Assembly: GCA_017399405.1 (NCBI GenBank)
Contig: JAFQCT010000012.1
Coordinates: 310,001 to 374,000, forward strand
DNA length: 64,000 nt
Direction of reading: 5' to 3'
From: Clostridia bacterium
GTDB taxonomy: Bacteria > Bacillota > Clostridia > Oscillospirales > Acutalibacteraceae
The notes beneath the pieces are model-generated. The model did no database searches, had not been told where the DNA came from, and worked only from the letters and a program-made list of their open reading frames with translations. This document shows positions 1 through 64,000 of this stretch, one piece after another; positions within the stretch are counted from its first letter, which is position 1; each line of letters begins with the position of its first letter. The translations under genes were made by a program, and so were the position numbers.

Positions 1-332
1 TTGATAATCATATTGAGAAAATCCGCAATATCTATCGTGAAAAGTTAAATCTTATGTGCGATTTAATCGATATTGAACTTGGCGATTTTGTTAAATATGT
101 GCGTCCCGAAGGCGGGCTTTTCGTGTGGTGTGAACTCCCCGAAAATGTAGATATGCTTGACTTTGTTAAAGAATGTATTGCAAACAAGGTTGCAGTTGTC
201 CCCGGTACAGCATTTATGATAAATGACGAAAAAACAAATTGTTTCAGAATGAACTTCTCAACACCATCAAAAGAAAAAATCCAAGAGGGTATGAAAATAC
301 TTGGTAAGGTAAAGGATAAATATGTCAGATAA
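1..332 (+). CDS. PLP-dependent aminotransferase, C-terminal fragment
   Basis: Only the last ~110 residues lie in the window. The reading frame is open from base 3, so the gene begins upstream of the window. The fragment resembles the small C-terminal domain of fold-type I aminotransferases of the 2-aminoadipate/MocR-associated group: a helix ending REKLNLMCD, then the strand PEGGLFVWCELPE and VVPGTAFM, where such enzymes bind the substrate carboxylate. The active-site lysine would be upstream and cannot be checked. Its end overlaps rsmA by 11 bases, so the two are probably co-translated. The substrate cannot be deduced. Confidence 0.8.
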   Translation, partial: DNHIEKIRNIYREKLNLMCDLIDIELGDFVKYVRPEGGLFVWCELPENVDMLDFVKECIANKVAVVPGTAFMINDEKTNCFRMNFSTPSKEKIQEGMKILGKVKDKYVR

Positions 333-1203
333 GAAAAATTACACGCTCACAGACCTTTCAGTCATAAAAAAGGTTATGGGTGAACATTCAGTTACATTTT
401 CAAAAGGGTTAGGGCAAAACTTTCTTGTAAACCCTACCGTTTGTCCCAGAATGGCAGATGCAGTAAGAGAAAGCACAAACAAACCTATTGGTGTGCTTGA
501 AATTGGTGCAGGCGTTGGTGTTCTTACAAAAGAACTTCTTGAACGCTGTGAAAAAGTTGTTTGCGTTGAGCTTGATACAAGACTTTTTCCTGTGCTTGAA
601 GACACACTTTCGGGGTATGATAATCTTACACTTATAAACGGTGACATTCTTAAAATCGACTTGCAACAAGTCATAAAAGAACATTTTGAGGGTATGGAAA
701 TTTTCGTGTGTGCAAACTTACCATACTACATTACAAGCCCTGTTATTATGCGACTTTTAGAAGAAAAATTGCCATTTAACAAGATTATTGTTATGGTACA
801 GAAAGAGGCAGGCGACCGTCTTTGTGCGAAAGTTGGTTCAAGGGAGAGCGGTGCGGTAACAGTTGCGGTTAACTATTATGCAGAAGCCAAAAAACTTTTT
901 GATGTTTCTCGTGGCTCATTCTTCCCAAGTCCTAAAGTTGACAGTTGCGTTATTGGGCTTGATTTGACTAAAAAAGGTAATTATGATGTAAAAGACGAAT
1001 CACTTTTCTTCAAAATGATTAAATCTGCGTTTGCACAGAGAAGAAAGACAATTCTCAACTCCGTTTCAAGCGGAATGAATATTCCAAAAGACAAACTTTC
1101 ACTTGCAATAGAAAAGGCAGGTCTTTCCCCGACTGCCCGTGCAGAAGCACTTACAATGGAGCAGTTAGTTACACTTGCAAATAAAATTTATGAGGTAAAA
1201 TAA
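322..1203 (+). CDS. rsmA: 16S rRNA (adenine1518/1519-N6) dimethyltransferase RsmA/KsgA
   Basis: It dimethylates two adjacent adenines in the 3'-terminal hairpin of 16S rRNA, using S-adenosylmethionine, during 30S maturation. The 293 residues match the family's usual length. Visible motifs are GQNFL near residue 31, the SAM-binding motif EIGAGVGVLT (60-69), and NLPYY around residue 132, the catalytic motif of N6-adenine methyltransferases. The C-terminal helical domain carries FAQRRKT. The ATG overlaps the upstream aminotransferase and is followed by small RNA-related genes. Loss of this enzyme is the classical route to kasugamycin resistance; the copy here looks intact. Confidence 0.96.
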   Translation: MSDKKNYTLTDLSVIKKVMGEHSVTFSKGLGQNFLVNPTVCPRMADAVRESTNKPIGVLEIGAGVGVLTKELLERCEKVVCVELDTRLFPVLEDTLSGYDNLTLINGDILKIDLQQVIKEHFEGMEIFVCANLPYYITSPVIMRLLEEKLPFNKIIVMVQKEAGDRLCAKVGSRESGAVTVAVNYYAEAKKLFDVSRGSFFPSPKVDSCVIGLDLTKKGNYDVKDESLFFKMIKSAFAQRRKTILNSVSSGMNIPKDKLSLAIEKAGLSPTARAEALTMEQLVTLANKIYEVK

Positions 1204-1204
1204 T

Positions 1205-1462
1205 ATGACACATTCATATAAAACCCGTGGCACTTGCTCACGACAAATTGATTTTGAAATCGAAAACGGAATAGTAAAAAATGTTTCATTCTTTGGGGGC
1301 TGTAACGGTAACCTTAAAGGCATTGGTGCTCTTGTTGAGGGCAGACCTGCCGAAGAAGTTATTGCACTTCTTAAAGGAATGAAATGCGGATTCAAAAATA
1401 CATCTTGCCCTGACCAGTTGGCACAGGCATTAGAAAAGGCATTAAATGACGAAAGCAAATAA
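1205..1462 (+). CDS. TSCPD domain-containing small protein
   Basis: An 85-residue protein carrying the signature TSCPDQLA near its C-terminus and a CNGNLKGI motif at its centre. It corresponds to the small stand-alone TSCPD family (TIGR03905-like) of Clostridia. The TSCPD domain also occurs at the C-terminus of class II ribonucleotide reductases, and its conserved cysteines suggest metal binding; that role is inferred. It starts one base after the rsmA stop codon and overlaps cca by 17 bases, so it is translationally coupled within this operon. The biochemical role of the stand-alone form is unknown to me. Confidence 0.85.
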   Translation: MTHSYKTRGTCSRQIDFEIENGIVKNVSFFGGCNGNLKGIGALVEGRPAEEVIALLKGMKCGFKNTSCPDQLAQALEKALNDESK

Positions 1463-2789
1463 ATTCAAACCTGAATCAAAAACTGCCATTGAAATTCTTA
1501 AATCAAAAGGTTTTGAGGCGTTTTTAATCGGTGGTAGTGTGCGTGATTTTGTTATGGGATTGCCCATTGGTGATGTTGACATTACAACAAATGCTACACC
1601 CGATGAGGTTAAACAGGTTTTTGCAGATTTTCGTGTTATTGAAACGGGCATTAAGCATGGTACGGTTACGGTGCTTATAAATGACGAGCCACTTGAGATA
1701 ACCACATACAGAAGTGAGGGCGCTTACTCTGACAACCGCCACCCTGACAGCGTAGTTTTTTCTAACTCGTTGGCAGATGATGTTGTACGCCGTGATTTCA
1801 CAATGAATGGTATTGCCTACGATTTTGATAGCGGTTTTTGTGACCTTGTAGGCGGACTTAAAGACATTGAAAATCAAATCATTCGTTGTATCGGTAATGC
1901 AGAAACCCGCTTTCGTGAAGATGCTTTGCGTATTCTTCGTGCTATGCGATTTTCAGCAGTATTAGGTTTTGAAATTGAAACCGAAACAAAAAAAGCAATC
2001 CACAAATGCAAAGATTTACTTAAAAATATTTCGGCGGAGCGTATTCGTGAAGAGTACACTAAACTTATATGCGGTAAAAATGCTTATAATGTTTTGCAGG
2101 AGTTTGCAGATGTTGTTACTGTGTTTATTCCTGAAATTAGTGATTGTGTAGGCTTTGAGCAGAAAAACCGTCACCATTGTTTTGATGTTTATACTCACAC
2201 TCTTAAAGCGATTGAAAAAAGTAGTCAGAACAACATAATCCGTCTTGCACTTTTCTTCCACGATATTGGCAAACCAAGTGTGGCACATTTTGACGAAAAA
2301 GGTGAACAGCATTTCTACTCCCACCCCAAAAAGAGTGCTGAAATGACGGAAACAATTATGACTCGTCTTCGTTTTGATAACGATACGAAGAACAAAGTTG
2401 TAACACTTGTGAGAATGCACGACTCACCTATTATGGTCAACGATATGACAAAACCTGACCGCAAACGACTTAAAAAGATTATGTCGCAAATCGGTGCAGA
2501 TTTAATTTTCGACTTAATTGAAATCAAATATTGCGATAACTCAGCACAAAATCCAGAATATTTCCGCGGTGAAGATTTTTATAAGCAAACCCGAGATATT
2601 ATAACTGAGATTATTAACGAAAAAGAGTGTTTTTCAATAAAACACCTTGCAATTGACGGTAACGATTTAATTTCTCTCGGTTTCAAAGGCAAAAAAATCG
2701 GAGAAGCATTAGAAAAATGCCTTAACGCCGTAATTGATGGAAAAGTTGAGAATGAAAAAAGTGAATTGATAAAGTTTATACAAAAATAA
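1446..2789 (+). CDS. cca: CCA tRNA nucleotidyltransferase with HD domain
   Basis: It adds or repairs the 3'-CCA end of tRNAs. The N-terminal nucleotidyltransferase head has GGSVRD at 29-34 and the metal-binding DVD at 43-45. RRDFTMN and RFREDALRILRAMRF follow, the nucleotide-recognition region of class II enzymes. An HD phosphohydrolase-type domain with FHDIGKP lies around residue 270, as in many 450-residue bacterial Cca proteins. At 447 residues it is full length. It is the last gene of the operon and ends just before a strong terminator hairpin. Whether it adds all three nucleotides or only part cannot be told from sequence. Confidence 0.94.
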   Translation: MTKANKFKPESKTAIEILKSKGFEAFLIGGSVRDFVMGLPIGDVDITTNATPDEVKQVFADFRVIETGIKHGTVTVLINDEPLEITTYRSEGAYSDNRHPDSVVFSNSLADDVVRRDFTMNGIAYDFDSGFCDLVGGLKDIENQIIRCIGNAETRFREDALRILRAMRFSAVLGFEIETETKKAIHKCKDLLKNISAERIREEYTKLICGKNAYNVLQEFADVVTVFIPEISDCVGFEQKNRHHCFDVYTHTLKAIEKSSQNNIIRLALFFHDIGKPSVAHFDEKGEQHFYSHPKKSAEMTETIMTRLRFDNDTKNKVVTLVRMHDSPIMVNDMTKPDRKRLKKIMSQIGADLIFDLIEIKYCDNSAQNPEYFRGEDFYKQTRDIITEIINEKECFSIKHLAIDGNDLISLGFKGKKIGEALEKCLNAVIDGKVENEKSELIKFIQK

Positions 2790-2790
2790 A

Positions 2791-2817
2791 AGCAGTTCAA
2801 AACGAACTGCTTTTTTT
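2791..2817. terminator. bidirectional intrinsic terminator
   Basis: A perfect 8-bp stem (AGCAGTTC/GAACTGCT, 2791-2798 with 2804-2811) with a 5-base loop is followed by a T run on the + strand. It is preceded by an A-rich stretch that gives a U run on the other strand. It lies between the convergent ends of cca and glgP and probably serves both. Confidence 0.85.
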
Positions 2818-2826
2818 GATTAGTTT

Positions 2827-5241
2827 TTACTTTTTAAGTGCTGATTTTGCGTTCCAAATATTTGCTGCATATTCGTTAATTGCACGGTCAGCTGCAAATC
2901 TGCCTGCACCTGAGATGTTCATAAGTGACATCTTGTTCCAGTTTTCACGGTCTAAGAAGTCTTTTGAAATTCTCTGCTGAGTATTTCTGTAATCTTCAAA
3001 ATCTGCAAGTGCCATATATGGGTCATGGTGAATAATTGAAGCTGTTACTTCGTGGAACATTTTTCCACCGATTCCGTTTGCATTTGCAAAATCAAGAATC
3101 TTATGAAGTTCTGCATTGTTATTGTAGAACATTTCAGGATTGTAGCCACGCTTTTTAAGTTGCTCAACTTCAGGTGTGCTCATACCGAAGATATAGATAT
3201 TTTCGTCGCCTACTGCTTCGTAAATTTCAACATTAGCACCATCCATTGTGCCAAGTGTTACTGCACCGTTAAGCATAAGTTTCATATTACCTGTACCTGA
3301 AGCCTCAGTACCTGCAAGTGAAATCTGCTCTGAAATATCTGCAGCAGGCATAAGTTTTTCAGCAAGTGTAACATTGTAATCTTCAACATAAACAACTTTA
3401 AGTCTACCCTTAACATCAGGGTCATTATTGATTACATCAGCAAGTGCACAGATGAAAGAAATAATCTTCTTTGCCATAAAGTAACCTGACGCTGCTTTTG
3501 CACCGAAAATGTATGTGTGAGGAATAAACTCACCATTTGGATTTTCTTTGATTGCAAGATACTGTGACAAAATATTAAGAGCATTTAACTGCTGACGCTT
3601 GTACTCGTGAAGACGCTTAACCTGAACATCAAAAATTGAATCAGGGTCAAGTTTGATTCCGTTATGTTTAAGAACATACTTTGCAAATTCTTCTTTATTT
3701 GCACGCTTAATCTTACCGAGTTCTTGGAGTACTGCTTTATCGTCTTTATACTTTCTCAAATCAATAAGTTTGTCAGCATCTTTTACAAATCCGTCACCAA
3801 TAAGGTCTGTAAGATAATTTGTAAGTTTTGGGTTAGCTTGACAAAGCCATCTTCTGTGAGCAATACCATTTGTAACATTTGTAAACTTGTCAGGTGTAAG
3901 TGCATAGAAGTCAGAGAAAACTGTGTCTTTAAGAATTTCGCTATGAAGTGCAGAAACACCGTTTACACAGTGTGAACCTGCAACACAAAGGTTAGCCATT
4001 CTTACAACACCATTTGACATAACTGCCATACGCTCAACCATATCTGCGTTATGTGTGCTTTCCCATACATAAGAACGGAAACGATTGTCGATTTCTTTTG
4101 TAATCTGCCACAAACGAGGCATAAGACGCTTGTAAAGGTCTTCAGGCCAACATTCAAGAGCCTCTTTCATAACTGTATGGTTTGTATATGCAACTGTTTT
4201 TGTTACAATATTCCAAGCCTCATCCCAACCATAACCACATTCGTCAAGCATAATTCTCATAAGTTCAGGAATTGCCATTGTTGGGTGAGTGTCGTTAACA
4301 TGGATTGCTACTTTATCTGCAAAGTTATCCATTGTACCGAACTCGCGAAGGTGATGCTGAACGATATCCTGAATTGATGCAGATACAAGAAAATACTGCT
4401 GACGAAGACGAAGTGATTTGCCTTCTGGGTGGTTATCAGCAGGGTAAAGAACTTTACTAATTACCTCTGCCATAGCATTTCTTTCCATAGCACGCATATA
4501 ATCGCCTTGATTGAAAAGAGCCATATCAAGACCAGGTGCTTTTGCAGACCAAAGACGAAGAACAGAAACGCCTTTACCGTCTTTACCTGCAACATGCATA
4601 TCATAAGGCACAGCCTGAATTACTGTTGGATTTTCAATTTCAACATGGTGATAGTGGTTTTCCCAAATGTCACGAACTTGGCCCTCAAAGTTAATATTGA
4701 TTGCACTTTCTTCGTGAGGAACAAGCCAAACATCGCCACCCGGAAGCCAGAAGTCAGGAAGTTCTGTCTGCCAACCGTCAACGAGTTTCTGTTTGAAAAT
4801 ACCATATTCATAAAGAATTGAATAACCCTTTGCAACATAACCCTGAGTTGCAAGACCATCAAGATAGCAAGCAGCAAGACGACCAAGACCACCATTACCA
4901 AGACCTGCATCAGGCTCGCAATCATAAATTGAGTCCATTTTGATACCGTAATCTTTTAATACGCTTTCAAAAGTCTTTGTAAGGTTTAAGTTGTAAAGGT
5001 TGTTTTTAAGTGAACGGCCCATAAGGAATTCCATACAGAGATAATAAACTCTTTTTGTTCCTTTCTCGGACCCTTTCTTTGAGAATTCTGCTCTGCCCTG
5101 ACTCATCATATCACGGACAATAAGAGAGATTGCTTTATAAAATTGCTCATTTGTTGCTTCATCGGGATTTACACCGATAAAATGAGAAAGTTTTGATTCA
5201 ACAAGTTCCTTTGCTTGTTTCTTTGTAAGGGTATAATTCAT
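2827..5241 (-). CDS. glgP: Glycogen/starch phosphorylase
   Basis: It phosphorolyses alpha-1,4-glucan to glucose-1-phosphate in the cytoplasm. The 804 residues match bacterial GT35 phosphorylases. Visible are ACYLDGLATQ in the N-terminal half, the KRLHEYKRQ motif, and the cofactor site GTGNMKL with the PLP-binding lysine at about residue 654. A GGAGG site lies just upstream of the ATG, and a consensus-like promoter lies at 5297-5325. The gene is monocistronic: the bidirectional terminator follows it and no other glg gene is adjacent. galU at 8760 could use the glucose-1-phosphate it yields. Confidence 0.96.
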   Translation of the reverse strand: MNYTLTKKQAKELVESKLSHFIGVNPDEATNEQFYKAISLIVRDMMSQGRAEFSKKGSEKGTKRVYYLCMEFLMGRSLKNNLYNLNLTKTFESVLKDYGIKMDSIYDCEPDAGLGNGGLGRLAACYLDGLATQGYVAKGYSILYEYGIFKQKLVDGWQTELPDFWLPGGDVWLVPHEESAININFEGQVRDIWENHYHHVEIENPTVIQAVPYDMHVAGKDGKGVSVLRLWSAKAPGLDMALFNQGDYMRAMERNAMAEVISKVLYPADNHPEGKSLRLRQQYFLVSASIQDIVQHHLREFGTMDNFADKVAIHVNDTHPTMAIPELMRIMLDECGYGWDEAWNIVTKTVAYTNHTVMKEALECWPEDLYKRLMPRLWQITKEIDNRFRSYVWESTHNADMVERMAVMSNGVVRMANLCVAGSHCVNGVSALHSEILKDTVFSDFYALTPDKFTNVTNGIAHRRWLCQANPKLTNYLTDLIGDGFVKDADKLIDLRKYKDDKAVLQELGKIKRANKEEFAKYVLKHNGIKLDPDSIFDVQVKRLHEYKRQQLNALNILSQYLAIKENPNGEFIPHTYIFGAKAASGYFMAKKIISFICALADVINNDPDVKGRLKVVYVEDYNVTLAEKLMPAADISEQISLAGTEASGTGNMKLMLNGAVTLGTMDGANVEIYEAVGDENIYIFGMSTPEVEQLKKRGYNPEMFYNNNAELHKILDFANANGIGGKMFHEVTASIIHHDPYMALADFEDYRNTQQRISKDFLDRENWNKMSLMNISGAGRFAADRAINEYAANIWNAKSALKK

Positions 5242-5296
5242 ACAAATCCTCCAAAAAAATTTATAAAAAACATTAAAAATTAAAGTCTGTTTGTAT

Positions 5297-5325
5297 ATTT
5301 TACACTAAAATCAAGCGTTTTTCAA
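5297..5325 (-). promoter_or_regulatory. sigma-A-type promoter of glgP
   Basis: Read on the minus strand, a TTGAAA -35 box (5320-5325) is followed by a 17-base spacer and a TAAAAT -10 box (5297-5302). It lies about 55 bases upstream of the glgP start. Inferred from sequence only. Confidence 0.7.
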
Positions 5326-5370
5326 CTGTAATACACTATTTTTTTGAAATATATTAAAAAATTTTATGGA

Positions 5371-5414
5371 AATAAAAAATCACCACAGTTTCTGTTAAAA
5401 ACCTATGGTGATTT
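5371..5414 (-). terminator. intrinsic terminator of the 5432-6415 lipoprotein gene
   Basis: A 12-bp stem with one mismatch pairs 5378-5389 with 5403-5414. On the minus strand it is followed by a U-rich tail, the complement of AATAAAAAAT at 5371-5380. It sits just after the lipoprotein stop codon. Confidence 0.75.
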
Positions 5415-5431
5415 ATTATAAATTTAATCAA

Positions 5432-6415
5432 TTATGCATCAGGAGTAATTGTGCTTGTCTGATGATTTTTGTAGCCCTTTGTCTGCCATACAACTGTGAA
5501 GTTGTTGCCTTCTCTTATGTAGTAATCATAACACTTTTCAGGTGTGTTTGGTCCGTATTCAACAAAACCAGTAACTTTTGTACCGTTTTTATCTGTAAGT
5601 CTGCGAAGACCTGACTCAATACCGTTTGCCATAGCTTCATCATAAGCCTTGAGCTTTGCAACAACAACGCTTGCACTTGAGTTGTTGTTTGCCACATAAC
5701 CTACCTTGAAGCCTGTGAGCCACCAATGTGGTTCTTCATAACGACAGAATAGCATATTATCTTTTCTGAAATCTGAACCTGTACGGTAATATTCAAAACT
5801 CATATCAATAAGATGGTCATCGTCAGCACAATCATAGAAATCTGATGTTGAGTTAGGGTCTTTTGTATAAACACCCAATTCAGCACCCTCAAGAATACCA
5901 TACTGGCCTTTCCACCACTGAAGTCTCCAAAGAAGTCCGTCATACTCGAAGTCTGCTTTAAGAGTTGTATATCTCATGTTTGCATAAGCAGCTGCATCGT
6001 CATAAATATCGCCAAAGCCAAAATGACGCTGCCATGGTTCAAGTGTTGAATAATAAACTTGCTGTTCTTCATCATAAGCATAGCCTGCCGCAGTAAGAGC
6101 TGCCTGCAAGTCTTCTTTGGTAATTGTTGAACCACCGGTTGAACCCGCTTGAGTCGGATTTGTGCTTGTTGGGTTCTTCTTTGTAGTTGTTTCTTTTGAA
6201 CTTTGTGTTGTTGTGGTTGTAGTGTTAGTTGTTGATGGGTCATCCCACTCAACACCATCAAAATCTACAAGGTCATCTGTTACATCAGGGCCCTGAACAT
6301 CAGATGGTTTTGTTATTTCAGGGTCATCAGTATTATCACTACAAGCAGTAAAACAGCAAACCATCATAACAAGAGCCATCATAGCTGCAAATATTCTTAA
6401 AAGTGTAGATTTCAT
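5432..6415 (-). CDS. Putative lipoprotein with Thr-rich linker
   Basis: No domain is recognised. The start chosen is the ATG at 6415, preceded by GGAGGG; an upstream in-frame ATG at 6430 would place that Shine-Dalgarno inside the gene. The N-terminus MKSTLLRIFAAMMALVMM leads into a lipobox ending FTAC, so it is probably a membrane-anchored lipoprotein of ~327 residues. A low-complexity Thr/Ser/Lys segment with a run of six threonines follows, as in surface linkers, then a ~220-residue globular part rich in Tyr and Trp. It has its own promoter and terminator. Function unknown. Confidence 0.8.
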   Translation of the reverse strand: MKSTLLRIFAAMMALVMMVCCFTACSDNTDDPEITKPSDVQGPDVTDDLVDFDGVEWDDPSTTNTTTTTTQSSKETTTKKNPTSTNPTQAGSTGGSTITKEDLQAALTAAGYAYDEEQQVYYSTLEPWQRHFGFGDIYDDAAAYANMRYTTLKADFEYDGLLWRLQWWKGQYGILEGAELGVYTKDPNSTSDFYDCADDDHLIDMSFEYYRTGSDFRKDNMLFCRYEEPHWWLTGFKVGYVANNNSSASVVVAKLKAYDEAMANGIESGLRRLTDKNGTKVTGFVEYGPNTPEKCYDYYIREGNNFTVVWQTKGYKNHQTSTITPDA

Positions 6416-6453
6416 ATATAATCCCTCCACATAAAAATCTCTAATCGTAATTT

Positions 6454-6482
6454 ATTATCTCATAAAATAAAGTTATTGTCAA
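6454..6482 (-). promoter_or_regulatory. sigma-A-type promoter of the lipoprotein gene
   Basis: On the minus strand, a perfect TTGACA -35 box (6477-6482) is followed by a 17-base spacer and GATAAT (6454-6459), about 40 bases upstream of the start. It faces away from the ahcY promoter, so the two genes are divergently expressed. Confidence 0.75.
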
Positions 6483-6520
6483 TATTTCGATTTGTTCACA
6501 TAACCGTAACTTTTTTGTAA

Positions 6521-6549
6521 TTGCTTTTTTATATATGTTGTGATAATAT
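6521..6549 (+). promoter_or_regulatory. candidate promoter of ahcY
   Basis: TTGCTT at 6521-6526 and TAATAT at 6544-6549 have 17-base spacing. The overlapping GATAAT at 6542 is an alternative -10 box. It lies about 40 bases upstream of the ahcY ATG. Confidence 0.5.
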
Positions 6550-6587
6550 ATACTTTATATAATACAATAATATATGGAGTTAAAAAT

Positions 6588-7832
6588 ATGAATTTAATTC
6601 GTGATATTTCCCTTTATGAATCAGGCCAACGCAAAATTGATTGGGTAAAGGCACATATGCCTGTACTTCGCAGTATTGAAAAGGATTTTATTGACGCAAA
6701 GCCTTTCAAAAACTTAAAAGTTGCACTTTCAATTCACCTTGAGGCAAAAACTGCATATCTTTGCACAGTACTTGCAGCCGGTGGGGCAGAAATGTATGTT
6801 ACGGGCTCAAACCCACTTTCAACCCAAGATGATGTTGCGGCAGCCCTTGCACACAACGGGCTTAATGTTTTCGCTTGGTACAACGCAACAAGCGAAGAAT
6901 ATATGTCACACCTTCGCGAAGTTATTAAGGTGGGTCCTGATGTAATTATTGATGACGGTGGCGACCTTGTAAATCTCATTCACAACGAATACCCTGAACT
7001 TTTGCCTAATGTTATGGGCGGTTGTGAGGAAACTACAACAGGTATTATCCGTCTTGTTTCAATGGCAAAAGATGGGGCACTTAAATTCCCGATGATTGCA
7101 GTAAACAACGCAAAATGCAAGTATCTTTTTGACAATCGTTACGGTACAGGTCAATCTGTATGGGACGGTATTAACCGCACAACAAACTTAATTGTTGCAG
7201 GCAAAAAAGTTGTAGTTGCAGGTTACGGTTGGTGCGGTAAAGGCGTTGCTATGAGAGCAAACGCACTTGGTGCACAAGTTATTGTTACTGAAATTGACCC
7301 TATTAAAGCTATGGAAGCAAGAATGGACGGTTTTTCTGTAATGGAAATGGTTGATGCCGCAAAGGAGGGTGATTTCTTCGTAACAGTTACAGGTTGCAAA
7401 GATGTTATCACTAAAAAGGCTTTCGAGAATATGAAAGACGGTGCAATATGCTGTAACGCGGGCCACTTTAATGTTGAAATAAATCTTCCTGACCTTGAAA
7501 ATATGGCGATTGAAATTAAGGAACAGAGAAATAATATTATGGGTTATGTTCTCGCAGACGGTAGAACAATCAGCGTAATTGCCGAAGGCAGACTTGTAAA
7601 CCTTGCGGCTGGTGACGGTCACCCTGCTGAAATTATGGATATGAGTTTCTCTATTCAAGCACTTTGTGCAGAATACATTGTTAAAAATCATAAAGATTTA
7701 ACCGCATCCGTTATTGATGTTCCTGAAGAAATCGACAAAAAGGTTGCTCTTCGCAAACTTAACAGTTGGGGAACCGTAATCGATGTTTTAACCCCTGAAC
7801 AAGAAAAATATGTAAATAGTTGGAATGTGTAA
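6588..7832 (+). CDS. ahcY: Adenosylhomocysteinase
   Basis: It reversibly hydrolyses S-adenosylhomocysteine to adenosine and homocysteine, removing the product inhibitor of methyltransferases. The start at 6588 has GGAG eight bases upstream and gives MNLIRDISLYESGQ; the earlier in-frame ATG at 6540 lies in the promoter region. The 414-residue form shows GCEETTTGIIR, the NAD-binding GYGWCGKGVA, and ADGRTISVIAEGRLVNLAAG near the C-terminus, typical of the shorter bacterial and archaeal lineage. It overlaps or abuts the RING-type gene downstream, so the three genes to galU are probably one operon. Confidence 0.94.
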   Translation: MNLIRDISLYESGQRKIDWVKAHMPVLRSIEKDFIDAKPFKNLKVALSIHLEAKTAYLCTVLAAGGAEMYVTGSNPLSTQDDVAAALAHNGLNVFAWYNATSEEYMSHLREVIKVGPDVIIDDGGDLVNLIHNEYPELLPNVMGGCEETTTGIIRLVSMAKDGALKFPMIAVNNAKCKYLFDNRYGTGQSVWDGINRTTNLIVAGKKVVVAGYGWCGKGVAMRANALGAQVIVTEIDPIKAMEARMDGFSVMEMVDAAKEGDFFVTVTGCKDVITKKAFENMKDGAICCNAGHFNVEINLPDLENMAIEIKEQRNNIMGYVLADGRTISVIAEGRLVNLAAGDGHPAEIMDMSFSIQALCAEYIVKNHKDLTASVIDVPEEIDKKVALRKLNSWGTVIDVLTPEQEKYVNSWNV

Positions 7833-7836
7833 AAAT

Positions 7837-8748
7837 ATGGATAATTATTTTAGATATTCAAATCAGAAATGTCCTGTTTGCGAGAACGAGTTTCTCACAA
7901 CAGACGATATTGTAGTTTGCCCGTTATGTGGCACTCCACACCACCGCGATTGCTATAAAAAGAATGGCGAATGTGGTAATTATGACAAGCATAGCGAGGG
8001 TTTTCGTTGGACTCCTGAAGAAGTGAACTTGCAACAGTTAGAACAACCCGAAAAGGAACAACAAGACACACCCGAGCAACCCCCTATAAACCCGTTTTTT
8101 GGAGCAAACCCACTTTCTCAATTCCCACAAGAGTTAGAAGACAATGTTTCAACAGAAGAAGTTGCAGGATTTGTGCAAATTCACGCTATTAAGTATCTTA
8201 GCAATTTTTTCTATACGAAATCCAATAAAAAGACTTTCAGTTGGGCAGCGTTTTTCTTTACACCATATTGGTTTTTCTACAGAAAAATGTATAAACTGGG
8301 TGCAATATTTATGGCACTTTCTCTTTTGCTGACAGTTGGGTTTAATATTCTTCCGCCTGTGCAGACTCTCTACAACGATATGACAGAATGGACAGAAAAA
8401 TATAGCGTTGAAAATACTGATGATTTAACAGAAGAAGAAATGGCACAAGCATACAAAGAGCAACAAGAGTTTATACTTGGCAATCCAACAGGCTCGGTGC
8501 TTATTATGGTGCAAGGTGCACTTTCTCTTGCGGTGCAAATCTTTGTTGGATTCAAGGCAAACAAGTGGTATTATAATCATACGGTTACTAATATTAAAAA
8601 AATCAAGACAGAAGAACAAGACTCGCAAAAACAAAAACTTCTTTTCTTCAAATCGGGTGGTTGTTCAGTAGGTGCTACTTTCCTTGCAATTCTTGCAAAC
8701 AATATGATTGTTATGGCAATTGAAATGCTGTTAACATATATAAAATAG
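7837..8748 (+). CDS. RING-like zinc-finger and DUF2628 membrane protein
   Basis: Residues ~10-50 hold a zinc-finger pattern (CPVCENEF, CPLCGTPHHRDCY, GECGNYDKH) of the prokaryotic RING family. A Pro/Glu/Gln-rich linker follows. The C-terminal half resembles DUF2628, with FSWAAFFFTPYWFFYRKMYK followed by hydrophobic helices and a final membrane segment. The start at 7837 avoids overlap with ahcY; an ATG at 7825 is possible. The role is unknown. The combination suggests a cytoplasmic metal-binding head on a membrane anchor, but nothing in the sequence shows ubiquitin-like ligase activity. It lies between ahcY and galU with short gaps. Confidence 0.8.
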   Translation: MDNYFRYSNQKCPVCENEFLTTDDIVVCPLCGTPHHRDCYKKNGECGNYDKHSEGFRWTPEEVNLQQLEQPEKEQQDTPEQPPINPFFGANPLSQFPQELEDNVSTEEVAGFVQIHAIKYLSNFFYTKSNKKTFSWAAFFFTPYWFFYRKMYKLGAIFMALSLLLTVGFNILPPVQTLYNDMTEWTEKYSVENTDDLTEEEMAQAYKEQQEFILGNPTGSVLIMVQGALSLAVQIFVGFKANKWYYNHTVTNIKKIKTEEQDSQKQKLLFFKSGGCSVGATFLAILANNMIVMAIEMLLTYIK

Positions 8749-8759
8749 GAGAAATTATT

Positions 8760-9635
8760 ATGAAAATTACAAAGGCGATTATCCCTGCGGCAGGTCTTGG
8801 CACAAGAGTGCTTCCTGCATCAAAAGCAGTTCCAAAGGAAATGCTTAATATTGTTGATAAACCTGCAATTCAGTATCTTGTTGAAGAGGCTGCAAAATCA
8901 GGTATCACAGATGTACTTATCATCACAAACCGTGGTAAAGGTGTTATTGAAGACCACTTTGACCACGCTTATGAACTTGAAGACAAGTTAAGCAAAAACC
9001 CTGATAAGAAAGAGCTTTATGAGTCTGTTCTTGAGCCATCACAACTTTGCAACACATACTTCCTTCGTCAGAAAGAAACAGGCGGATTAGGTCACGCTGT
9101 TCTTTGTGCAAAGAACTTTGTTGGTAACGAGCCATTTGCTATTCTTTATGGTGATGATGTTTTCATTTCTGATAAAGAGCCTGTTACAAAACAACTTATT
9201 GACGCTTATGAAAAATACGGTAAGGGCGTTGTTGGTGTTAAAGAAGTACCTACAAAAGATGTTTCAAAGTATTGCTCACTTAAAGTTGAAGAAATTGAAG
9301 ATAAGGTTTTCAACTGTACTGATATGATTGAAAAACCAAAGCCTGAAGAAATCTTCTCAAACTATTCAATTCTTGGCCGAGTTGTAATGCCACCTGAGAT
9401 TTTCGATATTCTTGAAAATACTCCAAAGGGTGCGGGTAATGAACTTCAACTTACAGACGCTATGAAAACTCTTGCACAGACAAAAGGTGTTATTGCTCTT
9501 GATTACTATGGCACTCGTTATGATATGGGCAACAAAATGGGTATTATGAAGGCAAACTGCGAAGTTGCTCTTAACCACCCTGAAATCGCAGAAGATTTCA
9601 AAGCATACATTAAAGAATTAGCAAAAACATTATAA
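8760..9635 (+). CDS. galU: UTP--glucose-1-phosphate uridylyltransferase
   Basis: It makes UDP-glucose from UTP and glucose-1-phosphate for cell-envelope polysaccharides. The nucleotide-binding start IIPAAGLGTRVLPASKAVPKE and the IEKPKPEE and YDMGNKMG motifs are clear. The 291 residues match the GalU family. A GGAG site precedes the ATG, and the gene is followed by a strong terminator. With glgP nearby and CpsB and LCP genes in the window, it probably feeds envelope glycan synthesis; that link is inference. Confidence 0.95.
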   Translation: MKITKAIIPAAGLGTRVLPASKAVPKEMLNIVDKPAIQYLVEEAAKSGITDVLIITNRGKGVIEDHFDHAYELEDKLSKNPDKKELYESVLEPSQLCNTYFLRQKETGGLGHAVLCAKNFVGNEPFAILYGDDVFISDKEPVTKQLIDAYEKYGKGVVGVKEVPTKDVSKYCSLKVEEIEDKVFNCTDMIEKPKPEEIFSNYSILGRVVMPPEIFDILENTPKGAGNELQLTDAMKTLAQTKGVIALDYYGTRYDMGNKMGIMKANCEVALNHPEIAEDFKAYIKELAKTL

Positions 9636-9649
9636 TTGAACATAAGTAA

Positions 9650-9681
9650 AGGGCAGTCGTTTTTTGACTGCCCTTATTTTA
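9650..9681. terminator. intrinsic terminator between convergent genes
   Basis: A 9-bp stem (AGGGCAGTC/GACTGCCCT, 9650-9658 with 9666-9674) has a T-rich loop and a TATTTTAT tail. It follows galU and faces the convergent membrane-protein gene. Confidence 0.82.
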
Positions 9682-9697
9682 TAACACGAAACCTATG

Positions 9698-10207
9698 CTA
9701 AGCTTTTTTGTTCTTCCATATCATATATATCCAAATTGGTGCAATATATACCAATATATTCAAAACCAAAAGAGCATAATACACGATATCGTTCCATTGA
9801 CTTAAATTCCATATTATTCCATCTACCGTCAAAGCTCCCGGAAACAATACCCATATTATCATTTTAATATTATCAAAAAATGATATACACATTATATTCC
9901 CTATCTCGTTTATGAAAACATCACACAATAAAATGACAACCGCTAATATCAACAAGCATAATGCAGGGATACTCATTTTCAAGCAACTTGTCAATCCAAA
10001 ATCAAAATCAGCGTTCTTTTTAATATGCTCGTTTAAAACTATTATTCTTATCACTATGCCAATCACGGCAATGATTCCAGGCAAAAAAAGAGTAAGTACA
10101 CTTTCTACCTCTGTTAATAAAAATGAAAGTATAAACCCTCCAAAAATATACCCGATAACAGACACAGCAATACATTTTATATAATACTTAAAGGCATTTC
10201 TCAACAT
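9698..10207 (-). CDS. Hypothetical integral membrane protein
   Basis: A 169-residue protein with four hydrophobic segments (about residues 13-32, 36-57, 79-100 and 140-162) and no conserved motif that I recognise. A good ribosome site (GAGGTGAT) precedes the ATG. It is a single gene between a convergent terminator and the dapL terminator. Function unknown. Confidence 0.75.
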   Translation of the reverse strand: MLRNAFKYYIKCIAVSVIGYIFGGFILSFLLTEVESVLTLFLPGIIAVIGIVIRIIVLNEHIKKNADFDFGLTSCLKMSIPALCLLILAVVILLCDVFINEIGNIMCISFFDNIKMIIWVLFPGALTVDGIIWNLSQWNDIVYYALLVLNILVYIAPIWIYMIWKNKKA

Positions 10208-10292
10208 AAAACATCACCTCAAATTAATAAAATAATATTCTTGCCTTTGTTCTTACAAACCAAATATATCACTCTCAATAAAAAATGTCAAC

Positions 10293-10325
10293 AAAAATCA
10301 AAACGGTGGAGTTAGTCTCCACCGT
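10293..10325 (-). terminator. intrinsic terminator of dapL
   Basis: A perfect 9-bp stem (10303-10311 with 10317-10325) with a 5-base loop. On the minus strand it is followed by a U-rich tail read from the complement of 10293-10302. Confidence 0.85.
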
Positions 10326-10331
10326 CATTTC

Positions 10332-11549
10332 TTATTTACAGAAGTAGTTTTTAATTCTTTCTACTGCTTTGATTGTATTTTCTGTTGAGCCGAAGGCTGT
10401 GAGTCTGAAATAACCCTCACCGCTTGGTCCAAAGCCTTCGCCCGGTGTACCAACAACCTGAATATTTTCAAGAAGTGTGTCGAAGAAATCCCAACTGCTC
10501 ATTCCGTCAGGAGTTTTGAGCCATACATAAGGTGAGTTTACTGCACCATAAACTGTGAATCCGCATTCTTTAAGTCCGTTGTAGATAATCTTTGCGTTAT
10601 TCTGATAATATGCAATAATCTCACGGATTTGCTTTTTACCCTCTTCACTATAACAAGCCTCAGCAGCTCTTTGTGTAATGTATGAAACGCCATTGAACTT
10701 TGTTGCCTGACGACGAGCCCAAAGAGCGTTTAATTCAACACCGTCAACCTTGATGTCGTGCGGTACTACTGTGTAACCGCAACGAACACCCGTGAAACCT
10801 GCTGTTTTTGAAAAACTTCTGAACTCGATTGCACAGCTCTTTGCACCTTCGATTTCATAGATTGAATGTGGAACATCATCTTCTGTGATAAATGCTTCAT
10901 AAGCAGAGTCAAAAAGAATTACTGCACTATTTTCGTTTGCATAGTCAACCCATTTTTTAAGCTCATCTTTAGTTGCTGCCATACCTGTTGGGTTGTTAGG
11001 GAAGCAAAGATAAATAATATCAACTTTCTCTTTTGGAAGTTCAGGTAAGAAGTTGTTTTCTGCAAGGCAAGGCATATAGTAAATATTGCTCCAACCCTCT
11101 GCAGTCTTGTCACCTGAACGGCCACTCATAACATTTGTATCAACATAAACAGGGTAAACAGGGTCACAAACTGCAACTTTATTATCAGTTGAGAAAATGT
11201 CACCAATATTACCGCAGTCACTTTTTGCACCGTCTGACACAAAAATTTCACTATTATCAAGTTCTACTCCGCGTGCTTTATAATCGTTTTCGTTGATAGC
11301 ATCTAAAAGCCACTTGTGGCCATATTCCGGTGGGTAACCCATAAATGTTTTTTCGTCAGCCATTTCGTCAACTGCTTTGTGCATAGCATCAATACAAGCA
11401 TCTGCAAGTGGGCGAGTAACATCGCCAATACCAAGACGAATGATTGGCTTATCAGGATTAGCCGCAACATAAGCATTTACTTTTTTCGCAATGTTTGAAA
11501 AAAGGTATGAGCTCTGGATTTTTAAGAAATTGTCATTTATTTTCATCAT
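10332..11549 (-). CDS. dapL: LL-diaminopimelate aminotransferase
   Basis: It converts tetrahydrodipicolinate directly to LL-diaminopimelate with glutamate as amino donor, bypassing the acylated route of lysine and peptidoglycan synthesis. The 405 residues contain [11 protein letters not shown] near the N-terminus, FPNNPTG, and the PLP-lysine motif [15 protein letters not shown]. Two adjacent ATGs follow GGAGG; the second (11546) has the better spacing. It lies 21 bases after dapF, the next enzyme of the pathway, and ends at a terminator. Confidence 0.95.
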
Positions 11550-11570
11550 TATTCCTCCAATAATGGATTT

Positions 11571-12398
11571 TTATATTTCACCGTCAAACACTTTGACTGC
11601 GTTTCCGCTTAAATAAACATTATCGTTTTTGTGCCATTTAACTGTTAAAACTCCGCCTTTTGCGTGTATTTTTATATCTTTATTTTTTTCACAAATCCCA
11701 TTGACTACTGATGCAACCGCAACTGCACAAGCACCTGTGCCACAAGCCAAGGTTTCACCACTGCCACGCTCCCACACACGCATTTTGAGATTATTCTTAT
11801 CAATAATCTCAACAAACTCTGTGTTTATTCTTTCGGGGAACATTTCGTGATTTTCAAAAAGCGGACCTTGTTTTTCTAAATCTAATTTATGTACATTATT
11901 ATGAAAAACCACACAATGAGGATTGCCCATACTTACGCAAGTTATTTCATAATCTTTATTTTCAATGTTAAGAACTTTGTTTTTTACAATACTGTCACCG
12001 TATCGGGTAGGTATTTGATGACCGTTAAATATAGGCTTACCCATATTCACCTTGCCACCCGTTGCAAATCCGTTTTCTATAAAAATTTCAACAGATTTTA
12101 CACCACTTACAGTATCAACTTTTATTATTTTTCGTCTGACTTTTGTATCAAACACATATTTTGCAGTACAACGCACTGCATTACCGCACATTTTTGCTTT
12201 TGAGCCATCTGCGTTATAGATATCCATAAAGCAATCGGCTTTATTTGACGGTTTAATTAGCACAATCCCGTCTGCACCAACACTAAAATGCTTTTCACTT
12301 AAACGCTTTGCCAAATCCTTTGGATTTTCAACATTTTCAGTAAAGCAGTCAATGTAAATATAATCATTTCCCGCCCCGTGCATTTTAGTAAATCTCAT
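11571..12398 (-). CDS. dapF: Diaminopimelate epimerase
   Basis: It interconverts LL- and meso-diaminopimelate. Both catalytic cysteines are visible: KMCGNAVRC in the N-terminal half and ACGTGACA in the C-terminal half. MHGAGNDY opens the fold. The start at 12398 gives MRFTKMHGAGNDY and has GAGGGA close upstream; the earlier ATG at 12428 lies inside an upstream hairpin. It forms a lysine pair with dapL. The ribosome site lies in the 3' arm of a long stem (12401-12445), so its translation may be limited when that stem folds. Confidence 0.95.
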   Translation of the reverse strand: MRFTKMHGAGNDYIYIDCFTENVENPKDLAKRLSEKHFSVGADGIVLIKPSNKADCFMDIYNADGSKAKMCGNAVRCTAKYVFDTKVRRKIIKVDTVSGVKSVEIFIENGFATGGKVNMGKPIFNGHQIPTRYGDSIVKNKVLNIENKDYEITCVSMGNPHCVVFHNNVHKLDLEKQGPLFENHEMFPERINTEFVEIIDKNNLKMRVWERGSGETLACGTGACAVAVASVVNGICEKNKDIKIHAKGGVLTVKWHKNDNVYLSGNAVKVFDGEI

Positions 12399-12400
12399 AT

Positions 12401-12445
12401 AATCCCTCACTGCATACATTTTTAACATACTATGCAGTGGGGATT
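12401..12445 (-). promoter_or_regulatory. RNA hairpin covering the dapF ribosome site
   Basis: On the minus strand the segment complementary to 12431-12445 pairs with that of 12401-12416 over ~15 bp with one bulge; the loop is 12417-12430. The 3' arm contains GAGGGA, the Shine-Dalgarno of dapF, whose ATG begins three bases beyond the stem. There is no U run, so it is not an ordinary terminator. A role in translational control or RNA processing is inferred. Confidence 0.6.
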
Positions 12446-12456
12446 TATTTTGTTAA

Positions 12457-13710
12457 TTATTCGTAAAGTGGATACTTTTTACAGATTTCTGCTACACCGT
12501 TTGTGATGTAGTCCTTCTGATTTTCAAAATCAGTAGCACAAAGATAAATAAACTCTGCAATCTTATCCATATCTTCTACTCCAAGACCTCTTGTAGTAAC
12601 TGCAGGAGTACCAAGTCTTAAACCGCTTGTTACAAATGGTTTTTCAGGGTCATTTGGAATTGAGTTTTTGTTTGCTGTAATATGAACTTCGTCAAGTCTG
12701 TGTTCAAGTTCTTTACCTGTAATGCCAACTGAACGAAGGTCAACGAGCATTAAATGGTTATCAGTACCACCTGATACAAGGTTAATACCTCGCTTTGTAA
12801 GACCTTCTGCCAAAGCTTTTGCGTTGTCGATTACTCTTTGCTGATATGCTTTGAAATCGTCACTTAATGCTTCACCAAAGCAAACTGCTTTACCTGCAAT
12901 AATATGCATTAAAGGACCACCCTGTGTACCCGGGAAAATAGCCTTATTAAACTGCATACCAAATTCTTCGTCTTTACAGAGGATAATACCACCACGAGGA
13001 CCGCGAAGTGTTTTGTGAGTTGTTGATGTAACAACATCTGCATAAGGTACAGGAGATGGGTGAAGACCAGCAGCTACAAGACCTGCAATATGAGCCATAT
13101 CAACCATAAAGTAAGCGCCAACGCTGTGTGCGATATTTGCCATTCTTTCAAAGTCGATTGTTCTTGGGTAAGCAGACGCACCTGCAACAATAAGTTTTGG
13201 TTTGCACTCTTTTGCTTTCTGTTCAAAAGCATCATAGTCAAGGAAACCGTTTTCGTCAACACCATAAGGCACAAAGTTATAGTATTTACCTGACATATTT
13301 ACAGGTGAACCGTGTGTTAAGTGACCACCCTCTGCAAGATTCATACCCATAACTGTATCGCCTGGATTGATAAGTGCAAAATACACAGCCATATTTGCCT
13401 GAGCACCTGAATGTGGCTGAACATTTGCATAAGCAGCACCAAAAAGTTTTTTAAGTCTGTCGCGAGCAATATCTTCTACAATATCAACATGCTGACATCC
13501 ACCGTAATATCTTTTACCAGGATAACCTTCTGCATACTTATTTGTAAGCACACTGCCCATTGCTGCCATAACTGCAGGAGAAACAATGTTTTCACTTGCA
13601 ATAAGTTCAAGATTTTCGCGTTGTCTTTTAAGTTCAAGACCCATAGCACTTGCTACTTCAGGGTCAGTATTGTTAATAAATCCGATTGAGTCGATTAAAT
13701 TATTAAACAT
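12457..13710 (-). CDS. glyA: Serine hydroxymethyltransferase
   Basis: It interconverts serine and glycine, loading one-carbon units on tetrahydrofolate. The start at 13710 follows AAGGA by ten bases and gives a 417-residue protein; the longer reading frame to 13749 runs into a repeat element. Motifs include [22 protein letters not shown], and the PLP-lysine site [14 protein letters not shown]. It lies upstream of dapF and dapL in the same direction. The 253-bp element 13726-13978 separates it from guaB and would form its leader if read through. Confidence 0.95.
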
Positions 13711-13725
13711 AATTTCAAAATCCTT

Positions 13726-13977
13726 AAGGTGAGAAGTGCCGAACCACACACGGTTTTTGACGGCATCTTTTCACCTATCCTTTGTTAAATTTTTTTAATA
13801 CAGCCATATGAAGGCAAAATTTGCTCATCAAAAACTGCCTTGCACCGTAAATACTTGAAATTTAGATGAATTTTTGCTTTTGAGACCGCAGGTTTGCTGA
13901 CGCAAATCAAGGGTGAAAAAGTGAAAATTCGTTAAAGGTCTGTATTTACGGCGTGTTTGGTTCGACATTTCTCACCT

Positions 13978-13978
<1 letters not shown>
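13726..13978 (-). repeat. 253-bp element with 27-bp terminal inverted repeats between guaB and glyA
   Basis: The ends, 13726-13752 and 13952-13978, are inverted copies matching at 24 of 27 bases. Inside, 13845-13854 (CCGTAAATAC) pairs perfectly with 13942-13951. GAATTTT near 13869 pairs with AAAATTC near 13924, and short hairpins lie at 13811-13841 and around 13888-13910. One edge touches the guaB stop codon. It carries no gene of convincing quality; a 46-codon frame at 13828-13968 (-) is probably incidental. It could be a MITE-like insertion or a structured RNA; the sequence alone does not decide. Confidence 0.65.
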
Positions 13979-15441
<1,463 letters not shown>

Positions 15442-15473
15442 TTATATCTCCTTCACTTTAATTTCTTTTTTAT

Positions 15474-15509
15474 TTATAAAACAGAGAGAAACTTTGAAAG
15501 TTTCTCTCT
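15474..15509 (-). terminator. intrinsic terminator of lysC
   Basis: A perfect 12-bp stem (15483-15494 with 15498-15509) with a 3-base loop, followed on the minus strand by GTTTTAT. It separates the hom-lysC unit from guaB. Confidence 0.85.
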
Positions 15510-15520
15510 TTTAGTCGCAA

Positions 15521-16729
15521 TTATTCCGCTGGGAAGAATGCTTTGTGAATTGCACTAACTGCACGGTCAGCATCCTCAAGAGCGATAAGAACTGAAATTT
15601 TGATTTCGCTTGTAGCAATCATATCAATGTTGATGTCACGCTCGTAAAGAGCCTCAAACATTTTTGAAGCTGTTCCTGGGTGAGATTCCATACCTGCACC
15701 AACGATTGAGATTTTAGCAACTGATGTGTCGCAGATAATGTCTTTATCTTCAATATCGAAAACATTCTTTACACACTCAATTGTTTCTTCTGCGTTGCCT
15801 TTTGCAACTGTGAATGTAATATCTTTTGTGCTGTCACGACCAACTGACTGCAAAATAATGTCAACATTTATCTTGCGTTTTGCAAGAGCGTCAAAAAGTT
15901 TGAAAGCAACACCTGGTGTGTTTGGGATTTTTGTAACTGAAATGCGTGCTACATCTGTATCTTTTGTAACACCTCTGATAAGCATTTTTTCCATTTTGGT
16001 AACCTCCTTAACGATTGTACCGGGAACTCTCTTAAGACTTGAGAGAACTTCTAACTCAACATTATATTTTTTAGCCATTTCTACTGAACGGTTATTTAAT
16101 ACCTGTGCACCCAAAGTTGCAAGCTCAAGCATTTCATCATAAGTGATTTCCTGAAGTTTCTTTGCATTTTCTACTTTTCTTGGGTCTGCTGTATAAACAC
16201 CCTCAACATCTGTGAAAATCTGGCAACGGTCTGCACGAAGAGCTGCTGCAATTGCAACTGCACTTGTATCTGAACCGCCACGACCAAGAGTTGTAAGGTC
16301 GTCATACTTGTTAATTCCTTGGAAACCTGCTACAACAACAATGTTATGACGGTCAATTTCTGAACGAATTCTGTCAGCCTTAACATTCTTGATACGAGCT
16401 GTACCATAAGCAGAACTTGTGTTAAAACCTGCCTGCCAGCCAAGAAGTGAAACTGCTGGGCAACCTAATTTTTCGCAAGCCATAGCAAGAAGTGCAATTG
16501 AAATTTGCTCACCTGATGCCATAAGCATATCCATTTCTCTTTTTGATGGCTTAGAGTTAATTTCATAAGCCTTTTCAATTAAATCGTCTGTTGTGTCACC
16601 CTGTGCTGATACTACAACTACAACATCATTGCCTGCACGGTAAGTATCAGTAACAATCTGGGCAACATTCATTACTCTTTCAGCGTCACGAACACTTGAA
16701 CCGCCGAATTTCTGAACTATAAGTCCCAT
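15521..16729 (-). CDS. lysC: Aspartate kinase
   Basis: It phosphorylates aspartate, the first step toward lysine, threonine and methionine. VQKFGGSSVRDAERV opens the kinase domain, and FTDVEGVYTADPR and GRGGSDTSAVA are also present. Two ACT domains fill the C-terminal ~140 residues, so allosteric control by end-product amino acids is likely. The 402 residues match the single-domain form. GGAGG lies upstream of the ATG. hom lies 36 bases upstream with no terminator between. No lysine riboswitch is visible upstream. Confidence 0.95.
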   Translation of the reverse strand: MGLIVQKFGGSSVRDAERVMNVAQIVTDTYRAGNDVVVVVSAQGDTTDDLIEKAYEINSKPSKREMDMLMASGEQISIALLAMACEKLGCPAVSLLGWQAGFNTSSAYGTARIKNVKADRIRSEIDRHNIVVVAGFQGINKYDDLTTLGRGGSDTSAVAIAAALRADRCQIFTDVEGVYTADPRKVENAKKLQEITYDEMLELATLGAQVLNNRSVEMAKKYNVELEVLSSLKRVPGTIVKEVTKMEKMLIRGVTKDTDVARISVTKIPNTPGVAFKLFDALAKRKINVDIILQSVGRDSTKDITFTVAKGNAEETIECVKNVFDIEDKDIICDTSVAKISIVGAGMESHPGTASKMFEALYERDINIDMIATSEIKISVLIALEDADRAVSAIHKAFFPAE

Positions 16730-16765
16730 ATATTGCCTCCTAAATGGAATAAATACTATTATTTA

Positions 16766-18004
16766 TCAATAATCAGTAACTCTTATAAGAGATTTTATGC
16801 TGATTGAAGAAATACTGTTAAGTTTTTCTGTAAGTTCGCCCTCTGCCATAGCGTTTGTTACAAATGCAAGTTCGTTTGACTTGCAACCTGCAAACTCAAG
16901 CACCTGAACTTTACCGATTGTTGAAACAACATCTTGTAATGCGTTTGCTCTGTCAGTAACTTCCGCACGGATATAAAGCGGATTAACTGCTGATTTATAA
17001 TCAACAACATAATTTTCTTCTGCTTCGCCCCAGCCGAGTGGTTTTTTTCTGCCCATATTACGAGCACAGTCAATAACATCAGCAACAACTGCTGATGCTG
17101 TTGGAAGTTTGCCTGCACCCTTACCGTAGAATACAACATCACCTGTTGCATCACCACGAACAAGAATTGCATTGAAAACATCGTTAACACTTGCTAACTG
17201 ACTGCCATCCATAACAATTGCAGGAGAAACGATTGCAAAGATTTTACCATCGTCCATTCTCTTTGCACGACCAAGAAGTTTAATTACGCCACCGAATGCA
17301 CCAATATATGCAACATCATCAAGTGTAATTTTTGTAATGCCCTCAGTATAAACTGATTCAGGGTAAACATGTTTGCCAAAGCAAAGAGATGCAAGAATAC
17401 AAATTTTTCTGCAAGCGTCATGACCTTCAACATCTGCTGTTGGGTCTTTTTCTGCATAACCGTTATCCTGAGCAAGTTTAAGTGCATCTTCAAAACTCAT
17501 ATTCTTTTCAATCATCATTGTAAGAATAAAGTTTGTTGTACCATTTAAGATACCTGCGATTTCGTCAATCTCATTTGCTGCAAGGCATTGTGAAATTGGA
17601 CGAATAATTGGAATACCGCCACCAACTGATGCTTCAAATAAGAAGTTTACATTGTTTTCTTGAGCAAACTGTAAAAGTTCACAACCTTTTGCTGCAACAA
17701 GTTCTTTGTTTGAAGTTACAACGCTTTTACCTGCTTTAAGACAAGATGAAACAAACTCATAAGCCGGATGAAGTCCGCCCATTGTTTCAACTACAACTTT
17801 AACATCATCATCATTAAGAATAATGTTAAAATCTTTTATCATTTTACTCTCGTGAGGGTCGCCTGGAAAATCTCTCAAATCGAGAATATATTTAACTTCC
17901 ATTTCGTTTTGTGTACTTCTTTTAACGATACTGTCGTGGTTTTTTGTAAGCACCTCAACTACACCTGAGCCTACTGTGCCATAACCCATAACTGCAACAT
18001 ACAT
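16766..18004 (-). CDS. hom: Homoserine dehydrogenase
   Basis: It reduces aspartate semialdehyde to homoserine for threonine and methionine. The NAD(P)-binding GYGTVGSGVVEVL, the substrate motif GILNGTTNFIL, and YAEKDPTADVEGHDA are visible. A C-terminal ACT domain fills the last ~80 residues, as in threonine-inhibited enzymes. The 412 residues match that family. It is the first gene of a unit with lysC. Confidence 0.95.
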   Translation of the reverse strand: MYVAVMGYGTVGSGVVEVLTKNHDSIVKRSTQNEMEVKYILDLRDFPGDPHESKMIKDFNIILNDDDVKVVVETMGGLHPAYEFVSSCLKAGKSVVTSNKELVAAKGCELLQFAQENNVNFLFEASVGGGIPIIRPISQCLAANEIDEIAGILNGTTNFILTMMIEKNMSFEDALKLAQDNGYAEKDPTADVEGHDACRKICILASLCFGKHVYPESVYTEGITKITLDDVAYIGAFGGVIKLLGRAKRMDDGKIFAIVSPAIVMDGSQLASVNDVFNAILVRGDATGDVVFYGKGAGKLPTASAVVADVIDCARNMGRKKPLGWGEAEENYVVDYKSAVNPLYIRAEVTDRANALQDVVSTIGKVQVLEFAGCKSNELAFVTNAMAEGELTEKLNSISSISIKSLIRVTDY

Positions 18005-18185
18005 TAAAATTTCACTTCCTTACCACCTATATTTTCAGATAAATAGGTATAATAAATCACATTAAAAAATACTTTTAGATATTCTATCACAAAACGCAAA
18101 GATAATAAAGGGGTAATATACAATATATTTATGAAAAATTTTATGGATTTTTTAGAAAAATTTACATAAATTTATTACTTTTTAA

Positions 18186-18214
18186 TTGATACTTAAAGAA
18201 AAATGGTTTATTAT
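18186..18214 (+). promoter_or_regulatory. promoter of the permease-phosphatase unit
   Basis: TTGATA (18186-18191), a 17-base spacer and TATTAT (18209-18214) lie about 40 bases upstream of the 18252 ATG. Confidence 0.7.
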
Positions 18215-18251
18215 ATTATCAGATATTATTTTATTCTGGAGATAGTAAAAT

Positions 18252-19460
18252 ATGACAAGTACAGAAAAAAAGAAAAAGTTTATAATCAATATTGTTTATA
18301 CCGTTATTCTTGTTGCACTTTTCTATTTGTTTTTCAAATTTGCATTCGGTACAATTTTACCGATTTTATGTGCAGTAGTAGCGGCAATGATTTTGCAAAA
18401 ACCTGTTAATTTCATCTGCAAAAAAACACCGCTTAAAAGAGGTCTTGTTTCTGCTTTGGCTGTTCTTTTTGGTTTTGCTGTTGTAATTTCAGGACTTGTA
18501 CTTCTTTTAATATGGATTGGCTCTGAATTCAAAGGCTTTTTCCAATATGTTATGATTCAGTTTGAGGACATTCCTGCTCTTGTTCATAAAGTTGAGGGTT
18601 ATATTGCAAACGCAATAGGCTTTTTACCTGAAAAGTTAGAGACAACCGTTATGGAATTTGTAAGTGAAAAAATGGCATCTATTACTGCACCTACCGTAAC
18701 ACCAGATGATTCCTCAATGAGCATTGATTTGTCTGTGCTTTCAACACCGCTTATGGGAATATGGAACACCGCAAAGCAGATTCCTACAACTCTTGTTTCA
18801 ATTGTGGTGGCAATTGTAGCTTGTTGTTTTATGACAGCAGATTTTGCATCTGTAAAACGACTTGTTCTTGGATTTTTCCAACCTGATACCCGCACTAAAA
18901 TTGTTCGTGCAAAGCGTCTTTTGTTCCCATCTCTTGGCAAAATGGCAAAGGCTTATGGCATTATTATTACAATAACATTCTGCGAACTTTCATTAGGTCT
19001 TTTCCTTTTGAAACTTATGGGAATTTATGACAGCGGTTATATTTTTGTAATTGCAATTCTTACCGCCATTATTGATATTGTGCCGGTACTCGGTACGGGT
19101 ACTGTGCTTATTCCTTGGGCAGTAGTTTCACTTCTTAATGCAAATTACCCGATGGCAATTGGCCTTATCATAATATATGCTTGTATTACAATAATCCGTC
19201 AGATTATTGAGCCTAAACTTGTTGCGGCACAACTTGGTATCCCTGCATTCCTTACAATCGTTTCAATGTTTATAGGCTCACAGATTTTCGGCGTAATCGG
19301 CATTTTCATTTTGCCTATTACAATTGTTATGCTTAAACTTCTTAATGACGAGGGGATTATTCACATTTTCCACTATACAGATAACGAAGAAGTAAAAGCA
19401 GAAGCAAAAGTTGACGAGAAAATTCCGGAAAAAGTAGAGGTGGCACAAAAAAATGATTGA
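18252..19460 (+). CDS. AI-2E family transporter (PerM/YtvI-like permease)
   Basis: A 402-residue polytopic membrane protein with about eight hydrophobic segments. The family hallmarks are the DIVPVLGTGTVLIPWA region near residue 280 and the C-terminal IIRQIIEPKLVA. The family was named for autoinducer-2 export, but members also act as ion antiporters, so the substrate is open. The tail is charged (Glu/Lys-rich) and its gene overlaps the CpsB-type phosphatase gene by 8 bases. A promoter lies at 18186-18214. Confidence 0.88.
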   Translation: MTSTEKKKKFIINIVYTVILVALFYLFFKFAFGTILPILCAVVAAMILQKPVNFICKKTPLKRGLVSALAVLFGFAVVISGLVLLLIWIGSEFKGFFQYVMIQFEDIPALVHKVEGYIANAIGFLPEKLETTVMEFVSEKMASITAPTVTPDDSSMSIDLSVLSTPLMGIWNTAKQIPTTLVSIVVAIVACCFMTADFASVKRLVLGFFQPDTRTKIVRAKRLLFPSLGKMAKAYGIIITITFCELSLGLFLLKLMGIYDSGYIFVIAILTAIIDIVPVLGTGTVLIPWAVVSLLNANYPMAIGLIIIYACITIIRQIIEPKLVAAQLGIPAFLTIVSMFIGSQIFGVIGIFILPITIVMLKLLNDEGIIHIFHYTDNEEVKAEAKVDEKIPEKVEVAQKND

Positions 19461-20172
19461 TATTCACAACCACATACTTTTTGATATCGATGACGGTGCC
19501 CCTGACCTTGACACATCTGTTGATATGTGTCGAGACGCTTTTGAAAACGGTTACAGAACAATTGTTGTAACACCGCATTTTGCAGATTACAACCATATTG
19601 ACGATTTTGTTGACCAGCGTGATTATAAAATCGAGAAACTGCGTGGAATTTTGCAAATTGAGGACATTCCGCTAAAAGTTTTAAGCGGTGCAGAGTTGTT
19701 TTTAAGTGATGGTATTCTTAATGCGGGCAGTCTTGACGACCTTGCAATCAACAATTCAAGATATATGCTTTGCGAGTTTCCGTTAGGCCCATTCAATATG
19801 AAACGCGGGCTTTTGTGGATTGATGAACTTATTGAGCGTGGCTACACACCGATTCTTGCACATCCCGAAAGATATTTTGAAATTCACCGTAATCTTTCTG
19901 TTATTGACGAGTTGCTTGACAGAGATGTGGTTTTTCAGGTAAACATTGATAGTCTTATTGGCAAAAACGGAAGTACCGCACAGCAGTTATCTGTTGATTT
20001 GATTTGTCGCGGATTTGCCGGGCTTATTGGTACAGATGCCCACGATTTGAAGTATCGTCACACAAGAACAAAAGAGAGAATTCGCGAATTGCCTTATGAA
20101 ATCGACCACGAAATTTTTGTGAAATGTATAAAAACCAATCCACAAAAAATTATTGATGATGAAGAGATATAG
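19453..20172 (+). CDS. CpsB/CapC-type PHP-domain tyrosine-protein phosphatase
   Basis: It probably removes phosphate from a tyrosine autokinase that controls polysaccharide export, as CpsB and YwqE do. The metal-binding PHP motifs are visible: MIDIHNHILFDIDDGA at the start, VVTPHF near residue 37, ILAHPERY around residue 135, and GTDAHD around residue 195. The 239 residues match the family. No partner kinase (CpsD) is in the window. It overlaps the permease gene and ends at a strong terminator. Confidence 0.9.
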   Translation: MIDIHNHILFDIDDGAPDLDTSVDMCRDAFENGYRTIVVTPHFADYNHIDDFVDQRDYKIEKLRGILQIEDIPLKVLSGAELFLSDGILNAGSLDDLAINNSRYMLCEFPLGPFNMKRGLLWIDELIERGYTPILAHPERYFEIHRNLSVIDELLDRDVVFQVNIDSLIGKNGSTAQQLSVDLICRGFAGLIGTDAHDLKYRHTRTKERIRELPYEIDHEIFVKCIKTNPQKIIDDEEI

Positions 20173-20174
20173 AA

Positions 20175-20204
20175 AACCAGCCCTTGAATAAGGGCTGGTT
20201 TTTT
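20175..20204. terminator. intrinsic terminator between convergent genes
   Basis: An 11-bp perfect stem (20175-20185 with 20190-20200) with a GAAT loop and a T tail. It ends the + strand unit and may also serve the convergent esterase gene. Confidence 0.87.
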
Positions 20205-20214
20205 GTGGTCATTT

Positions 20215-20232
20215 CGACAAACTCAAATTTGT
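20215..20232 (+). repeat. solo copy of the composite-repeat terminal sequence
   Basis: An 18-base copy (CGACAAACTCAAATTTGT) of the terminal inverted repeat that bounds the ~270-bp elements at 28.1, 29.6 and 37.9 kb. It stands alone next to the terminator and may be a relic of such an element. Confidence 0.5.
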
Positions 20233-20233
20233 T

Positions 20234-21145
20234 TTATTTTGTTTTAATTGTCATTCTTGCTTTGAAGAAGTCTGCTATTTCTGTGTTTGCCATATCGCCA
20301 TAATGGCTAAATGGATTTATAACATTGAAAACATGTGTAAGATACTTACCGTTTTCTTTCTCATTAAAATCGTGGAATTTATTTTCGATTTTATAGATGT
20401 TAAGCAGTTTTTTAAGTTTATAACACTGCTTTTTAAGGAAATCGTTAGTTGCAGTATTCACATAATATGGCGGAAAATCCTTTGAGATTATCTGTGCCAC
20501 ATCAAGATATTTTCTATATTTGCTTTTTCTGTGTTTTTCACCCAACAAAACAGGTACATTTATATTCATAACAATGTTGGGGCTTAACAAATCAACCGCA
20601 GGGCAGATTGCCGCAACCGCTTTGAAGTCAAGACCACAATATGTAACACCAAAATCTTTTTGCATATCTTCATTAAGGTTGACAGCAGTAGTTACGCAAG
20701 AAAAATGACCACCTGCGGAGTCGCCTGCAAGGAAAATATTATCTAAATCAGCAGGGTAGTTTTTAAGATTTTCACTTAACCATTTAAGAGCTGCAAAAAT
20801 ATCGCGAATCTGGTCATCAAATCTTATACCATTACCTGCAAGACGATAGTTAATTGATGCCACTAAAAACCCTTTTTCGCTAAGCTTTAAGCAAAAATTT
20901 TTATTGATTTCTTTGTAGCCATACATCCAACCGCCACCGTGAATATCAATAATTACAGGCAAGTTTTCTGTTGTGTCTTCTGGATAATAAATATCAAGCA
21001 AATGTGCTTTCTCACCGTCATCGATATACGGAATATCAAGAATTTTAGTAAGTCCCTCAGGCTCAGTTTGTGACGCAATTCGTTTTGCGTCCATTTTTTC
21101 TGTATTTTCCCAGTTTTTTCTTAAAATTGGTTCAAAAATATACAT
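20234..21145 (-). CDS. Alpha/beta hydrolase, esterase/lipase (HSL-like)
   Basis: A cytoplasmic carboxylester hydrolase of 303 residues. The oxyanion-hole motif DIHGGGWMYG (about residue 86) and the nucleophile elbow GDSAGG (about 156) are clear. A downstream acid and the histidine in THVFNVINPFSHYG complete a plausible triad. The order resembles BD-FAE/hormone-sensitive-lipase-like esterases. The substrate is unknown. It is the last gene of the unit that begins with rny. Confidence 0.85.
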   Translation of the reverse strand: MYIFEPILRKNWENTEKMDAKRIASQTEPEGLTKILDIPYIDDGEKAHLLDIYYPEDTTENLPVIIDIHGGGWMYGYKEINKNFCLKLSEKGFLVASINYRLAGNGIRFDDQIRDIFAALKWLSENLKNYPADLDNIFLAGDSAGGHFSCVTTAVNLNEDMQKDFGVTYCGLDFKAVAAICPAVDLLSPNIVMNINVPVLLGEKHRKSKYRKYLDVAQIISKDFPPYYVNTATNDFLKKQCYKLKKLLNIYKIENKFHDFNEKENGKYLTHVFNVINPFSHYGDMANTEIADFFKARMTIKTK

Positions 21146-21159
21146 AATAATCCCCTTTC

Positions 21160-21184
21160 GCAGGCGTGGAAGCCTGCCACTACG
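21160..21184 (+). repeat. short hairpin repeat (hairpin followed by CACTAC)
   Basis: A 6-bp perfect stem (GCAGGC/GCCTGC) is followed by CACTACG. The same plan, a GC-rich hairpin followed by C(C/A)CTAC, recurs at 38045 and 63696, suggesting a dispersed short palindromic family. It sits in the 43-base gap between two genes. Confidence 0.45.
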
Positions 21185-21188
21185 CGTT

Positions 21189-21848
21189 TTATGGATGTGG
21201 TTTATCGTTACGGTAAGCGTCCATTATATCGCGGAAAACTTCTCCGTTTGATGGTGGTGTCCAGGTAATTGCATCTGCACCCGCCTTAATTGTTGCTTTT
21301 ATGCTTTCTTCTGTTGGTCCACCCGTTGCCATAATAGGCACATCAGGGAATTTTTCACGAATTTTCGCAACAAGTTCGGGTGTTTGAGCCGCCGCTGAAA
21401 CATTTAATATTTGTGCACCTGCATCAAGTCTGCCGGCAATATCGTCTTCTTTGACAACTGTAATCACAATAGGCAAATCCACAACTTTTGCAACTTCGCG
21501 GATTGTATCATTTGAGGTTGGTGCGTTAAGCACAACCCCGGTTGCCCCTTGATATTCTGCGTGACGGGCAAGGTTTATAACTCTCTCACCCTTTGTTAGT
21601 CCTCCACCAACTCCCACAAAAACAGGGCAATCGGCCGCCATCATAACTGCTTGTGTTATAACCGGTTGTGGTGTAAACGGATAAACCGCAATTACTGCGT
21701 CTGCATTACAATTACGCAAAATACTTACATCTGTTGAAAACACAATAGATTTTATTCTTCTGCCAAAGATTTTTATACCTCTACACTCATAAATTGCATC
21801 AGGCACACTTAATCTAAAATCTCTTAAATATCCTTTAATTTCGTTCAT
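21189..21848 (-). CDS. TIM-barrel protein of unknown function (clostridial 'hydrolase' family)
   Basis: A 219-residue protein whose repeated beta/alpha pattern and Gly-rich loops (VGVGGGLTKGER, NVSAAAQTPE, MATGGPTEESIKATIKAGAD) mark a phosphate-binding TIM barrel like those of HisF, ThiE or IGPS. Close relatives in Clostridia carry only a generic 'hydrolase' label, and I know of no demonstrated reaction. The ATG at 21848 has AAGG nine bases upstream; an ATG four codons earlier overlaps that ribosome site. It lies between recG and the esterase. Confidence 0.75.
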   Translation of the reverse strand: MNEIKGYLRDFRLSVPDAIYECRGIKIFGRRIKSIVFSTDVSILRNCNADAVIAVYPFTPQPVITQAVMMAADCPVFVGVGGGLTKGERVINLARHAEYQGATGVVLNAPTSNDTIREVAKVVDLPIVITVVKEDDIAGRLDAGAQILNVSAAAQTPELVAKIREKFPDVPIMATGGPTEESIKATIKAGADAITWTPPSNGEVFRDIMDAYRNDKPHP

Positions 21849-21898
21849 AAATAACATCCTTTGTTTTAGGTTGTTTATATTATAACTGACAAATATTA

Positions 21899-23950
21899 CT
21901 AAATTGTGTTTGCTGTATTAGAAACCTGTAAACTGTAAACTTTCTTCATTACTTGCTTGCCGATTTTTTTATGTTCTTCTTTTTGGAAGTCTTTGTCGAC
22001 AGCCATAATCTCTTTTGCAAGTTCTTGCGTCTGCATAAGGATTTTTGTATCAGTTAAAATATCGGCAATACGAAGTTTCGGAAGTCCGTGCTGACGAGTA
22101 CCGAAGAAATCACCGGGTCCACGAAGTTTCAAATCTTCATCTGCAATCTTAAATCCGTCAGTAGTTTCACACATTATTTTCATTCTTGCAACTGCGTCAT
22201 CATTTTTTGCGTCTGTTACAAGAATACAAGAGGATTTAGCCTGACCTCGACCAACACGACCGCGTAACTGATGAAGTTGTGAAAGTCCAAAACGCTCGGC
22301 ATTTTCAACAACCATAATAACTGCGTTGGGCACATCAACACCAACCTCAATAACTACGGTTGAAATAAGAAGTTGCGTTTCACCTTTTTTGAATTTAAGC
22401 ATTATTTCGTCTTTTTTCTTTGGTGACATCTGCCCATGAAGCAAATCAAGTTTATAATCCTTAAAAAGTGGTTGTGCTTTTTTGAAATATTCTTCTGCAG
22501 AGAGTACTCCTTGCATCATTTCACTTTCTTCAACAAGCGGGCATACGATATAAGCCTGATACCCTGCGTCAAGATGTTTTCTTATATAGTCAAACATACT
22601 GCCACGCTTGCCTGAGTTAACTGTATATGTTTCGATTTTTTGTCTGCCCGGTGGCAATTCGTCAAGAATTGAAACATTAAGGTCCCCAAACATTATAAGC
22701 CCTAATGTTCGTGGAATTGGTGTTGCAGACATAACATAAATATGTGGATTATCGCCTTTTGCACAAAGTCCCGTACGCTGTTTTACACCAAAACGATGTT
22801 GCTCATCAGTAATAACAAGACCAAGTTTTTTGAATATAACATCATCTTGAATAAGTGCGTGTGTACCTATAATCAAATCAATTTCACCATTCAGAAGACG
22901 CTGTTTGATTTCTTTTTTCTCTTTAGCTTTTGTACTACCTGTAAGCAACTCGCAACGGATACCCGTACCCTTAAACATTTTTTCAAATGTTTCAAAATGC
23001 TGTGTTGCAAGCACTTCAGTTGGTGCCATAAGAGCAGATTGCATTTGGTTTTTTGCTGCAGTATAAACTATTGACGCTGCAACCGCAGTTTTACCGCTAC
23101 CAACATCACCTTGTAAAAGTCTGTTCATCTGCTTGCCACTTTGCATATCAGAAATTGCGTCTTTAACTGCTCTTTTCTGTGCGTTTGTAGGGGTAAATGG
23201 TAACAACTTAAAGAAATCTTCTGTAAAATCTTTTTCTATAATATTTCCTGTTTTAACAGTTGAGTTATCATTTTTAAGTGTCAACAAACTTAACTGTAAA
23301 ATAAATAATTCATCAAAAATCAATCTGTCACGGGCACTCTGCAAATCGGTGTCATCTTTTGGAAAATGAATGTCGCGGATTGCTTTATCAAGACTTACAA
23401 GGTTGAACTTTTTAAGTATGTAGTCAGGCAAATAATCCGGGATTGCATCAATGTTTTTCAAAGCGTTTTCTACTGCTGACTGAACAATTTTTGTTGTAAT
23501 TGTTTTATTCTGCGGATAAATCGGTCTGATTTCTACACTCTTTTCAGATTTCACAAACAAAGGTGTAACCATTTTGCGAGCCGAAAACTTGCCTAATGTA
23601 AGTTTACCGTAAAAAAGATATTCCTCACCGCTTTTAAGCATTTTATCAATATATTTATTGTTGAAAAATGTAACTGCAATAACATCTTCACCATCAGTTA
23701 CAGTAGCTTTTGCAATTAACATTCCACCGCGGACACGCTCATTTTTAACGGGGAACATAACTGTACCCTTAATACAAACATTTTCACCGATTATGCATTG
23801 TGAAATGGGAAGGATTTTACTCCAATCTTCATAAGCACGGGGATAAAAACGAAGAAGTTCCCCGACTGTTGACACACCAAGACTGCGAAAGCCCGTTGCT
23901 CGAGCTTCGCCAACACCCTTGATATACTTAATATCATCGGAAAACTTCAT
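21899..23950 (-). CDS. recG: ATP-dependent DNA helicase RecG
   Basis: A branch-migrating helicase that regresses stalled forks and processes recombination intermediates. The N-terminal wedge/OB region begins with IKGVGEARA. Walker A is GDVGSGKTAVA, the motif II box is DEQHRFG, and SATPIPRTLG and QLRGRVGRG mark motifs III and VI. The 683 residues are the normal length. It follows the solute-binding lipoprotein gene by 11 bases. Confidence 0.97.
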   Translation of the reverse strand: MKFSDDIKYIKGVGEARATGFRSLGVSTVGELLRFYPRAYEDWSKILPISQCIIGENVCIKGTVMFPVKNERVRGGMLIAKATVTDGEDVIAVTFFNNKYIDKMLKSGEEYLFYGKLTLGKFSARKMVTPLFVKSEKSVEIRPIYPQNKTITTKIVQSAVENALKNIDAIPDYLPDYILKKFNLVSLDKAIRDIHFPKDDTDLQSARDRLIFDELFILQLSLLTLKNDNSTVKTGNIIEKDFTEDFFKLLPFTPTNAQKRAVKDAISDMQSGKQMNRLLQGDVGSGKTAVAASIVYTAAKNQMQSALMAPTEVLATQHFETFEKMFKGTGIRCELLTGSTKAKEKKEIKQRLLNGEIDLIIGTHALIQDDVIFKKLGLVITDEQHRFGVKQRTGLCAKGDNPHIYVMSATPIPRTLGLIMFGDLNVSILDELPPGRQKIETYTVNSGKRGSMFDYIRKHLDAGYQAYIVCPLVEESEMMQGVLSAEEYFKKAQPLFKDYKLDLLHGQMSPKKKDEIMLKFKKGETQLLISTVVIEVGVDVPNAVIMVVENAERFGLSQLHQLRGRVGRGQAKSSCILVTDAKNDDAVARMKIMCETTDGFKIADEDLKLRGPGDFFGTRQHGLPKLRIADILTDTKILMQTQELAKEIMAVDKDFQKEEHKKIGKQVMKKVYSLQVSNTANTI

Positions 23951-23961
23951 AATTTCACCTA

Positions 23962-25455
23962 TTATAAATTACTATATAAATCAAATGGATTTTCTGATAA
24001 ATCCGCTTTCACATCTGCCGAAGTCACCACATAACCGTTTCTGAAAAGTACGGGTACAAAAGGATATTCTTCTGCAAAAATCTCGTAATATTCCTCTGTT
24101 GTAATCTGCCCCGCACGATAACGGAAATATTCTGTTGAGGCTTTACCCGACTTGTCAATTCCCGCACTCATTTTTCCGTTTTCAAGGAAAAACTGTGATA
24201 AATCCATTGAACCGTCAAGTTTGACTTCACCTAAATACATATCGTAATTACCTGCAGAAATACGCTGATTATAATCTGCAAAAGAAAGTGGTAACACATT
24301 GATATAAAAGCCCAATTTGTTAAGGCTATCAGCAATATGGAAGGCAGCCGCAAGACGATATTTGTTATCTCTGTTCACAATAAGGTCAAAAGAAAGCACA
24401 AAAGCACCGTTCGTTTTTGCCTTGCCTGAATATCTTGTAAAACCGCTTCTGTCAAGGATTTTCTCTGCAAGAGTTGTGTCCCCTTGAGAGCCGATTGCAG
24501 AAATATCTTCGTAATAATACGCACTTGGATTTACGGGCATTTTTATCGCTTTACCGTGGCCCTGATATGATGAAAGCACTATATCATCACCGTTAAGCCC
24601 TGCCGCAATTGCACTTCGGACATACTTGTTAAGCCCACCATTATTGTTGTTAAGTCCAAGATAAACCATATTGTTAAGCATTACTTCTTCTGTTTTGCCC
24701 GTAACACCTATATATTCACAGTTTGACAAATCACTGAAATACACATCAGTTGCACCGATTTTGAAAGCGTTTTCGGAACTTTTATTTGTGTCAATACTAT
24801 AAAGGTTGATTGTTTTTGACTTGTCAGCAACGCTTACGAGTTTGTTTTCGAGAACATAATAATCGCCACTACCAGTAGGGATTGCATTTTGAATGTCGGC
24901 TGTACCCTCTTTTACAACAGGAAAACAGAGTTTTGCTCCTGCGTAAACATCGGCATAATCAAGAGTGAACGCAACCGTAAATCTTGAAGTTGCAGTTGCA
25001 CTTGAAATGCCATTTAAGTAACCTGCCCAACCGTAAGATGCTTTTGCAAGATTGAAAGAATACACAACATCATAAGCGTTAATTGGCTGTGAGCCTCGGC
25101 AATTTGCATCTGTACGAAGATTAACGGTAGCAGTTGTACCGTTTACCGCTATGCTTTCTGCAATTACGGGAATAGTGTTGTAATTTTTGTCAACAGAAAA
25201 AAGTGGCTGAAAAATCAGGTTGCAGATATACAGATTTTCATTACTCTTTGCGAAAAATGGGTTTAATCCGTCGGTTTCGTTGTAAGGTAGTGAAATTACA
25301 CCGTCACCTTTTGGTGATGCGTCATTATCAGCACTAACACTCTGTTGTGTAGTGTCTGTTGTAGTTTCTGTTTCGGTTGGAGTTTTACCTCCACAAGCAG
25401 AAAAAAGCATAGTAACACATAAAAGTAATGCAATGATTTTTAACGCATTTTTCAT
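23962..25455 (-). CDS. ABC transporter solute-binding lipoprotein (family 5, oligopeptide/nickel type)
   Basis: A signal peptide ends in the lipobox LFSAC, followed by a Thr-rich spacer, so the protein is membrane-anchored outside the cell. The 497 residues follow the family 5 pattern: NETDGLNPFFAKSNENLY near the mature N-terminus, IAESIAVNGTTATVNLR, and NAYDVVYSF. No permease or ATPase gene is nearby, so it is an orphan. It is tightly packed between ymdB (4 bases) and recG (11 bases). The substrate cannot be told. Confidence 0.87.
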   Translation of the reverse strand: MKNALKIIALLLCVTMLFSACGGKTPTETETTTDTTQQSVSADNDASPKGDGVISLPYNETDGLNPFFAKSNENLYICNLIFQPLFSVDKNYNTIPVIAESIAVNGTTATVNLRTDANCRGSQPINAYDVVYSFNLAKASYGWAGYLNGISSATATSRFTVAFTLDYADVYAGAKLCFPVVKEGTADIQNAIPTGSGDYYVLENKLVSVADKSKTINLYSIDTNKSSENAFKIGATDVYFSDLSNCEYIGVTGKTEEVMLNNMVYLGLNNNNGGLNKYVRSAIAAGLNGDDIVLSSYQGHGKAIKMPVNPSAYYYEDISAIGSQGDTTLAEKILDRSGFTRYSGKAKTNGAFVLSFDLIVNRDNKYRLAAAFHIADSLNKLGFYINVLPLSFADYNQRISAGNYDMYLGEVKLDGSMDLSQFFLENGKMSAGIDKSGKASTEYFRYRAGQITTEEYYEIFAEEYPFVPVLFRNGYVVTSADVKADLSENPFDLYSNL

Positions 25456-25459
25456 TGTG

Positions 25460-26245
25460 TCACCTCACTGTAATCGCAGTTGCCTCAACAGTTTTTCCTG
25501 TATCGCGGTCAATTGTGAACACGCAACCCTGCATAAAACAAGGTGTGTCAGCAGTTTCAAACATAGGGGCAAAGCCTTTTTTGAATTTTTCTATAATAAT
25601 CTCTTTTTTTACGCCCAAAACAGATTCTTCAGGACCGGTCATACCTAAATCAGTAATGTAACCTGTACCATTCGCCATAATTTGTGCATCAGAAGTCTGA
25701 ATATGAGTGTGCGTGCCGAAAACTGCACTTACTTTTCCGTCAAGGAAATAGCCTAATGCTTTTTTCTCGGCAGTTGCTTCTGCGTGAAAATCAACAATTA
25801 TGATTTTTGTCTCTTTTTTTAGTTCTTCAATGATTTTTTCAGCAGTTTCGAAAGGGTCTCCGTGTCCTTCAAGCCAAACTCTGCCAAGAAGATTTATAAC
25901 ACCAACCCTGTAAGCACCTTTGTCGATAATTCCGTAACCTTTGCCCCAAACTCCGTCACCAAAATTTGCGGGACGGATTACACTTTCGGCACGGTCAAGG
26001 TATTCGTATATCTCTCTACGCTTAAAAGAGTGGTTACCGCCCGTAATAAAATCTGCACCGCTTGTAAAAATACTGTTGCAAGATTGAGGCAACATACCGT
26101 TGCCAACCGCTGAATTTTCACCATTGACAATACAAACATCAATGTTGTTTTCTTTTTTGAAATCTGCAAGTTTTTTTCGTAAAAACTCGCAACCGTTTGC
26201 ACCGACAACATCGCCGATACAAAGAATTTTAATATTGCGTGACAT
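25460..26245 (-). CDS. ymdB: YmdB-family metallophosphoesterase
   Basis: A 2',3'-cyclic nucleotide phosphodiesterase-type protein; its Bacillus homologue influences biofilm and motility decisions. Motifs are CIGDVVG at the start, NGENSAVG, GGNHSFKRRE, VDFHAEAT and FGTHTHIQT, the metal ligands of the family. The start at 26245 gives 261 residues, the normal length. It lies directly after rny, the same pairing as in Bacillus (ymdA-ymdB), which supports the assignment. Confidence 0.93.
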   Translation of the reverse strand: MSRNIKILCIGDVVGANGCEFLRKKLADFKKENNIDVCIVNGENSAVGNGMLPQSCNSIFTSGADFITGGNHSFKRREIYEYLDRAESVIRPANFGDGVWGKGYGIIDKGAYRVGVINLLGRVWLEGHGDPFETAEKIIEELKKETKIIIVDFHAEATAEKKALGYFLDGKVSAVFGTHTHIQTSDAQIMANGTGYITDLGMTGPEESVLGVKKEIIIEKFKKGFAPMFETADTPCFMQGCVFTIDRDTGKTVEATAITVR

Positions 26246-26316
26246 TATGCACACCGTTTCTATATATAGATTATTTTGCCCCGAAGCCGAAAGACAACGG
26301 GGCATAGTTTTAATTT

Positions 26317-27867
26317 TTACTTAGCAAAGTCTATCACACGATTTTCTCTAACAATGTTGACTTTGATTTGACCTGGATATTCAAGTTCATCTTCGATTTT
26401 CTTTGCAATATCACGAGCAACAATAACCATCTTTTCGTCTGAAACCTGGTCAGGATTAACCATAATTCTGATTTCACGACCTGCCTGAATAGCGAAAGAT
26501 TTTTCAACACCCTCAAATGATGTTGCAATTTCTTCAAGTTTTTCAAGACGCTTAATGTAGTTCTGCACATTTTCGCGACGAGCACCCGGACGAGCAGCTG
26601 AAATTGCGTCAGCAGCCTGAACAAGAACTGCAACGATTGTTTTAGCCTCAACATCACCATGGTGAGCCTGAATTGCATGAATAACTTTGTCGTTTTCTTT
26701 GTATTTTTTAGCAGCCTCAACACCAAGGTCAATATGTGTGCCTTCAAATTCACGGTCAAGTGCTTTACCTATATCGTGAAGAAGACCTGCGCGTTTTGCC
26801 TGTTTAACATCTGCACCAAGTTCCTGTGCCATAAGACCTGCAATATAAGAAACTTCAAGTGAGTGGTTAAGTACATTCTGGCCGAAACTTGTACGGTATT
26901 TAAGTTTACCGAGAAGTTTAACGAGTTCAGGGTGAACACCATTAACGCCTGCGTCAACAACTGCTCGTTCACCTGTCTGCTTGATTGTATGCTCAACCTC
27001 ACGCTTTGATTTTTCAAACATTTCTTCAATGCGTGCAGGGTGAATTCGACCATCTTGAATAAGTTTTTCGAGAGTAAGTCTTGCTACTTCACGACGAACC
27101 GGGTCAAAACTTGAAACTGTGATTGCTTCAGGAGTGTCGTCAATAATAAGGTCAACACCTGTAATTGTTTCAAGAGTACGAATATTACGACCTTCACGAC
27201 CGATAATTCTACCCTTCATTTCATCATTTGGAAGTGCAACAACTGAAACTGTTGCTTCAGCAGCGTGGTCAGCCGCACAACGCTGAATTGCACCTGAAAT
27301 AATTTCGCGTGCAAGATTATCACTTTCGTCACGAGTTCTCTGCTCAAAGTCCATAATCTTGAGTGCTTTTTCGTGAGTTAGTTGCTCGTCAAGTTCTTGC
27401 ATAAGAAGTGCTTTAGCTTGTTCTTTTGAGTAACCGCTAACTTTTTCGAGCATTTCAAGTTGACTGCGTTTAAGCATTTCAACTTCTTCCATTTTAGCGT
27501 CAGCTGATTTAAGTTTTTCTGCTAAAATTTCTTCTTTCTTTTCAAGGTTTTCAGTTTTCTTGTCAAGATTTTCTTCTTTTTGATTGATTCTGTTTTCTTG
27601 TCGCTGTACCTCTGCGCGTCTTTCACGAAGTTCTTTATCAACTTCACTTCTTAACTTGTGTATTTCGTCTTTAGCCTCAAGAATAGCCTCTTTTTTCTTA
27701 CTTTCAGCAGTCTGGACTGCCTGATTAACAATTCTTAATGCTTCTTCATTAGCGGAGCCGATTTTAGCTTCAGCAACCTTTTTGCGATAAAGATTACCAA
27801 TAGCGAAGCCAATTACTCCAAATACAACAGCAGAGACAACGGCAAGAATAATGGTAATTGGTTCCAT
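26317..27867 (-). CDS. rny: Ribonuclease Y
   Basis: A membrane-anchored endoribonuclease that starts mRNA decay. An N-terminal transmembrane helix is followed by a long charged coiled coil (~30-200), a KH domain ([15 protein letters not shown]), and an HD domain with HDIGKALD. The start at 27867 follows GGAGGG and gives 516 residues; the upstream extension to 27942 is implausible. A near-consensus promoter lies at 27978-28006. It heads the unit rny-ymdB-lipoprotein-recG. Confidence 0.96.
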
Positions 27868-27977
27868 TATGTCGTTCCCTCCTAAATAATATTTAATTTC
27901 AAAAGATATATCAAAAATATGTAATGAAATTAAGAGTATCAAGCATAGGAATACTATTATCCCATACTATCTTTTAT

Positions 27978-28006
27978 ATTTTACACAAAAATGAACACAA
28001 TGTCAA
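27978..28006 (-). promoter_or_regulatory. sigma-A-type promoter of rny
   Basis: On the minus strand, a perfect TTGACA (28001-28006) is followed by a 17-base spacer and TAAAAT (27978-27983), giving a leader of roughly 100 bases. Confidence 0.78.
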
Positions 28007-28065
28007 GGTTAAAATAAGTGCAAAGTGCAGAACGCAGAGTGCAAAATGAAATTAGTTTTAATTAG

Positions 28066-28332
28066 ACAAATTGGAGTTTGTCTAACTGTTTTATGTGTTT
28101 GTTTTTTTGCTCCCTCTGACGAGGGCACGGGCATCCAGTGGATGCCGAATTAGTGCTGTCTGAGCCGGCAGGCGAGTAATGAGCTGTCGAGCGTTAGCGA
28201 GACTGAGGGAGAGATACGAGCCGTTAAGTACTTTATCTCTCCCTCCGTCATTTTCTTACGAAAATGCCACCTCCCTCGTCAGAGGGAGGAAAGAGGATGT
28301 CTTTCAAACACCCCGACAAACTCAATTTTGTT
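28066..28332 (+). repeat. composite palindromic element, copy A (~267 bp)
   Basis: The outer ends are the terminal repeat ACAAATTGGAGTTTGTC and an inverted form near 28315-28332. The inner core (28109-28289) begins and ends with a CTCTGACGAGGG-type inverted repeat. It contains hairpins GGCATCC-AGT-GGATGCC and CATTTTC-GTAA-GAAAATG. The core is almost the same as copy B at 29683-29860, in the opposite orientation. The rest of the 27868-28438 gap holds the rny promoter and a further hairpin (28360-28421). No gene is supported there. Confidence 0.8.
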
Positions 28333-28359
28333 AAATATAATATCCGCTGATACAAAAAA

Positions 28360-28421
28360 TGTCACCCTGAACTTAAGTGAAGGGTCTCGTTTGAGATTCT
28401 TCGCTACGCTCAGAGTGACAT
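28360..28421. repeat. 62-bp palindromic repeat (GTCACCCTGA / TCAGAGTGAC type)
   Basis: An imperfect inverted repeat has ends ATGTCACCCTGA and TCAGAGTGACAT and inner arms GGGTCTC and GAGATTCTTCGC. Read on the minus strand it generates a meaningless 69-codon frame. It looks like another dispersed palindromic family, different from element A beside it. Confidence 0.6.
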
Positions 28422-28438
28422 TATAAGTTTTTAATATT

Positions 28439-29506
28439 TTATTTTGCGTAGGGGTTGGTGGTGAGAGAATCAACCGAACCAGACACAAGGTAAAGGTTAA
28501 TATCGTTTTTGTCAGCCGACTTCAATTCTCCATCGCCTGTTATGTCGCACGCCATTTTTTGTGCATCGCTCCAATTTTCTGTTGTCCCCAATAGCAAAGT
28601 TAAGTTAATTTCATTTACATCAGCTACTTTAACCTTGCCATCTCCTGTAACATCACCAAAAATGATTACGGTGTATGTGTCAGTTACTGTGCCACTTGAA
28701 TTTTTAACTTTTACCGTTGCACCAGTACCGTTTGTATAGCCTGATGAGTTTTCAACAAGCTCAAAACTACCGTTATTTACCTGAATGTAATCTTCAACGC
28801 TGTCACCGGCAGTAATACCGTAAATATATTTATTCGTTGTGTCAATTACAGTTGGCATATCTGCCTTTGCCACAAGGTCAGCACCGCCTGTTGTAATTGT
28901 TGCTGATTTTGACGCATTCTCAACATCAATATTTTCAACATTTTCAGGGATTGATGTAATTGTTGTGCCACTTGTTGTTGTGCCAAAATAGAGCATACCC
29001 TCAACATTATCGTCAGTTTTTGCAGACTCGGTAACGCATTTTACAAGTGCATCACCCGAAACATCTGATTTTGCTGTAATTGTAAATGTTAAAACAGTTT
29101 TATTATCGATAGTTGAAACCGTATCATTAGCACCGCCAATATATGTAACAAGCACAAAACCAAATTTTTCACTATTCATATTTGTGTTTGCATAGATTTT
29201 TGCACTATCAACAGCAATTAAGTCAGTTGTAACTTCTGCAACAGCATAACCTGTAAGAGTTGCAGTAGCATTGCTTACCGTAACCATTGTTTTGTCATAA
29301 AAAACAGGGATTGATGCAGTTGCAACAGGGTAATCGGCAGATGCGGTAACAGTTACAGTTGCAGATTGACCCGCAGTAAGTTCTGTTTTATTTATTGAAA
29401 TTGCAATTGATGTGTTTTTTGTGTTTGCAACTGTGCCAACAACAAAAACAGATACAACTAAAATTAAAGCAACGATAATTGCTATTATTTTATTTTTCTT
29501 TTTCAT
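28439..29506 (-). CDS. Secreted cohesin-like/dockerin protein
   Basis: An N-terminal hydrophobic segment (residues ~7-28) is a signal or anchor. Residues ~30-190 look like a cohesin or carbohydrate-binding-type beta sandwich (SIAISINKTELTAGQSATVT, PVFYDKTMVTV). A ~75-residue module (YIYGITAGDSVEDYI ... TYTVIIFGD) precedes a C-terminal type I dockerin with two calcium loops, GDVTGDGKVKVADVNEINL and ITGDGELKSADKNDINL. The same module plus dockerin ends the 1,868-residue protein. The gene is flanked by inverted copies A and B of the composite repeat. It may attach to a surface scaffold; no enzyme domain is present. Confidence 0.85.
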   Translation of the reverse strand: MKKKNKIIAIIVALILVVSVFVVGTVANTKNTSIAISINKTELTAGQSATVTVTASADYPVATASIPVFYDKTMVTVSNATATLTGYAVAEVTTDLIAVDSAKIYANTNMNSEKFGFVLVTYIGGANDTVSTIDNKTVLTFTITAKSDVSGDALVKCVTESAKTDDNVEGMLYFGTTTSGTTITSIPENVENIDVENASKSATITTGGADLVAKADMPTVIDTTNKYIYGITAGDSVEDYIQVNNGSFELVENSSGYTNGTGATVKVKNSSGTVTDTYTVIIFGDVTGDGKVKVADVNEINLTLLLGTTENWSDAQKMACDITGDGELKSADKNDINLYLVSGSVDSLTTNPYAK

Positions 29507-29636
29507 TACAACAGCCCCTTTATAGACGCTTTTTTATATTGTAACATTTATTTTTTTTATAGTCAATACTCTAAGAGAGTATATGTGAGCGCAAAGTGCG
29601 AAACTCAGAGTTCAGAGTGCTGATAGTTTCACTTTC

Positions 29637-29901
29637 ACAAATTTGAGTTTGCCAAATTGAATAAGTAGTGTTGTTTAGCCTGCCTCTGACGAGGGAGGTG
29701 GCATTTTCGTAAGAAAATGACGGAGGGAGAGATAAAACTACTTATATGCTCGTATCTCTCCCTCAGTCTCGCTATCGCTCGACAGCTCATTACTCGCCTG
29801 CCGGCTCAGACAGCACTAATTCGGCATCCACCGGATGCCCGTGCCCTCGTCAGAGGGAGCAAAGAACACACACATAAAAACACCCCGACAAACTTAAATT
29901 T
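29637..29901 (-). repeat. composite palindromic element, copy B (~265 bp)
   Basis: An inverted near-copy of element A. The core 29683-29860 differs from the core of A at only a handful of bases, mainly in loops. The outer ends ACAAATTTGAGTTTG (29637) and GACAAACTTAAATTT (to 29901) are the terminal repeats. The remainder of the 29507-30044 gap holds a degenerate GCAAAGTGCGAAACTCAGAGT stretch (29590-29620), also seen before copy A. It also holds a perfect 11-bp hairpin at 29946-29970 and the terminator of the peptide gene. Confidence 0.8.
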
Positions 29902-29980
29902 ATAAAACTCACCGTGCTTTTCTTAACGCAAAATTTTATAAACTTACAATGAAAAAATGTTTTTCATTGTGCTTTTTGCT

Positions 29981-30014
29981 AAAAACAAAAACCCCCAAGG
30001 GTTTACCTTGGGGG
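29981..30014 (-). terminator. intrinsic terminator after the 36-residue peptide gene
   Basis: The GC-rich stem CCCCCAAGG/CCTTGGGGG (29992-30000 with 30006-30014) is followed on the minus strand by a strong U tract, the complement of the A-rich 29981-29991. It shows that a minus-strand transcript ends here, 31 bases after the small peptide gene. Confidence 0.9.
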
Positions 30015-30044
30015 AAATTTTATTTTTTTAGTTTTATGAGGTTA

Positions 30045-30155
30045 TTAACCCCACCAACCCTCACCGTTTGAGTCGTTCTCATTGATTGAGAGGGTAATTA
30101 CATCTTCGATTTCGTAAACTGTAACATCGAAATCTGGTGTTAAATATTCACGCAT
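30045..30155 (-). CDS. 36-residue acidic peptide, putative small secreted or precursor peptide
   Basis: An ATG at 30155, with AAAGGAG nine bases upstream, opens a 36-codon frame. It encodes MREYLTPDFDVTVYEIEDVI, then a Ser/Asn-rich stretch, ending GEGWWG, and stops at 30045. Support comes from the ideal ribosome site, the strong terminator directly after it, and a reading frame free of rare features. The N-terminal part resembles small clostridial peptides of the pattern K/E-Y-x-x-P-x-F-x-V-x-x-x-x-x-x-D-V-I, some of which have been suggested to be precursor peptides. No modification enzyme or exporter is adjacent. Function unknown. Confidence 0.7.
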   Translation of the reverse strand: MREYLTPDFDVTVYEIEDVITLSINENDSNGEGWWG

Positions 30156-30222
30156 TTTAATATGCTCCTTTCAATAATGTTTGTATGATTTAATGGTTTA
30201 TAATATAGATATTTCCTAAAAC

Positions 30223-31485
30223 TTATGCTGTAGGAATCTTGCTTGACCATGTGTCATACAAAGCACTAAAGTCTGTTGCATAAACTGCGTCAAAGTAGTA
30301 GGTTTCACCATCAACAACGATGTAACCTACTGAATCAACTGCATCAGCGTAAACAGCATCTTCGATGAGACAAGTCCATACATATTCTGTAGCTGTCTTC
30401 TGGATGTGCTCAACTTCTTTATCAACATAACCAGCAACTGCTGTACCGCCGATAACCTTAGCAGCGTTATCAAGTGTAAGACCTACTGAGCTGTCAGCAT
30501 AAACGAAACCAACTTTTGTGATGTTGTTAACAGCATCAGTGTCAGCACCGCAAATTGCAGCGAAGTCTTCAGCTGTCATAGCTGCACGAGTTCTTACATC
30601 GAATGGAGCGTAGTCACCGTCAACTGGACCGTTGAATCTAATCTGTGATGTCAAGTTGTAAACTGGTGATGGTTCTGCAGCTTCTTCATATACACATGAA
30701 GTTGCTTCGATATATGGGTAACCTGTTGATGATGTTGCATCATAATAGAACTTTGTCTGTACTGTTTCAGTAACAACATCAAAGTATTTTGTTGAACCTT
30801 CAATAAAGCCAAACTCAGCACCAACTGGGTCTGCACCATCATTCAATTTAAAGAGGAATGTAAGAAGTGGAGTTTCTGTGCCATATGCCTGAAGATTACA
30901 ATAGTTAGCCTGTGGTGAATACTGGAATACAATTACGCCGTATTTGTTAGTATCAAGACCACCCCACCATGCTGTGCTTACAGACTTATCTGTGTCTGTC
31001 AAGTTTGTAATAGCTGATGAGAAAGCACCTTTACCAAGACCTGAAATAGCACCACGAGCGTTTACAACTCTGTTTGCTGGTAATACAGATGCTTTGTTAT
31101 ATTTGTTTGTGTCAGCAAGGTCACTACCATCTGGAATTACATATGCTACACCATTTAATCCAGCACTGTGGTCAACTGTGTAACCCCAATCAAGGATTGA
31201 CATATCTGTACCATCAACTGGTGTGAATTTTGTTGCATCATAATAAATTGGACAAACAATGTTATTAACAGGCATATCATTTTTGATGTACATTGTAACA
31301 GCATAAATATCTGTTGCTTCTACACCCATTGTGTCTACACCTGAATACTTCTCAGCTGAGAAAGTGAATTTAACTGTACCGTCATCACCTGTATCCCACA
31401 CCATAGCTGATGAAGGCATAACCATTGCTGAGAGAGCCAATACAAGAACTAATGCAACACTAATAATTTTTGAAACTTTATTCAT
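30223..31485 (-). CDS. Secreted surface protein, no known domain
   Basis: The start at 31485 (AAAGGAG thirteen bases upstream) gives a typical signal peptide MNKVSKIISVALVLVLALSA with cleavage after PSSA. The mature ~395 residues begin with a cohesin-like beta-rich segment (VKFTFSAEKYSG, NIVCPIYYDATKFTP). They end with a second domain (residues ~290-420) with QIRFNGPVDGDYAPFDVRTR and KVGFVYADSS that I have met in other clostridial surface proteins but cannot name. No dockerin or sorting signal is visible, so attachment to the cell is unclear. It precedes the 36-residue peptide gene by 67 bases. Confidence 0.75.
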   Translation of the reverse strand: MNKVSKIISVALVLVLALSAMVMPSSAMVWDTGDDGTVKFTFSAEKYSGVDTMGVEATDIYAVTMYIKNDMPVNNIVCPIYYDATKFTPVDGTDMSILDWGYTVDHSAGLNGVAYVIPDGSDLADTNKYNKASVLPANRVVNARGAISGLGKGAFSSAITNLTDTDKSVSTAWWGGLDTNKYGVIVFQYSPQANYCNLQAYGTETPLLTFLFKLNDGADPVGAEFGFIEGSTKYFDVVTETVQTKFYYDATSSTGYPYIEATSCVYEEAAEPSPVYNLTSQIRFNGPVDGDYAPFDVRTRAAMTAEDFAAICGADTDAVNNITKVGFVYADSSVGLTLDNAAKVIGGTAVAGYVDKEVEHIQKTATEYVWTCLIEDAVYADAVDSVGYIVVDGETYYFDAVYATDFSALYDTWSSKIPTA

Positions 31486-31537
31486 TGTTAGTCTCAAACT
31501 CCTTTATTAGAAATTGTTTTAATAGTTATCTTATCTT

Positions 31538-31571
31538 GGTTATCAACTGCAATGAACTGCAGTTGATAACC
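31538..31571. repeat. perfect 14-bp hairpin between two surface-protein genes
   Basis: GGTTATCAACTGCA (31538-31551) is exactly complementary to 31558-31571, with a six-base loop. The T run lies on the + strand side (TTTTT at 31572), so for the minus-strand genes it is not a standard terminator. It may act as a processing site or a 3'-end barrier for the 1,868-residue protein's mRNA. Confidence 0.55.
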
Positions 31572-31584
31572 TTTTTACAAATAA

Positions 31585-34500
31585 TTAACCTACAAAATAT
31601 GGGTTAACTGTGATTGAATCATAAGAACCTGATGTGAGACAGAGGTTAATATCATTCTTGTCAGCTGCCTTGATATCGCCGTCACCTGTTACATCTGCTG
31701 CAAATGCCTGAATTTCATTAAATGAATCTGTAGTACCTGAAAGGAGACAAAGGTTAACATCGTTCAAGTCAGCACCCTTAATGTCACCGTCACCGTTAAC
31801 ATCACCGAAAACTACAAGTGTGTAAACAGCTGTTACATTACCCTTAGTGTCTTTAACTGTTGCAACTGCACCAGTACCATCAACTGTACCAGCTGTACTA
31901 AGTGTACTTGCTGTCCACTCAACTGTACCAGCTTCAGAATCAACAAGTGCGAAGTATTCAGAAGCTGTTGTACCAGGCTTAACACCGTAGATATAGCCTT
32001 CTACAACGCCTGTTTCTTCGTCAGTAACAACTTCGCCGAATGCACCTGTTGTACCGTCGATAGCACCAAGTTCTGGAAGTTCTGCTACTGCTACTTCGAA
32101 GTTAGCGATAGCTGCTTCGAGTTTCGCGTTAGCTGCGTTAACTTTAGCCTGGTTACCAGATTTATTTGGACGGTCATTGTTTGCATATTCGTATGCTGAA
32201 TCAGCATAGAGTTCATACATCATAGGTGAACCGTCTGCATTGTACTTAAGGTCGCCAGCTGCTTTTTCGCCGTTTATAACTTCATCATCATTTGATGAGT
32301 ATCTAGCCTGGTATTCATAACCAAGAGCTGAGATAAGAGCTGCGTATGCTTCGTTAGCATCTACGCCTTCTTTAAGTAAGTAAGCACCGTCTGCTGCATC
32401 CATTGAAGCGAAGATAGCTTCAGCAATTTCAATGTTTGCAAGAAGGTCTGCTGTACCACCAGCTTGGATAAGAGAATCATCGTTCTTAAGAAGCTGTTTG
32501 TAAGCAACCATGAGTTCCCACTTAACATCAAAGATTCTTGAGTTGTAGTTTGAGAATTCGTCAGTACCTGCGATGATAGCCTCTGCATCTGCATAAGCTT
32601 CAGCAAATCTACCCCATGTTACTGATTCATAATCTTCTTCTACAAGACCCTGAGCATCAATGTGAGCAACTTCTTGTGTGAGGAAGTAGAGAAGGTCTGC
32701 ATCTTCTTTAGCTGAGTCAGCAATTACAAATGTCTTGTAGTATGCGATACGAGCTGTCGTATCGTCAACAACAAGTTTAGATGTAATTGGCATCTTCCAC
32801 TCATCATATGCAACCTGTGATGCTGCAATAGCATCAGCACTATTTTCAAGTCTTGAAGCAAGGATACCTGCTTTCTTAGAAGCACTTGTTTCTGCATTTG
32901 CTACGAGGTCAAGTTCAGCCTGGCTGATACCTGAACCCTGAATGTAGTACTGATCCATTACCTTAGGAGCAAGGAATGTTCTGTAAAGGTTTTCACCTTC
33001 AGCTTTAACATCCTGATAGTTGAAGTATTCATAGAATGCTCTATCCTGGAAGTTGATTTCTTTGCCAGCTGCGTCGAAATCGTTTTCGATTTCAGCTGCC
33101 ATATTCTGAACATACTGTGGAAGTGCTGCACCAGCTGCACCTGAAGACTGTGCGTCTGCAAGAGCTTCTTCATAAGCTTCTTTAGCTGCTTCGTATTCTG
33201 CGATAGCTGGTTCAATCTGAGGCATGATAGCTGTTACATAGTCGTTAGCTGATGTACCTGCAGCTGTATGACCTATCCAGTCAGCAATATTTCTTGCTGT
33301 TGTCATCATTGGGTAAGTTGCAAGGTAAACAATCTTGTTCCAAGCTGTTCTGTAAGCTTCGTAAAGGTTAGAAGCTACACCCTGGTAAGCATTGTAACCG
33401 TTATCTTTGTTCTCTGTGTAGATATCATATACATTGTAGTCATTGTAGTAAATGAAGTCAACATACCAAACTTTAGTATCGTCACCGTACTTAACGCCAA
33501 CACCACCCATGTCATAAGCGCCATAAGCGAATTCTGTGTCAGCTGTTACGCCATCAAGTGCGTAGTAGAGTTTAGCAGATGTACTTGAGCTATCTTTAGT
33601 AACACTGCCAGCCCAACCACCAGCCTGACCTGTGTACTGTGCGAAGTAGTTAGATGCAGGAGCTGTTGGAGTTGCACCTGTACCTGATACATTACCGTTA
33701 CAGTCAACTGACTGGCCTTCAGCTAAACAGCTTACGAAACTCTTGTCTGGGTTAGAGAGTGAAGCCTGAACATAGTGGATTTGCTGCTCATAAGTTGTAA
33801 CTGTTGTATAAAGGTCTTCTGTGAATACATAAGACTTGAAGTCGTAGATACCAGTATAATCTTTATCGTGGTCGCCATCCTGTGTACCAATGCGGTCAGC
33901 GTCTTCATAGAGACCTGAGATAAGGAATGTGTATGATGTGTACTGAGTACCACCAACAGCCTGACCGTCTTTACCTACATAGTCGTAAGCAATTGTCATT
34001 GTAACAGCTTCGTCGCCCTTGTATGTACCGTTAACCTTAACCCAAACTTTTTCCCATGGATTAACTGTTGCGTCAGCCGCTGATTCAGTACCATCAGCTG
34101 CTACTGTAACATAAGATGCACTAAGGTCATTGTTTATTGTACCATCAAATGCAACTGATTTAATCACGATGTCATAGTTGTGGTCTGTTACAGTAGAATT
34201 TCTGTGAGTTTCAAGCATACCTGCTGAGTTGTTAAGGAATGTGATGTAAGTACCAGAAATTGCTGTACCTGTTGAAGCAGATGAACCGCCACCTGTCTTT
34301 CCGTGTTCAGCGTCAGTAACACCCTGGAATGCATAATCCTTACCACCCTGGAACTGATAACCCATAACTGGGTCAGCAATCTTCTGTGGGTCTGTCTTCC
34401 AACCGAACAAGAAGTTAAGGAATGGCATAATTGTTCTGCCAAGACCGTTAGTAACGAGTGCTGTATAAAGAACACCAACAAGGTTCTTAATCATTGTTAC

Positions 34501-37191
34501 AAGGTTAGCCTGTGTTGCAAGTTCATCAAAGTTTGTAATTACACTTGGAATAAGTGAATAAGAACCGCCACCAACCTTAGCAAAGATGCTGTTAACTATA
34601 GTCTTAAGAAGAGCTGCAAGGTTGTTAAGAACATTATCATTTCTGAAGTAACCTACAGAACCGTTGAACTGAAGTGTGTCAATAAGGTGATCCCACTTAA
34701 GGTCTACGATACCAAGAATAAGGTCATCTTTAAGCCAGTGTTCAATCTTCTGTTCACCATCATCAGGTGTAACTGTAAGAATTTCATCTACAGGAAGAAT
34801 TGAGCCAAGAACTGTCTGGAGTTTTACCCATGGGTCCTGTGGAGTTGAAAGGTCAACTGTAAGACCTGTTGTGTTAACAATGTTTTCAAATGCCCAAGAC
34901 CATTCATAGTCAGCTTCAAGAGCCCAGTCAATGATGTAGTCAAGACCTACTTCCCAAACTTTGAAAGTAGTACCATTATATTCTACTGTAAGGTCTGATT
35001 CTGCAAATGTGTGGTTATCAAACTTCATACCATAGCTTGCTACACCTGCACAAGCACCATTGTCTTCACCCATATCAGCGAATGCACGAAGGTATTCATA
35101 ACCAATATGGATACCCATTGTAAGGATAACATCAAGCCAGTATTCACTGTCTTTGTTTGCAAGGAATGTCTTAACAGGGTCAGCTTCTGTTGTACCAAAG
35201 TCAGCATAGATAAGAGCATCATAGTTGTACTGTGGTGTAAGCTGTGCTGCGAATTCACGAACAACTGCTGCAAGAATTGCACCAACTTTTGTGTTAGCAG
35301 CGATAAGCTGGTCTGCTGTTGGAAGTGTCATTGATGGCATAATAATGTCAACAAGCTGTGCTGCGATACCAGCAAGAACTGTATCGTTGTCGCTTGACAT
35401 GAACATATCATAGTAGCATCTTGGGTTTGTTGTGTAGTCATCACCAAAGATGTGCTCTGGAGCAAGACTAACAACAGCCTGTGCAAGAGTCTTAATGTTA
35501 TTTATAAGGCTTGCATTAGTAGTATCTGTAAATGTTGGACGAGTCCATGTTGCTTCAATGCCTAAAGGTCCTTCATCTTTTGTTTCAGCTGATGGAAGAA
35601 GAACAAGATTAGCAACATCTGTAAGGAATGCTGTTAAATTAGTAAGAAGTCTTGTGTTTACATCGTGAGCATCTGCTGGAATGTATTTATTCAACAAATC
35701 ACTTGTAACTTCAAAATTCCAGTTAATGATGTCGAAATAGTTGTTTGTAGCTGAAAGGTCTGCTACATAAAGGTCATCAAGGTAACGGTAGTAGTGAACG
35801 CCACCAACTACTGCGTAATCTGACCACTCAAATGCATAGTCACCCTGTTCGCCAACGAAGATATCGTCAGAACCAAGAGCTGCAACTGCGTCGTCAGCTT
35901 CAGGACCTGCTTTACCTATATGTTCGAACTTAGCACCTGTGAATTCAGCAAGAATTTTCTTAACTGAACCGTTGAGAACAACAAGAGCTAATTCATCGAA
36001 TAATTTTGGCATAAATGTGTAGAGAAGGTCACCAGCACTCATTGTAAGAAGGTCAAAGTCGTCACCGCTGAATCCAGGAAGGAGAGCAGAGTCGTCATTG
36101 TACCATTTAAGTGTTGAACCGCCTTCTGCATAAGGCTGACCAGTCTTTTCGTCAACAGCTTTCCAAACATAAACGCCATTATTAGCTTCTTCAGCCATAA
36201 TGTATGTCTGGTCTTCATCAATGTAGTTGTAAGCAGCTACATTGTTTGAATCGTCTGTGTCTTTTGCAAGAGCTTCAGCTTCTTTTGCGTCAACGATGTG
36301 GTAAACAGTAAGTGTTGTGCCAGGAACTGGTGTTGCTGCACTCATTACATATACACATCTTGGGCTTGTGTCTGAAGGTGTGCCAGGAGCTGATGTCTGG
36401 AATGGCATACCTGTGTGTTCAGATGTCATATTACCGTTAACATCATACTTAACAGTTGTAATTGACATATTGTCACTGAAGAGAGCCTTTACTCTTGTGT
36501 TAGCGATTGAGTTAACACCACCGTCATCTGCCATGTTGTTGTCATAAGTCTTAACATCTGCAAGAGTATCATCCCATCTTTCAAGCATTGGGTAGATGAG
36601 ACCCTTAATCATACCTGGAAGGTTCATGATGATGTTTTCAATAGATGACATATCACCAAGGCTAACAAGACCAAGGTCAAGACCGTCTGAGAATACTTTA
36701 CCAACAAGTGTTGTGTTATCACTCAAGAAATTGAAGATAGTTGAAATGATTGTCCACTGAGCAGTACCGTTACGAGACATGCCAGATGTCCATTTACTTG
36801 TTGAAAGAGATTCAAGAATACCAAGGTCAACGATAGCCATTGCGATAGAAGCCAATCCGTTTTCAAAAGTACTCTTAATTGTGTCGAATGAATAACAGAG
36901 TCTGTCAACACTTGTCAAGTCAATTGTAACTGACAAACCCATAACATCGAAAACTGTACCCATATTGATATTAAGGCCTGGAAGTACGTTGTCAAGGAAG
37001 TCAAGTACGATTGATGAACGCTCTTCAAGTGAAAGTCTTGTAACTTGACCGTAAGGTGAGTAAGCGCCAAGAGCATTCAAATTGTCTACAGTTTTGTATT
37101 CTGTCTTTGCAGCAGAAGCCATAACGCTCATGCATGACAAAGCAATAACAACTGCAAGAAGAACGCTTAACAATTTTTTCATTTTGTTCAT
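31585..37191 (-). CDS. Very large secreted dockerin-containing protein (1,868 aa)
   Basis: The signal peptide MNKMKKLLSVLLAVVIALSC ends near MASAA. The long N-terminal and central part (to ~1,430) has no domain I recognise and no obvious catalytic motif. Residues ~1,430-1,770 are alanine-rich and helical, with segments such as EYEAAKEAYEEALADAQ and KLEAAIANFEVAVAEL, like FIVAR-type helical repeats. A YIYGVKPGTTASEYF ... YTLVVFGD module and a C-terminal dockerin follow, with calcium loops DVNGDGDIKGAD and DVTGDGDIKAAD. GGAGG precedes the ATG. A promoter lies ~360 bases upstream, leaving a long structured leader. It probably docks to a cohesin-bearing surface scaffold; no such scaffold gene is certain in the window. 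Confidence 0.85.
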   Translation of the reverse strand: MNKMKKLLSVLLAVVIALSCMSVMASAAKTEYKTVDNLNALGAYSPYGQVTRLSLEERSSIVLDFLDNVLPGLNINMGTVFDVMGLSVTIDLTSVDRLCYSFDTIKSTFENGLASIAMAIVDLGILESLSTSKWTSGMSRNGTAQWTIISTIFNFLSDNTTLVGKVFSDGLDLGLVSLGDMSSIENIIMNLPGMIKGLIYPMLERWDDTLADVKTYDNNMADDGGVNSIANTRVKALFSDNMSITTVKYDVNGNMTSEHTGMPFQTSAPGTPSDTSPRCVYVMSAATPVPGTTLTVYHIVDAKEAEALAKDTDDSNNVAAYNYIDEDQTYIMAEEANNGVYVWKAVDEKTGQPYAEGGSTLKWYNDDSALLPGFSGDDFDLLTMSAGDLLYTFMPKLFDELALVVLNGSVKKILAEFTGAKFEHIGKAGPEADDAVAALGSDDIFVGEQGDYAFEWSDYAVVGGVHYYRYLDDLYVADLSATNNYFDIINWNFEVTSDLLNKYIPADAHDVNTRLLTNLTAFLTDVANLVLLPSAETKDEGPLGIEATWTRPTFTDTTNASLINNIKTLAQAVVSLAPEHIFGDDYTTNPRCYYDMFMSSDNDTVLAGIAAQLVDIIMPSMTLPTADQLIAANTKVGAILAAVVREFAAQLTPQYNYDALIYADFGTTEADPVKTFLANKDSEYWLDVILTMGIHIGYEYLRAFADMGEDNGACAGVASYGMKFDNHTFAESDLTVEYNGTTFKVWEVGLDYIIDWALEADYEWSWAFENIVNTTGLTVDLSTPQDPWVKLQTVLGSILPVDEILTVTPDDGEQKIEHWLKDDLILGIVDLKWDHLIDTLQFNGSVGYFRNDNVLNNLAALLKTIVNSIFAKVGGGSYSLIPSVITNFDELATQANLVTMIKNLVGVLYTALVTNGLGRTIMPFLNFLFGWKTDPQKIADPVMGYQFQGGKDYAFQGVTDAEHGKTGGGSSASTGTAISGTYITFLNNSAGMLETHRNSTVTDHNYDIVIKSVAFDGTINNDLSASYVTVAADGTESAADATVNPWEKVWVKVNGTYKGDEAVTMTIAYDYVGKDGQAVGGTQYTSYTFLISGLYEDADRIGTQDGDHDKDYTGIYDFKSYVFTEDLYTTVTTYEQQIHYVQASLSNPDKSFVSCLAEGQSVDCNGNVSGTGATPTAPASNYFAQYTGQAGGWAGSVTKDSSSTSAKLYYALDGVTADTEFAYGAYDMGGVGVKYGDDTKVWYVDFIYYNDYNVYDIYTENKDNGYNAYQGVASNLYEAYRTAWNKIVYLATYPMMTTARNIADWIGHTAAGTSANDYVTAIMPQIEPAIAEYEAAKEAYEEALADAQSSGAAGAALPQYVQNMAAEIENDFDAAGKEINFQDRAFYEYFNYQDVKAEGENLYRTFLAPKVMDQYYIQGSGISQAELDLVANAETSASKKAGILASRLENSADAIAASQVAYDEWKMPITSKLVVDDTTARIAYYKTFVIADSAKEDADLLYFLTQEVAHIDAQGLVEEDYESVTWGRFAEAYADAEAIIAGTDEFSNYNSRIFDVKWELMVAYKQLLKNDDSLIQAGGTADLLANIEIAEAIFASMDAADGAYLLKEGVDANEAYAALISALGYEYQARYSSNDDEVINGEKAAGDLKYNADGSPMMYELYADSAYEYANNDRPNKSGNQAKVNAANAKLEAAIANFEVAVAELPELGAIDGTTGAFGEVVTDEETGVVEGYIYGVKPGTTASEYFALVDSEAGTVEWTASTLSTAGTVDGTGAVATVKDTKGNVTAVYTLVVFGDVNGDGDIKGADLNDVNLCLLSGTTDSFNEIQAFAADVTGDGDIKAADKNDINLCLTSGSYDSITVNPYFVG

Positions 37192-37553
37192 AATTTTTTC
37201 CTCCTATTAAATTTTGCATACTATTTATATATTTATGTATGCAAGTAAATAGTTCCCCATAACTTGTTTATCGCCACGGGAGAGGCGATGTTGTTTAGAG
37301 AGCATCAATTGCTTCACTCTCTGACCTAGCCGTCACAACTACATCCTGTGATTCGGCAGAGGTCGGCAAAAGAACTCTGATTTACCCGGACTTTGCTTCC
37401 ACCGCTTCCGCTTAATTAAATCTAAAAAAGCACGGCGGAAGACTGATGATACACACCCGAGTTTTATTACCTTAGGATGTGTATCGCAACAAAGCGTAGA
37501 GCGTACTTTCTAAAAAAGAAGACACTACGCCCCATTACACCATTCCTATGGTT
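37192..37553 (-). promoter_or_regulatory. ~360-nt structured 5' leader of the giant dockerin gene
   Basis: Between the promoter at 37560-37588 and the ATG at 37191 the minus-strand RNA can form many stems. These include GCGTAG/CTACGC (37485-37535 region), GATACACA/TGTGTATC (37446-37483 region), CTTCCGC/GCGGAAG, GCCG-AA-TCACA with TGTGA-CGGC, AGAGAG/CTCTCT around an inner GCAATTGATGC palindrome, ATCGCC/GGCGAT, and GCATAC/GTATGC next to the ribosome site. No U-run terminator is evident. It does not match the riboswitch classes I can recall. It is a candidate cis-regulatory RNA of unknown class. Confidence 0.55.
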
Positions 37554-37559
37554 AAACCA

Positions 37560-37588
37560 ATTATACAAACTTTTTTCAAGAATTTCAA
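37560..37588 (-). promoter_or_regulatory. sigma-A-type promoter of the giant dockerin gene
   Basis: On the minus strand, TTGAAA (37583-37588), a 17-base spacer and a perfect TATAAT (37560-37565). It places the transcript start near 37553 and therefore a leader of about 360 bases. Confidence 0.75.
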
Positions 37589-37882
37589 TAGTTTATTCAC
37601 ATTTATTCATAAATTTTCGCATTTTTTCCAATACAACCAATTTTCTTTTGGTTGATTTGTGCAAAAAGTCAAAAGAAAATTTTGTAATTGTGCCGAAATC
37701 GTGAACAACTTGTTAATTACTCAACTTTATGTCTAATAAATGCGATTTTTACGACATAAAATATACAAACTGTTCATTATTTTTGTTAGTTTTTGCTAAA
37801 AATACAATATGTAGTAGAAGGGGAGTTGCAAAAGTCAAAATCTTGGAAAAAATGAGTTGAATTTATAAATTTAATCAATTAG

Positions 37883-38154
37883 ACAAATTGGGGTTTGTCG
37901 AAATCTTTGCATAGACACAACCTATTACCCTCCCTCGTTGAGGGAGGTGGCAAAATCGAAGATTTTGACGGAGGGAGTTTTGCGATTACATATATTACTC
38001 CCTCAGTCTGCTTCGCAGACAGCTCCCTCTGAGAGGGAGCGGACGGGCGATTCGTGAATCGCCCCTACTATAATCGCAACGCAGTTCCGATTTTATTCTT
38101 TATTCATTATTCATTATTCTTTATTCTTTAACATCCCGACAAACTCAACGTTGT
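37883..38154 (-). repeat. composite palindromic element, copy C (~272 bp)
   Basis: The ends ACAAATTGGGGTTTGTCG (37883) and GACAAACTCAACGTTG (to ~38154) match the terminal repeats of A and B. The core 37928-38040 begins CCCTCCCTCGTTGAGGGAGG. It has the inner hairpin CAAAATC-GAA-GATTTTG in place of CATTTTC-GTAA-GAAAATG, so both arms changed together. The centre is shorter than in A and B. It also carries a GGGCGATTC/GAATCGCCC hairpin followed by CCTAC (38045-38068) and a heptamer tandem repeat (38096-38130). The adjoining 37589-37880 is AT-rich with no supported gene. Confidence 0.75.
38096..38130 (+). repeat. tandem heptamer repeat TTC(A/T)TTA x5
   Basis: Five consecutive 7-base units: TTCTTTA, TTCATTA, TTCATTA, TTCTTTA, TTCTTTA. 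They lie inside the end of composite element C. Copy number may vary by slippage. Confidence 0.75.
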
Positions 38155-38160
38155 TGCTCA

Positions 38161-38192
38161 AAAAAATGGCGAGGTCATAAAAGACCTCGCCA
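38161..38192 (-). terminator. intrinsic terminator of the parA-parB-serS operon
   Basis: A perfect 10-bp stem TGGCGAGGTC/GACCTCGCCA (38167-38176 with 38183-38192) is followed on the minus strand by a U tract, the complement of AAAAAA at 38161-38166. Confidence 0.88.
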
Positions 38193-38219
38193 TAAGTAAG
38201 ATATCCTTACAATTCGTTC

Positions 38220-38987
38220 TTATTTTGTTTTTACAAATGTAAAGTTTTCTTTTACATATGAAACAAAATCAAATTCCGCATCATAACCTACGCCATCTAC
38301 ACACGCATAACTAATATTGTATACTGTTTTATCTACAAGGAAATAAAGTGTTTCGACATAGTGAATAACTTTTCCGTCTTTATCAACTATTTTAAACTTA
38401 TAAATCTTACAAGGATAAGTATCTGCTGTAAACACGCCTGAACTTTTATCTATTGTGCATTTACCACCAAGATATTTTTCAACATCAGGATTTGTCTTGA
38501 TAAGTTCCTTGAGTTTTGCTTCGTCATTGATAATGTTCATAAGTTCTTCGTTTGATTTATCAGTTGTTGTTAACGCATCTTCAAACTTTTCATCTTTTTC
38601 TAACTCATAAGTTTCTGAAAACTGAATATAGCACTTATTGTCTGTTTTATCTTTATTAACTCTGTCCACATCAGTTGAAGTCCAACCATCAAGGAGTTTC
38701 AAAGTAAAGTTTGAGCCATACATAATGCCATCAACTGGAAGTGAGCCCGGCACATTAACATAATATGTCTGTGGCTCACCATTGCCAAATGTAATAGGTT
38801 CGCCATCATTATTAGTAACAACCACAGCAAGCTGATTTTCTTCTACAATTGTATTACCCTCAGCATCTGTTGCAAGAAGAAGTTCTTCGCCACCGATTTT
38901 TGTTGTTTTGTACTTTTGGCCACAACCTACAAACGCTGTTACCATTACTACAAGAACAAGTGCGATTGCAATAATTTTCTTTTCCAT
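38220..38987 (-). CDS. Putative lipoprotein
   Basis: 255 residues. The N-terminus MEKKIIAIALVLVVMVTAF is followed by VGC, a lipobox. The rest is a soluble domain rich in Lys, Asp and Thr, with no motif I recognise. It is the last gene of the apparent operon parA-parB-serS-DUF3048-lipoprotein (13 bases after the DUF3048 gene) and is followed by a strong terminator. Function unknown. Confidence 0.78.
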   Translation of the reverse strand: MEKKIIAIALVLVVMVTAFVGCGQKYKTTKIGGEELLLATDAEGNTIVEENQLAVVVTNNDGEPITFGNGEPQTYYVNVPGSLPVDGIMYGSNFTLKLLDGWTSTDVDRVNKDKTDNKCYIQFSETYELEKDEKFEDALTTTDKSNEELMNIINDEAKLKELIKTNPDVEKYLGGKCTIDKSSGVFTADTYPCKIYKFKIVDKDGKVIHYVETLYFLVDKTVYNISYACVDGVGYDAEFDFVSYVKENFTFVKTK

Positions 38988-39000
38988 AATAATTCCTCCG

Positions 39001-40116
39001 TTACTCTGTTACTTTTGTAAGACTACGGTTTGCTTCAGGAACAACGCCAATCCAAGTTTGACCGCTGTTTACAACCAATGCCTGACCATTTACGCTTGTG
39101 AATTCAAGTGCACCTGATTTACCGTTCTTTGACCAATAAATCTTCTGACCTACACCGCCTGATACATAGAAACCTTCGCCCTTGATTTCCATATTCCACT
39201 CTTTATGACCTTTACCTGTGTTAAGAGTATCAACAGGTGTATACATAACAATAACATTTTCAACAGCCATTTCTTTACCGTTGTTACCGTCTGTCATAGC
39301 CTTGTTGTTAAGGTAGTTTGTGTATTTCTTTGTTTCTGCGTTATATTTGAATGTATGAACATAACCTGATGAGAATGTTACTGTAATTGCTGAGCAATCG
39401 CCGGTAACTGATGTGTCACCCCATACATTGTTTGCACCTTCAAGTGAAACTTCAAATGGTTCCCAGCCATTTACGGTCTGTTTTGTTGAATAACCAAGTT
39501 TTGAGATTGCGTTTATAATGTTTTTACCGCTTGTGCAACCTCTGTGTTCAGAACTTGTACTTCTTGTAGTATCTCTGAAGAAATATGTACCTGAATATTT
39601 CATACCGTCAATATTGTTGACACCAAGATTTTTGATTGTTGGATATGCGAGTGTAAAACCTTTTTCATCACTACCGCCCCAATGTACGAAAATAGCATTC
39701 ATACCTTTAGCGATTTCAACATAGTCATGACGAGCACTTCTTGTTGGACCTACTTTATTTGGAATGTCCTCTGCATCAGCATAAATCCACATCATTCGTG
39801 TAATTCCGCCTTCAACACAACCTTCAATAACAATATCAGGTGTTGAAAGTCCCCATTGTGGTCTTGCAGCAGGGGAGTTTTCTACCATAATTGCAATAGG
39901 TCTTGCACCGATTGCACTGTCTGACAAATCTGCTTTACCTGTAAGCGGATTGACATTTTTTGGCAAATCCTTGTTTTCTGTTGTTGATTCTTCGCCATTT
40001 GTTGTTGAAACATTACCAGACTGCTCATAATTATTTTCATCTTTACAAGCACCGAATGTGAAAATCAACGCAAACACCATAATCAAACTGATTATTCTAA
40101 TAAGATTCTTTTTCAT
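39001..40116 (-). CDS. DUF3048 domain lipoprotein (YerB-like)
   Basis: A 371-residue lipoprotein (lipobox FTFGAC) with a Glu/Thr/Asn-rich spacer and the DUF3048 signature. The signature runs from NPLTGKADLSD through ARPIAIMVENSPAARPQWGL, GGITRMMWIYAD, VGPTRSARHDYVEIA and FVHWGGSD. Bacillus YerB is the named homologue; its role is not settled. It follows serS by 27 bases and precedes another lipoprotein gene by 13. Confidence 0.9.
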   Translation of the reverse strand: MKKNLIRIISLIMVFALIFTFGACKDENNYEQSGNVSTTNGEESTTENKDLPKNVNPLTGKADLSDSAIGARPIAIMVENSPAARPQWGLSTPDIVIEGCVEGGITRMMWIYADAEDIPNKVGPTRSARHDYVEIAKGMNAIFVHWGGSDEKGFTLAYPTIKNLGVNNIDGMKYSGTYFFRDTTRSTSSEHRGCTSGKNIINAISKLGYSTKQTVNGWEPFEVSLEGANNVWGDTSVTGDCSAITVTFSSGYVHTFKYNAETKKYTNYLNNKAMTDGNNGKEMAVENVIVMYTPVDTLNTGKGHKEWNMEIKGEGFYVSGGVGQKIYWSKNGKSGALEFTSVNGQALVVNSGQTWIGVVPEANRSLTKVTE

Positions 40117-40143
40117 TTGTATATCCCTCTCAAAATGAGTTTT

Positions 40144-41424
40144 TTACTTCTCAATCTTTGTTTTTCCACCCATATACATCTGTAATGGTTTTGGAATGTT
40201 AATGCTACCGTCTGCATTTAAGTTGTTTTCAAGGAATGCAATCAACATTCTTGGTGGTGCAACTACTGTATTATTAAGTGTATGTGCGAAATAGTTACCG
40301 TCTTTGCTCTTAACACGAATTCCCAATCTTCTTGCCTGTGCGTCACCAAGGTTTGAGCAGGAACCTACTTCAAAGTATTTCTGCTGACGAGGGCTCCAAG
40401 CCTCAACATCACAACTCTTAACCTTTAAGTCTGCAAGGTCACCTGAACAACATTCAAGTGTTCTTACAGGAATATCAAGTGAACGGAAGAAGTCAACTGA
40501 GTTCTGCCAGAGAACATCATACCATTTCATACTTTCTTCAGGCTTACAAACAACAATCATTTCTTGCTTTTCGAACTGATGAATTCTGTAAACGCCACGC
40601 TCTTCAATACCGTGTGCACCAACTTCTTTTCTGAAGCAAGGGGAGTAGCTTGTAAGTGTTTTTGGAAGCTCATCTTCAGGAATAAAACTGTCAATAAACT
40701 TACCAATCATTGAGTGTTCGCTTGTACCGATAAGATAAAGGTCTTCACCCTCAATCTTATACATCATATTTTCCATTTCTGCGAAACTCATAACGCCTGT
40801 AACAACATCGCTACGAATCATAAATGGTGGAATATAATAGGTAAAGCCACGGTCTATCATAAAATCGCGTGCATAAGAAAGAATTGCTGAATGTAATCTT
40901 GCAATATCACCGCAAAGGTAATAAAAACCGTTACCGCTTGTCTTTCTTGCACTGTCAAGGTCGATACCGTTAAGGTTTTCCATAATATCAACATGATATG
41001 GAACTTCAAAATCAGGTGTTACAGGCTCACCGTAACGCTGAATTTCAACATTTTCACTATCGTCCTTACCAATTGGAACGCTATCGTCAATAATGTTAGG
41101 AATTACAAGCATAATCTTGCGGATTTCTTCTTCAAGTTCTGCTTCTTTAGTTTGAAGAGATGCAAGCTCGTCTGCCATATCTTTAACTTTCTGCTTAACA
41201 ACTTCTGCCTCGTCGCGTTTGCCCTGAGCCATAAGTCCGCCAATCTCTTTACTTACAGAGTTGCGGAGTGCACGAAGCTCATCGCCACGACCTTTTGCAG
41301 CTCTGTATTCAGCGTCAAGCTCAATTACTTTATCAACAAGTGGAAGTTTTTCGTCCTGAAACTTTTTCTTAATGTTTTCTTTAACAACATCAGGATTAGT
41401 TCTTAAAAATTTAATATCTAACAT
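40144..41424 (-). CDS. serS: Serine--tRNA ligase
   Basis: It charges tRNA-Ser (and tRNA-Sec where present). The 426 residues begin with MLDIKFLRTNPDVVKENIKK and the N-terminal coiled-coil arm (~30-105). Class II motif 2 FRKEVGAHGIEERGVYRIHQ and motif 3 near APPRMLIAFLENN are present. It is 15 bases after parB with no terminator between, and is likely co-transcribed with it. I saw no T-box upstream. Confidence 0.97.
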   Translation of the reverse strand: MLDIKFLRTNPDVVKENIKKKFQDEKLPLVDKVIELDAEYRAAKGRGDELRALRNSVSKEIGGLMAQGKRDEAEVVKQKVKDMADELASLQTKEAELEEEIRKIMLVIPNIIDDSVPIGKDDSENVEIQRYGEPVTPDFEVPYHVDIMENLNGIDLDSARKTSGNGFYYLCGDIARLHSAILSYARDFMIDRGFTYYIPPFMIRSDVVTGVMSFAEMENMMYKIEGEDLYLIGTSEHSMIGKFIDSFIPEDELPKTLTSYSPCFRKEVGAHGIEERGVYRIHQFEKQEMIVVCKPEESMKWYDVLWQNSVDFFRSLDIPVRTLECCSGDLADLKVKSCDVEAWSPRQQKYFEVGSCSNLGDAQARRLGIRVKSKDGNYFAHTLNNTVVAPPRMLIAFLENNLNADGSINIPKPLQMYMGGKTKIEK

Positions 41425-41439
41425 ATATATTTCCTTTCG

Positions 41440-42309
41440 TTACTCTTTATCAAACTCTTTAGCAAGTTTTGTCAAATCTTCTTTGCCGAAGAATTCAAAT
41501 TCAAGAGTGCCTTTATGACCTGTATTTGACAAATAGATTTTAACTTTTCTGCCAAGTATATTTGTAAGGGCAATCTCAACTTCGTCATAGAATTTGTCGC
41601 GTTTTTTCTCACGCTTTTTAGGTGTTGGTTTTTCACCTTGCAAAGCGTATTTTACCATTTTTTCAACCTGACGGACTGAAAGTTCCTGACTAATTGCTGC
41701 TTCAGCAATTTTAAGCATTTCTTTTTCATCGTCAAGGGAAAGTAGAGCTCGGGAGTGACCCGCTGTGAGTTTTCCGTCACTTAACAATTTAAGTACAGAA
41801 GAGGGGAGTTTTAATAATCTTAATGTATTTGTAACTGCTACACGGGATTTGCCTACGCGGTCAGCAGTTTCTTCTTGTGTGAACCCGTAAGTTTCAATAA
41901 GAGATTTAAGACCTTGTGCCTCTTCAACCGGATTTAAGTCCTCACGCTGTAAATTCTCAATAAGAGCAAACACGCTTGCTTCTTCGTCAGTCATTTCACG
42001 AATTGTAACGGGAACTTCTGTAAGCCCTGCCATACGGGCTGCTCGCCATCTGCGTTCACCGGCTACAAGCTGATAGCTACCGTCAAGCATAGGGCGAACA
42101 AGTAATGGTTGGATTATTCCGTTCTGCTCAATGCTTTTTGACAATTCTTCAAGTGCTTTTTCGTCAAAAACGCGTCTTGGCTGGTCACGATTTGGCTCGA
42201 TTTCGTTAATTCCTAATGTTACAGCACTGTTTGCATTATCAAATGCTGAGTTTTCAGAAAAAAGATTGTCAAACCCGTTGTTTTTATTTAAGCCACCTTT
42301 TTTTGCCAT
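41440..42309 (-). CDS. parB: Chromosome partitioning protein ParB/Spo0J
   Basis: A CTPase clamp that loads at parS and spreads along DNA to organise origins. The 289 residues contain the ParB N-terminal motifs QPRRVFDEK, NGIIQPLLVRP and the CTP-binding GERRWRAARMAGL. Next come ENLQREDLNPVEEA, a helix-turn-helix (SRVAVTNTLRLLKLP), and the dimerisation end. It is 12 bases after parA. Two parS sites lie 1.1 and 3.3 kb upstream. Confidence 0.95.
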   Translation of the reverse strand: MAKKGGLNKNNGFDNLFSENSAFDNANSAVTLGINEIEPNRDQPRRVFDEKALEELSKSIEQNGIIQPLLVRPMLDGSYQLVAGERRWRAARMAGLTEVPVTIREMTDEEASVFALIENLQREDLNPVEEAQGLKSLIETYGFTQEETADRVGKSRVAVTNTLRLLKLPSSVLKLLSDGKLTAGHSRALLSLDDEKEMLKIAEAAISQELSVRQVEKMVKYALQGEKPTPKKREKKRDKFYDEVEIALTNILGRKVKIYLSNTGHKGTLEFEFFGKEDLTKLAKEFDKE

Positions 42310-42321
42310 ATCTTCACCTCA

Positions 42322-43086
42322 TCACTTCTGTTGTGATAAGAATTCGTCTGCAAATGCGTCATAAGCCAACGCACCTTTTGAATGCTTATCATAATACATA
42401 ATCGGCTCGCCAAAAGATGGAGCCTCGGAAAGTCTTACATTTCTTGGTATAGTGGTTTTATAGACTTTATTTGGAAAGAACTTTTTAATTTCTGTTACAA
42501 CCTGTTGTGTAAGGTTAAGTCTTCCGTCATACATTGTCTGCAAAACACCCTCAAGTTCAATATGAGGGTTATAAAGACGCTTAACCTGACGAACTGTTGC
42601 CATTAACTGTGCAAGTCCTTCAAGTGCGTAGAACTCACACTGAACGGGAACTAAAAATGTATCTGAAGCGGTTAAAGCGTTTATTGTAATAAGTCCAAGA
42701 GATGGGGGACAGTCAAAGAAAATATAATCATACTTGTCCCAAACTTGTGCAACTGCAGTTTTTAATCTGCTTTCTCTGTGTTCAAGTTCAATAAGAGCAA
42801 CTTCTGCACCTGCAAGGTTTAAGTTTGCAGGAATAATATCAACATTTTTGAACTGTGTTTTGATTATAGCGTCATTTGCATTTACATCATTAACAAGAAT
42901 ATCATAAGAAGATTGTGTGATTTTTCTTTTGCTTATGCCGAAACCACTTGTAGAGTTACCCTGTGGGTCAATGTCTGCAAGCAAAACCTTAAAGCCTTTA
43001 GCACCCACTGCGGCTGCAAGGCTTACTGCTGTAGTAGTTTTACCTACTCCACCTTTTTGGTTTATAATTGAAACTACTTTTGCCAA
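42322..43086 (-). CDS. parA: ParA/Soj chromosome partitioning ATPase
   Basis: A Walker-type ATPase that works with ParB on origin segregation and, as Soj, acts on DnaA. The deviant Walker A KGGVGKTT lies near residue 10, with FDCPPSLGLI around residue 120. The start is best read as TTG at 43086, giving MAKVVSIINQKGG: GGAG lies eight bases upstream. The longer form starting GTG at 43095 would overlap that ribosome site. The protein is 254 residues. The upstream gap carries a parS site. Confidence 0.95.
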   Translation of the reverse strand: MAKVVSIINQKGGVGKTTTAVSLAAAVGAKGFKVLLADIDPQGNSTSGFGISKRKITQSSYDILVNDVNANDAIIKTQFKNVDIIPANLNLAGAEVALIELEHRESRLKTAVAQVWDKYDYIFFDCPPSLGLITINALTASDTFLVPVQCEFYALEGLAQLMATVRQVKRLYNPHIELEGVLQTMYDGRLNLTQQVVTEIKKFFPNKVYKTTIPRNVRLSEAPSFGEPIMYYDKHSKGALAYDAFADEFLSQQK

Positions 43087-43400
43087 AAATCCCACTCCGA
43101 AACAGTAAAAAGGGCATTTTTATTACCCTATTACCCGATTTTATACAAGTATATCATATAATTTATAAAAATTAAAGTGTAAATTAAGAAAATTTACAAA
43201 ATATATAGTTATTTTTGGGTTTTTATTCCAGTAACTGCCGATAAGAGCGATGTGCAATTATTTGTGAGATATTTTTTTATTGGAGCCGTTCAAAAACGCA
43301 GGCAATACTTTGTGTATTGACGAGTATTTTGGGCGAGCTACTATGGGAAAATAGCCACAAAGAGTTGTGCATAAGATTGCAATCGGTAGTTACAAAACAA

Positions 43401-43416
43401 TGTTTCACGTGGAACA
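43401..43416 (-). promoter_or_regulatory. parS site 1
   Basis: TGTTTCACGTGGAACA; its complement reads TGTTCCACGTGAAACA, an exact fit to the consensus TGTTNCACGTGAAACA. It lies in the intergenic region upstream of parA. Confidence 0.93.
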
Positions 43417-43426
43417 TTTTTTACTT

Positions 43427-43461
43427 ATATAGCAAAAGACCTCCCATTACGAGAGGCCTTT
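43427..43461 (-). terminator. second, weaker terminator-like hairpin after noc
   Basis: A 9-bp stem with one G-U pair (43435-43443 with 43453-43461), with a short U-containing tail on the minus strand. It adjoins parS site 1. Confidence 0.45.
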
Positions 43462-43514
43462 CGCTGTGGATGTGGGGTGTGAAAGAGAAGGATATGGGTG
43501 GCTTTCGCCACTAT

Positions 43515-43557
43515 ATAAAAACACCGCTCATATTGTTATCGGGGGATAACACGGTGA
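43515..43557 (-). terminator. intrinsic terminator of the rpmH...noc operon
   Basis: On the minus strand, CACCG pairs with CGGTG (43552-43556 with 43522-43526). An inner perfect GTTATC/GATAAC stem lies near 43535-43550. UUUUUAUA follows. It starts 9 bases after the noc stop codon. Confidence 0.75.
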
Positions 43558-43565
43558 TTTTACCG

Positions 43566-44396
43566 TTATTGATTACTTGCCATTGGCTTGTCATCAAGTT
43601 TTGGAATACGAACTATGTATTCAACATACTCGTCAGTTTCGGTTTTAACAGAATCTGCATCAACACCTGCACGGCGGATTGTATCAACTGCATTGTTAAG
43701 AGTATTTATGAAAATTCTTATATCCTTAAAGCCACGCAACATCTGCTTTTTAGGAGTTTCGTTCTTGCGTAGCATCTGGTCAATAAGAGTTTCACTTTCG
43801 TTTACATTTAAGTGACGGTCAATAATAATTGACAATGCTCTTGCACGCTGAACTTCGTCATTTATAGAAAGTAACGCCCTTGCGTGACGCTCTGTAAGTC
43901 CTGCACGACTTATCTGATAACGCATTTCATCACTTAACTTTAATAATCTTAACTTATTTGACACTGTTGATTGTGCTTTACCAAGTTTTCTGCAAAGTTC
44001 TTCTTGTCCCATGTGATAATCACTTATAAGGGTTGCTAAGGCCTCTGCCTCTTCAAAGTAATCTAAATCTTGTCTCTGCAGATTTTCAAGAACAGCAAAC
44101 ACCGCAGAATCTGTTTCTGATATTTCATTTACCACGCAAGGAACTTTTGTAAGTCCTACAAGTCGTGCGGCACGAAGTCTTCGTTCACCTGCAATCAACT
44201 CATATTTTCCGTTTTCAAGCGGTCTTACAAGTAAAGGTTGTAAAATACCGTTGGTACGGATACTTTGTGCAAGTCCTTCAAGTTCGTCATAATCAAACCG
44301 TTTTCTTGGTTGATTTGGATTTGGGAGAATATCGCTTTGCGGAATTTGCAGTATTTTATTTTCAGTTCTAATTTTATCGTGATAATGTTTTCTCAT
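43566..44396 (-). CDS. noc: Nucleoid occlusion protein Noc (ParB paralogue)
   Basis: It binds specific sites and prevents septum formation over the nucleoid. The 276 residues are ParB-like: QPRKRFDYDELEG, NGILQPLLVRP, GERRLRAARLVG, ENLQRQDLDYFEEA, and a helix-turn-helix with GKAQSTVSNKLRLLKL. Its place directly after rsmG and before parA is the Noc position in Bacillota, which is why I prefer Noc to a second ParB. The Bacillus membrane-targeting N-terminal helix is not obvious here. Confidence 0.87.
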   Translation of the reverse strand: MRKHYHDKIRTENKILQIPQSDILPNPNQPRKRFDYDELEGLAQSIRTNGILQPLLVRPLENGKYELIAGERRLRAARLVGLTKVPCVVNEISETDSAVFAVLENLQRQDLDYFEEAEALATLISDYHMGQEELCRKLGKAQSTVSNKLRLLKLSDEMRYQISRAGLTERHARALLSINDEVQRARALSIIIDRHLNVNESETLIDQMLRKNETPKKQMLRGFKDIRIFINTLNNAVDTIRRAGVDADSVKTETDEYVEYIVRIPKLDDKPMASNQ

Positions 44397-44412
44397 AAAA
44401 AATAACCTCCGC

Positions 44413-44443
44413 AGTGCTTGTCCTTGTTTACAAGTTTAGCACT
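44413..44443. repeat. hairpin just upstream of noc
   Basis: A nested stem AGTGCT/AGCACT with an inner CTTGT/ACAAG, directly before the CGGAGG ribosome site of noc. There is no U run. Possible leader structure. Confidence 0.45.
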
Positions 44444-44508
44444 ACAAAGGTCTGTTTGTAAAGAAAATCCGTTTGCCATATTTGGCTCTATATCAACGGT
44501 TTTCGCTA

Positions 44509-45222
44509 TTATTTTAATGGTTTTTTAGCAATCTGTGCAGATGGGCGTGGGTATTTTGTCGGAGTTTGCGAATTCTTTTTTATAAGAATTATTCTGCGAG
44601 GCATATTTTCGACTAAATCGAACACAATATCCTCTTGAATTTTTCCACCAAGTATTCCTATTGCCATTTTAGCCTCGTTCATTTCTTCATTACTTTCAGC
44701 AGATTTCATTGAAACGAATGTGCCACCTTGTTTTACAAATGGCAAACAATATTCAGACAAAACGGGGAGTGCCGCAACAGCACGGGCAGTTGAAAAATCA
44801 AACTGTTCACGATATTTTGAAAGTTGTGCTGCTTCTTCAGCTCTCATATGAAGAATTTCGCCTTGAACACCACATTCATTTAATACACTTTCAATAAAAC
44901 CTAACTTTTTCTTTGTACTGTCAAGAAAAGTCATTTGAATATCAGGTCTTGCAAGTTTTAATACAAGACCAGGGAATCCTGCACCTGTGCCAACATCAAT
45001 AACCTTTGCGTTTTCAGGAATATCCACATAATTGAAAATAGCAAGACAATCAGCAAAATGCTTTACAGTTACATCATCAGGCTCTTTAATTGCAGTAAGA
45101 TTAAAACTTTTATTTGTCTCAATAAGCATTTCTGCAAATTTATCAAGCCGAGCAAATGCGTCCTCATCAACTGTAATATCAAATTTTTGAATTGTAGAAT
45201 AAAATAAATCTTTATTTAACAT
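44509..45222 (-). CDS. rsmG: 16S rRNA (guanine527-N7)-methyltransferase RsmG
   Basis: It makes m7G527 in 16S rRNA using S-adenosylmethionine. The SAM-binding motif VIDVGTGAGFPGLVLKLARP lies near residue 75, and FSTARAVAALPVLSEYCLP is also present. The 237 residues are the normal length, plus a basic tail. It begins 8 bases after mnmG, the usual pair. Loss of RsmG gives low-level streptomycin resistance in other bacteria; this copy looks intact. Confidence 0.96.
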   Translation of the reverse strand: MLNKDLFYSTIQKFDITVDEDAFARLDKFAEMLIETNKSFNLTAIKEPDDVTVKHFADCLAIFNYVDIPENAKVIDVGTGAGFPGLVLKLARPDIQMTFLDSTKKKLGFIESVLNECGVQGEILHMRAEEAAQLSKYREQFDFSTARAVAALPVLSEYCLPFVKQGGTFVSMKSAESNEEMNEAKMAIGILGGKIQEDIVFDLVENMPRRIILIKKNSQTPTKYPRPSAQIAKKPLK

Positions 45223-45230
45223 ATTAAAAC

Positions 45231-47102
45231 CTATTTTCTTTCGTTTTTACTTAAATGAATAAGCAATACTGAAATATCTGATGGTGAAACTCCGCTAATT
45301 CGTGATGCTTGACCAACACTTTCGGGACGGACTTTTTTAAGTTTTTCCCTTGCTTCAAGACGAAGTGAGTAAACATCGTCATAATCAATATCAGCAGGGA
45401 TTTTCTTAACTTCAAGTCTTCTCATTTCGTCAACCTTTGCTTGCTGACGCTTAATGTAGCCCTCATATTTCAAATCAATTTCAACTTGTTCAAAAATATC
45501 TTGTGGAAGTTCCGGTCGGGTTTTGTCGAATGGTGTAAGACATTCATAATCAAGTTGTGGTCGTTTAATAAGTTCAGCAAGGCGAATACCCGTTTTCATC
45601 GGGGCTGTTTCACGTGAAACAAGAACTTCGTTGATTTCAGGTGAGGGGGCAATAGTAACTGATTCTACCCTTTCACGCTCTTGTGCTATGAGTTCAAGTT
45701 TTTTCTTGAACTTGTTATATCTTTCTTCACTTATAAGTCCGATTTTATAACCGTACTCTGTAAGACGAATATCAGCATTATCCTGACGGAGTAAAAGTCT
45801 GTATTCGCTACGGGAAGTCATCATTCTGTATGGGTCAGAACAACCCTTTGTAACAAGGTCATCAATAAGTGTACCAATATATGAACTTGCACGGTCAAGA
45901 ATAAATGGCTCTTTGCCCTGAACTTTACGAACTGCGTTCACACCTGCAATAACTCCTTGTGCGGCAGCTTCTTCATAACCTGATGAACCATTGAACTGAC
46001 CTGCACCGAAAAGATTTTCTATATCATTAAATTCAAGAGATGCTTTAAGTGCCAATGGGTCAACGCAATCGTACTCAATAGCATAAGCAGTTCTCATAAC
46101 CTCAACATTCTCAAGACCTTTAATACTACGCAAGAATTTAAGTTGAACATCTTCGGGAAGAGATGATGACATACCTTGCAAATACAGCTCTTCTGTATCA
46201 AGTCCACAAGGCTCAATGAAAAGTTGATGTCTTTCTTTTTCTTCAAATCGTACAATCTTATCTTCAATACTTGGGCAATATCTTGGACCTACACCCTCAA
46301 TTTTACCTGAATAGAGAGGGGAACGGTGAATATTTTCAAGAATAATACGCTTTGTTTCCTCGTTTGTATATGTAATATGACATACTTCTTTATTCTCCGG
46401 CAAAATTTCAGTTTCATAAGAGAATGGAACAACTTGCTCATCACCCTCTTGAACTTCAAGTTGTGAAAAATCAACACTGCGTCTATTAACGCGTGATGGA
46501 GTACCTGTCTTAAATCGTCTTAAAGGAATATTCATTTTATAAAGTGCTTGCGAAAGACGGGTTGCAGGGAACATTCCGTCAGGGCCACTTTCAAAAGAAA
46601 CATCTCCAATATAAATACGACCACCAAGAAATGTACCCGTTGCTATTATTACTGCCTTTGCTGTGTAGATTGCCTCAAGATTTGTTTTAAGGTAGAAAAC
46701 ACCGTCCTTTTTATAAAGGTCAACGATTTCAGCCTGTTTCATATCGAGATTTTCTTGTTTTTCAAGAGTATGCTTCATATATTTTGCATAATCGCGGCGG
46801 TCAATCTGTGCACGCAAAGAATGTACTGCTGGGCCTTTACCACGATTAAGCATTCTTGTCTGTATGGAATTTTTGTCAGCAGCTTTTCCCATTTCACCGC
46901 CAAGTGCATCAATTTCGCGGACAAGGTGACCTTTTGAAGTTCCACCAATTGATGGGTTACAAGGAAGATTACCAACCCAGTCCATATTGATTGTAAAAAT
47001 AATAGTTGACGCACCAAGGCGTGCAGAAGCAAGTGCCGCTTCAATTCCCGCGTGACCGGCACCAATTACTGCTATATCATATTCTTTTGCAAAATATTCC
47101 AT
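45231..47102 (-). CDS. mnmG: tRNA uridine 5-carboxymethylaminomethyl modification enzyme MnmG (GidA)
   Basis: With MnmE it installs the cmnm5 group on wobble uridine 34 of several tRNAs. The FAD-binding GAGHAGIEAALASARLG lies at the N-terminus. PSIGGTSKGHLVREIDALGG, GLDTEELYLQGMS and the C-terminal helical domain (YIKRQQ, ISGVSPSDIS) follow. The start at 47102 has AAGGAA upstream; a longer frame to 47159 would read through a palindromic repeat. The protein is 623 residues. A perfect parS site lies inside the gene. Its partner mnmE is 15 kb away at 62322. Confidence 0.96.
   Translation of the reverse strand: MEYFAKEYDIAVIGAGHAGIEAALASARLGASTIIFTINMDWVGNLPCNPSIGGTSKGHLVREIDALGGEMGKAADKNSIQTRMLNRGKGPAVHSLRAQIDRRDYAKYMKHTLEKQENLDMKQAEIVDLYKKDGVFYLKTNLEAIYTAKAVIIATGTFLGGRIYIGDVSFESGPDGMFPATRLSQALYKMNIPLRRFKTGTPSRVNRRSVDFSQLEVQEGDEQVVPFSYETEILPENKEVCHITYTNEETKRIILENIHRSPLYSGKIEGVGPRYCPSIEDKIVRFEEKERHQLFIEPCGLDTEELYLQGMSSSLPEDVQLKFLRSIKGLENVEVMRTAYAIEYDCVDPLALKASLEFNDIENLFGAGQFNGSSGYEEAAAQGVIAGVNAVRKVQGKEPFILDRASSYIGTLIDDLVTKGCSDPYRMMTSRSEYRLLLRQDNADIRLTEYGYKIGLISEERYNKFKKKLELIAQERERVESVTIAPSPEINEVLVSRETAPMKTGIRLAELIKRPQLDYECLTPFDKTRPELPQDIFEQVEIDLKYEGYIKRQQAKVDEMRRLEVKKIPADIDYDDVYSLRLEAREKLKKVRPESVGQASRISGVSPSDISVLLIHLSKNERK
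45606..45621. promoter_or_regulatory. parS site 2, inside mnmG
   Basis: TGTTTCACGTGAAACA, a perfect 16-bp palindromic parS. It lies within the mnmG codons for LVSRETAP. Confidence 0.96.
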
Positions 47103-47130
47103 AATATCAATTCCTTGAAAATCCTTATCT

Positions 47131-47179
47131 GCCTCCCTTGTCAAAGGGAGGGGGACCATCGAAGATGGTGGAGGGATTC
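47131..47179 (+). repeat. REP-like palindrome, left end of the DUF559 cassette
   Basis: 49 bases: an outer hairpin (CCTCCCTTGTCAAAGGGAGG type), then GGGACC-ATC-GAA-GAT-GGT, then GGAGGGATTC. It matches the copy at 47574-47622 in inverted orientation over its whole length apart from the inner hairpin and one loop base. It overlaps the stop codon of the DUF559 gene. Confidence 0.85.
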
Positions 47180-47540
47180 ATAATAAATTATTTTTAATAA
47201 AGTTATCTATATATTCACATACCCCATCAAAATTATACCATATTTCATTATTAGGGATACGAATTATTGTCAGATTCCTTTTTTCTAATTTTTCAGTTCT
47301 TATTTTATCTTTCAATACTATACCTTTTTCGTCATAGTGTTGTGAACCGTCTAATTCAATTATTAATTTTAATTTAGCACAATAAAAATCAACTATGTAA
47401 TTATCAATTACTTTTTGTCTTAAAAATCTTACTGGACAATCTCTTAAAAAATCATACCAAAGATGTTTTTCTTCTTTAGTCATATTTTTACGAAGATTTT
47501 TTGCATTTTCAGTTAAATTAGGATTATGCTTATAATTCAT
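47178..47540 (-). CDS. DUF559 (Vsr-like) endonuclease-domain protein
   Basis: The start at 47540 follows AAGAGG and gives 120 residues. The protein has the DUF559 pattern LRKNMTKEEKHLWYDFLRD, then FLRQKVIDNYIVDFYC, then LIIELDGSQHYDE, ending with IIRIPNNEIW. The Asp of VDFYC and the Glu of IELDG are the expected metal-binding residues of the PD-(D/E)XK/Vsr fold. Members are small presumed nucleases with no settled role. It lies between jag and mnmG, exactly bracketed by 49-bp inverted palindromes, which suggests a mobile unit that was inserted in the ribosomal/origin operon. Confidence 0.87.
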   Translation of the reverse strand: MNYKHNPNLTENAKNLRKNMTKEEKHLWYDFLRDCPVRFLRQKVIDNYIVDFYCAKLKLIIELDGSQHYDEKGIVLKDKIRTEKLEKRNLTIIRIPNNEIWYNFDGVCEYIDNFIKNNLL

Positions 47541-47573
47541 AGCAGACCTCTTAAATAAAAAAACAGTGGAGAA

Positions 47574-47622
47574 GAATCCCTCCACCGCCTATGGCGGTCC
47601 CCCTCCCTTTAACAAGGGAGGC
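47574..47622 (-). repeat. REP-like palindrome, right end of the DUF559 cassette
   Basis: Inverted copy of 47131-47179. The inner hairpin reads GACC-GCC-ATA-GGC-GGT here, against ATC-GAA-GAT on the left. Two base pairs changed on both arms together, so pairing is kept. Confidence 0.85.
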
Positions 47623-47637
47623 TTTCCGACCTATCAA

Positions 47638-48591
47638 TTATTCTTCAGTATTTACTGAACGGATTTCTACTTTACCGTAGAGGGAAGCTCCGTCAATATC
47701 GCTTTTTGGTGCTCTATCCGGAGAAATTTCTGGCTTATATGCTTCTTTTCTTTCGCGTCTGCCACCATTTCTGTTATTTCTGCCACGACCACCGTTATTT
47801 TTTGCACCTTCAACAGGTGAAATTACAACGCGTCTGTCAAGGTCTGAACCTACTGAATGAGATGTTGCACCCTCTACTTCTTGAACAGCAGTATGGATGA
47901 TTCTTCTCTCATAAGGATTCATTGGTTCAAGTGAAATATTTCTGCCTTGACGAACTGCTCTCATAGCAGTTTTTCTTGCAAGAATCTGAAGAGTTTCTTC
48001 ACGCTTTGCACGGTAGTTGCCAACATTTATAGCAACTCTCTTATAACTCTGGTTACCCTTGTTTGCCATCATTCGTGCAAGGTATTGAATAGCGTCAAGA
48101 GTTTCACCGCGTTTACCGATAATAATACCGTAATCATCACCGCAGTCAAGTTCAAAGTAAATCTCTTCTTCATTAGACATTTCTTTGATTTCACACTCGC
48201 TCATACCAAGACCTAAAACAATAGATTTGATATAATCTGCAGTTTCTTTATAAAGATTAGTTTCATTCAAAGGAAGTTCAGGTTCCTGCACTTTAGTTTC
48301 AACTTTTGGTGCTACCTTTTCTTCTTTTTTATTTTCAACCTTTTTTACAGGTTTTTTATCGTTTTTCTTATTATTTGGTTTATTCTGTTTCTTTTCAGGT
48401 TTTGGGTCTGCTACTTCTGTTGTAACTTTAACTTTTGCAGGATTACCACCGAAAAGACCGAGGATTTTCTTTGTAGGTGTCTGAATAACTTCTACATTGA
48501 AATCGTCAAAGTCGCTGATACCAAGTTCAAGCATAGCAGCGGCTTTTGCCTCGTCAACCGTATTACCGGTTCCGATTGCTTCTTTAATCAT
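47638..48591 (-). CDS. jag: RNA-binding protein Jag (KhpB/EloR type)
   Basis: A cytoplasmic RNA-binding protein linked to cell elongation and envelope control in other Bacillota. Jag_N covers residues ~1-55 (GTGNTVDEAKAAAMLELG, KKILGLFGG), followed by a Lys-rich linker. A KH-like domain contains IIIGKRGETLDAIQYLARMM, and an R3H domain contains MNPYERRIIH. A basic Asn/Gly/Arg tail follows. The 317 residues fit. It starts 10 bases after yidC. Confidence 0.93.
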   Translation of the reverse strand: MIKEAIGTGNTVDEAKAAAMLELGISDFDDFNVEVIQTPTKKILGLFGGNPAKVKVTTEVADPKPEKKQNKPNNKKNDKKPVKKVENKKEEKVAPKVETKVQEPELPLNETNLYKETADYIKSIVLGLGMSECEIKEMSNEEEIYFELDCGDDYGIIIGKRGETLDAIQYLARMMANKGNQSYKRVAINVGNYRAKREETLQILARKTAMRAVRQGRNISLEPMNPYERRIIHTAVQEVEGATSHSVGSDLDRRVVISPVEGAKNNGGRGRNNRNGGRRERKEAYKPEISPDRAPKSDIDGASLYGKVEIRSVNTEE

Positions 48592-48601
48592 TATTTACAC
48601 C

Positions 48602-49582
48602 TCAGTTATTGTCGTCTTCATTTAATGTTTCTGCAACATTTTTGAATATTTTTTCTCTTGCTCTACGGTTAATTGTTTCATCTACCATTGTTTTTGCAAG
48701 TACTTTTTTAGGTGAGAATACCTTGTTCATAATAAGCATCTGAATAAATGAGAACAAGCTTGAAAGAATGATATAAACACCAACGCTTGCAGGGAATAAG
48801 AATGAGAAATAAATACTCATTGCAGGTGTCATAAGTGACATACAACCCATACTTGGATTTTTAGCCATTTCAGGATTTGTCTTTTTCTGTCTTAACCATG
48901 TATAAAGACCCATCATAAGTGATGTTACACCTGTAAGAATAGGAATGAGCCATAATAAATCCCAACCCATATCTGTTGAAGGTGTTCTTGAAAGGTCAAC
49001 TCCGAAAAGAGTGAAATTGTCAATAAAATTATCAATCTTTGATACTACTTCAGCAGGTACTTCTGATAAATCAAGTTTTTCAAAATGTTCAATTGCTAAA
49101 AGTTCAATTCTGTATTCAGCATTCTTTGTACTGCCTTTTGCAGCTTCAACAAGTGCTTCATATTCAGGTAATTTTCTTGCAGCTGCTTTTATAGCCTCAA
49201 GTGCTGTATCTTTAATGTTAAGCACATAAGACAAAATTTTGTAGTTTACAAAATAAACACCCATCATAATTGGAAATTGAATAAGCAAACCTGAACAACC
49301 ACCAGTCATTGATGAATAACCTTCTTTTGCATAAAGTTCATTCATCGCTTCATTCATTTTTTGCTGATTGCCTGCGTATTTTTCTCTTATTCTTTTGATT
49401 TTTGGTTGCATTCTTTGGGTCTTAACCATACCCTTTTGTTGCTTTATCGAGGACGGAAGTAATACAAGCTTAACGCAAAGTGTCATTAGCAACAAAGATA
49501 AAATGTAGTTATCACTGAGTTCATAGAAAAATCCTATGAGATAACCGAATGGGATTGAAAATACTTCTCTGATAAAATCCAT
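48602..49582 (-). CDS. yidC: Membrane protein insertase YidC/Oxa1 family
   Basis: It inserts and folds inner-membrane proteins with or without SecYEG. The start at 49582 follows GGAGG by five bases and gives 326 residues. Five or so membrane segments are visible, with the cytoplasmic QQKGMVKTQRMQPKIKRIREK helix and the C-terminal hydrophobic pair around NPSMGCMSLMTPAMSIYFSF. The length is typical of the Gram-positive SpoIIIJ type without the large periplasmic domain; a ~65-residue insert lies between the membrane segments (VEAAKGSTKNAEYR). Confidence 0.94.
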   Translation of the reverse strand: MDFIREVFSIPFGYLIGFFYELSDNYILSLLLMTLCVKLVLLPSSIKQQKGMVKTQRMQPKIKRIREKYAGNQQKMNEAMNELYAKEGYSSMTGGCSGLLIQFPIMMGVYFVNYKILSYVLNIKDTALEAIKAAARKLPEYEALVEAAKGSTKNAEYRIELLAIEHFEKLDLSEVPAEVVSKIDNFIDNFTLFGVDLSRTPSTDMGWDLLWLIPILTGVTSLMMGLYTWLRQKKTNPEMAKNPSMGCMSLMTPAMSIYFSFLFPASVGVYIILSSLFSFIQMLIMNKVFSPKKVLAKTMVDETINRRAREKIFKNVAETLNEDDNN

Positions 49583-49606
49583 TTTGTCCTCCAATTTTTA
49601 AGGAAC

Positions 49607-49834
49607 TCATTTTTTTTGTTTTTTCTCGGGTACAGGGTCATACCCACCCGGAAAAAGAATGTTACACCGTAACAGTCTTGACAATGCAAGTAGTGAGCCT
49701 TTGAAAATTCCAAATCTCTCTACTGCTTCAACAGCATATTGTGAGCAGGTTGGGTAAAAACGACAGCGTGCAGGAAAAAGCGGGGAAATTTTTCTTTGAT
49801 AAAATCTGATTGCTTTAATTATCAGTTGTTTCAT
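49607..49834 (-). CDS. yidD: Membrane protein insertion efficiency factor YidD
   Basis: A small amphipathic protein with the family hallmark [18 protein letters not shown] and a final FPGGYDPVP. The start at 49834 has AGGTG six bases upstream and gives 75 residues. It overlaps the end of rnpA by 20 bases, as is usual in this operon, so it is probably translated by coupling. Confidence 0.93.
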
Positions 49835-50165
49835 CAATAACACCTGCTTGTTTTAATTGAGAAAACATTATTTTAGTCAAATCAGTACTTTTAATGTACT
49901 TTGTTTTTGACCTTGCCACAAAAACAATATCATAATTTCCGTTAATTTTACTTTCAAGATTACTGTAAGCCACACGAATAACACGCCTTGCACGATTTCT
50001 TTCTACTGCGTTACCAATCTTTTTTGATGTAGTTATTCCTACACGACAAATTCCCGCACGGTTTTTTAATACATAAGAAACCAGTGCAGGAGCCTGAAAT
50101 GATTTTCCTTTGCCGTAAGTTCTACGGAAATCACAGTTACTTTTAATTGTTACTGTCCGTTTCAA
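49815..50165 (-). CDS. rnpA: Ribonuclease P protein component
   Basis: It helps the RNase P RNA process tRNA 5' ends. The 116 residues carry the family signature [18 protein letters not shown] and an N-terminal [11 protein letters not shown]. It follows rpmH by 22 bases in the conserved order rpmH-rnpA-yidD-yidC. Confidence 0.96.
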
Positions 50166-50187
50166 TTTTTTTACCCAATTGACAAAA

Positions 50188-50322
50188 TTAGTATGTCAAC
50201 TGCTTTCTGCCCTTTGCTCTTCTGCGGGCAAGTACCTTTCTGCCGTTTCTGTCAGACATTCTCTTACGGAAGCCGTGTTCCATCTTACGATGACGCTTTT
50301 TTGGCTGATAAGTTCTTTTCAT
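50188..50322 (-). CDS. rpmH: 50S ribosomal protein L34
   Basis: A short gene of 44 codons encoding [20 protein letters not shown] and continuing with the standard basic L34 sequence to QLTY. GGAGGAG precedes the ATG. A perfect consensus promoter lies at 50381-50409. It is the first gene left of oriC and heads the operon through noc. Confidence 0.97.
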
Positions 50323-50380
50323 TTTTACTCCTCCGTTTCATTATTTAGTCACACATTGTAAAAATATCTGCGGATAGACA

Positions 50381-50409
50381 TTATATTAAATTTTTGTCAA
50401 ATTGTCAAT
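50381..50409 (-). promoter_or_regulatory. consensus promoter of the rpmH operon
   Basis: On the minus strand, a perfect TTGACA (50404-50409), a 17-base spacer and a perfect TATAAT (50381-50386). Confidence 0.9.
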
Positions 50410-50602
50410 CTTAAAAATTTTTATGTTATTTTTCCATATATACATAGTTTTTTGAAAAACATAAAAGTTTTCAACAATATGTTGTGTTTTTGGTCGAAAA
50501 AAGTTCAAAAAAATATTTTTATAAATTTTTATTTTTGAAAAAATGCACTATTATATAATATATATACTATATATATTTATTTAATTTTTCATATAAAATA
50601 CA

Positions 50603-50631
50603 TTGAAATCCTTGAAAAAGTGTGCTAAAAT
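50603..50631 (+). promoter_or_regulatory. candidate promoter of dnaA
   Basis: TTGAAA (50603-50608), a 17-base spacer and TAAAAT (50626-50631). It would give a leader of roughly 115 bases. A second TTGAAA at 50612 with TATGTA at 50636 is an alternative. Confidence 0.6.
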
Positions 50632-50754
50632 TGATTATGTATGAAAGTAGCGTCCTATACGCTAAAAACAATAAAACGCTAAATAGGGCAGTTTTTATTG
50701 AAATTAAAGCATTTTTACAATTTTTATATATTTTTTAATGAAAGGATGATGAAA

Positions 50755-52071
50755 TTGAATTCTTATAATGAATTTTGGGAAGCCGTTCTCTCTTACTGTC
50801 GCGAAAATATGAATTCTATTGCTTTTAATATGTGGATTGAACCACTACAACTTATTAAAGTTGAACCTGACAGAGTTATTATTTCTGCACCCGGTTTCAA
50901 AATTGATTTGATAATGTCAAAATATAAATCTCTTATTGAAGACGCATTTTTTAATGTTATGGGATTTAATGTTGAACTTGAACTTATTCCGTCAGAAAAT
51001 ATTCCAAAAGAAAATACAGAACAAATTGAAAAAAATAAAAATTCTTCACAAACTCTTGAAAACACAAAACTTACATTTAATAACTTTATTGTAGGCCCGT
51101 CAAATAAATTTGCTTATACAGCATCAATGCGAGTTGCTGAAAATCCGGGATTAGAATCATTTAACCCACTTTTTATTTATGGTAATTCAGGACTTGGTAA
51201 AACTCACTTACTTAACGCTATTATAGAAAAAATAAAAAGTAATAATCCTGACGCTAATATTCTTTATATTACAAGTGAAAATCTTATGAATGATTTTTAT
51301 TTTGCTTTGAATATTAAAACTCTTCACGATTTTCATAATAAATACAGGTCTTGTGATGCTTTACTTATAGACGATATTCAGTTTATTGCAGGTAAAGGTC
51401 AGATGGAAGAAGAAATTTTCCATACTTTTAATATTTTTACAAAAGAGGGAAAACAACTTGTATTTACATCTGATAAACCTCCAAGAGAAATTCCTAAAAT
51501 TGAAGAGCGTCTTAAAACAAGATTTGAAAGTGGTCTTATTTGTGATATTCAACCACCTGATTTTGAAACAAGAGTTGCAATTATAAAAGATAAATCAAAT
51601 GCACTTCGTTTTGAATTACCTATTGATGTTTGCGAATTTATTGCAGAAAACATTAAAAGTAATGTTCGCCAAATGGGTAGTGCAGTTAAAAATATTTATG
51701 CTTATTGTTCATTTAATGATGTTACACCAACAGTTGAAATTGCAAAAGATATATTAAAAGATATTCTTGTTACAAGTCAACCGGTTGGCGTTGTAATTGA
51801 TAATATTATTGAAAAAGTTTCATTTACATTTGGCGTTGAACCTGAACAACTTAAAAGTGAACGCCGTGATGCAAGTATAAATAATGCAAGACAAGCTGCT
51901 ATGTACATAATAAGAGAAATTACAGGTCTTTCACAAGACGAAGTTGGTAAAGTATTTGGCAGAAATCACTCAACTGTAAATAATTCACTTAAAAATGTTC
52001 AGCAAAAAATGAGTTCTGACTCAAAATATAAAAATCTTATTAACGAAATTATTAAAAACATAAATGATTAA
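50755..52071 (+). CDS. dnaA: Chromosomal replication initiator DnaA
   Basis: An AAA+ ATPase that melts oriC. Domain I is at the N-terminus (FWEAVLSYCRENM, AFNMWIEPL). Walker A is GNSGLGKTHLLNAI, Walker B LLIDDIQF, and domain IV carries the DNA-binding signature GRNHSTVNNSLKN. The TTG at 50755 is preferred as start because AAAGG lies nine bases upstream and the product begins MNSYNEFWEA. ATGs at 50746 and 50749 lie 0-3 bases from that site and are possible alternatives. About 438 residues. Confidence 0.95.
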   Translation: MNSYNEFWEAVLSYCRENMNSIAFNMWIEPLQLIKVEPDRVIISAPGFKIDLIMSKYKSLIEDAFFNVMGFNVELELIPSENIPKENTEQIEKNKNSSQTLENTKLTFNNFIVGPSNKFAYTASMRVAENPGLESFNPLFIYGNSGLGKTHLLNAIIEKIKSNNPDANILYITSENLMNDFYFALNIKTLHDFHNKYRSCDALLIDDIQFIAGKGQMEEEIFHTFNIFTKEGKQLVFTSDKPPREIPKIEERLKTRFESGLICDIQPPDFETRVAIIKDKSNALRFELPIDVCEFIAENIKSNVRQMGSAVKNIYAYCSFNDVTPTVEIAKDILKDILVTSQPVGVVIDNIIEKVSFTFGVEPEQLKSERRDASINNARQAAMYIIREITGLSQDEVGKVFGRNHSTVNNSLKNVQQKMSSDSKYKNLINEIIKNIND

Positions 52072-52296
52072 AAATAACTAAGATTTCAACAGTTTTTAAC
52101 TTTTGAACAATGAAGTTTCGAACAAGTTAATTTTTATCATTTATATAAACTTTAAGTCAAAGATTTTTCAAAGTTAAAAAAATCGGTCAAAACCCTTGAA
52201 AAATAATGTAAAAATAAAGTTTTCGACAGTTTAGACCGCCTATATTACTAATACTATACTTTATATTTATTATTTTTTCAAAAAGGAGAATGTTTT
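52072..52296. other. dnaA-dnaN intergenic region with DnaA-box-like sites
   Basis: 225 AT-rich bases. Box-like 9-mers are ATTTCAACA (52083-52091), TTTTGAACA (52101-52109), TTTCGAACA (52116-52124) and TTTTCGACA (52220-52228). They share a TTT-N-N-ACA plan close to TTTTCCACA. This may be a second half of a bipartite origin, as in Bacillus. It also must hold the dnaN promoter, which I could not place. Confidence 0.6.
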
Positions 52297-53418
52297 ATGA
52301 AATTTATTTGTTCTTCACAAGTTCTCAGTGAGGCTTGTATGAATGTTCAAAGAGCAACATCTACAAAATCAACTAATCTTCCTACAATTGAAGGTATTTT
52401 AATTAAAGCTGAAAATGACAGAATTATGCTTACAGGTTATGACCTTGAAATGGGTATTATTACCTCAGTTGAAGGCAGAGTTGAACAAACAGGCAGTATT
52501 ATTCTTAACGCTAAAATACTTTGCGACATTTTAAGAAATGTTCCTGATGAACTTGTATCAATTGAAAGTGATGAAAGACTTATCTGTAAAATCAAGAGTG
52601 GTGATTCTGAATTTTCAATTACAGGTTTTTCTGAAACAGATTATCCTGAACTTCCATCAGTATCAGGTGGTTTTCCAATAGTTGTTAATGGTGAAATATT
52701 AAAAGATATGGTTAGAAAAACTATTTTTGCTACTGCTGAAAATGGTGCAAAGATGGTACATACAGGTGTTCGTTTTGAAGTAACAAAAGGTAATATTCGT
52801 CTTGTTGCTGTTGACGGTTATAAACTTGCTATCAGAAACGAAAAGATAGATTATGAAGGTGATGAAAAAATCTTCATTATTCCAAAGAAAACTCTTAACG
52901 AAGTTGTAAAACTTGCAGGTGACGGTGAAGATACAGTTGCTATGGTTGTGGCATCTCGTCATATTATGTTTGAATGTGGCAGATATGTAATTGTTTCTCG
53001 TCTTCTTGAGGGTGAGTTTTTAAGTTATAAGAGTGCAATTCCTACAACTGCAAAAACTGAAGTTAAAGTTAATACAAGAAAGTTTATCAGCGGTATTGAA
53101 AGAACATCTTTGATTATTACTGAAAGAATTAAGAGTTTTGTAAGATGTATTTTTGATAATGAGTCTATAAGAATTTCAAGTACAACTGCTCTTGGTACTG
53201 CAAACGATAGAATTGTTGCTGATATTCAGGGTGAAAGAGTTGAAATCGGCTTTAATAATAAATATTTACTTGATGCACTTAAAGTATGTGATATTGATGA
53301 AATCACATTAAGACTTAACGGAGCAACTTCACCAATTATTATTGTACCAGAAGATGATGGCTCACTTATTTATGAGAGAAACTTCTTATTTATGGTACTT
53401 CCTGTAAGGATGAACTAA
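52297..53418 (+). CDS. dnaN: DNA polymerase III beta subunit (sliding clamp)
   Basis: A ring-shaped processivity factor for replicative DNA polymerase. The 373 residues match the family, with three clamp folds. LPTIEGILIKAENDRIMLTG in domain 1 and the C-terminal PIIIVPEDDG ... FMVLPVRMN are typical. AAAGGAG precedes the ATG. yaaA follows after one base. Confidence 0.96.
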   Translation: MKFICSSQVLSEACMNVQRATSTKSTNLPTIEGILIKAENDRIMLTGYDLEMGIITSVEGRVEQTGSIILNAKILCDILRNVPDELVSIESDERLICKIKSGDSEFSITGFSETDYPELPSVSGGFPIVVNGEILKDMVRKTIFATAENGAKMVHTGVRFEVTKGNIRLVAVDGYKLAIRNEKIDYEGDEKIFIIPKKTLNEVVKLAGDGEDTVAMVVASRHIMFECGRYVIVSRLLEGEFLSYKSAIPTTAKTEVKVNTRKFISGIERTSLIITERIKSFVRCIFDNESIRISSTTALGTANDRIVADIQGERVEIGFNNKYLLDALKVCDIDEITLRLNGATSPIIIVPEDDGSLIYERNFLFMVLPVRMN

Positions 53419-53419
53419 A

Positions 53420-53662
53420 ATGAAAAAAATTACTGCACATATTGCAAAAAAAGAACATAAACAAATAAATATTGACAGTGATTTTATTAGACTTGATTCA
53501 CTTTTGAAACTTTGTAATGCAGTTATGACCGGTGGTCATGCAAAAATTGTTATTCAAGAAAGTGAAGTTAAAGTAAACGGTGAAATCTGTACTGCACGGG
53601 GTAAAAAAATCCGTTCAGGTGATATTGTTGAATTTGACAGAGTTGTTTACGAGGTAAACTGA
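53420..53662 (+). CDS. yaaA: S4-domain RNA-binding protein YaaA
   Basis: An 80-residue S4-like protein (IRLDSLLKLCNAVMTGGHAK, VKVNGEICTARGKKIRSGD) between dnaN and recF, the usual place for YaaA in Bacillota. Its stop codon overlaps the recF start by one base. Role in ribosome assembly is suggested for homologues. Confidence 0.92.
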   Translation: MKKITAHIAKKEHKQINIDSDFIRLDSLLKLCNAVMTGGHAKIVIQESEVKVNGEICTARGKKIRSGDIVEFDRVVYEVN

Positions 53663-54756
53663 TGTTTATTAACGAAATTAAAATTGAAAATTTTCGTAAT
53701 ATTGATTTTATGGGAATTTTTCCTCATAACGAAATAAATGTTATTTATGGTCAAAACGGACAAGGTAAAACAAATCTTTTAGAAGCAATTTGGCTTTTTA
53801 CAGGTTGTAAAAGTTTTAGAAATTCAAAAGATAGTGAACTTGTTCAGTTTCATAGTGAAAATTCAAAAATTTCAATGAGTTTTACAACAGAACTTCGTGA
53901 AAATAATGCGTCAATTTTTATTGATAAAAAAAGAACTGCTGCTCTTAACGGAATAAATCTTAATTCACCTCGTGAATTGATTGGAAAATATTATGCAGTT
54001 GTTTTTTCACCTATTCATTTATCACTTATTAAAGACGGACCATTAAACAGACGAAAATTTATTGATACTGCAATAAGTCAGATTGATAATATGTATGCAA
54101 AAAAACTTATGTATTTTAATCATCTTATAAGCCAAAAAAATGCGTTACTTAAAAATGCAGGTGAAAATCCGTCTTTACTTGATACTTTAGATGTATGGGA
54201 TGAAAAAATAGCATTTGCCGGTGCTGATGTAATTTGTGACAGAATTGATTACATTAAAAAACTTCAGGTAAAAGCAACTGACATTTATCATGGTATTTCC
54301 GGGGAAAAAGAAGAATTACAGATAAAGTATTTAAGTAATGTCCGTTATGAAAGTGAAGAAAAACAAGATATTGCAAAAATTTATTTCAATAATATGGTGA
54401 AAAACAGACCAAATGATTTGTATCTTAAAAATACAACAAGTGGTCCCCACCGTGACGATATTAAAATTTTAATAAATAATATTTCTGCAAGAAAATTTGG
54501 CTCACAAGGTCAACAAAGAAGTGCATCTTTGGCATTAAAACTTGGTGAAGCAGAGATTATTAAAGATTTGAAAGGTGAACACCCTATAATTTTACTTGAT
54601 GATGTAATGAGTGAGCTTGATAGTACTCGTCAAAATTACATTCTCAATAAAATGACAGATAAACAGGTGTTTATTACTTGTTGTGAAAAAGAGACAGTTT
54701 CTCGTCTTCACGCAGGTAAAGTTTTTAAGGTAGAAAACGGAAAAGTGGTGGATTGA
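53662..54756 (+). CDS. recF: DNA replication and repair protein RecF
   Basis: An SMC-like ATPase that helps load RecA at gaps. Walker A GQNGQGKTNLLEAI lies near residue 34. The ABC-type signature FGSQGQQRSASLALKL and Walker B PIILLDDVMSELD are in the C-terminal third. The 364 residues are normal. It overlaps yaaA by one base and remB by one base. Confidence 0.96.
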   Translation: MFINEIKIENFRNIDFMGIFPHNEINVIYGQNGQGKTNLLEAIWLFTGCKSFRNSKDSELVQFHSENSKISMSFTTELRENNASIFIDKKRTAALNGINLNSPRELIGKYYAVVFSPIHLSLIKDGPLNRRKFIDTAISQIDNMYAKKLMYFNHLISQKNALLKNAGENPSLLDTLDVWDEKIAFAGADVICDRIDYIKKLQVKATDIYHGISGEKEELQIKYLSNVRYESEEKQDIAKIYFNNMVKNRPNDLYLKNTTSGPHRDDIKILINNISARKFGSQGQQRSASLALKLGEAEIIKDLKGEHPIILLDDVMSELDSTRQNYILNKMTDKQVFITCCEKETVSRLHAGKVFKVENGKVVD

Positions 54757-55004
54757 TGTATTTGAATATAGGACAAGACACAGTTATTACTGACAAAAAT
54801 ATTTTAGGTATTTTTGACCTTGATAATACAACTGTTTCTAAATCTACAAGAGAATACATAAACACTGCTTCTAAAAATGGTGAATGTATAACGGTATCAA
54901 TTGAAGAATTACCAAAATCTTTTATAATTGTTGCAGAAAACGATAAAAAAGAGATTTACATTTCACCACTTAACACATCAACAATTTTCAAAAGAATAAA
55001 ATAA
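54756..55004 (+). CDS. remB: Extracellular matrix regulator RemB-type protein (YaaB)
   Basis: An 82-residue protein beginning MYLNIGQDTVITDKNILGIF, of the RemB/DUF370-related family that sits between recF and gyrB in many Bacillota. In Bacillus RemB affects biofilm matrix genes; whether that holds here is unknown. Its ATG overlaps the recF stop codon. Confidence 0.88.
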   Translation: MYLNIGQDTVITDKNILGIFDLDNTTVSKSTREYINTASKNGECITVSIEELPKSFIIVAENDKKEIYISPLNTSTIFKRIK

Positions 55005-55016
55005 GTCAGATTTTGA

Positions 55017-56990
<1,974 letters not shown>

Positions 56991-57001
56991 GAGGTAATAA
57001 A

Positions 57002-59527
57002 ATGAGTAAAGCAAATAATCCTAATCTTGGTGGATATGTTCCACTTGAAGAACAGAATATTATAAATGTTGAGATTAACAAGGAAATGAGAAAATCTTTC
57101 CTTGACTACTCAATGTCTGTTATTACTGCCCGTGCACTTCCTGATGTACGCGATGGTTTGAAACCTGTTCACAGAAGAATTCTTTATACAATGTATGAAA
57201 ATTCACTTTATCCTGACAAACCACACCGTAAGTGTGCTGACACAGTTGGTTCTGTGCTTGGTAGATATCATCCACACGGTGACGCATCTGTTTATGATGC
57301 AATGGTTCGTCTTGCACAGGATTTCTCAATGAGATATGTTCTTGTTGATGGTCACGGTAACTTCGGTTCAGTTGACGGTGACCCACCTGCTGCATACCGT
57401 TATACAGAGTCAAGAATGAGTAAAATCGCTCTTGAAATGCTCACAAATATTGATAAAGATACAGTTGATTTTACAACTAACTACGATGACCGTCTTAAAG
57501 AGCCAACAGTTTTGCCATCAAGATATCCAAATCTTCTTGCAAACGGTTCAACAGGTATTGCGGTTGGTATGGCTACAAATATTCCACCTCATAATCTTGG
57601 TGAACTTGTTGACGGTATTTGTTGTGTAATTGATAACCCTGAAGCAGAACTTGACGAAATTATGCAACATATTCAAGGACCTGACTTTCCAACAAGCGGT
57701 ATTATTATGGGTCGTGCAGGTATCCGTGCGGCATACGCTACAGGTCGTGGCAAGATTGCACTTCGTGGTCGTGCAGAGATTGTAGAAAATGAAAAAACTG
57801 GTCGTTTCCAGATTATTATTACTGAACTTCCTTATCAGGTAAACAAGGCTCGTCTTATTGAATCTATTGCAGATTTACATAAGGACAAAAGAATTGAAGG
57901 TCTTTCTGATATCAACGACTATTCATCAAAACGCGGTGGCGGTATGAGAATAGTTATTGACTTAAAGCGTGACGCTAACCCACAGGTTGTACTTAATCAG
58001 CTTTATCAGATGACACAATTACAGATTTCTTATGGTATTATTCAGTTGGCACTTGTTAATGGTGAGCCTAAAGTTCTTACACTTAAGCAGATTATTGAAG
58101 AATACATTAAGTTCCAATGTGAAATCATTACAAGAAGAACTCAATATGATTTGAACAAAGCACAGGCTCGTGAGCATATTCTTGAAGGTCTTGCTCGTGC
58201 TATTGATATTGTTGACGAAATTATTGCCACAATCCGTGCTTGTAAGGGTGGCCAGGCAGAAGCAAAAGTTGCTATTATGGAAAAATTCGACTTTGATGAC
58301 CCACAGGCAACTGCAATCGTAGCATTCCGTCTTGGACAACTTGCAGGTCTTGAAATTCAAAAAATTATTGCAGAGCGTGACGAATTAAGAGCAAAAATTA
58401 AAGAATATCTTGAAATTCTCGGTTCTGAAACTAAAGTTAAAGAAATTCTTAAAGACGAACTTTCAGTTATCGGCAAAAAATTCGGTGACGAAAGAAGAAC
58501 AGAAATTTCAAATGTTCTTGGTGAAGTTGATATTGAAGACCTTATTGCTGAAGAAGATTGCGTATTTACTCTTACAAAGATGGGTTACATCAAGCGTCAG
58601 CCTGTTGAAACTTATCAGGTACAGCGTCGTGGCGGTAAGGGTATTAAGGGTATGAGTCGTCGAGAAGAGGACTATGCAGAAAGCATGTTTATTTGTTCAT
58701 CTCATGATTACATTCTTTTCTTCACATCAGAAGGTAAAATGTATCGTCTTAAAGGTTACGAAATTCCTGAAGGTACTCGTACAAGTAAGGGTATGAATAT
58801 TGTAAATATTCTTCCTATTACTGCTGATGAAAAAGTTACTGCTATGCTTCGTGTTCCTGACTTTGGTGAAGACAAATACTATCTCTGTATGGCTACAAAG
58901 AATGGTGTTATTAAGAGAACTGAACTTGACGCTTACAGAAATATTCGCAAGAGTGGTATTATTGCAATCAATCTTGACGAGGGTGATGAACTCCGTTGGG
59001 TTAAACTTACTGACGGTGAACAGAACTTAATGGTTGCTACTCGCAAGGGTATGAGTATCTGCTTTAACGAGAAAGATGCTCGTGCTATCGGTAGAACTGC
59101 TCGCGGTGTTCGTGCAATTACTCTCGGTGACGGTGACGAAGTTGTAGGAATGGTTATTTTCGGAACAGAGGGTAAAGTTCTTACAATCAGTGAAAAAGGT
59201 TATGGCAGAAGAAGCGATGTTTCTAACTATCGTGTTCAGAACCGTGGCGGTAAAGGTCTTACAAACTATCATACTGAACAGTATGGTGAAGTTTGTGCTA
59301 TTGAAATGGTTGATGAAACACAAGATATTATTATGATTTCTTCTGACGGTATTATTATCCGTCTTCCAGCAGAGCAGGTTAGAGAATGCAACCGTCCTTC
59401 AAAGGGTGTTATCCTTATGAAGACTAAAGAGGGCGAAAAGGTTGTTACAATTTCTCTTGCTGAACATGAAGAAGAGATGGAAGAAACAGAAACAGCTGAA
59501 ACAGTTGAGGGTGCTGACGAGGAATAA
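57002..59527 (+). CDS. gyrA: DNA gyrase subunit A
   Basis: The breakage-reunion subunit. The catalytic tyrosine is in YRYTESRMS (Tyr134). The C-terminal beta-pinwheel has repeated segments and the GyrA box QRRGGKG. The quinolone-resistance-determining region reads [12 protein letters not shown], with Ala95 where E. coli has Ser83 and Asp99 at E. coli Asp87. The 841 residues end in an acidic tail ([20 protein letters not shown]). It follows gyrB by 11 bases. Confidence 0.98.
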
Positions 59528-59557
59528 TATTTCTTATTGTGAAAGGAAAGATATATT

Positions 59558-60754
59558 ATGAGCGATATGGAAAAAAAGTTGACAGAAGAAACTGAAATGC
59601 CAGAAGATAAGAAAAAGAAGAAAAAAGCGTTGGCTGTTCTTATTCCTATTCTTGCAGTTTTTCTTGCTATTGTAATTGCAGTAGTTGCTTTTGTTGCTCA
59701 CAAATTCAGTCTTATTCAATTTGATGATGAAAGCACTACAATAAATCCCTCACAGGAATTTGTAGATAATGCAGAAGAAAACATTGATTTTGCCGAAATG
59801 GACGATGCCACAGGTAACGATTTCAGAGAAATTCTTAAAAACTGGGCAACAAATGGTGGCGAAAAAATGAGTAATCGTGATGTAATCAATGTATTGCTCA
59901 TTGGTAGTGACGCATCAGCAGAAGAACCGGGCAGAGCAAACATAACTGAAAAAGGCAACACGGATGTTATGATGCTTGTTTCTATCAATCAGATTAACGA
60001 TACAATCAAATTGGTTTCATTTATGCGTGATAGTTATACATATATGGACCAATTTGACCGTTATGCAAAACTTAATGCGGCTTGTGCAAATGGTGGACCT
60101 GCATATCTTGTTGAAACAATCGAAAATGACTATAAAATCGAAATTGACGGTTATGCAATGGTTGACTTTGACTCGTTCAGACAAGTTATTGATGTGCTTG
60201 GCGGTGTAAATGTTGATGTGCCGGCTTATGTTGCGAATCATCTTAACAAAGGTGTTCTTAAAAACAATAAAATTGAAAGTGGTAATGGTGTACTACTTGA
60301 TGGTGAGCAAGCACTTCATTTCAGTCGTGTAAGAAAAACTGATGCGGATGGTGACATCAGCCGAGTTGCTCGTCAGCGTCAGGTTGTAAACGCTCTTATT
60401 CAGAAAGCAAAGAGTGCAACTCTTACCGAAATCAACGAAGTTGCAGATGTTATGCTTGCAAATGTGCGTACAAATATCAGTAAAAAATCTATTATCAGCT
60501 ATGCTTCAAAAGCTGTTACTGAGGGTTGGGCAAATTACGAGATTACTGAAATCACAATGCCTACTCCTGATACTCGTTACGGATATTCTTCACGCTCAAC
60601 TGCTTGGATTTGGGTTGTTGACTATCCACTTGCAGCACAAAAACTTCAACTTGAACTTTACGGTGAAACAAACATAAATCTTGAAGAAGATGGAAGAAAA
60701 ACAGCAATAACCGTTATCGGTGGTTATGTATCAAAGAAAACAACAGACAACTAA
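59558..60754 (+). CDS. LytR-CpsA-Psr (LCP) family phosphotransferase
   Basis: It attaches undecaprenyl-linked glycopolymers to peptidoglycan at the outer face of the membrane. A cytoplasmic Lys-rich tail and a transmembrane helix (~28-50) precede the LCP domain: NVLLIGSDA, TDVMMLVSIN, KLVSFMRDSYTYM, KLNAACANGGPAY, and HFSRVRKTDADGDISRVARQ with the conserved arginines. The 398 residues are typical. AAAGGA precedes the ATG. Confidence 0.93.
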   Translation: MSDMEKKLTEETEMPEDKKKKKKALAVLIPILAVFLAIVIAVVAFVAHKFSLIQFDDESTTINPSQEFVDNAEENIDFAEMDDATGNDFREILKNWATNGGEKMSNRDVINVLLIGSDASAEEPGRANITEKGNTDVMMLVSINQINDTIKLVSFMRDSYTYMDQFDRYAKLNAACANGGPAYLVETIENDYKIEIDGYAMVDFDSFRQVIDVLGGVNVDVPAYVANHLNKGVLKNNKIESGNGVLLDGEQALHFSRVRKTDADGDISRVARQRQVVNALIQKAKSATLTEINEVADVMLANVRTNISKKSIISYASKAVTEGWANYEITEITMPTPDTRYGYSSRSTAWIWVVDYPLAAQKLQLELYGETNINLEEDGRKTAITVIGGYVSKKTTDN

Positions 60755-60778
60755 TTTTTAACTGACAAGGAGTTTACA

Positions 60779-61855
60779 ATGGAAAACTATCAGAATCCTA
60801 ATGGTCAGTTTGGCGGATGGGAGCAAACAAGAGTACCATACGGTGCATCAAATCCACAGGGTTTTATGCCTTATGGTAGTGTTATGCCTGAAAACAGACA
60901 AGAGGAACAGAATGACAAAAAGATTTTGAAAAAAATGGGAAGTTTATTTGGGCTTGCCATAATCCTTTATGTTGCTTGTTCAACTCTTTTATCATTGGCA
61001 ATACTATTTCTTTCAGAGTTTTTTCCTGTTTTTAATCTTCTTTATGAAAATGAGTTTGCAAATTACGCTTACAGTGTGGTTGGCTCAATTCTTTATATTG
61101 GCGTTCCTTTTGGTATTGTTTATTTAGCATTAAAAAAGAAAAAAGTGGCAGGGATGTTGCCTTTTGGTACGGTTTATAACGGAAAAGCCGCCATTTATCT
61201 TACAATGATTTCAATACCTGCAATGACACTTTCATCAATAATTGTCAACGCAATTTCTCTTATAATTCAAACACTTTTAGGAATAGAGTTTATAAGCGGA
61301 CTTGAAGACCTTAAGATGTCAGGTGTGGGTGGATTTTTAATAGGTGCAATCTCAATGGCGGTTGTGCCTGCAATTATTGAAGAATTTTCAATTCGTGGTG
61401 TTGTAATGCAACCGTTACGCAGATACGGTGACGGTTTTGCTATTGTAGCAAGTGCCTTTATCTTCTCAATTATGCACGGTAATATGGCACAGATTCCATA
61501 TACCGTTGTTGGCGGACTTTATCTTGGATACCTTGCAATTGCAACAGGTAGTATCTGGCCATCAATTATTGTACATTTCGTAAACAATATGTATTCAGTA
61601 ATTATTATGAGCGTTGACAGTAACTTTGGCGAAAGTGCGTCAGGCGTAGCCGCTTTTATGATGATTGGCCTATTTATTGCTATGGGTGTGTTTGGTGGCA
61701 TTAAATTTTCTTCATTGAACTATAAAACAAAACTTGGTGAGGGTGTAAAAACACTTAAAACAGGTAAAAAAATAAAAGCGTTGTTTATAAATATTCCAAT
61801 GGTAATCGCCATTGTGATTATGGTTGTTATTACTCTTACAAGTATTAAGTCTTGA
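60779..61855 (+). CDS. CPBP family intramembrane glutamic endopeptidase
   Basis: A membrane protease of the CAAX/Abi family (358 residues). The hydrophilic N-terminus is rich in Gln, Asn, Gly and Pro. About eight membrane segments follow. The catalytic signatures are EEFSIRGVVMQPL (the EExxxR motif), FIFSIMHGN (FxxxH) and IIVHFVNN. The substrate is unknown; family members are linked to bacteriocin self-immunity, surface protein processing or none known. The stop codon overlaps the start region of tadA. Confidence 0.88.
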   Translation: MENYQNPNGQFGGWEQTRVPYGASNPQGFMPYGSVMPENRQEEQNDKKILKKMGSLFGLAIILYVACSTLLSLAILFLSEFFPVFNLLYENEFANYAYSVVGSILYIGVPFGIVYLALKKKKVAGMLPFGTVYNGKAAIYLTMISIPAMTLSSIIVNAISLIIQTLLGIEFISGLEDLKMSGVGGFLIGAISMAVVPAIIEEFSIRGVVMQPLRRYGDGFAIVASAFIFSIMHGNMAQIPYTVVGGLYLGYLAIATGSIWPSIIVHFVNNMYSVIIMSVDSNFGESASGVAAFMMIGLFIAMGVFGGIKFSSLNYKTKLGEGVKTLKTGKKIKALFINIPMVIAIVIMVVITLTSIKS

Positions 61856-61857
61856 TT

Positions 61858-62325
61858 ATGGATAAGTTTGATTTTATGAAATATGCACTCGATTTGGCAA
61901 AGCAATCTGCTAATGAGGGCGAAGTGCCTGTTGGTGCAATTGTTGTGTGTGATGGCAAAATAGTGGGTGAGGGCAGAAACAGACGAGAAGTTGTAAAAAA
62001 TGCCTTGCACCATGCAGAAATTGAAGCCATTGACAATGCTTGTAAAAATCTTGGCGGATGGCGACTCTGGAAATGCGATTTGTATGTAACTCTTGAGCCA
62101 TGCCCTATGTGTGCAGGTGCAATTATAAATTCAAGAATTAAAAATGTGTATTTCGGTGCAACCGATGAAAAAAACGGTGCTGTCGTTTCGGCGGCACAGC
62201 TTTTTGATATGAATTTTACCCACAAACCACTTTATGAGGGTGGAATAATGGGCGAAGAATGTGCAAAAATCCTTTCGGATTTCTTTAAGGATTTACGAAA
62301 AAAGAAAGCGGGTGAAGAAAATTGA
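61858..62325 (+). CDS. tadA: tRNA-specific adenosine deaminase TadA
   Basis: It deaminates A34 to inosine in tRNA-Arg(ACG). The zinc ligands and proton shuttle are HAEIEAI near residue 46 and PCPMCAGA near residue 80. The 155 residues are normal. The ATG at 61858 is preferred over TTG at 61852. It overlaps mnmE by 4 bases, so two tRNA-modification genes are coupled here. Confidence 0.94.
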   Translation: MDKFDFMKYALDLAKQSANEGEVPVGAIVVCDGKIVGEGRNRREVVKNALHHAEIEAIDNACKNLGGWRLWKCDLYVTLEPCPMCAGAIINSRIKNVYFGATDEKNGAVVSAAQLFDMNFTHKPLYEGGIMGEECAKILSDFFKDLRKKKAGEEN

Positions 62326-63683
62326 GTACCGTAGCAGCAATTTCAACGGGTAAGGCACCCGGTGGAATAGGAATTGTGCGAATTTCAGGCGAAAATGCAA
62401 TAAGCGTTGCGGATAAAATTTTTTCTTCATTCAATGGTAAGAAACTTTGCGAAATCCCGGGTTACTCTGCACTTTATGGCAAGGCTTACGACAAAACAGG
62501 CAGCATTGATAATGTAGTTGCCCTTGTCTTCAAAGCACCAAAGAGTTATACGGGTGAAGATGTTGTTGAAATATCTTGTCACGGGGGACTTTTTGTTACT
62601 GACAAAGTTCTTAAAGCAGTTTATGACGCAGGTGCTATTCCTGCTGAAGCAGGGGAGTTTACAAAACGAGCATTCTTAAACGGAAAAATGGACTTGACAA
62701 GTGCCGAATCCGTTATGAATATTATTTCTGCACAAGGTGAACAGGCAGAAAAAATTGCACTTGGTGTTTTAGAGGGCAGACTTTTTAAGGAAATTAAGAA
62801 AATTAACGATAAACTTGTTTATGATATGGCACTTCTTTCTGCTTGGGTTGATTATCCTTATGAAGAAATTGAAGATTTATCAGAAAACAACTTAAAAGAG
62901 CATATCGATGAGAGCATTGAAAAGTTAGAAAAACTTATAAATGACTTCTCTAAAGGGCAGATTATAATGGAGGGTGTTGACACCGCTATTGTGGGTTGCC
63001 CTAATGTTGGTAAATCAACACTTATGAATTTGCTTTCAGGTACAGAAAAGTCGATTGTTACCGAAATTGCAGGAACAACACGCGATATTGTTGAAGATAC
63101 TGTAAATGTGGGTGGAATTACGCTTAGACTTGCTGATACAGCAGGTGTTCGCGAAACTGAAGATGTTGTTGAAAGCATTGGTGTTGACCGTGCAGTAAAA
63201 AGATTAGAAAACGCAGAACTTGTACTTGCAGTTTTTGATGCAAGTCGGCCTTTAACAGATTCAGACCGTAGGCTTATTGACCTTTGCAAAGGCAAAAAGG
63301 CAGTAGGAATTATTAATAAAACGGATTTAGATAAAAACTATCTAAACGGTGAAATTGAAGAAAACTTTTTACAGACAGTTTTTATCTCAGCGAAAACAGG
63401 AGACGGAAAACAAGCACTTACAAATGCGGTTGAAGAGCTTTTAGGTACAGCAGATTTTGACACATCTGCAACTGCAATTGTAAATGAGCGTCAGAAAGAT
63501 TGTTGTAAAAAAGCACTTGATGCGTTAAAAGATGCAGATAATGCGTTAATGCTTGGAATGACAATGGACGCAGTAACTGTTTGCCTTGATTCTGCTATTG
63601 AAAATCTTATGATTTTAACAGGCGAAAAGGCAACAGAGTTAGTTGTTAATGAAATTTTTGCACAATTCTGTGTAGGAAAATAA
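62322..63683 (+). CDS. mnmE: tRNA uridine-5-carboxymethylaminomethyl modification GTPase MnmE (TrmE)
   Basis: A potassium-dependent GTPase partner of MnmG. Start is TTG at 62322, overlapping the tadA stop, with GGTG nine bases upstream. The N-terminal tetrahydrofolate-binding domain has APGGIGIVRISG. The G domain shows GCPNVGKSTLMN (G1), DTAGVRE (G3) and NKTD (G4). The protein ends in the conserved CVGK, whose cysteine is typical. The 453 residues are full length. In many Bacillota mnmE lies between jag and mnmG; here it has moved to the other arm of the origin. Confidence 0.96.
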   Translation: MSTVAAISTGKAPGGIGIVRISGENAISVADKIFSSFNGKKLCEIPGYSALYGKAYDKTGSIDNVVALVFKAPKSYTGEDVVEISCHGGLFVTDKVLKAVYDAGAIPAEAGEFTKRAFLNGKMDLTSAESVMNIISAQGEQAEKIALGVLEGRLFKEIKKINDKLVYDMALLSAWVDYPYEEIEDLSENNLKEHIDESIEKLEKLINDFSKGQIIMEGVDTAIVGCPNVGKSTLMNLLSGTEKSIVTEIAGTTRDIVEDTVNVGGITLRLADTAGVRETEDVVESIGVDRAVKRLENAELVLAVFDASRPLTDSDRRLIDLCKGKKAVGIINKTDLDKNYLNGEIEENFLQTVFISAKTGDGKQALTNAVEELLGTADFDTSATAIVNERQKDCCKKALDALKDADNALMLGMTMDAVTVCLDSAIENLMILTGEKATELVVNEIFAQFCVGK

Positions 63684-63695
63684 ATATAAATAATC

Positions 63696-63722
63696 GGGTC
63701 GTCGAGGACGCCGACCCCTACT
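63696..63722 (+). repeat. short hairpin repeat (hairpin followed by CCTAC)
   Basis: The stem GGGTCG/CGACCC with inner pairing and the tail CCCCTAC has the same plan as 38045-38068 and 21160-21184. It sits in the gap before the Mrp-type gene, without a U run. Confidence 0.5.
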
Positions 63723-63740
63723 GAAAAGAGGTTATATAAA

Positions 63741-64000
63741 ATGAGTGAATGTAGCGGAAATTGCAGTAGTTGTTCAGCAAACTGCGATAGCAAAAAACAA
63801 GATTTACACATTCCCGGTAACTCAATGAGTGATGTCAAAAAAGTTATTGGTGTTGTAAGTGGTAAAGGTGGCGTTGGTAAGAGTTTAGTAACATCAATGC
63901 TTGCAGTTACTGCACAGACAATGGGTTATCAGGCAGCTATTCTTGATGCTGATATTACAGGTCCATCAATTCCAAAGGCTTTTGGTGTTCACGGTAATCC
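63741..64000 (+). CDS. Mrp/NBP35-type Fe-S cluster carrier ATPase, N-terminal part
   Basis: The gene runs off the window. The visible 86 residues start with a Cys-rich segment (SECSGNCSSCSANCDS). The deviant Walker A VSGKGGVGKS and ILDADITGPS follow, as in ApbC/Mrp proteins that bind and transfer [4Fe-4S] clusters. AGAGG lies ten bases upstream of the ATG. The family call is firm; the detailed role is not visible. Confidence 0.9.
   Translation, partial: MSECSGNCSSCSANCDSKKQDLHIPGNSMSDVKKVIGVVSGKGGVGKSLVTSMLAVTAQTMGYQAAILDADITGPSIPKAFGVHGN

Follow-up and report, generated by a model that had tools for sequence, protein, structure and literature searches.

The window, the 64-kb stretch of Clostridial DNA that was analysed, contains a short cassette composed of a DUF559 endonuclease gene and two inverted palindromic units. 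We favour, with modest confidence, the explanation that the cassette belongs to a mobile system resembling REP elements and their RAYT enzymes, in which the driving enzyme is a DUF559 nuclease of the EDxHD/Vsr type and not an HUH transposase. Comparisons between genomes demonstrate that such cassettes have been mobile over evolutionary time and that they are associated with palindromes.

Structure of the cassette between jag and mnmG

The 492-bp cassette occupies positions 47131-47622 of the minus strand and contains the DUF559 gene and two inverted 49-nucleotide units, placed between the genes jag and mnmG (Table 1). In each unit, the outer hairpin has 8 bp and the inner hairpin 6 bp, and there is a tail of 10 nucleotides. 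The left unit and the DUF559 gene overlap, since the stop codon extends into the edge of the unit. The open reading frame of mnmG as listed reaches position 47159 through the palindrome, and the start that is common to relatives is at 47102. The sequence-only reading had described a 120-residue nuclease frame enclosed by palindromes, and both inverted units and the PF04480 gene were found as claimed. Its account of the differences between the palindromes, one loop base and an inner hairpin with two compensated pairs, was also correct. The units differ at seven positions, of which one is in the outer loop, two are in the loop of the inner hairpin that this reading had named (GAA versus ATA), and four are in the stem, where they constitute two compensated pairs (ATC/GAT versus GCC/GGC). 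When folded singly as DNA, the units have z-scores of -4.1 and -5.0 relative to shuffled sequences. In the 1.96-Mb assembly, which is 97.5% complete, the pattern CCTCCCTTN{3,8}AAGGGAGG is confined to the two units of the cassette. The same genome contains three DUF559 genes, each flanked on both sides by units, and by eye the palindrome sequence is different each time.

Table 1 Features of the window that belong to the cassette, its neighbours, and units located elsewhere
Feature	Positions	Strand	Details
Left palindromic unit	47131..47179	+	Outer hairpin 47132-47151; inner hairpin 47155-47169, loop C-GAA-G; tail GGAGGGATTC 47170-47179
Right palindromic unit, inverted	47574..47622	-	Outer hairpin 47602-47621; inner hairpin 47584-47598, loop C-ATA-G; tail 47574-47583
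DUF559 endonuclease gene, 120 aa	47178..47540	-	PF04480, E 8.4e-29
jag (KhpB/R3H), upstream neighbour of the cassette	47638..48591	-	Same strand as DUF559 gene
mnmG (gidA), downstream neighbour of the cassette	45231..47102	-	Same strand as DUF559 gene
Unit, CCTCCCTC..GAGGGAGG type	37929..37977	+	Part of an inverted doublet (first half); no DUF559
Unit, GCTCCCTC..GAGGGAGC type	37998..38040	-	Second half of the doublet starting at 37929
Unit, CCTCCCTCTGACGAGGGAGG type	28239..28289	-	Located in a larger MITE bounded by terminal inverted repeats

The fold of the DUF559 protein matches that of EDxHD/Vsr nucleases and not that of HUH enzymes, and the EDxHD catalytic motif is present together with the fold. 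Residues E24, D51, E62, D64, and H68 are invariant in the aligned relatives, and the nuclease is under purifying selection. A search of the same genome for PF01797 (Y1_Tnp) gave no matches, which, together with the EDxHD/Vsr match, upholds the earlier assignment of the protein to a fold other than HUH. A scan of viral contigs for phage carriage identified 26 relatives, four of them full-length with 50-59% identity and one partial with 54%, and the identities of the rest were at most 44%.

Palindromic units flank DUF559 genes in Clostridia and beyond

Matches to DUF559 were found in 29 of 60 genomes of relatives and in 71 of 293 genomes of the class, and many of the weak matches among the latter are within long open frames. 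Three sets of genes were assembled, with E-value cut-offs of 1e-30 for the first and 1e-20 for the other two; duplicate loci and four genes identical to earlier ones were removed. The initial structural detector demanded a third copy of the arm within the tail and missed the GATGAGGTG type, so that 12 of 43 genes appeared to have no unit; a relaxed rule was used for the flanking counts that follow and their controls. Units were located at most 200 nucleotides from 39 of 43, 38 of 42, and 61 of 73 DUF559 genes in the three sets, versus 140 of 1695, 46 of 768, and 147 of 1430 control placements from the same loci, which were unmatched for intergenic position. Since the units are intergenic, a gene-anchored control was added. 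In this comparison of Clostridial loci, a unit was present within approximately 200 nucleotides of 132 of 152 DUF559 genes versus 32 of 345 control genes (Fisher's test), in windows that were near-identical between the groups, being measured from domain ends for DUF559 and from open reading frame ends for the controls. Units on both sides were found for 76 of the 152 DUF559 genes and for three of the 345 control genes, and 20 of the 152 DUF559 genes had no detected unit. The control genes include a few from loci whose cassettes stayed unmasked (L050, L052, L235, L240, and L245), which biases the test against the association. The loci are partly non-independent, as some Clostridial pairs represent the same site. 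Among the nearest upstream units, 93 of 107 point the same way.

To look beyond Clostridia, plasmid records, some of which are plainly chromosome-sized, were searched with tblastn, and 33 records were returned. After the omission of near-duplicates and some others, 22 loci were used: 13 from alpha-Proteobacteria, three from Deinococcota, three from Cyanobacteria, and one each from Photobacterium, Neisseria, and E. coli. Four Azospirillum loci among the 22 represent one site. A palindrome with a C/T-rich 5' arm was located beside DUF559 at 21 of these 22 loci, at ten of them on both sides, versus 14 of 286 control placements; applied to the Clostridial sets, the C/T-arm detector recorded 140 of 149. 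The earlier note had proposed that DUF559 homologues are flanked by palindromes more often than expected by chance, and this was confirmed both in Clostridia and in the other groups. In E. coli (L312), the C/T-arm detector identified no unit beside the gene, and in Neisseria (L302), it identified one hairpin on one side, which a separate scan of the 22 loci did not show. By eye, the units of Sphingomonas (L310) and Sphingobium (L307) share the design of those in the window: a C/T-arm hairpin, GGGACC, an inner hairpin capped by C-GAA-G, and GGTGGAG. Sphingomonas YK209 has three DUF559 genes (L301, L306, and L310), two of which are positioned inside gene clusters, namely suf (between sufB and sufC) and transhydrogenase. 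In the rhizobial replicons L304, L321, and L320, palindromes of the DUF559 type form inverted doublets whose ends are CCCCTCACCCTAA-like, and a doublet without DUF559 in L320 is found where a relative carries the gene.

Palindrome type follows the nuclease clade

In a tree of 79 DUF559 proteins, calculated from 119 columns and with 22 of 75 inner branches well supported, the DUF559 clades cut across host families. Among 78 genes, the similarity of the palindromes correlates with that of the proteins for the arm (Spearman 0.435) and the tail (0.405), with values as high in 0 of 999 permutations each, and barely for the inner hairpin (0.135, 12 of 999 permutations). For the 46 genes whose protein is closer to one from another genome than to one from its own genome, the palindrome agrees with this relationship in 35 cases, disagrees in six, and ties in five. 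The correlation between palindrome and DUF559 could also be expected from mere linkage. The difference in the numbers of units between genomes provides a partly independent sign of the tie. The median is 18 units in genomes with DUF559 versus two in those without it, and within the genus 18 versus seven (p 0.026), and the presence of a b-clade gene goes with higher numbers of b-type units (TTCCCC..GGGGAA; p 6e-5); these comparisons include linked copies and ignore phylogeny.

Folded form of the unit

Inner segments were collected using only the outer arm and the tail as anchors, which provided 112 distinct sequences. A perfect stem of at least four base pairs with a loop of three to five nucleotides is present in 94 of the 112, and the stems vary widely. 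Among the three-base loops, 50 of 68 have the sequence GNA, 47 of them closed by a C-G pair, and none has the sequence TNC; C-G closing was found in 65 of the 68. Loops of four bases are GNNA in 15 of 24 cases and TNNC in none. For hairpins located away from the units, with stems of at least six base pairs, GNA or TNC on either strand was observed in 29 of 215. GNA loops form extraordinarily stable DNA minihairpins, according to Yoshizawa 1997 as cited in a passage of PMC6479982. The one-sided occurrence of GNA loops indicates that selection acts on a single strand that folds by itself, and this supports the earlier proposal of selection on a folded form. The right unit of the window is an exception, since its cap is C-ATA-G and not GNA.

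Filled and empty sites

The jag gene was in reach at 17 of 30 loci. Two of these are filled, 14 have jag and mnmG adjacent and empty, and one has 1.4 kb of other sequence between the genes. The empty sites that the sequence-only reading suggested looking for in relatives were thus present in 14 of the 16 adjacent pairs, and the two carriers are the genome studied here (G000) and its relative G017. The site between kdgK and the aldolase gene is filled at three of 30 loci; the other 27 are without a detected unit, and seven of them have 280-735 nucleotides of other sequence between the genes. No detected unit is held by any of the unfilled alleles, neither the 14 at jag-mnmG nor the 27 at kdgK-aldolase. 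Therefore, the palindromes came or went together with the gene. The mnmG gene of each filled genome (G000, G017) is closer to that of an empty genome (G015, G028) than to that of the other carrier, and dS is 0.73 for DUF559 versus 0.85 for mnmG. Judging from this kinship and the similar dS values, the copy in the window looks like an old insertion that was lost in sister genomes, rather than the result of a fresh jump. The jag-mnmG pattern as such fits an old insertion followed by loss as well as it fits gain.

No clean junction was obtained at any empty site; at jag-mnmG, the region is too divergent. The counterpart in S. meliloti Ak57 of the cassette of Sinorhizobium K101 was considered as an empty site and rejected, as it is a decayed copy. 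By eye, the jag-mnmG (L051, L053, and L057) and kdgK-aldolase (L234) sites elsewhere hold a GTAG-headed, REP-like hairpin of the RAYT type.

Cassettes are located at many unrelated sites. In the relative G023, two copies that are 99.4% identical flank mnmG; they have the ends GAATCCC...GGGATTC, and their flanks differ. We compared by BLAST 83 pairs of cassettes from different genomes in which both edges are known. The homology ends at most 12 nucleotides from both outer edges in 29 of the pairs, many of which belong to one subclade. In 26 pairs, the homology continues past an edge, as the cassettes occupy one site or have a larger block in common, and in 28 it stops inside the cassette. The finding that only 29 of the 83 pairs are edge-exact lowers the probability of our preferred explanation a little. 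The flanks of 58 cassettes have a preference for G at position -1 (88 and 91%) and for A at positions -2 to -4 (60-74%). One DUF559 subtype (L083, L085, L086, L088, L110, and L116) is embedded in a larger common block of approximately 0.6-0.8 kb, which starts with CCTATAACTCGATTTTCTGT and includes a promoter-like stretch outside the palindromes.

Units without DUF559

Reading of the 27 CTCCCT-type units in the genome that contains the window assigned five of them to DUF559 cassettes, 13 to a MITE, two to the doublet in the window, and seven to solo copies. Solo units and inverted doublets are dispersed in this genome and in G034, where six pairs of units are 94-120 nucleotides apart. The MITE has AATTGAGTTTGTC-like inverted ends (L279, L280, L281, and L291; approximately 28240-28290 in the window) and contains two units of the DUF559 type as an inverted doublet. 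It is also where several contigs of the assembly start or end. Since 13 of the 27 units ride in the MITE, enzymes other than DUF559 spread units too. Genomes without a DUF559 match can contain dozens of units (37 in G006, 47 in G033, and 27 in G036), and a resident DUF559 gene is therefore not needed for units to persist and spread.

Proposed mechanism of movement and alternative explanations

A mechanism for the movement of the cassettes can be proposed. Each unit has an outer hairpin that is specific to the clade and C/T-rich in its 5' arm, an inner hairpin in which pairing is preserved and which is mostly capped by GNA, and a purine-rich tail. The nuclease may bind the hairpin that its cognate unit forms in single-stranded DNA, for instance in the template of the lagging strand, and nick the DNA at or beside the unit. 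The cassette, or the two units without the gene, would subsequently be copied to a new site by repair that does not generate a target duplication. The upstream unit often has its tail at the position expected for a ribosome-binding site. The DUF559 nuclease is the likely, albeit unproven, driver of the cassette, and we infer both the cutting and the copying. A broader reading, to which we give slightly less than an even chance, is that DUF559 proteins represent a separate class of mobility enzymes, namely stand-alone EDxHD nucleases whose substrates are their own single-stranded hairpin ends capped by C(GNA)G. They would have spread in cassettes of about 0.5 kb among Clostridia, alpha-Proteobacteria, Deinococcota, and Cyanobacteria, and the many orphan palindromes with C/T-rich arms in these genomes would stem from them.

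DUF559 could instead be a free-standing homing endonuclease that targets REP-like palindromes spread by other enzymes and propagates by break repair between their copies, which would place it between two of them. The EDxHD homing endonuclease I-Bth0305I is among the closest solved relatives of DUF559, and homing-endonuclease profiles match members of the family (PADLOC HEase 6 of 11, phrog_9084 10 of 11). A passage of PMC9403480 assigns one DUF559 gene to the EDxHD homing family. The abundance of units in genomes without DUF559 also agrees with such hitch-hiking. We nevertheless consider it rather unlikely, since the unfilled alleles at both sites are without a detected unit and the cassettes occupy many unrelated sites.

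It is less probable still that an unrelated transposase, such as that of the MITE described above, moves palindrome-ended DNA in which DUF559 is cargo with a role in defence, repair, or the like. Nearly half of the CTCCCT-type units of the genome are carried by the MITE, which holds doublets, but no MITE-like ends are seen at the cassette in the window. No target duplication is seen in 58 cassettes; the mean longest direct repeat was 0.88 versus 0.92 with shuffled flanks. The block common to several loci of one DUF559 subtype and the weak matches of PADLOC restriction-enzyme profiles to DUF559 are consistent with a passenger, and the tracking of DUF559 clades by palindrome type across host families speaks against one.

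Preservation of pairing without mobility would be explained if the palindromes were transcription terminators or controlled the translation of DUF559, with the tail as a ribosome-binding site. Indeed, in 51 of 93 upstream units in plus orientation from Clostridial cassettes, an SD-like tail precedes a start codon by 3-14 nucleotides. The left arm of such units could pair with its partner arm or with the SD-like tail. A role in RNA is nonetheless very unlikely: mobility is favoured by sites that are filled in some genomes and empty in others, by duplicated cassettes, and by the dispersal of units, the three-base GNA loops are a motif of DNA stability, and units also occur away from DUF559. A search of six loci against Rfam identified no family at the gathering score; a mir-663 match in the window, with 21.6 bits against a threshold of 75, was taken as chance. 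An origin of the units by chance or base composition, for which nothing speaks beyond the general abundance of hairpins, has a negligible probability, because the structural detector found five units in the 64-kb window versus 0, 0, 1, 0, and 0 in five Markov-shuffled windows, and because of the flanking rates relative to controls.

Relation to known systems

REP-like palindromes are common repeats in bacteria, and their described mobilisers are, to our knowledge, HUH transposases. The DUF559 cassette closely resembles the RAYT/REP/REPIN system of REP-associated tyrosine transposases related to IS200/IS605 (Nunvar 2010, PMC2817692) in having a single enzyme gene between two inverted palindromes matched to the enzyme, compensatory changes in the stems, dispersed solo units and inverted doublets, and no target duplication. 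In contrast to RAYT/REP, the enzyme has the EDxHD/Vsr fold instead of being an HUH Y1 protein, the unit comprises two hairpins and a tail, and the bases preceding the Clostridial unit are AAAAG, and not GTAG or GTGG. Because the HUH enzyme and the GTAG head are absent, the DUF559 cassette is not a member of RAYT/REP.

The Vsr endonuclease of very-short-patch repair nicks DNA at T:G mismatches and is encoded beside the dcm methylase. DUF559, compared with it by fold only, differs in being mobile and flanked by palindromes. DDE-type MITEs with terminal inverted repeats are short, non-autonomous, intergenic copies. The units without DUF559 resemble them in being short, non-autonomous, and intergenic, but they differ in the lack of a target duplication and in having two-hairpin units as ends.

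EDxHD homing endonucleases such as I-Bth0305I, as characterised in part of PMC3943268, share with DUF559 the fold, the invariant acidic and histidine residues, and a selfish-gene pattern of purifying selection accompanied by decayed copies. However, no intron or intein was seen at the DUF559 loci, the palindromes travel with the gene, and the cassettes are located at many unrelated sites instead of one cognate site. CGTC-tagged REPs, a large class with a CGTC tag beside the stem and a CCA tail that Di Nocera 2013 (PMC3733652) reports to be without a dedicated transposase, are likewise dispersed palindromic repeats without an HUH partner, and by eye the bottom strand of one form of the Clostridial unit reads CCGTC-hairpin-GCCACC. 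The tag strings CGTCATTC/CGTCATCC were present at none of the 22 DUF559 loci from the plasmid collection, and the idea that DUF559 supplies the enzyme lacking in CGTC-tagged REPs was therefore dropped as an explanation. In a search confined to a collection of open-access papers, we found no description of DUF559 linked to palindromes, and a prior report is possible.

Significance

If the proposed explanation is correct, it assigns a function to the uncharacterised Pfam family DUF559. Several phyla would then contain a palindrome system that depends on a nuclease of an unrelated fold, and the mass of orphan palindromes would have a source. The small nuclease and its hairpin would form a pair whose specificity could be read from the natural pairs, clade by clade. 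The natural GNA caps would constitute genomic evidence for a working single-stranded form of DNA. The results suggest a little-noticed kind of mobile DNA that is driven by a nuclease rather than by a known transposase.
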